From assembly GCA_017519965.1 (NCBI GenBank), contig JAFWRK010000068.1:1-19892 (forward strand): a stretch of 19,892 nt of DNA, read 5' to 3'. Within the stretch, counting starts at the first letter, position 1. Each line of letters opens with the position of its first letter. Position numbers and translations under genes: made by a program. Under the pieces are notes generated by a model. It had not been told where the DNA came from. It did not search any database and saw only the letters and a list, made by a program, of their open reading frames with translations. This stretch comes from Bacilli bacterium (GTDB lineage Bacteria > Bacillota_I > Bacilli_A > RF39 > UBA660). Of the stretch, positions 1-19,892 are shown one piece after another.

Positions 1-1267
1 CTTTAGAAAATTCATTTATCTCAATGTTATAGTTATTTAAGAAATATAAATACATATCTTTACAAATATATAATTCTTCATAAATACTTTCTTTTATATT
101 TCTTGTTCCAATAGGAAGTAGATTTACTACTTCATTAGATATAGTTATATTTAAAGTTTGATTTTTATAATTATTTACTAATTCTTTTATACTATAATTA
201 TTCTTTATATCTTTGTCATAGTAATTAATATTTCTTATATATGTATCTAGATTTTCATAAAATTTATCTAAATAGTCATTATTATTTTCCTTAATATAAG
301 TATTATAGTAACTTAGCGTTTTATTTAAGAATTTTAATCTATCTCTATAAGGAATTAATGGAACATCTATTTCATTATAAATACTGTAACTAATATTAGA
401 TGTATTATTTCTTAATTGATATCCGTTAGAAACTGCTAAATCATAATAATATTTATCTATATTATCATCATTGTAGTTTATTCCTTTTCTTAGTATTTCT
501 ATAGAATATGGATATAATTCTATTACTTGTTCCATTATTTCTTTTTCTATTTTTATATTTTTAGCTCTTTCTAATAAGTCATCATCTAATTTTAAATTGC
601 TTATATTACTTTTTAAATTATTATCATTATAATCTTTAAAATAGTCATTCATATACTCTACTGATACATATAAAAGTCTTCCAATTAGTTCATTTTTTAA
701 TCTTACTAATCGTATCTTTTCATCAAGATTATTCCATAATTTATATGTATTTAATGACTTAATTAGTTCTATTACTTTTTCATTTCCACTAGTTATTTTT
801 TCATAATATGTTTCATTGATAGAGTTTAATAATTTAAATAAATTATTACTTATTCCTTCAATATATTTGTTTATTTCTCTATTTCTTAATAATTTACTAT
901 ATTCAGGATATAGAATAGTACTATCTATACTATTTAAATATTTATCATATTCTATTATTGTATTTAAGTCATTCTTAAAGAAATAGATATTATTATTACT
1001 ATCTAAATAATTTAATTCTCTTAAATAAATAATATAATCTTTTAGAGATTGCTTATTAACATCATTATCATCAATATTTAATATATCTACTTTACCTGGA
1101 AGTAATTCATATTGTTTTATGAAATTATTTACATAATCTACTATTTCTTCTTCATTAGATATTTGTCTATTAAATAAAAAACTATTTAATTCTTTATCAT
1201 CTAATAGATGTAGTTTTTTTAGATAATTGTAGTTTGTTAATATATTTTTAATTGATACATCTTCCAT
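1..1267 (-). CDS. Partial Asn/Lys/Tyr-rich hypothetical protein (3' end outside window)
   Basis: An open minus-strand frame runs from an ATG at 1267 to the left edge with no stop, giving 422 codons of an incomplete gene. The start is fixed by a GGAGGTG ribosome-binding site at 1274-1280. The protein begins MEDVSIKNILTNYNYLKKL and is dominated by Asn, Lys, Asp, Tyr and Leu. I see no signal peptide, no membrane segment and no motif I recognise. The alternating Lys/Asn-rich helical stretches suggest a mostly alpha-helical cytoplasmic protein. It starts 49 bases after the stop of the large secreted glucosaminidase-type gene, with a hairpin between them, so it may be cotranscribed by readthrough. 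Function is unknown. Confidence is high that it is coding and nil for a role. Confidence 0.8.
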   Translation of the reverse strand, partial: MEDVSIKNILTNYNYLKKLHLLDDKELNSFLFNRQISNEEEIVDYVNNFIKQYELLPGKVDILNIDDNDVNKQSLKDYIIYLRELNYLDSNNNIYFFKNDLNTIIEYDKYLNSIDSTILYPEYSKLLRNREINKYIEGISNNLFKLLNSINETYYEKITSGNEKVIELIKSLNTYKLWNNLDEKIRLVRLKNELIGRLLYVSVEYMNDYFKDYNDNNLKSNISNLKLDDDLLERAKNIKIEKEIMEQVIELYPYSIEILRKGINYNDDNIDKYYYDLAVSNGYQLRNNTSNISYSIYNEIDVPLIPYRDRLKFLNKTLSYYNTYIKENNNDYLDKFYENLDTYIRNINYYDKDIKNNYSIKELVNNYKNQTLNITISNEVVNLLPIGTRNIKESIYEELYICKDMYLYFLNNYNIEINEFSK

Positions 1268-1290
1268 AATAAGCACCTCCTTATACTAGG

Positions 1291-1318
1291 AAAGAGAATA
1301 TTTAATTATATTCTCTTT
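1291..1318 (-). terminator. Hairpin between secreted hydrolase gene and downstream ORF
   Basis: An 11-bp perfect inverted repeat (1291-1301 with 1308-1318) has a 6-nt loop. On the minus transcript its 5' arm overlaps the TAA stop of the glucosaminidase gene. The 3' arm ends in UUU followed by CC, so there is no extended U-tract. It may be a weak terminator or an RNA-processing or stabilising hairpin rather than a strong stop. A TATAAT lies inside it on the minus strand (1305-1310) with only a poor -35, so an internal promoter for the downstream ORF is possible but unproven. Confidence 0.5.
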
Positions 1319-4300
1319 ATCTAGTAACAGTCATTTCTATTCTATTTCCTCTTGTTTTATTTACTGTGAATGAATATTTCTTGTTATTGATTGTTTTTGA
1401 TACATTATCTAGACTTCTTCCTAGCTTTTCAGTAAATTCATTAATATCGTTTATATTAGATTTAGTAGCTATATATATTACATATGTTCCTTCTTCTATA
1501 TCTGATATATCAATATTATTATCATACCATGCACGAGTTTTATCTAGTTTATCATTTTCTGGTAAGGCTACATTGTAATTACCATTAGTTATAGATCCTA
1601 AATCCTTAGAATAAGTTTTATAAGTAGAAGTATTTTCAAATATTAGTTTTCTTTCTACTTTAGCATTAGGATTTAAATCCATTCCATATGAATAAGTATT
1701 ACCTCTTAAATGTAATTTATTATCATTTGTAAATTCGAACTTAGTATACTTATCATACTGATTATAAACATATGAACTTGTTTTTTCTACTAGGACTTGT
1801 TCTCTTACTTTTATTTCTACAAATGATTTAGATGTAGAATAATTATTACTTATTAAAGCATTATTTTTAGCTTTTACATAAGTTGATTGTTGATTAAATG
1901 ATTTGTTTGCTACTAAAGATTTTGAATATTTATTATTTGTTCTAGCTACTACATACATCTTGTAATTACCTATTTCAAGTGTATCTATATCTATTGTAGC
2001 ATTAAACCATGAGTATGTATAATCATAACCATCTGGAGAATAAACTTTCTTAGGTACAATACCTGTTATTCTTTCTCCTTTAATAATAGTTTCTTTACCA
2101 TTATTAATATTTTCAAATATTATTTGATATGTAATATTTGTATTTAAATCATTATTAATACCTATAATTGTTTGATATCCTTGTAGTTTTAATTTATTGT
2201 TCTCTGTTTTTAAATAATTAAAGTAGAAATTACCATCTACTAGTTGTGCGCTAGCAGCTTGTTCTTCTTCTGTTATTACTTTTACTTCTATTGTTTTAGT
2301 AGTTTTATTATTAGCAGAGTCTACTACTTCATAAGTTACTTTATAAGTACCTTTAGAATTAGTATTAACAGTATTTTCTATTACTTTTAACTTATTTGTA
2401 ATATTTCCATCTTCTTTATCTGTTGCAGTAACTCCATCTAGTTCTTTAAATTCTGTTCCTACTACAATTACTTTATTAGAAGCATTAATTACTGGATTTT
2501 GATTCTTTAATACTGTTACTTTAATTGTCTTAGTTGTTTTTTGATTATAGCTATCAGTTACTTCATAAGTTATTTCATATACTCCAGCTACTTTTGTATT
2601 AACATTATTCTTTGTTGTTTTAATCTTATTAGTAATATTTCCATCTTCTTTATCTGTTGCTGTTACATTTTGTTTTAATTCTGTATTAATTAACATTTCT
2701 ATATCAGATGCATTTATTACTGGTTTTTCATTTACTTTAACTTGGATTGTTATTGTTTTAGTAGTTGTTAAGTTTGAAGAATCTGTAACTTCATAAGTTA
2801 CTTGATATTTTCCTGGAACATGGATATTTAAGTTATTACTTCTTACTTTTATCTTATTTGTAATATTACCATCTTCTACATCAGTTGCTGTTACATCTTT
2901 TAAAACATCTATATTTGTTCCTTGTACTATTTCTTTATTAGATGCATTTATTATTGGGAAGTTACTATTATTAATTGTTCCAACTAATTTTATAGATACT
3001 CCTGGAGCTGATGCTAAAGTCCAACCAAATTCATTCTTATTACCATTTATATCTACTGGTACTTTATACCATTTTTGTCCATTTACTATTCTTTCTTCAA
3101 GTATTGGTACATATGAATTAGTATATAATCCACTGATTAGAGTATCTGCTGTATCTTGTGTAGTAGAGTTTATCCATGTGTATTGATTTCCACTTACTGT
3201 TACACTTGTTACACCATAAGCTTTATTAGTTATTTGAATACTATCTGCACTTACCCAATGTTTTTGGCAGAATCTGTAATGTGATGTTACTAAGTAAGAT
3301 ACTGGTATACCATTTTCATAAGCTATACTATAGATAATAACATTTCTATTTTTTACTAATGTTTCACCATTTTTACTTTGTAGTGATGGATCATAGTAAA
3401 AGTTAGTATTTTTAGTTGAAACACCTACTTTAGGTTTAAATGTAGTATCTTGTATCATTAAATCATAAGTGTAATCACTATCTTGATATTCAGTTACTGA
3501 GTTAGGTGATATAAAACCATTTTTACCGGAGTTAATTAATGTTACTCCACTCTTTTGTACATATACTGTTTTATTCCAGTTATAGTTTCCATTTATCTCA
3601 TTGTTATTGTTATCAATATTTAAATCACTTACTACTTGATACCAACCGTTCTTTTCACCTACTATTACCATTGTATCTTCTGCTTCTGGATATTCATAAA
3701 TAAATTTAGAATTAGTTGATGCATCGGCATATGCTTTTAGTGGTCCTTTAGCTACTGCTAACTGATAATAATTGTAATCTTGTAATCCTTTAGCTTTATC
3801 TAATGAATAGTAATTAGCTGCCATTTTTTCTGACCAGAATGTATCTGATGCATATTTAACATTCATTCCTATCCATTTATCTCCAAATTGTGGACCAAAG
3901 TATCTCCAATCTTTTGGATAGGCATATCCTCTAGTTATCCATCTATCTGCATATCCTAAAATACTGCTTGCGAATGATGGATACCAATCAGCTTCTTCTT
4001 GTGGATTAGAATCTACTGCATTAAGTCCAAATCCATTATTTTTATTAATTGCTAGATTACTTCTTCCATTACCTGTTTCATTTCTACTTAAGCTTAATGA
4101 AAGAGCAGCGTTTACACCATATTTTTCTTGAGCATAATAGAAGAATGTTCCTGATCCATATAATCTAGATGATGATCCGTCATCATCGTTTCCATATACA
4201 TCCATTTTTATTCCCAAGCTATTTCTAATATACTCATCAATATTAATTGAAGAATAAGTTGTTCTTGTATGATTTGATAAATACATGTAGTAATTGTAAT

Positions 4301-5042
4301 ACTTATTATTTTTATTTACTGAGTTATTATGATTACCATTCTTATAGTCTTTAATTAATTTTCTTATATCGTTGTAAAAATAATGTCCATCATAACTGTA
4401 GTATTTACCTGTTGCTAACATAGTTGGTTTAGGACCTATAGTACTTCCTGCATTTCCACTATATGTATTTTGTATTTTAGCTACATAGTTATGTCTAATT
4501 GATTCATTTGTTACTGTATATGAACTAGATGATTTTACCCATTGAATAGGAACTATTTCATAAGTCTTTTCTGAAATCCATCCAGTAAAGTTTCCTATTT
4601 TTACTTTAGCAACCCATACTCCTTTAGAGTTTAATGTAGAATCTATATGTACTCCATCTACTCCTCCATATAATGAACCTGTATCCATATATGTATATGA
4701 TGCTCCAGATAAATCACTATTAGTATAGAAATAAGTTAATGTTTCTGGATTAACGCTTAAATCTAATAAAGCTAAATTAGCATCTACTATTTTTACTTTT
4801 CCACTTACTCTTGCCATAATTGCTAATTCTTCAGAACCATCATTTTTCATATAGTTCTTTGCATCATTATAATTTGAATAACATTTCTTTGTAGTGATAG
4901 ATCCATCTGATTTGAAAGCTGCTACTTCAAAGTTATTACATAAGTTTCTATTTTCATAATCGCTTACAGAATAGGCGTAAACAGTCTTAGGCATTACAAA
5001 AAGAGTAGAAACTAATATAAATAGAAATATATATTTTTTCAT
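1317..5042 (-). CDS. Secreted multidomain glucosaminidase-type cell-wall protein with Ig-like repeats
   Basis: This is a predicted exported peptidoglycan hydrolase of 1241 residues. The signal peptide covers about residues 1-23 (KK, hydrophobic core, VYA cleavage site). Residues ~30-170 look SH3-like. Residues ~290-415 resemble the GH73/LytB-type N-acetylglucosaminidase fold, with SRNETGNGRSN giving a candidate catalytic Glu322 and an NGFGLNA motif downstream. More SH3-like segments follow (~430-690). Then come three Ig-like repeats (about 697-769, 773-845, 849-923), each with a TD.EDGNITNK motif and a TYEVTDS-type strand. The C-terminus carries two related copies of an unrecognised domain (~938-1047 and ~1099-1212). 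No LPXTG or other anchor is visible. The start is the ATG at 5042, preceded by AGGTGA. A GTG three codons upstream lies inside that ribosome-binding site and is unlikely to be used. The gene diverges from the LCP gene. The enzyme class is inferred from motifs; substrate cleavage is not proven. Confidence 0.75.
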   Translation of the reverse strand: MKKYIFLFILVSTLFVMPKTVYAYSVSDYENRNLCNNFEVAAFKSDGSITTKKCYSNYNDAKNYMKNDGSEELAIMARVSGKVKIVDANLALLDLSVNPETLTYFYTNSDLSGASYTYMDTGSLYGGVDGVHIDSTLNSKGVWVAKVKIGNFTGWISEKTYEIVPIQWVKSSSSYTVTNESIRHNYVAKIQNTYSGNAGSTIGPKPTMLATGKYYSYDGHYFYNDIRKLIKDYKNGNHNNSVNKNNKYYNYYMYLSNHTRTTYSSINIDEYIRNSLGIKMDVYGNDDDGSSSRLYGSGTFFYYAQEKYGVNAALSLSLSRNETGNGRSNLAINKNNGFGLNAVDSNPQEEADWYPSFASSILGYADRWITRGYAYPKDWRYFGPQFGDKWIGMNVKYASDTFWSEKMAANYYSLDKAKGLQDYNYYQLAVAKGPLKAYADASTNSKFIYEYPEAEDTMVIVGEKNGWYQVVSDLNIDNNNNEINGNYNWNKTVYVQKSGVTLINSGKNGFISPNSVTEYQDSDYTYDLMIQDTTFKPKVGVSTKNTNFYYDPSLQSKNGETLVKNRNVIIYSIAYENGIPVSYLVTSHYRFCQKHWVSADSIQITNKAYGVTSVTVSGNQYTWINSTTQDTADTLISGLYTNSYVPILEERIVNGQKWYKVPVDINGNKNEFGWTLASAPGVSIKLVGTINNSNFPIINASNKEIVQGTNIDVLKDVTATDVEDGNITNKIKVRSNNLNIHVPGKYQVTYEVTDSSNLTTTKTITIQVKVNEKPVINASDIEMLINTELKQNVTATDKEDGNITNKIKTTKNNVNTKVAGVYEITYEVTDSYNQKTTKTIKVTVLKNQNPVINASNKVIVVGTEFKELDGVTATDKEDGNITNKLKVIENTVNTNSKGTYKVTYEVVDSANNKTTKTIEVKVITEEEQAASAQLVDGNFYFNYLKTENNKLKLQGYQTIIGINNDLNTNITYQIIFENINNGKETIIKGERITGIVPKKVYSPDGYDYTYSWFNATIDIDTLEIGNYKMYVVARTNNKYSKSLVANKSFNQQSTYVKAKNNALISNNYSTSKSFVEIKVREQVLVEKTSSYVYNQYDKYTKFEFTNDNKLHLRGNTYSYGMDLNPNAKVERKLIFENTSTYKTYSKDLGSITNGNYNVALPENDKLDKTRAWYDNNIDISDIEEGTYVIYIATKSNINDINEFTEKLGRSLDNVSKTINNKKYSFTVNKTRGNRIEMTVTR
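2274..2954 (-). repeat. Three tandem Ig-like domain repeats in DNA
   Basis: Three units of about 228-234 bp encode the Ig-like domains of the secreted hydrolase. A 42-nt core encoding the NITNK/DG region recurs nearly unchanged at 2391-2432, 2625-2666 and 2853-2894. The DNA-level similarity suggests recent duplication or gene conversion. The first repeat of the protein (2853-2894) is the most diverged at this core. Confidence 0.85.
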
Positions 5043-5122
5043 AACAATCACCTATTCTCTCAATTTTATTTTATCATTTTTAACTATTCTTTTTAATATA
5101 TAAACATATATATATTATTTTC

Positions 5123-5140
5123 TTTGACAATATTTGACAA
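5123..5140. promoter_or_regulatory. Direct repeat TTTGACAA with 10-bp period, candidate operator
   Basis: TTTGACAA occurs at 5123-5130 and again at 5133-5140, exactly one helical turn apart, midway between two divergent envelope genes. Direct repeats with 10-11 bp period are the usual binding layout of OmpR-family response regulators such as WalR and PhoP. The half-site (TGTCAA on the minus strand) is close to, but not identical with, the WalR consensus TGTWAH, whose period is 11. The regulator is therefore unknown. The boxes could also be duplicated -35 elements. Confidence 0.4.
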
Positions 5141-5177
5141 CATAATAGTTTTAGACTGAATATAGATTTTTGGTTCC

Positions 5178-5206
5178 TTGATAAAAAATAATATATTAGT
5201 TATAAT
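5178..5206 (+). promoter_or_regulatory. Promoter of the LCP gene
   Basis: TTGATA at 5178-5183, a 17-bp spacer and a perfect TATAAT at 5201-5206 fit a housekeeping sigma-A-type promoter. It lies 35 bases before the ATG at 5242, giving a short leader containing the GGAGG ribosome-binding site at 5231-5235. Confidence 0.75.
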
Positions 5207-5241
5207 TTTATTTAGAAGATTAATAAAAATGGAGGTTGTTT

Positions 5242-7251
5242 ATGACAGAAGAAAAAAAGCCTAAAGGATGGCTTATTTATACTATATTTTTTATTATTTC
5301 TATTATTACAAGTGTATTCGCAATATATGAAATACTATTACTTAGTTCTATTGAAAACCTAATAAGATATTTAGTAATAGCTATTTTGATTATTATAGAT
5401 TTGATTTTATTATTTAGAATTAAAAGATTTTTTAAACCGAAAAAAGTTAAGAGACATATATTACTAATGTTATTTATGCTACTCTATTCAATTATTTGTT
5501 TAGTTATTGGTTTACTAATAAGTTTTGTTTATAAAGAAGTTAGTAGTATTAATAAAGTATATGTTACTTATACTTCTAATTTAATTACTATGGCATCAAG
5601 TAATATATCTGATGTTTCTGATGTTAGTGATTTAAAAATTGGAATCTTATCTGATAAAAAATCTGTTGAAGGTTATAAGATTCCAATGGATATTATAAAA
5701 GAGAATAAGTTAGAAGATGAGAATGAATTAGTTGACTATGGAGATTATACTTCAATGATTGTTGACTTGTATTCTAACGATATTGATGCTTGTTTTGTAT
5801 CAGATAGTTATGTAAATATATTTTCATCAATTTCTGGATATGAAAATATTGAAAATGAAACTAAAATTGTTATTAGTAAGAGTGAAAAACTAAAGAAAGC
5901 TGATACTTCTTCTACTGAGACTGCTTCTGTTGGAAAAGAAATAACTGAACCTTTTACAATTCTTTTAATGGGAATTGATTCTACTGATGAAGTTTTAGAA
6001 AAGAATGCTGTTGCTAATGGTGATACGTTAATTCTTATTACTTTTAATCCTAAGACTTTAAATGCTACTATGTTATCTATTCCTAGAGATTCATATGTAC
6101 CTATAGCTTGTTGGGCTAATAAAGATGAAAATAAGATTACTCATGCTGCTGCTTATGGAAATGATTGTATGATTAAAACAATTGAAAATTATTTTGATAC
6201 TTCAATTGATTATTATGCAAAGATTAACTTTAAGGGATTAGTTAAATTAGTTGATTCCTTAGGTGGAGTTGAAGTTGATGTAGAACAAGAATTATGTACT
6301 GATGATTCTAATAGAACTGGTGTTGTATGTATACATCCTGGACTTCAAACATTAAATGGTGAGCAAGCTTTAGTTTATGCAAGAAATAGAAAGCAACTTG
6401 CTAATGGTGACTTTGGAAGAAATTATCACCAACAAGTTATTGTTATGGCTTTAATGAATAAAGTTAAAGAGATTAAAGATGCTACTCAATTTATGGATTT
6501 ATTAAATACTGTATCTAATAGTGTTGATACTAACTTCACTACTAAACAGATATTATCTTTCTATAATGTAGCTAAAGATATCATTAAGAAAAGTATGAGT
6601 TCTGAAGAAGCAGATATTGTTAATATTGAAAGATTATATCTTGCTGGTAATAGTCAAATGATATATGATAATCGAGCTAGAATGGTTCTTTATGAATATG
6701 TACCTAATCAAAATAGTAGAAAAGATATTATTGAAGCTATGAAAGTTAATCTTGGATTATTAGATCATACTGATATTAAAGAATTTACTTTCTCAATTAA
6801 TAAAACTTATGAAAAAGAAGTAATTGGATATGGTCCTTATAAGTCTACTGGTACATTCTCACTTATTCCTGATTTTACTGGTGATAGTAAGGAAGCTGCT
6901 AGTGCTACTTGTTCTAGAATAGGTCTAAAATGTACTTTTGTTGGTACTTCTGGATATGTAGTTAGTCAAAGTCATCCAGCTAGTTCTAGAGTTGATAAAG
7001 CAAAGAATTTTACATTGACTTTATCACAAAATAAAAAAGACACTGATGATGAAAAAACTGATAAGAAGGATAAAGACAAAAAAGAATCTAAAGATACTAA
7101 AGAATTAGATGATGATGAAAAAGAAGATACTATTGATAATAAAGAAAACGGTAATAGTAATAATACTAATTCTAATAGCAATACAGAAAATACTGATAAT
7201 AAAAATTCAGAAGTTGATAATGATTCTTCTAATGAGGAACCTGATGAATAA
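5242..7251 (+). CDS. LCP (LytR-CpsA-Psr) family protein with PASTA-like module
   Basis: LCP proteins act on the outer face of the membrane and transfer undecaprenyl-linked wall polymers (teichoic acids, capsule) to peptidoglycan. This 669-residue protein has three N-terminal membrane spans (~10-34, 39-59, 71-96), which place the rest outside. A segment at ~131-211 resembles half a solute-binding domain. The LCP domain spans ~236-420 and shows FTILLMGID, GDT (Asp261), SIPRDSYV (Arg282), YARNR (Arg381, Arg383) and GDFGRNYHQQ (Asp390, Arg393). These match the phosphate-binding residues of the family. A single PASTA-like domain (~540-597) with Cys557 and Cys564 follows. The last ~72 residues are an acidic Asp/Glu/Lys/Asn/Ser tail. 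The start is the ATG with GGAGG six bases upstream; a TTG two codons earlier overlaps that spacer. It is the only plus-strand gene here and lies next to a wall hydrolase and an LtaS-like gene. Confidence 0.92.
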   Translation: MTEEKKPKGWLIYTIFFIISIITSVFAIYEILLLSSIENLIRYLVIAILIIIDLILLFRIKRFFKPKKVKRHILLMLFMLLYSIICLVIGLLISFVYKEVSSINKVYVTYTSNLITMASSNISDVSDVSDLKIGILSDKKSVEGYKIPMDIIKENKLEDENELVDYGDYTSMIVDLYSNDIDACFVSDSYVNIFSSISGYENIENETKIVISKSEKLKKADTSSTETASVGKEITEPFTILLMGIDSTDEVLEKNAVANGDTLILITFNPKTLNATMLSIPRDSYVPIACWANKDENKITHAAAYGNDCMIKTIENYFDTSIDYYAKINFKGLVKLVDSLGGVEVDVEQELCTDDSNRTGVVCIHPGLQTLNGEQALVYARNRKQLANGDFGRNYHQQVIVMALMNKVKEIKDATQFMDLLNTVSNSVDTNFTTKQILSFYNVAKDIIKKSMSSEEADIVNIERLYLAGNSQMIYDNRARMVLYEYVPNQNSRKDIIEAMKVNLGLLDHTDIKEFTFSINKTYEKEVIGYGPYKSTGTFSLIPDFTGDSKEAASATCSRIGLKCTFVGTSGYVVSQSHPASSRVDKAKNFTLTLSQNKKDTDDEKTDKKDKDKKESKDTKELDDDEKEDTIDNKENGNSNNTNSNSNTENTDNKNSEVDNDSSNEEPDE

Positions 7252-7280
7252 AAAAAATACCAATTTAATTGGTATTTTTT
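7252..7280. terminator. Bidirectional intrinsic terminator between convergent genes
   Basis: A 12-bp stem (7252-7263 with 7269-7280) encloses the loop TTTAA. The core is ATACCAA/TTGGTAT, flanked by six A and six T. It works in both directions: it starts directly after the TAA of the LCP gene and its right edge overlaps the stop codon (7279-7281) of the convergent minus-strand gene. Confidence 0.92.
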
Positions 7281-7905
7281 ATTTTGTTAATTCTACTATT
7301 TGTAATTTCTTTCCATCTCTTACTATTACTAGTTTACTAGATGATTGATAGTCACTAAAGTCTTCTTCTGTATATGTCCACTCTACTTCTATTTCGTAAG
7401 CATCATCTACATTTTTATCTCCTACTGCAAACTCAGTAGTTTTTATTTCTCCAACTTTTACTTCATCTACCATTGGTAATTTTTGATTTCTATTACCATA
7501 AATATTACTTTCTACATATTTATAGTAAGTTGATTCAGCATTTTCTAAGAAATTACTTAATGCATCTGGGTGAATAAAATCTACTCCTCCAATGTCATTC
7601 TTTGCAATCTTATTATCTAATGAGAAGAAATCATAAATAAACATCTCACTTATTATTTGTGCATATTTTTCATAATCTACTTTGTCTTTTTCTAATACTT
7701 TTTTTAATTCATCAAACATACTCTTATATTTTTCATCTTTATTATCTTTTAGAGTATATCCATAATCTTCTATAGAATTAATAACTCTTGCTCCTTCTGT
7801 TTCTTTTTTTCCAAAGATGTTTTTAAATATCATAAATCCTATAATTACAATTACTATTATTGAGATTAACAGTATTATTAGTTTAGCTTTTTTCTTTAAT
7901 TTCAT
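7279..7905 (-). CDS. Single-span membrane-anchored hypothetical protein
   Basis: This 208-residue protein has a short basic N-terminus (MKLKKKAK), one membrane span at about residues 9-28 and a long extracytoplasmic part. Residues ~50-125 look helical. The C-terminal ~75 residues read as beta strands, with EIEVEWTYTEEDFSDY and LVIVRDGKKLQIVEL. That mixed helix-then-sheet pattern would fit an NTF2-like fold, but this is only an impression. It starts 15 bases after the stop of the LtaS-like gene, with AAAGGGA as ribosome-binding site, so the two form one transcription unit ending at 7252-7280. Coupling with the transferase suggests an accessory envelope role. I do not recognise the family. Confidence 0.8.
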   Translation of the reverse strand: MKLKKKAKLIILLISIIVIVIIGFMIFKNIFGKKETEGARVINSIEDYGYTLKDNKDEKYKSMFDELKKVLEKDKVDYEKYAQIISEMFIYDFFSLDNKIAKNDIGGVDFIHPDALSNFLENAESTYYKYVESNIYGNRNQKLPMVDEVKVGEIKTTEFAVGDKNVDDAYEIEVEWTYTEEDFSDYQSSSKLVIVRDGKKLQIVELTK

Positions 7906-7920
7906 AGATTATTTCCCTTT

Positions 7921-9984
7921 CTATTCTGTTGCATATTTCTTTTCATTTAATAAATCAAATACTATTATATTATTAGATACATCTAATAAACTGTTTGTAT
8001 AGTCTGTATTACTCTTTATATATTCTTCACTTATTGCTTCTTGAGTAAGTGATAAGTATTCTCCTTTTTGACTATTATAATATACTTTATCTGTTACCCA
8101 GTTTCCATTAGGGAATACTACTATATTACTTCCTCTTACGTTAAATATATCATGTCCTAAAGAGTATTTATTATAGAATCCAAACATGTTACCTAATGTA
8201 GGTTGAACATCTATCATTCCCATTACTTCTGGTATTTCCATATTTAAATCTGTTCCGGCCATTTTATTAGTCCAGATAATAAATGGTACTTTTCTACCTA
8301 ATTCGTATTGATATGAGTCATATATTACATAATTTGGATCGTCTTCATCTAATATACCATCTGTTTCTTTATCATAATTATATAGTCTATTATAATCATT
8401 TCTAGGTAATCTAGCATCATGATCTCCATATAATATGAATACTGTATCTTCTAATAAATTATTAGCTTGTAGTTGTTCTATAAATTCTCCTAATGCTTGA
8501 TCAGCATAATGAAGTGACTTAAAGTAATTACCTAATTTAGTACCTTCCATATATGGGTATACTTTTTCTTCTTGTGTTCCATCTTCTAAAGTAATAGTCT
8601 CTTTTAATGTAACATCAAATTCTCCATACTTTTCTACATCTGAGAATGGTGTATGATTACTTAACATTATTAATAGACCATACCAATTATCTTTTTTCTT
8701 ATTAATTGTATTTAATTTTTTAATTGATTGAGTAAAGAATTCCTTATCTGATAGTCCTAATCCAATAATATTTTCTGGATTAACTGTATAATCACTTTTT
8801 GCATAAAATCTTTGATATCCTAAAGAATTATGCATAGCTCTTCTATTCCAGAAATCTGCATTATTAGCATGCATACTAAATGTGTAATAACCTTTCTCAT
8901 TTAAGAACTTAGGAGTTGAGTTATATATTCTATCTGAATAAGATACAAATGCTGTACCTGATTTAGTAGGCATTAAAGATGTATTATATGTTAATTCAGT
9001 ATCTGAACTTGTTCCTACTGATACTTGTGAATAGAAGTTTGAGAAGTACATACCTTCTTTTGCTAATTTATTTAATGTTGGTGTTACTTCTACTCCATTA
9101 AATGATAAACCTATAGCGTTAGTCATCATACTTTCTCCGTGAATAACTATAACGTTCTTTCCTTCGAAGATATTAGAATATCTATTAGTTTCTCCTACAT
9201 CTTTTCTATCTATAAAATATTCATCAAATGTTCTTTTAGCTGTTTCATATCCAAACATAGCATTAATCTTAGGTTGTATTGATGTTACTACATCATTGGC
9301 TTGATATATATAAATACCAAATCTCATTACTATGTATTCTTTATTCCATTGTTTTACAAATCTTGTTACATCTAATGATGTTAGAGTTATACAATATATA
9401 AATAACATTACTAGTCCTACTGCTAGGGTTCTAGTCATTTTCTTTTTTCTTTCTGATTTTACTTCAATTTTTTTATATAGACGTTTTTTATTTGTCTTAT
9501 AGTAGACTGTAAATAATACTAATGGTCCTAGTACATAAAATAAATCGTTTAATTGAATTACATTTTCTACTACTGCATCTCCTACATCACCAATATATTG
9601 TGTAAGTGATAACATTGATACTGATGCAAATGATGTATAAAATGTATAATATGCAGAATTAATCATACATATGGCAGATAAAAATATATCAAATATAATA
9701 TAGTATACAAATCTATTTTTAGGTTTAAACAAATATCCAAATGATCCTATTATAATAGCAATTGTTGTATCTGCTAAAACTGCTTTAAATGATAGGTAAT
9801 TTTCAATAGAATGCATACAAAAAAATCTAAGAACTGTTGAGTTAACTACTACTGTTATTACGAATGTTAAAAATAAAACATTATTTTTTAAGTATTCTTT
9901 AATTAAGTGTTCAGTCTTGATTCTTAGTAATTTCTTTTTTGTATTATTAACTAACTTTTTAAATCCTATTTTTATTCTTTTCAT
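7921..9984 (-). CDS. LtaS-like membrane sulfatase / phosphoglycerol transferase
   Basis: This is a member of the LtaS group of the alkaline phosphatase superfamily, whose members move glycerol-phosphate (or phosphoethanolamine) onto a growing polymer or lipid outside the cell. The protein is 687 residues, close to LtaS length (~650). Five membrane spans (~35-55, 63-85, 92-115, 147-163, 185-205) precede the extracellular enzyme domain. Key residues are visible: metal ligand Glu284 in HGESMM, nucleophile Thr325 in SVGTSSDTE, His444 in LSNHTPF, and Asp521-His522 in YGDHDARL. No clear signal-peptidase site is seen between span 5 and the enzyme domain. The start is the ATG at 9984 with GAGG seven bases upstream; a GTG five codons earlier overlaps that site. 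It heads a two-gene unit from the promoter at 10005-10033. Whether it makes lipoteichoic acid or modifies another polymer cannot be read from sequence. Confidence 0.85.
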   Translation of the reverse strand: MKRIKIGFKKLVNNTKKKLLRIKTEHLIKEYLKNNVLFLTFVITVVVNSTVLRFFCMHSIENYLSFKAVLADTTIAIIIGSFGYLFKPKNRFVYYIIFDIFLSAICMINSAYYTFYTSFASVSMLSLTQYIGDVGDAVVENVIQLNDLFYVLGPLVLFTVYYKTNKKRLYKKIEVKSERKKKMTRTLAVGLVMLFIYCITLTSLDVTRFVKQWNKEYIVMRFGIYIYQANDVVTSIQPKINAMFGYETAKRTFDEYFIDRKDVGETNRYSNIFEGKNVIVIHGESMMTNAIGLSFNGVEVTPTLNKLAKEGMYFSNFYSQVSVGTSSDTELTYNTSLMPTKSGTAFVSYSDRIYNSTPKFLNEKGYYTFSMHANNADFWNRRAMHNSLGYQRFYAKSDYTVNPENIIGLGLSDKEFFTQSIKKLNTINKKKDNWYGLLIMLSNHTPFSDVEKYGEFDVTLKETITLEDGTQEEKVYPYMEGTKLGNYFKSLHYADQALGEFIEQLQANNLLEDTVFILYGDHDARLPRNDYNRLYNYDKETDGILDEDDPNYVIYDSYQYELGRKVPFIIWTNKMAGTDLNMEIPEVMGMIDVQPTLGNMFGFYNKYSLGHDIFNVRGSNIVVFPNGNWVTDKVYYNSQKGEYLSLTQEAISEEYIKSNTDYTNSLLDVSNNIIVFDLLNEKKYATE

Positions 9985-10004
9985 CTGACTACCTCGCACT
10001 TATA

Positions 10005-10033
10005 ATTATAGCATTAATACATCTAATTTTCAA
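10005..10033 (-). promoter_or_regulatory. Extended -10 promoter for LtaS-like operon
   Basis: On the minus strand TTGAAA (10028-10033), a 17-bp spacer and TATAAT (10005-10010) preceded by TGC form an extended -10 promoter. It sits between the upstream operon's terminator and the ATG at 9984, leaving a leader of only about 15 nt. Confidence 0.8.
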
Positions 10034-10047
10034 TAAAGCCATACTAA

Positions 10048-10077
10048 TAAAAAAGTAGTTGAATTATTCAACTACTA
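10048..10077 (-). terminator. Intrinsic terminator with the stop codon in its loop
   Basis: A 10-bp perfect stem (10054-10063 with 10067-10076) has a 3-nt loop that is the TAA stop codon of the YihY-family gene (10064-10066). Six U residues follow on the minus transcript. It is a strong terminator placed directly on the end of the coding sequence. Confidence 0.92.
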
Positions 10078-10891
10078 TTTTTTCTTTTTCTTGATGATAA
10101 TGACCAGCATTTATAATCATTCCAAGTACAAATATATATGAAATTATATATAACCAGATTAATAATATAACTATATTTGAAATACTTCCATAAAACTTAT
10201 CATAATTTGTGAACGCTCCTATGTATATTGAATATATTTCTGAAGCTATTACCCATCCTATAGTTGTAAATATTGCTCCTTTAGTTGTTGTCTTTGATTT
10301 TATTCTCTCGTCTGGAGCTGTAATATATAATAATTTAATATTAAAATGTAATATTACTATTAAAAGTGGATATTTAATTAGTTGGTATGTAGTATTTAAT
10401 ATATCTACAAATCTATTATTAATATTAGCTAGTATTACTTCAAATATATAATCTCCAAATATTGGGATTAGGAAAAGGATAAAGAATAATCCTGCCATTA
10501 CAAATGTCATCATTATAGCCTTTGCTCTTCTTCTTATGAATGTTCTAGGAGTTAACCTATATATTTCATTAGAAGCTATTATCATTGAGTGTGGACCATT
10601 AGAAGCTAAAATAAATGCTGATATAAAGAACACTACAATATTAAAGTTAGGTCCTTTATTATTTATTACATCTATTATGAAATTACTTACTCCTGTAGGA
10701 ATAGTTCCTTTCATTAGTGATTCTAATGTTTCTACTGGTATTGATAATTTAGAAGCAATTGCTCCTAAGAGAGCTGCTAAAGGTATTAAAGACATGACCA
10801 TAAAAAAAGCAAGCTGACCGGGTAATACCCTCATTTCAGGTCTTTTTATCATATCAATAACTTTTCTAAAAAAACCTTTTGCTTGCTCCAT
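10064..10891 (-). CDS. YihY/UPF0761-family integral membrane protein
   Basis: This 275-residue polytopic protein has six likely membrane spans (about 25-49, 83-99, 124-149, 170-192, 204-226, 237-263). It shows the family hallmarks: an N-terminal PGQLAFFMVMSLIPL segment, a polar NGPHSMIIASNEIYR stretch, and the C-terminal YGSI...LLIWLYIISYIFVLGMIINA block. The family was once mis-called RNase BN; its true role is unknown, and a transport or envelope role is usually supposed. Length is typical. It is the last gene of a three-gene unit, 13 bases after the stop of the GGDEF-like sensor gene, with AAAGGTGA as ribosome-binding site. The coupling to a sensor protein is notable but does not reveal function. 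Confidence 0.88.
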   Translation of the reverse strand: MEQAKGFFRKVIDMIKRPEMRVLPGQLAFFMVMSLIPLAALLGAIASKLSIPVETLESLMKGTIPTGVSNFIIDVINNKGPNFNIVVFFISAFILASNGPHSMIIASNEIYRLTPRTFIRRRAKAIMMTFVMAGLFFILFLIPIFGDYIFEVILANINNRFVDILNTTYQLIKYPLLIVILHFNIKLLYITAPDERIKSKTTTKGAIFTTIGWVIASEIYSIYIGAFTNYDKFYGSISNIVILLIWLYIISYIFVLGMIINAGHYHQEKEKIVVE

Positions 10892-10904
10892 TTATATCAC
10901 CTTT

Positions 10905-12944
10905 TTACTTATATTCTTCTTTGTTTGTTATCATCTCTAAAGTAGCTTCATTTATAGCATCATCTAATGTTTTTATTTCATCTGTTATCATACTATATCC
11001 TACTGCTGCTCCAAATTCATGTGGAAGTGACTTCATTTCTTTTGATAATTTCTTAGTATATGTACTTATTTGTCTATCACTATAACCAACTAAGTATATT
11101 AAGAATTCATTTCCATCTGTTCTTATTATTTCACTATTTTCTAATTGTGTATTAACTAATACTCCTGCTGCTTTGATAATTAATTGATCTCCTTCTTCAT
11201 GACCATAATTATCATTTACATATTTAACACTATTTAAATCTACTATTACTATTGCTTGTGGGAATACATTACAATCTTCCCATTCTGGCATTTTAGCATT
11301 TAAATAATTTCTATTCTTTAGAGAAGTTAACATATCAGTATATTTGTGTCTATCAGTTATCTTAACCTTTTTAATTTGCTTTTTCTTCTTAATTATAAAT
11401 ATTATCAATGATAATAATATTAATGGTATAAATATTATTAACAATACTGTTATGTATGCTTGTTCTAATGTTGAATCTTTTAATATTGATGCATTTAAGT
11501 TCTCTAATCCACTATTTCTATAATTGTAATATGAATTAGTGTTAATTATATAGTTAAATAATTTATAGAATGCTTCATTATTATTTTTAACCATAAATTT
11601 ATAATCATTCATCATTGTGTCTTTATAGATTAATTGTAAATCTTTAAATTTAGTTGTTTGATAATAACTATATACCTCAAAATCAACTATTATTAATTTA
11701 TCTTTAGCTTTATCTATTAATTCATCAATATCTTTGTATGTTTTTATTTTAGCTCTAGAGTTATTAGAAAAATAATTATATAATGAATATCCTTCTAACA
11801 TTGCTACTTCTTTGTCTTTTAGACTTTCAAATGAATTAACTATTGTATGATTATCTTTCTTTTCTAAAACTACATAGTCTTCTACAAATGTTGATAATGT
11901 TTCTAAATACTTATCACCATTGTAATTATAATAATCAAAAAATACATCTACTTTTCCAGCATCTATTGCTTTCTTTAATTCTTCTTTAGATTTATATTTT
12001 TTATACTTAAAATTGATATCAGTTAGTCTTGATATTCTATCTATGTATTCTCCAGCTATACCTGATACTTTACCATTTACATTTACTTCATATGGAGGAT
12101 TTTCTACATATCCGTAAACATAGTTTTTAGATACTAAAGCACTTTTTTCTTTAGCACTTATTTCATTTTTATCTACATAATAATCTAAGTATTGTTCATT
12201 ATATTCTTTAATATAATTTGTTTGTTTCCATTTATTATAGTACTTAACAACTATCTTGTTTAACTCTTTATCGTTATCACTTAAAGTTAATACTACTTGT
12301 TTTTTCATTTCAGTTAAATAGTAATTAATTGAATATGAATCATTTTTAATTATGTAGTCTAAGTACATTATACTTGGAACTACAATCATATTAACTTCTC
12401 CATTATCTAGTGCTTTATATAGTGTTGTTACATCATCATAATTTTTATATGATAGATAACTTCCACTCTTTAAGTAATAACTTACTTCTTCTGCATCTTT
12501 TGTAAATACTCCTAATGTTATATTCTTAATATCTTGAATATGATTTATTCTTTGATATGTTTTACCTACTATTATGTAGTTATCATTAAATATTAATAAA
12601 TCATTCTTATTAAGAGCTGTCTCATTATCTAGTATTCTTATTCTATAACTGTTTCCAGTTGGATCCGAATTTTTTAAATATGATATTTTATTAAATTCAA
12701 TTCCTATGTTTTCTTCAAAATCTTCTAAAAAGTTAAAGATTACTCCACTACCATTTTCTCCATATAGTGGGTAATCATTTATAACTTCAAAGTCAAATTT
12801 CTTTTCTTTATTCTCTACTACCCATTTCTTTTCTTTTACTGTTAATGTTGTAGTTGAGTCTTCTTTATTGTAATATCTATAAACAAATACAAAAGTTACA
12901 GCTGCGATAATTATTGGTATTATTATTGATAACTTTTTTTTCAT
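10905..12944 (-). CDS. Membrane sensor with solute-binding-like domains and degenerate GGDEF domain
   Basis: This 679-residue protein has a first membrane anchor (~6-22), an extracytoplasmic region (~35-490), a second span (~497-518), a short basic linker and a cytoplasmic GGDEF-family domain (~532-679). The outer region reads as two solute-binding (SBP_bac_3-like) domains: about 50-255, and 270-475 beginning YGYVENPPYEVNVNGKVSG. The GGDEF domain keeps VDLNSVKYVNDNYGHEEGD, but the signature itself is DGNEF (610-614, in RTDGNEF), with Asn in place of the metal-binding Asp/Glu. No RxxD inhibitory site precedes it. It may therefore bind nucleotide without making c-di-GMP, or be catalytically altered. 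The ribosome-binding site AGGTG overlaps the TAG of the upstream gene, eight bases away, so translation is probably coupled. The ligand is unknown. Confidence 0.82.
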   Translation of the reverse strand: MKKKLSIIIPIIIAAVTFVFVYRYYNKEDSTTTLTVKEKKWVVENKEKKFDFEVINDYPLYGENGSGVIFNFLEDFEENIGIEFNKISYLKNSDPTGNSYRIRILDNETALNKNDLLIFNDNYIIVGKTYQRINHIQDIKNITLGVFTKDAEEVSYYLKSGSYLSYKNYDDVTTLYKALDNGEVNMIVVPSIMYLDYIIKNDSYSINYYLTEMKKQVVLTLSDNDKELNKIVVKYYNKWKQTNYIKEYNEQYLDYYVDKNEISAKEKSALVSKNYVYGYVENPPYEVNVNGKVSGIAGEYIDRISRLTDINFKYKKYKSKEELKKAIDAGKVDVFFDYYNYNGDKYLETLSTFVEDYVVLEKKDNHTIVNSFESLKDKEVAMLEGYSLYNYFSNNSRAKIKTYKDIDELIDKAKDKLIIVDFEVYSYYQTTKFKDLQLIYKDTMMNDYKFMVKNNNEAFYKLFNYIINTNSYYNYRNSGLENLNASILKDSTLEQAYITVLLIIFIPLILLSLIIFIIKKKKQIKKVKITDRHKYTDMLTSLKNRNYLNAKMPEWEDCNVFPQAIVIVDLNSVKYVNDNYGHEEGDQLIIKAAGVLVNTQLENSEIIRTDGNEFLIYLVGYSDRQISTYTKKLSKEMKSLPHEFGAAVGYSMITDEIKTLDDAINEATLEMITNKEEYK

Positions 12945-12952
12945 CTAATCAC

Positions 12953-13423
12953 CTATCTATCTTTTGTCCATGTAATATTTTCTTTTGTATGATGTTTATA
13001 TCCTAAAATTGGGAATTGTCCCTTATCTTCTGTATCTCCATCTTTACTAATAAATAATTGAATATCATAATACTCTTTAATCTTATCACTTAGTTCTCCA
13101 ACAGCATCTTTAGCAATATTCTTAGAATCATCTCTTGATTTATCATCATTTACTGTAATAAGAATATTTAAAATTCTACCTTGTCTTCTAATTGATATAC
13201 TTTTTACTGATTCACCTATTTTAGCTTTAATAGTATCAGTTTCTTTACTAGTATCTACTTTTACTGACTTAATTCCGCTTAGTCTTTCACCATAGATAGC
13301 TCCTTCTTCATTATCAGTAAATATTGCAAATATTTTTATAGCAAACACTATTAATAATATAATTAATATTACTAGTAATATTAGTAATTTTCTTTTTTTA
13401 ATAAAATTTAATACTTTTTTCAT
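12953..13423 (-). CDS. Small single-span membrane-anchored hypothetical protein
   Basis: This 156-residue protein has a basic start (MKKVLNFIKKRKL), one strong membrane span (~13-34) and an extracytoplasmic domain. Residues ~55-125 alternate strand and helix (SIRRQGRILNILITV, then a lysine-rich helix). The C-terminal part contains FPILGYKHHTKENITW. The layout resembles small conserved envelope proteins of low-GC Firmicutes, but I cannot name the family. It is the first gene of the unit that continues into the GGDEF-like sensor and the YihY protein. Its promoter is at 13447-13476, and the ribosome-binding site AGGA lies nine bases before ATG. It may assist or be sensed by the sensor next door; that is inference from position only. 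Confidence 0.8.
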   Translation of the reverse strand: MKKVLNFIKKRKLLILLVILIILLIVFAIKIFAIFTDNEEGAIYGERLSGIKSVKVDTSKETDTIKAKIGESVKSISIRRQGRILNILITVNDDKSRDDSKNIAKDAVGELSDKIKEYYDIQLFISKDGDTEDKGQFPILGYKHHTKENITWTKDR

Positions 13424-13446
13424 ATCATCACATCCTAGTATAAATA

Positions 13447-13476
13447 ATTATACACTATTTTTATACTCTATTTCAA
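13447..13476 (-). promoter_or_regulatory. Promoter of the sensor-YihY operon
   Basis: On the minus strand TTGAAA (13471-13476), an 18-bp spacer and TATAAT (13447-13452) lie 24 bases before the ATG at 13423. It sits directly after the gatB stop. No terminator is seen between gatB and this promoter, so readthrough from the gat operon is possible. Confidence 0.72.
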
Positions 13477-13485
13477 CAGACTTTA

Positions 13486-14907
13486 TTACTTTAGTTCTTC
13501 TATTAATATATCCATAGCCATCTTTGGATTAACTGATCCTTTTGTTTCTTTCATTACTTGTCCCATTAGATATTTAATAGCTCTATCATGTCCTGCTTTA
13601 TAATCATCAACTGATTCTTTATTAGCTTCTATTACTTTTTTAACAACTTCTTTAATCATAGAATCATCTGTAATATTTTGTACTCCAGATTCTTTCATAA
13701 TACTTTCTATTGTCTCTTCACTAGTCATTATTTTCTCTATTATTTCTTTTAAATTCTTACTAGTTAATGTATTATTATCCATTAAATTAACTAATTCTAA
13801 GAATCTTTCCTTTGTTAGTGTTGTTTCATTTAACTTTTTATCTTCTTTATTAAGATATGCTGAGATATCTCCTAATAGTAAGTTAGATGCTATTTTAAAA
13901 TTAATTTTTTCTTCTAATAAATCATTTATAAAATCTGATAGTTGTCTATTTTGAACTAATTTTGTAGCATTTGCTTCTAATATACCTTTTTCAATGTACT
14001 TTTCTTTTCTTTCTTCTGGTAGCATTGGAATAGTTTTAATAACACTATCTATCATTTCATCTGTAATAATTACAGTTGGTATATCTGGTTCTGGGAAATA
14101 TCTATAGTCATTTCCTGTTTCTTTTACACGCATTAGTACAGTATCGCCAATTTTGTCATCATATCTTCTAGTTTGTGGTTCTATACTTCCACCTTCATCA
14201 TAGATTTTTGCTTGACGAGCTATTTCTTTTTCTATACTTAATCCTACATTAGATATTGAACCAATGTTTTTGATTTCTGCTTTTGTACCAAATGGATCTG
14301 ATTCATTCTTTCTTATTGATACGTTAGCATCTGCTCTCATTGATCCTTCTTCCATTTTACAGTCTGATACATCAGTATAGAATAGTAATTCTTTTAATTT
14401 TTCTAAGTATAATTTTGCTTCTTTTGCACTCTTTATACATGGTTTAGTTACTATTTCTATTAAAGGTACTCCTGCTCTATTAAAGTCTAATAATGTTTTA
14501 TCTTGTCTATGAGTACTTTTACATGTATCTTCTTCTATATGCATTTCTTCTATATATATTTTTTTCTTTATGCCATCATCATCTATTTCTATATAACCAT
14601 CATATCCTATAGGAGTTCTTGCTTGAGTAATTTGATAGTTTTTAGAATTATCTGGATAGAAATAATTTTTTCTATCAAAGTGCATTTCTCTTCTTATGTT
14701 ACAATTTAATACTGTTGCTGCTTTAATAGCTAAATTTATTACTTCTTTATTTAATGTTGGTAATGTTCCTGGATATCCTAAGTCAATAACATTAGTTAAT
14801 GAGTTAGCCATTTGTCCATATCCATTAGTAGAGTTTGAAAAAATCTTTGTCTTTGTTTTTAATTCTACGTGTACTTCTATACCTATTGTTGGAATATAAT
14901 TAGACAT
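13486..14907 (-). CDS. gatB: Aspartyl/glutamyl-tRNA amidotransferase subunit B
   Basis: GatB is the kinase and tRNA-binding subunit of GatCAB. This complex activates mis-charged Glu-tRNA(Gln) or Asp-tRNA(Asn) with ATP and converts it to Gln-tRNA or Asn-tRNA in the cytoplasm. The 473-residue length is normal for the family. The N-terminal IGIEVHVELKTKTKIFS motif, LGYPGTLPTLN and the FDRKNYFYPDNSKNYQIT block are signature GatB sequences, as is YRYFPEPDIP. The C-terminal ~150 residues form the YqeY-like helical tRNA-binding tail, ending in PKMAMDILIEELK. The ATG overlaps the gatA stop by one base (TAATG), and its GGAGGTG site lies within the end of gatA, so the two are translationally coupled. 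Confidence 0.97.
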   Translation of the reverse strand: MSNYIPTIGIEVHVELKTKTKIFSNSTNGYGQMANSLTNVIDLGYPGTLPTLNKEVINLAIKAATVLNCNIRREMHFDRKNYFYPDNSKNYQITQARTPIGYDGYIEIDDDGIKKKIYIEEMHIEEDTCKSTHRQDKTLLDFNRAGVPLIEIVTKPCIKSAKEAKLYLEKLKELLFYTDVSDCKMEEGSMRADANVSIRKNESDPFGTKAEIKNIGSISNVGLSIEKEIARQAKIYDEGGSIEPQTRRYDDKIGDTVLMRVKETGNDYRYFPEPDIPTVIITDEMIDSVIKTIPMLPEERKEKYIEKGILEANATKLVQNRQLSDFINDLLEEKINFKIASNLLLGDISAYLNKEDKKLNETTLTKERFLELVNLMDNNTLTSKNLKEIIEKIMTSEETIESIMKESGVQNITDDSMIKEVVKKVIEANKESVDDYKAGHDRAIKYLMGQVMKETKGSVNPKMAMDILIEELK

Positions 14908-16358
14908 TATTTTTCACCTCCATTTGGATCTAGTTCTAGATTTAGTTTCTTTTCAATAAAAGATGCTAATTGATACATTTTAGCTTCTTCAAAGGAATTA
15001 CCAATTATTTGCATTCCTATAGGCATATGATCTTTACTAAATCCTACTGGTACATTTAATCCTGGAAGTCCAGCCATATTTACTGGTATTACTAAAATAT
15101 CATCCATAAAGCTCTTTCTTGGATCATCCATTGGATCTGTTAGGTCATATGCAGTTGTTACTGTTGTTGGAGCTATAATTAAATCATAATTATCAAATAC
15201 TCTTTTAAATTCTTTTCTCATATCATCTCTTATAGATAATGCTTTATTATAATAAATCTTAGCATTTTCTCCACTTAGTAAGTATGATCCTACCATGATA
15301 CGACGTTTTACTTCTTCTCCAAATCCTTTTCCTCTAGTTTCTAGATATAAATCTTCTATGTTCTTTGGATTTTCTTCAGAATATCCATATCTTATTCCAT
15401 CAAATCTAGCTAGATTTGAACTTGCTTCTCCCATAGCTATAATTTGATATAGTGTCATGGCATTCTCTAAATATTTAACATCAACATAGTCAACTGTTAC
15501 ATTATTATCTTCTAATAATTTAATAGTCTCTTTTATTTTATCTTTTATTTCTTCTGATACGATATCACTCATTAAATAGTTAGGTACTGCTATCTTCATA
15601 CCTGATACATCTTTACCAATTAATCTTGTGAAATCTTCTACTTCTTTATTGGCACTTGTTAAGTCTTTTTCATCATGACCTGAAATAGCATTTAATAGAA
15701 TAGCATTTTCATATACATTCTTTGTCATTGGCCCCATTTGGTCTAGACTAGATGCAAAAGCAACTAATCCATAACGAGATATTCTTCCATATGTTGGTTT
15801 CATTCCTACTATTCCTGTATATGATGCTGGCTGTCTAATAGATCCTCCAGTATCTGATCCTATAGCAAATAATAAGTCTCTTGCTGCTATAGTTGCTGCA
15901 GATCCTCCTGATGAACCTCCACATATTTTATTTTTATTCCATGGATTTTTTGGAGCACCAAAGTAACTTGTTCTAGAAGATGATCCCATAGCAAATTCAT
16001 CCATATTTGTTTTACCAATAATAATCATATTTTTTTCATTTATTTTATCTACTATAGTAGCATCATAAAGTGGGATAAAATTATCTAATATATGAGATGC
16101 ACAAGTTGTTTTTAATCCTTTTGTAACTATATTGTCTTTTAATGCTATAGGAAGTCCAAATAAAATATTATCTACTTCTTTATCTTCTAATTCTTTTGCT
16201 CTTTTGATTGCTTCTTCTTTATTTAATGTAATATAAGCATTTAATTCTTTATTAGATTCAATATTATCAAACGCTTCGTTTACTAAGTCTATAGGTTTAA
16301 TCTTTTTTTCTTTTAATAACTCATGTATTTCTTCTATATTTTTATTTAAATATTTCAT
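14907..16358 (-). CDS. gatA: Aspartyl/glutamyl-tRNA amidotransferase subunit A
   Basis: GatA is the glutaminase subunit of GatCAB. It releases ammonia from glutamine and passes it to GatB. The 483-residue protein carries the amidase signature with a full Ser-cisSer-Lys triad: Lys74 (in IALKDNIV), Ser149 (in GGSSGGSAA) and Ser173 (in GSDTGGSIRQPAS). Typical downstream blocks GMKPTYGRISRYGL and SLDQMGPM are intact, and near the C-terminus so are NMAGLPGLNVPVG and PIGMQIIG. The start is the ATG at 16358, one base after the gatC stop and preceded by AAGGTG. Upstream in-frame GTG codons lie within gatC and its overlap and are not needed. The operon order gatC-gatA-gatB is the common one in Firmicutes. 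Confidence 0.97.
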   Translation of the reverse strand: MKYLNKNIEEIHELLKEKKIKPIDLVNEAFDNIESNKELNAYITLNKEEAIKRAKELEDKEVDNILFGLPIALKDNIVTKGLKTTCASHILDNFIPLYDATIVDKINEKNMIIIGKTNMDEFAMGSSSRTSYFGAPKNPWNKNKICGGSSGGSAATIAARDLLFAIGSDTGGSIRQPASYTGIVGMKPTYGRISRYGLVAFASSLDQMGPMTKNVYENAILLNAISGHDEKDLTSANKEVEDFTRLIGKDVSGMKIAVPNYLMSDIVSEEIKDKIKETIKLLEDNNVTVDYVDVKYLENAMTLYQIIAMGEASSNLARFDGIRYGYSEENPKNIEDLYLETRGKGFGEEVKRRIMVGSYLLSGENAKIYYNKALSIRDDMRKEFKRVFDNYDLIIAPTTVTTAYDLTDPMDDPRKSFMDDILVIPVNMAGLPGLNVPVGFSKDHMPIGMQIIGNSFEEAKMYQLASFIEKKLNLELDPNGGEK

Positions 16359-16359
16359 A

Positions 16360-16668
16360 TTAAGCACCTTCACTTTCACCAATTACTACTGGTACTGAAA
16401 TATAATTACCAGAGTGTCTAGGAGCATTTTCTACTACTGCTTTAGGGTCTAACATACTACCTTCACTATCTTCTCTTAAAGATGTATTAGACTCCCATGG
16501 AGCTATTAAAATATCATTGTCATAACCTTCTACTTCATTTATCTTTTCTACATCATTTAGTAACTTTCTTAATTGAACACGATACTTTTCTATTTCTTCT
16601 TCTGTTAATTTAATTCTAGCTAGATTTGCTACGTGTAATATTTCTTCTCGACTTAGTTTTTCTTCCAT
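16360..16668 (-). CDS. gatC: Aspartyl/glutamyl-tRNA amidotransferase subunit C
   Basis: GatC is the small structural subunit that wraps around GatA and stabilises the GatCAB complex. At 102 residues it has the usual length. The N-terminal helix pair LSREEILHVANLARIKLTEEE is the family hallmark. The middle of the protein carries a Pro/Asp-rich linker, and LREDSEG and the VENAPRHSGNYISVP block near the C-terminus match the part that runs along GatA. It is the first gene of the operon, with a strong AGGAGGT ribosome-binding site seven bases before ATG and its own promoter at 16695-16724. Confidence 0.96.
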   Translation of the reverse strand: MEEKLSREEILHVANLARIKLTEEEIEKYRVQLRKLLNDVEKINEVEGYDNDILIAPWESNTSLREDSEGSMLDPKAVVENAPRHSGNYISVPVVIGESEGA

Positions 16669-16694
16669 AAGGTATACCTCCTCAAAACAGTTTT

Positions 16695-16724
16695 ATTATA
16701 TCACTTAAACATTGTCTTTGTAAA
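16695..16724 (-). promoter_or_regulatory. Promoter of the gatCAB operon
   Basis: On the minus strand TTTACA (16719-16724), an 18-bp spacer and TATAAT (16695-16700) lie 26 bases before the gatC start. No T-box or other leader structure fits in the short leader. Confidence 0.75.
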
Positions 16725-16730
16725 TTAAAC

Positions 16731-16761
16731 AAAAAGAAATAGAGAAATATATTTCTCTATT
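16731..16761 (-). terminator. Intrinsic terminator overlapping the stop of the repeat protein
   Basis: A 24-base perfect palindrome (16738-16761) folds into a stem with an ATATAT loop. On the minus transcript it is followed by a U-rich run (UUUCUUUUU). The TAG stop of the repeat protein (16757-16759) lies inside the 5' arm. It separates that gene from the gat promoter. Confidence 0.85.
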
Positions 16762-18487
16762 TTTTTATTAATACTTTAATATCTTTTTCTTTTATTCTTT
16801 CATGAAAGAAGTTATTTCCTTTTTTAATTAATTTAGGTGCATAGAAGTTTTCCATTTTAGTATTTTGATACATAAAATCATCTCCTACTTCTTCTAAATT
16901 CTCTACTATTAATTCAGTAGCATAAAAATTATTCCATAAGAAGTTTTTACCAGTTCTTTTTAATTTCTTTAGATTTGCACTATCTAGTCTAAAACTTTTA
17001 TATAAGAAGTTATCTCCTACTTCTTCTACATCTGGTAGATATATATTACTTAAGAATAATTTTTCTCTCATAAAATTATTACCTATTCTTTTTACTTTGG
17101 GTAAGTTAACATCATTACAATGATACATTTCAGGTATGAAGTTATCTCCTATTACTAGAAGATTATTAAAACTATAATGTCTTATACTACTATTATTATA
17201 AAAGAAATTGTTACCTATACTTTTTACTTTGTTGTAGAATATGCTTTCCATATTCTTATTTGAATACATAAAATTATCTTTAATTCTTAATACATTAGGT
17301 AAATCTAATTCACTTAGTTCTTCATCGTTTTTAGCAAAGTTATTACCTATACTTTTTACATTCTTAATTAATACTTTTTCTAAACTATTAGCATTCTCCA
17401 AAAAATTATTTTGAATAACTAATGCATTATTTAATTCAATTTCTTTTATGTTTCTACTACCTTTTAAGAAGTTATCTCTAACTATTTTTATGTTATTATC
17501 TTTATAACTAATTAATTGATTATATTTATCTATTGTTAATTCTATATTTTCATTAATAATTACTTTTTTAGTATTTTTATCTATTTTTATTTCTTTAATA
17601 GATTCTATATTATTTAGATTATCTACAAATCCATCATAGCTTTTATCATATGTTTTAATTGTTTTATTTTCTTTATCTAATATATATTTATCAAATACTA
17701 TATACTTTTCTTTTGGATATTTTTTTACTTCAAAGTTATCAATTATTATATTATCAGTACAATAGTAAATATTATTTTCTTCATAGTTATATTTATAATA
17801 CTTACTATCGTTTGCTTTTACATAATTGTCTAATTCAAAGTTTGTTTCGCCTTCATCTAAAATATTTAAAAAATACTCTTTTTCAAAGCTTTTAGTTAAT
17901 CCTTTAACAATATTATCTAAGTGATTGTAATATGTTGAGTCTGGTTTTTTTACAGTATGATTATATCTATTCTTAATAGATAGTGTATTATGCATACCTT
18001 TAGTAAATTGTATACTTATAGCTGATCTACCATAAGAGTCTTCTCTTTTTGGTTCTTTATACATTTCTCTTTTGATATTATCTATATCTTCTTTTATAGC
18101 AAAGAATACATAGTGTTTATTTAATCTTCCGCCATTAAAAGTACATAATGATTCCTCATGTCTATAATACTTTTTAAATTTCTGAATATCTTCTTCACTT
18201 TTACATTCGTATAAATTATATCCTACAGACTTTAATAATTCTTTAGGTGTTTTATCAGTATCTTCTACTTCTTTTTTCTCTTTTAATTGTCCATAGATAT
18301 AATCTTTAAATAAGAACTCACTATCAGAGTTTACAATATCTTCATATAAGTAAAATGAATGATTAAATGTATTATCCAATATCTTAGGTAATAATCCATC
18401 TTTCTCTAAAATGGATGGGAATAATTCTCTACATAGATGAGACATTTTTTCTCCATAATTCTTCTTTATTCTATCTAAATCTTCCAT
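16757..18487 (-). CDS. Leucine-rich-like repeat protein with uncharacterised N-terminal domain
   Basis: This 576-residue protein has no signal peptide or membrane span and is probably cytoplasmic. The N-terminal ~210 residues form a compact, well-ordered domain with blocks HEESLCTFNGGRLN, HYVFFAIKEDIDNIKRE, SIQFTKG and LSIKNRYNHTV. I do not recognise its activity. Residues ~215-335 are a lysine/tyrosine-rich spacer with beta-strand character. From residue 336 come ten consecutive repeats of exactly 22 residues, plus a partial eleventh to the end, with consensus IGNNF......L..LxLPxVxx. These look like LRR_5/BspA-type solenoid turns. The start is the ATG at 18487 with AGGGG five bases upstream; a GTG two codons earlier overlaps this site. 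It follows a terminator with almost no room for a promoter, so transcription may come from readthrough or from inside the upstream gene. A binding or scaffold role is likely for the repeats. Confidence 0.82.
   Translation of the reverse strand: MEDLDRIKKNYGEKMSHLCRELFPSILEKDGLLPKILDNTFNHSFYLYEDIVNSDSEFLFKDYIYGQLKEKKEVEDTDKTPKELLKSVGYNLYECKSEEDIQKFKKYYRHEESLCTFNGGRLNKHYVFFAIKEDIDNIKREMYKEPKREDSYGRSAISIQFTKGMHNTLSIKNRYNHTVKKPDSTYYNHLDNIVKGLTKSFEKEYFLNILDEGETNFELDNYVKANDSKYYKYNYEENNIYYCTDNIIIDNFEVKKYPKEKYIVFDKYILDKENKTIKTYDKSYDGFVDNLNNIESIKEIKIDKNTKKVIINENIELTIDKYNQLISYKDNNIKIVRDNFLKGSRNIKEIELNNALVIQNNFLENANSLEKVLIKNVKSIGNNFAKNDEELSELDLPNVLRIKDNFMYSNKNMESIFYNKVKSIGNNFFYNNSSIRHYSFNNLLVIGDNFIPEMYHCNDVNLPKVKRIGNNFMREKLFLSNIYLPDVEEVGDNFLYKSFRLDSANLKKLKRTGKNFLWNNFYATELIVENLEEVGDDFMYQNTKMENFYAPKLIKKGNNFFHERIKEKDIKVLIKK
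16823..17482 (-). repeat. Ten 66-bp coding repeats (22-residue solenoid turns)
   Basis: Ten back-to-back units of exactly 66 bp each encode the turns of the repeat protein, without a single insertion or deletion. The best-conserved part encodes (I/V)GNNF. The DNA of the units has diverged strongly, so the array is old and held by protein structure. Confidence 0.85.
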
Positions 18488-18497
18488 AAACACCCCT

Positions 18498-18530
18498 AAA
18501 ATAAAAAAGACTAAGAATCATTAGTCTTCT
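18498..18530 (-). terminator. Intrinsic terminator containing a stop codon in its stem
   Basis: An 8-bp stem (18507-18514 with 18521-18528) has a 6-nt loop and is followed on the minus transcript by UUUU-A-UUUU. The TAA stop of the upstream membrane protein (18521-18523) is the loop-side end of the 5' arm. Confidence 0.88.
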
Positions 18531-19273
18531 ATTTCAACTATTTCTGCATTAGCAGCTGATTCTGCAAAACAATTAATTAAGTATAATCTATTACTTTTTT
18601 TACCATCTTTAACTTTAAATGTTTTTACTGTTCCTATTACGTTAGCAGTGTCTCCTTCACTAAATACATTAATATAAGAATTCTTATCTGCCATAGAACA
18701 ATAAATAGTTAATGTATATTTAGAATCTTCATCTAAATATTCTAATATTAATTTATTATTTACTGAATCTACTTTTTTAACAGTACTACTAAATCTTATA
18801 AATTCTTTATAATACTTTTTATTTGTTTTTTCATAATTATTCTCAAATTCAATTGCTAAATCTATATCAGTTACATCTAATGGTTCTGAATCATATTTTA
18901 ATTTATAATTTCCTATTTCGTAATCTCTTCTACCTTGTTCTTGATTATATTTAATTACTTTATATCCTAAACCTAAATACTCTTTTGTTCCACCATCTTT
19001 ATAAGTCTTTGTATTAATAGCAAAGAATGGTCCAACATTATATTTGGATACAGCAATAACGTCTACTGTAATCATTATTAATAAAAGAACTATGATTATA
19101 AAAAATATATTTATAATTCTTTTATATAGTTTATATTTTTTATTCTTTTTATTTTTATATTCTTCTAATTCTTCTATAGAATGTGATTCAATTATTTCAG
19201 GTTCATCATATGAATATTCATCATATTCTTCTAGTTCTTCAAAGTCTTTTTTCTTTTTAAATAACTTTTTCAT
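18521..19273 (-). CDS. Membrane-anchored protein with acidic cytoplasmic tail and possible OB-fold
   Basis: This 250-residue protein starts with a basic cluster (MKKLFKKKK). An acidic Glu/Asp/Tyr-rich cytoplasmic segment (~10-40), a second lysine patch, one membrane span (~53-76) and an extracytoplasmic domain follow. Just outside the membrane is a striking conserved-looking block, VGPFFAINTKTYKDGGTKEY followed by LGLGYKVIKYNQEQGRRD. Residues ~157-236 alternate beta strands (SSTVKKVDSVNNKLILEYL, YTLTIYCS, DTANVIGTVKTFKV) in a way that suggests an OB-fold. No catalytic motif is visible. The ribosome-binding site is GAGGTG five bases before ATG. It has its own extended -10 promoter and terminator, so it can be a single-gene unit. 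The function is unknown; I would describe it as a conserved envelope protein of this lineage. Confidence 0.8.
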   Translation of the reverse strand: MKKLFKKKKDFEELEEYDEYSYDEPEIIESHSIEELEEYKNKKNKKYKLYKRIINIFFIIIVLLLIMITVDVIAVSKYNVGPFFAINTKTYKDGGTKEYLGLGYKVIKYNQEQGRRDYEIGNYKLKYDSEPLDVTDIDLAIEFENNYEKTNKKYYKEFIRFSSTVKKVDSVNNKLILEYLDEDSKYTLTIYCSMADKNSYINVFSEGDTANVIGTVKTFKVKDGKKSNRLYLINCFAESAANAEIVEIED

Positions 19274-19306
19274 ACCAACACCTCTTTTTCACTCAATTGT
19301 TAGCAT

Positions 19307-19335
19307 ATTATACCACATTTTTAATGATTTGTAAA
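19307..19335 (-). promoter_or_regulatory. Extended -10 promoter upstream of the OB-fold-like membrane protein
   Basis: On the minus strand TTTACA (19330-19335), a 17-bp spacer and TATAAT (19307-19312) preceded by TGG form an extended -10 promoter. The transcript would start about 25-30 bases before the ATG at 19273. Confidence 0.78.
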
Positions 19336-19366
19336 ATTGATAATAGTATATTTATTTATTTTACAG

Positions 19367-19489
19367 TTATTTTGTCTTCTTTTTATGGTTATAAATAGCA
19401 AGTGTCCCTTTTTTCTCTACATATTTGATTTTTAATCCTCGTTCTTCAAATATCTTTTCAATTATTTTTCTTGTGTCTTTCTTTTTCAT
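19367..19489 (-). CDS. 40-residue basic small protein downstream of a SAM riboswitch
   Basis: A short minus-strand ORF opens with ATG at 19489, preceded by an AAAGGA ribosome-binding site seven to eight bases away, and ends with TAA. The product, beginning MKKKDTRKIIEKIFEERG, is 40 residues long and highly basic. It has a predicted helix (~4-18), a strand-rich middle (LKIKYVEKKGTLAIYN) and a lysine tail. There is no membrane segment or signal peptide. It is the first and only ORF between the riboswitch terminator (19518-19553) and the next promoter (19307-19335), so it is the direct target of the switch. No terminator follows, so readthrough into the next gene is possible. I do not recognise it. 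It could be a real small protein, a leader peptide, or a remnant of a longer SAM-regulated gene. Confidence 0.6.
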   Translation of the reverse strand: MKKKDTRKIIEKIFEERGLKIKYVEKKGTLAIYNHKKKTK

Positions 19490-19517
19490 ATTCTTTTCCT
19501 TTCCAGATCACATTATC

Positions 19518-19553
19518 AAGAAAAGAAAAAGACCTTATACAAGTGTATAAGGT
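19518..19553 (-). terminator. Riboswitch expression-platform terminator
   Basis: A 9-bp GC-capped stem (ACCTTATAC with GTATAAGGT, 19532-19553) has a 4-nt loop and is followed on the minus transcript by a U-rich run (CUUUUUCUUUUCUU). A competing 7-bp hairpin pairs AUACAAG (19555-19561) with CUUGUAU (19537-19543) and would consume the terminator's 3' arm. This is the arrangement of a terminator/antiterminator switch. Confidence 0.88.
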
Positions 19554-19561
19554 TCTTGTAT

Positions 19562-19655
19562 TTATCACTCAAAGTTATACTTTGTTGGTATTACCACCTA
19601 ACTTAATAGGTTGGTGCAAGGTCACTGAGCCAATTCTCTATCTTGCTCTTGATAA
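19562..19655 (-). ncRNA. SAM-I (S-box) riboswitch aptamer
   Basis: On the minus transcript the aptamer opens with UUAUCAAGAG, the S-box signature. Its 5' P1 strand pairs with UGAUAA at 19562-19567. P2a is CAAG/CUUG (19642-19645 with 19617-19620). P2b is GAG-AAUUGG-CUC (19627-19638), matching the GGG-ACUGG-CCC of known S-boxes, with the AGUGA kink-turn side after it. P3 is ACC-A-ACCUA / UAGGU-GGU (19607-19615 with 19593-19600). GGUGGUAAUACC matches the conserved GGUGCUAAUUCC. P4 is CAAAGU/ACUUUG (19579-19584 with 19570-19575). The P2b loop UUGG can pair with CCAA (19585-19588) as the family pseudoknot. A terminator follows, so binding S-adenosylmethionine should switch expression off. The downstream gene is the 40-residue ORF. 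Confidence 0.85.
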
Positions 19656-19671
19656 TGTAAATTGTATTTCT

Positions 19672-19677
19672 ATTATA
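19672..19677 (-). promoter_or_regulatory. Probable -10 box of the riboswitch transcript
   Basis: TATAAT on the minus strand lies 17 bases before the start of aptamer stem P1, a suitable position for the transcript start. No good -35 is found at 16-18 bp (GTAAAA or TGGTAA only), so the assignment is tentative. Confidence 0.45.
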
Positions 19678-19892
19678 TTATTCTTTCTTAGTATTTTACC
19701 ACTGCCTCAAGAAATTATTTTGCATATTTTCTGTAATAATCTTCCTAATTAGTGTTGTATTCTTCATATATTGTGCTATATTTTCCACTTTTTAACCAAT
19801 ATAGTTATCTAAAAAGGTATCTAATTTTTCTGTTCGTAACATCTTAATATTTCGAACTCTTCTGTTGATTTACTATACCCAGTAATAATCTA
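19678..19892 (-). pseudogene. Possible decayed coding remnant at the right edge
   Basis: No intact gene is present in this stretch. On the minus strand, short protein-like pieces occur in shifting frames: ITGYSKSTEEFEIL near the edge, MLRTEKLDTFLDNYI starting at about 19842, and LKSGKYSTIYEEYN next to it, separated by frameshifts and stops. They could be the broken 3' end of a gene lying beyond the window, or chance open stretches in AT-rich DNA. Confidence 0.25.

Follow-up and report, generated by a model that had tools for sequence, protein, structure and literature searches.

SAM-I riboswitches and the present locus

S-boxes are textbook regulators of methionine and SAM; their usual targets are methionine, cysteine or SAM genes, which are repressed when SAM is bound, and the GA at the P2 kink-turn, frequent though not universal, is important for the aptamer. 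A translational SAM-I riboswitch is described for a met operon of the Gram-negative Xanthomonas campestris, in which, according to the accessible part of the report, the SAM-bound aptamer hides the ribosome-binding site and also the start codon, uncharged tRNA-fMet is sensed as well, and transcription is said to be weakly affected (PMC7270179). The locus described here belongs to a stretch of 19,892 nucleotides from a Bacilli bacterium (contig JAFWRK010000068.1), hereafter the window, and the switch and the genes behind it lie on the minus strand. It shares with SAM-I (RF00162) a full aptamer, a terminator and antiterminator arms, and differs in its target, a microprotein of a family defined here (famC) where a methionine, cysteine or SAM gene would be usual, and in a putative second platform that would compete for the 5' strand of P1. 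With the Xanthomonas switch our proposal shares the SAM-I aptamer and a ribosome-binding site hidden in the presence of SAM, whereas a terminator followed by an anti-P1 segment, as seen in the window, does not appear in the accessible part of that report (PMC7270179). In two relatives (G372 and G520) such a leader is followed by an N-formylglutamate-amidohydrolase-like (FGase) domain (PF05013) fused to a small N-terminal domain, and this FGase domain is absent from the window ORF. Titles and abstract openings of the open-access literature, among the matches listed, contained nothing on famC, no SAM riboswitch connected with N-formylglutamate and no two-layer platform. An S-box in front of a microprotein raises the question of what a SAM-short cell needs besides more SAM, and the proposed strand exchange on the 5' side of P1, stacked behind a terminator, would be an expression platform open to direct test.

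Aptamer and first terminator

The SAM-I aptamer was located by cmscan at 19658-19559 (-), covering model positions 1-108 with 62.7 bits (E 1.1e-12) against a gathering score of 44.4 bits for RF00162, and no other Rfam match in the whole window exceeded gathering. The preliminary description had placed a complete S-box aptamer within 19367..19655; the covariance model agrees, with the start moved 3 nt further out, to 19658. A -10 box TATAAT for the riboswitch transcript was read from the sequence and the leader alignment at 19672..19677 (-), and the TG seen by eye directly 5' of this box in six of seven relatives is AA in the window. The kink-turn is also atypical, reading AUA versus NGA in 66 of the 78 leaders covered by the script (of 81 rows), and the window is one of the 10 of 78 in which the kink-turn G is absent, with U instead. 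The GA of the SAM-I kink-turn is therefore lacking, which may weaken SAM binding, leaves the affinity uncertain and makes decay of the switch possible; since the model score is still good, we keep the predicted aptamer as an RF00162 member.

Behind the aptamer, a terminator-like hairpin of nine pairs (19553-19532, -), with pair changes in relatives, runs into a U-rich tail that extends to about 19518. The scan of 16500-19892 gave two terminator-like sites, the same hairpin on both strands, versus 0.1 in shuffles, in agreement with the terminator reported earlier after the aptamer, and the riboswitch observation, that is, a predicted SAM-I switch with an intrinsic terminator, is confirmed. This first terminator was detected in the window, G153 and G009 by the terminator scan of these loci, and its stem is kept in the alignment by four further relatives outside the scanned set; the scan of G438 lacked it and found only the second hairpin described below. 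The antiterminator arms, AUACAAG (19561-19555) and CUUGUAU (19543-19537), follow from alignment columns (19537..19561, -), and in six aligned relatives the 5' arm reads AUACGA.. and the 3' arm matches it, including double-sided changes with respect to the window. The 5' arm adjoins the 5-bp P1 and does not overlap it, so that SAM control of the first terminator is not obvious and it is the second hairpin that connects most clearly with P1.

Relatives of the leader and the genes that follow

Leaders 84-90% identical over 156-172 nt were found in 4 of 293 genomes (G153, G009, G037, and G011), with weaker matches in 39 more genomes, many of them to other S-boxes. A second, overlapping draw yielded 4 of 385 genomes at E 1e-20 (G153, G372, G520, and G438), where G372 and G520 matched at 86-90% and G438 over a shorter stretch (106 nt at 88%). 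In total, seven distinct genomes besides the window carry the leader, each having an ATG at the corresponding position; the homology begins at the -10 box, extends through the ribosome-binding site and fades at the start codon. Plasmids and phages gave no match to the leader region in a distant blastn search.

Downstream of the leader the relatives differ. G009 (leader identity 89%) has a 52-aa stand-alone famC protein (P0002), and G372 (90%) a protein of 278 aa that resembles the window ORF (P0001) in its first ~40 residues and has an FGase domain (PF05013, 113 bits) at residues 43-254. The leader of G520 precedes a famA-like N-terminus with a fused FGase domain that the contig end truncates, that of G153 a 68-aa famA-like protein and then famB, that of G037 famB, that of G438 a 4-codon ORF and then a famB-like protein (by eye), and that of G011 a gene masked after its first residues. 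The famA grouping is loose, with 8-25% identity to its first member. For famB, eight matches at E<=0.001 were obtained in the 293 genomes, the three strong ones (G153, after the famA-like gene, G037, and G021) all behind an S-box, and among the weak ones three of five loci were scanned and one (G230) had an S-box. The famB fold was modeled confidently (mean pLDDT 90.6), with no PDB match better than E 4.2. A viral contig (L217) carries a gene for a famB-like protein (30% identity), and a cytosine-methyltransferase-like protein is encoded about 0.8 kb behind it. The FGase as a general S-box target is unsupported: scanning roughly 1.5 kb per side at 10 loci of 16 match rows, SAM matches appeared at two, G372 and G520.

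The 40-aa ORF and the famC family

The ORF (P0001, 19367..19489, -) comprises 40 codons, with AAAGGA (19502-19497) 7 nt before the ATG, in line with the own ribosome-binding site attributed to it previously. Searched alone against 5.8 billion proteins, P0001 matched only itself, among candidates of ~22-70 aa, and this single 40-aa sequence represents 51 contigs. BLASTP gave no match between P0001 and P0002, and Pfam none for P0001, PF05013 included; the NCBIfam model RDAC (NF047998) matched residues 3-30 of P0001 weakly (E 0.0048, 16.9 bits, below the 26-bit cut-off) and left P0002 unmatched. A profile of P0001 and P0002 retrieved three more proteins predicted to stand alone, P0051, P0052, and P0053, with 17 member sequences for P0052 and 7 for P0053; the contigs of P0051 and P0052 do not exceed 1.0 and 1.4 kb, respectively. 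The famC profile also matched a protein in G297 (E 1.5e-7), whose locus looks mobile by eye; the other genome matches were weak (E 0.005 or worse), and none was confirmed in viral contigs.

Several comparisons place P0001 in famC, which we define by similarity over a helix-hairpin core. P0001 scored 81 against the N-terminus of G372 versus 30.9 +/- 5.5 for shuffles (0 of 5000 shuffles), outscored each of 20,000 shuffled versions of itself against a famC profile that excluded it, and gave pairwise p-values of 0.0012 or less with P0002, P0051, P0052, and P0053; pairwise values against the G438 and G297 candidates were not significant. A famC-like 44-aa ORF in G438 is suggestive only (pairwise p 0.15), and famB as the parent of famC is unsupported (p 0.2 against P0001). 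The dN/dS values, over 33-35 codons, were 0.34/1.08 (window-G372; Fisher p 0.014 on rounded counts), 0.22/0.48 (G009-G372), and 0.46/0.82 (window-G009). The conservation of the frame in relatives, proposed in the preliminary description as a check, hence finds modest evidence in ratios of about 0.3-0.6 from three sequences and few sites, which suggest a famC frame under constraint. These comparisons indicate that P0001, the shortest of the five aligned famC proteins, is not a chance frame and is a predicted member of a small family. The structural model, a helix plus a beta-hairpin (pLDDT 71.7, pTM 0.39), was given low weight because of these values and of an alignment of five rows only. Recurrence behind S-boxes, also suggested earlier as a check, is seen in G009 and G372, with G438 as a weak candidate for perhaps a third case, and fails in G297, where the 3 kb scanned around famC had no Rfam match.

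A putative second platform behind the terminator

Directly behind the terminator tail lies a perfect complement of the P1 5' strand ACAUUAUCAAGA, a new observation that is absent from the earlier reading. This anti-P1 segment, UCUUGAUAAUGU (19521-19510, -), is a perfect 12-nt complement of 19658-19647 (duplex z -5.84), and its UUUUUCUUUUCUUGAU is unchanged in 7 of 7 aligned leaders (G438 was excluded from the alignment), across which the terminator stem and the start-adjacent sequence vary. The alternative partner is the ribosome-binding site, in a hairpin of 19529-19515 with 19508-19494 (z -3.0, p 0.007) that covers AAAGGA. When 19665-19480 was folded with RNAfold, the P1 5' strand was joined to the anti-P1 segment (-49.2 kcal/mol, z -4.37), and when P1 was forced, the freed segment moved onto the ribosome-binding site. 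Forcing P1 cost 4.8 kcal/mol in the window, 5.2 in G009, 2.4 in G153, 2.8 in G037, 4.0 in G011, 5.6 in G372, 1.1 in G520, and 0.0 in G438, i.e., without ligand the state in which P1 is captured is preferred by 0 to 5.6 kcal/mol across the eight leaders, a preference that a bound ligand could offset.

In all eight window-type leaders the two pairings are stronger than in dinucleotide shuffles (p<=0.03), with z from -2.2 to -5.8 for the P1-capture helix and from -2.3 to -5.5 for the hairpin at the ribosome-binding site. In metK leaders of the same clade, assigned to type 'a', the capture helix was significant in 8 of 8 (p<=0.015), and the hairpin better than shuffles in one of seven scored. Base composition by itself lets U-tracts pair with purine-rich ribosome-binding sites, which counts against the hairpin as a means of hiding the site. 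The hairpin analysis contained 13 rows without a usable start, and in the table of 81 leaders L081 and L085 are misplaced and L096 is shifted by 6 nt because the loci were clipped.

Covariation was assessed by comparing own with swapped-partner (cross) pairing energies over 20,000 permutations, in leader types (a, b, a2, and c) assigned by eye after the sequences had been viewed. For the eight window-type ('b') and eight 'a' metK leaders together, the capture pairing had an own mean of -16.8 versus a cross mean of -11.9 kcal/mol, and 0 of 20,000 permutations equaled this, a result that partly reflects the difference between types. The 'a' metK leaders alone gave 5/20,000, type a2 2101/20,000, type c 93/20,000, and all 41 leaders 0/20,000; within the eight 'b' leaders the value was not significant (2331/20,000), the capture helix hardly varying among them. 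In an outgroup (genomes G085-G126) capture reached p<=0.015 in 7 of 34 rows (7 of 32 without L081 and L085), and the feature thus also occurs outside the clade. G438 (L216) keeps the second hairpin, and the first ORF after its ribosome-binding site has four codons. The hairpin there runs into six T and scans as a terminator; it may act on transcription, the locus is no proof of translational control, and G438 as a purely translational leader was dropped. A single strand exchange could control both termination and translation, and we claim neither as dominant.

Genes downstream in the window

The ORF is followed by a gene for a 250-aa membrane-protein-like product (18521..19273, -), preceded by TTTACA-17-TATAAT (19307..19335, -), which matches 11 of 12 consensus positions. 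The membrane protein had been described as independently promoted, and the promoter-like site stands; as a class, however, such matches are not enriched (28 found versus 29.3 expected in shuffles), and the scan gave no terminator-like site between the ORF and this gene, which makes read-through possible. On the same strand follow an LRR protein (Pfam LRR_5) and then gatCAB-like genes (by eye). Orthologs of the membrane protein were found at 59 loci, the two closest being 61% identical, with none in viral contigs. They were abandoned as a route to the switch: the eight loci scanned of the 59, several of them short or clipped, had no Rfam match, SAM included.

Proposed mechanism and alternatives

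We infer two expression platforms stacked behind the SAM-I aptamer, of which the second competes for the 5' strand of P1. Layer one would be the terminator/antiterminator pair, and layer two the anti-P1 segment behind it, with either the P1 5' strand or the ribosome-binding site as partner. At low SAM, P1 would open, its 5' strand would take the anti-P1 segment and the ribosome-binding site would be free (ON); at high SAM, P1 would be held together, the terminator and the second hairpin would act and the ribosome-binding site would be hidden (OFF). Aptamer, terminator, both alternative pairings and ORF homology are based on sequence and folding, and the ON/OFF direction on known S-box logic together with the folding results. 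We likewise infer that the exchange is driven by SAM and that the cell makes the peptide and needs it when SAM is low. Repression of a famC microprotein at high SAM by this two-layer platform, through strand exchange at P1, is the reading we favor, and we hold it to be somewhat more probable than not. famC would then be a small accessory module, seen elsewhere at the N-terminus of an FGase-like protein whose gene has a similar switch; as a guess, N-formyl-methionine might be a substrate from which such proteins free methionine in these bacteria.

The post-terminator helix might instead only seal the 5' end of read-through mRNA against decay, in an otherwise ordinary transcription-terminating S-box. 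In many leaders, judged by eye, the helix reaches toward the predicted 5' end, and metK leaders carry it too, most of them with a non-significant hairpin at the ribosome-binding site, but that hairpin exceeds shuffles in every window-type leader and is kept in G438, and we regard this explanation as rather doubtful. A decaying remnant is a serious rival because of the odd kink-turn of the window aptamer: a famC-FGase gene would have been lost apart from its N-terminal domain, the present ORF, and the switch would be degenerating, consistent with the fusion behind a like leader in G372, the shortness of the ORF among the aligned famC proteins, the U in place of the kink-turn G and the promoter without TG. 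Against it, P0002 and P0051-P0053 are predicted to stand alone too (P0052 and P0053 with their several member sequences), one sequence represents the 51 contigs, the start, stop and ribosome-binding site of the ORF are intact, and dN/dS is about 0.3 versus G372; we consider it unlikely. The preliminary description had offered a small protein under SAM control or a lost larger gene, and both gain support, the former from homologs including the stand-alone protein behind a like leader in G009, and the latter from G372, where the leader drives a P0001-like domain fused to PF05013. It is quite improbable that the switch mainly serves the membrane-protein, LRR and gatCAB-like genes by read-through, with the ORF as a passenger: the missing terminator-like site would allow it, but a promoter-like site stands right before the membrane-protein gene, the scanned ortholog loci, several short or clipped, lack Rfam matches, and the leader precedes different genes or arrangements in relatives.

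Beyond the favored repression of a famC microprotein at high SAM, a wider SAM-depletion regulon can be imagined, in which famA-, famB- and famC-like microproteins would be switched on when SAM collapses, for example through a phage SAM-degrading enzyme, and would act with nearby restriction systems; we consider this a long shot. Restriction/modification genes lie within about 6 kb at 4 of 8 loci with the window-type leader, seven of which (all but G011) were examined. The neighbors are GmrSD and an SRA/NOV_C protein (G520), Mrr (G438), an Mrr-like protein (G037), and HsdM (G153), and none were apparent among the ORFs of the window, G009 and G372, inspected by eye and in part searched in Pfam.

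Additional observations

Other S-boxes precede further genes. At L099 (G058) and L121 (G022) a DNA-cytosine-methyltransferase-like protein follows by eye, as the first gene in G058 and after an 83-aa ORF in G022. At L068, L101, L108, and L113 the S-box is followed by a 66-104-aa protein and then by an unusually short (259-260 aa) MetK-like protein, in which, for L068, Pfam finds only S-AdoMet_synt_N. L117, L123, and L122 (G092, G120) have S-boxes before MoxR-type AAA-ATPase-like proteins (by eye), and G092 carries five S-boxes. Elsewhere in the window, 5236-7251 encodes a LytR-CpsA-Psr protein with a PASTA domain and a phosphonate-binding-like segment just below the cut-off, and 10905-12944 a GGDEF protein with an extracellular solute-binding-like sensor segment, also just below the cut-off.
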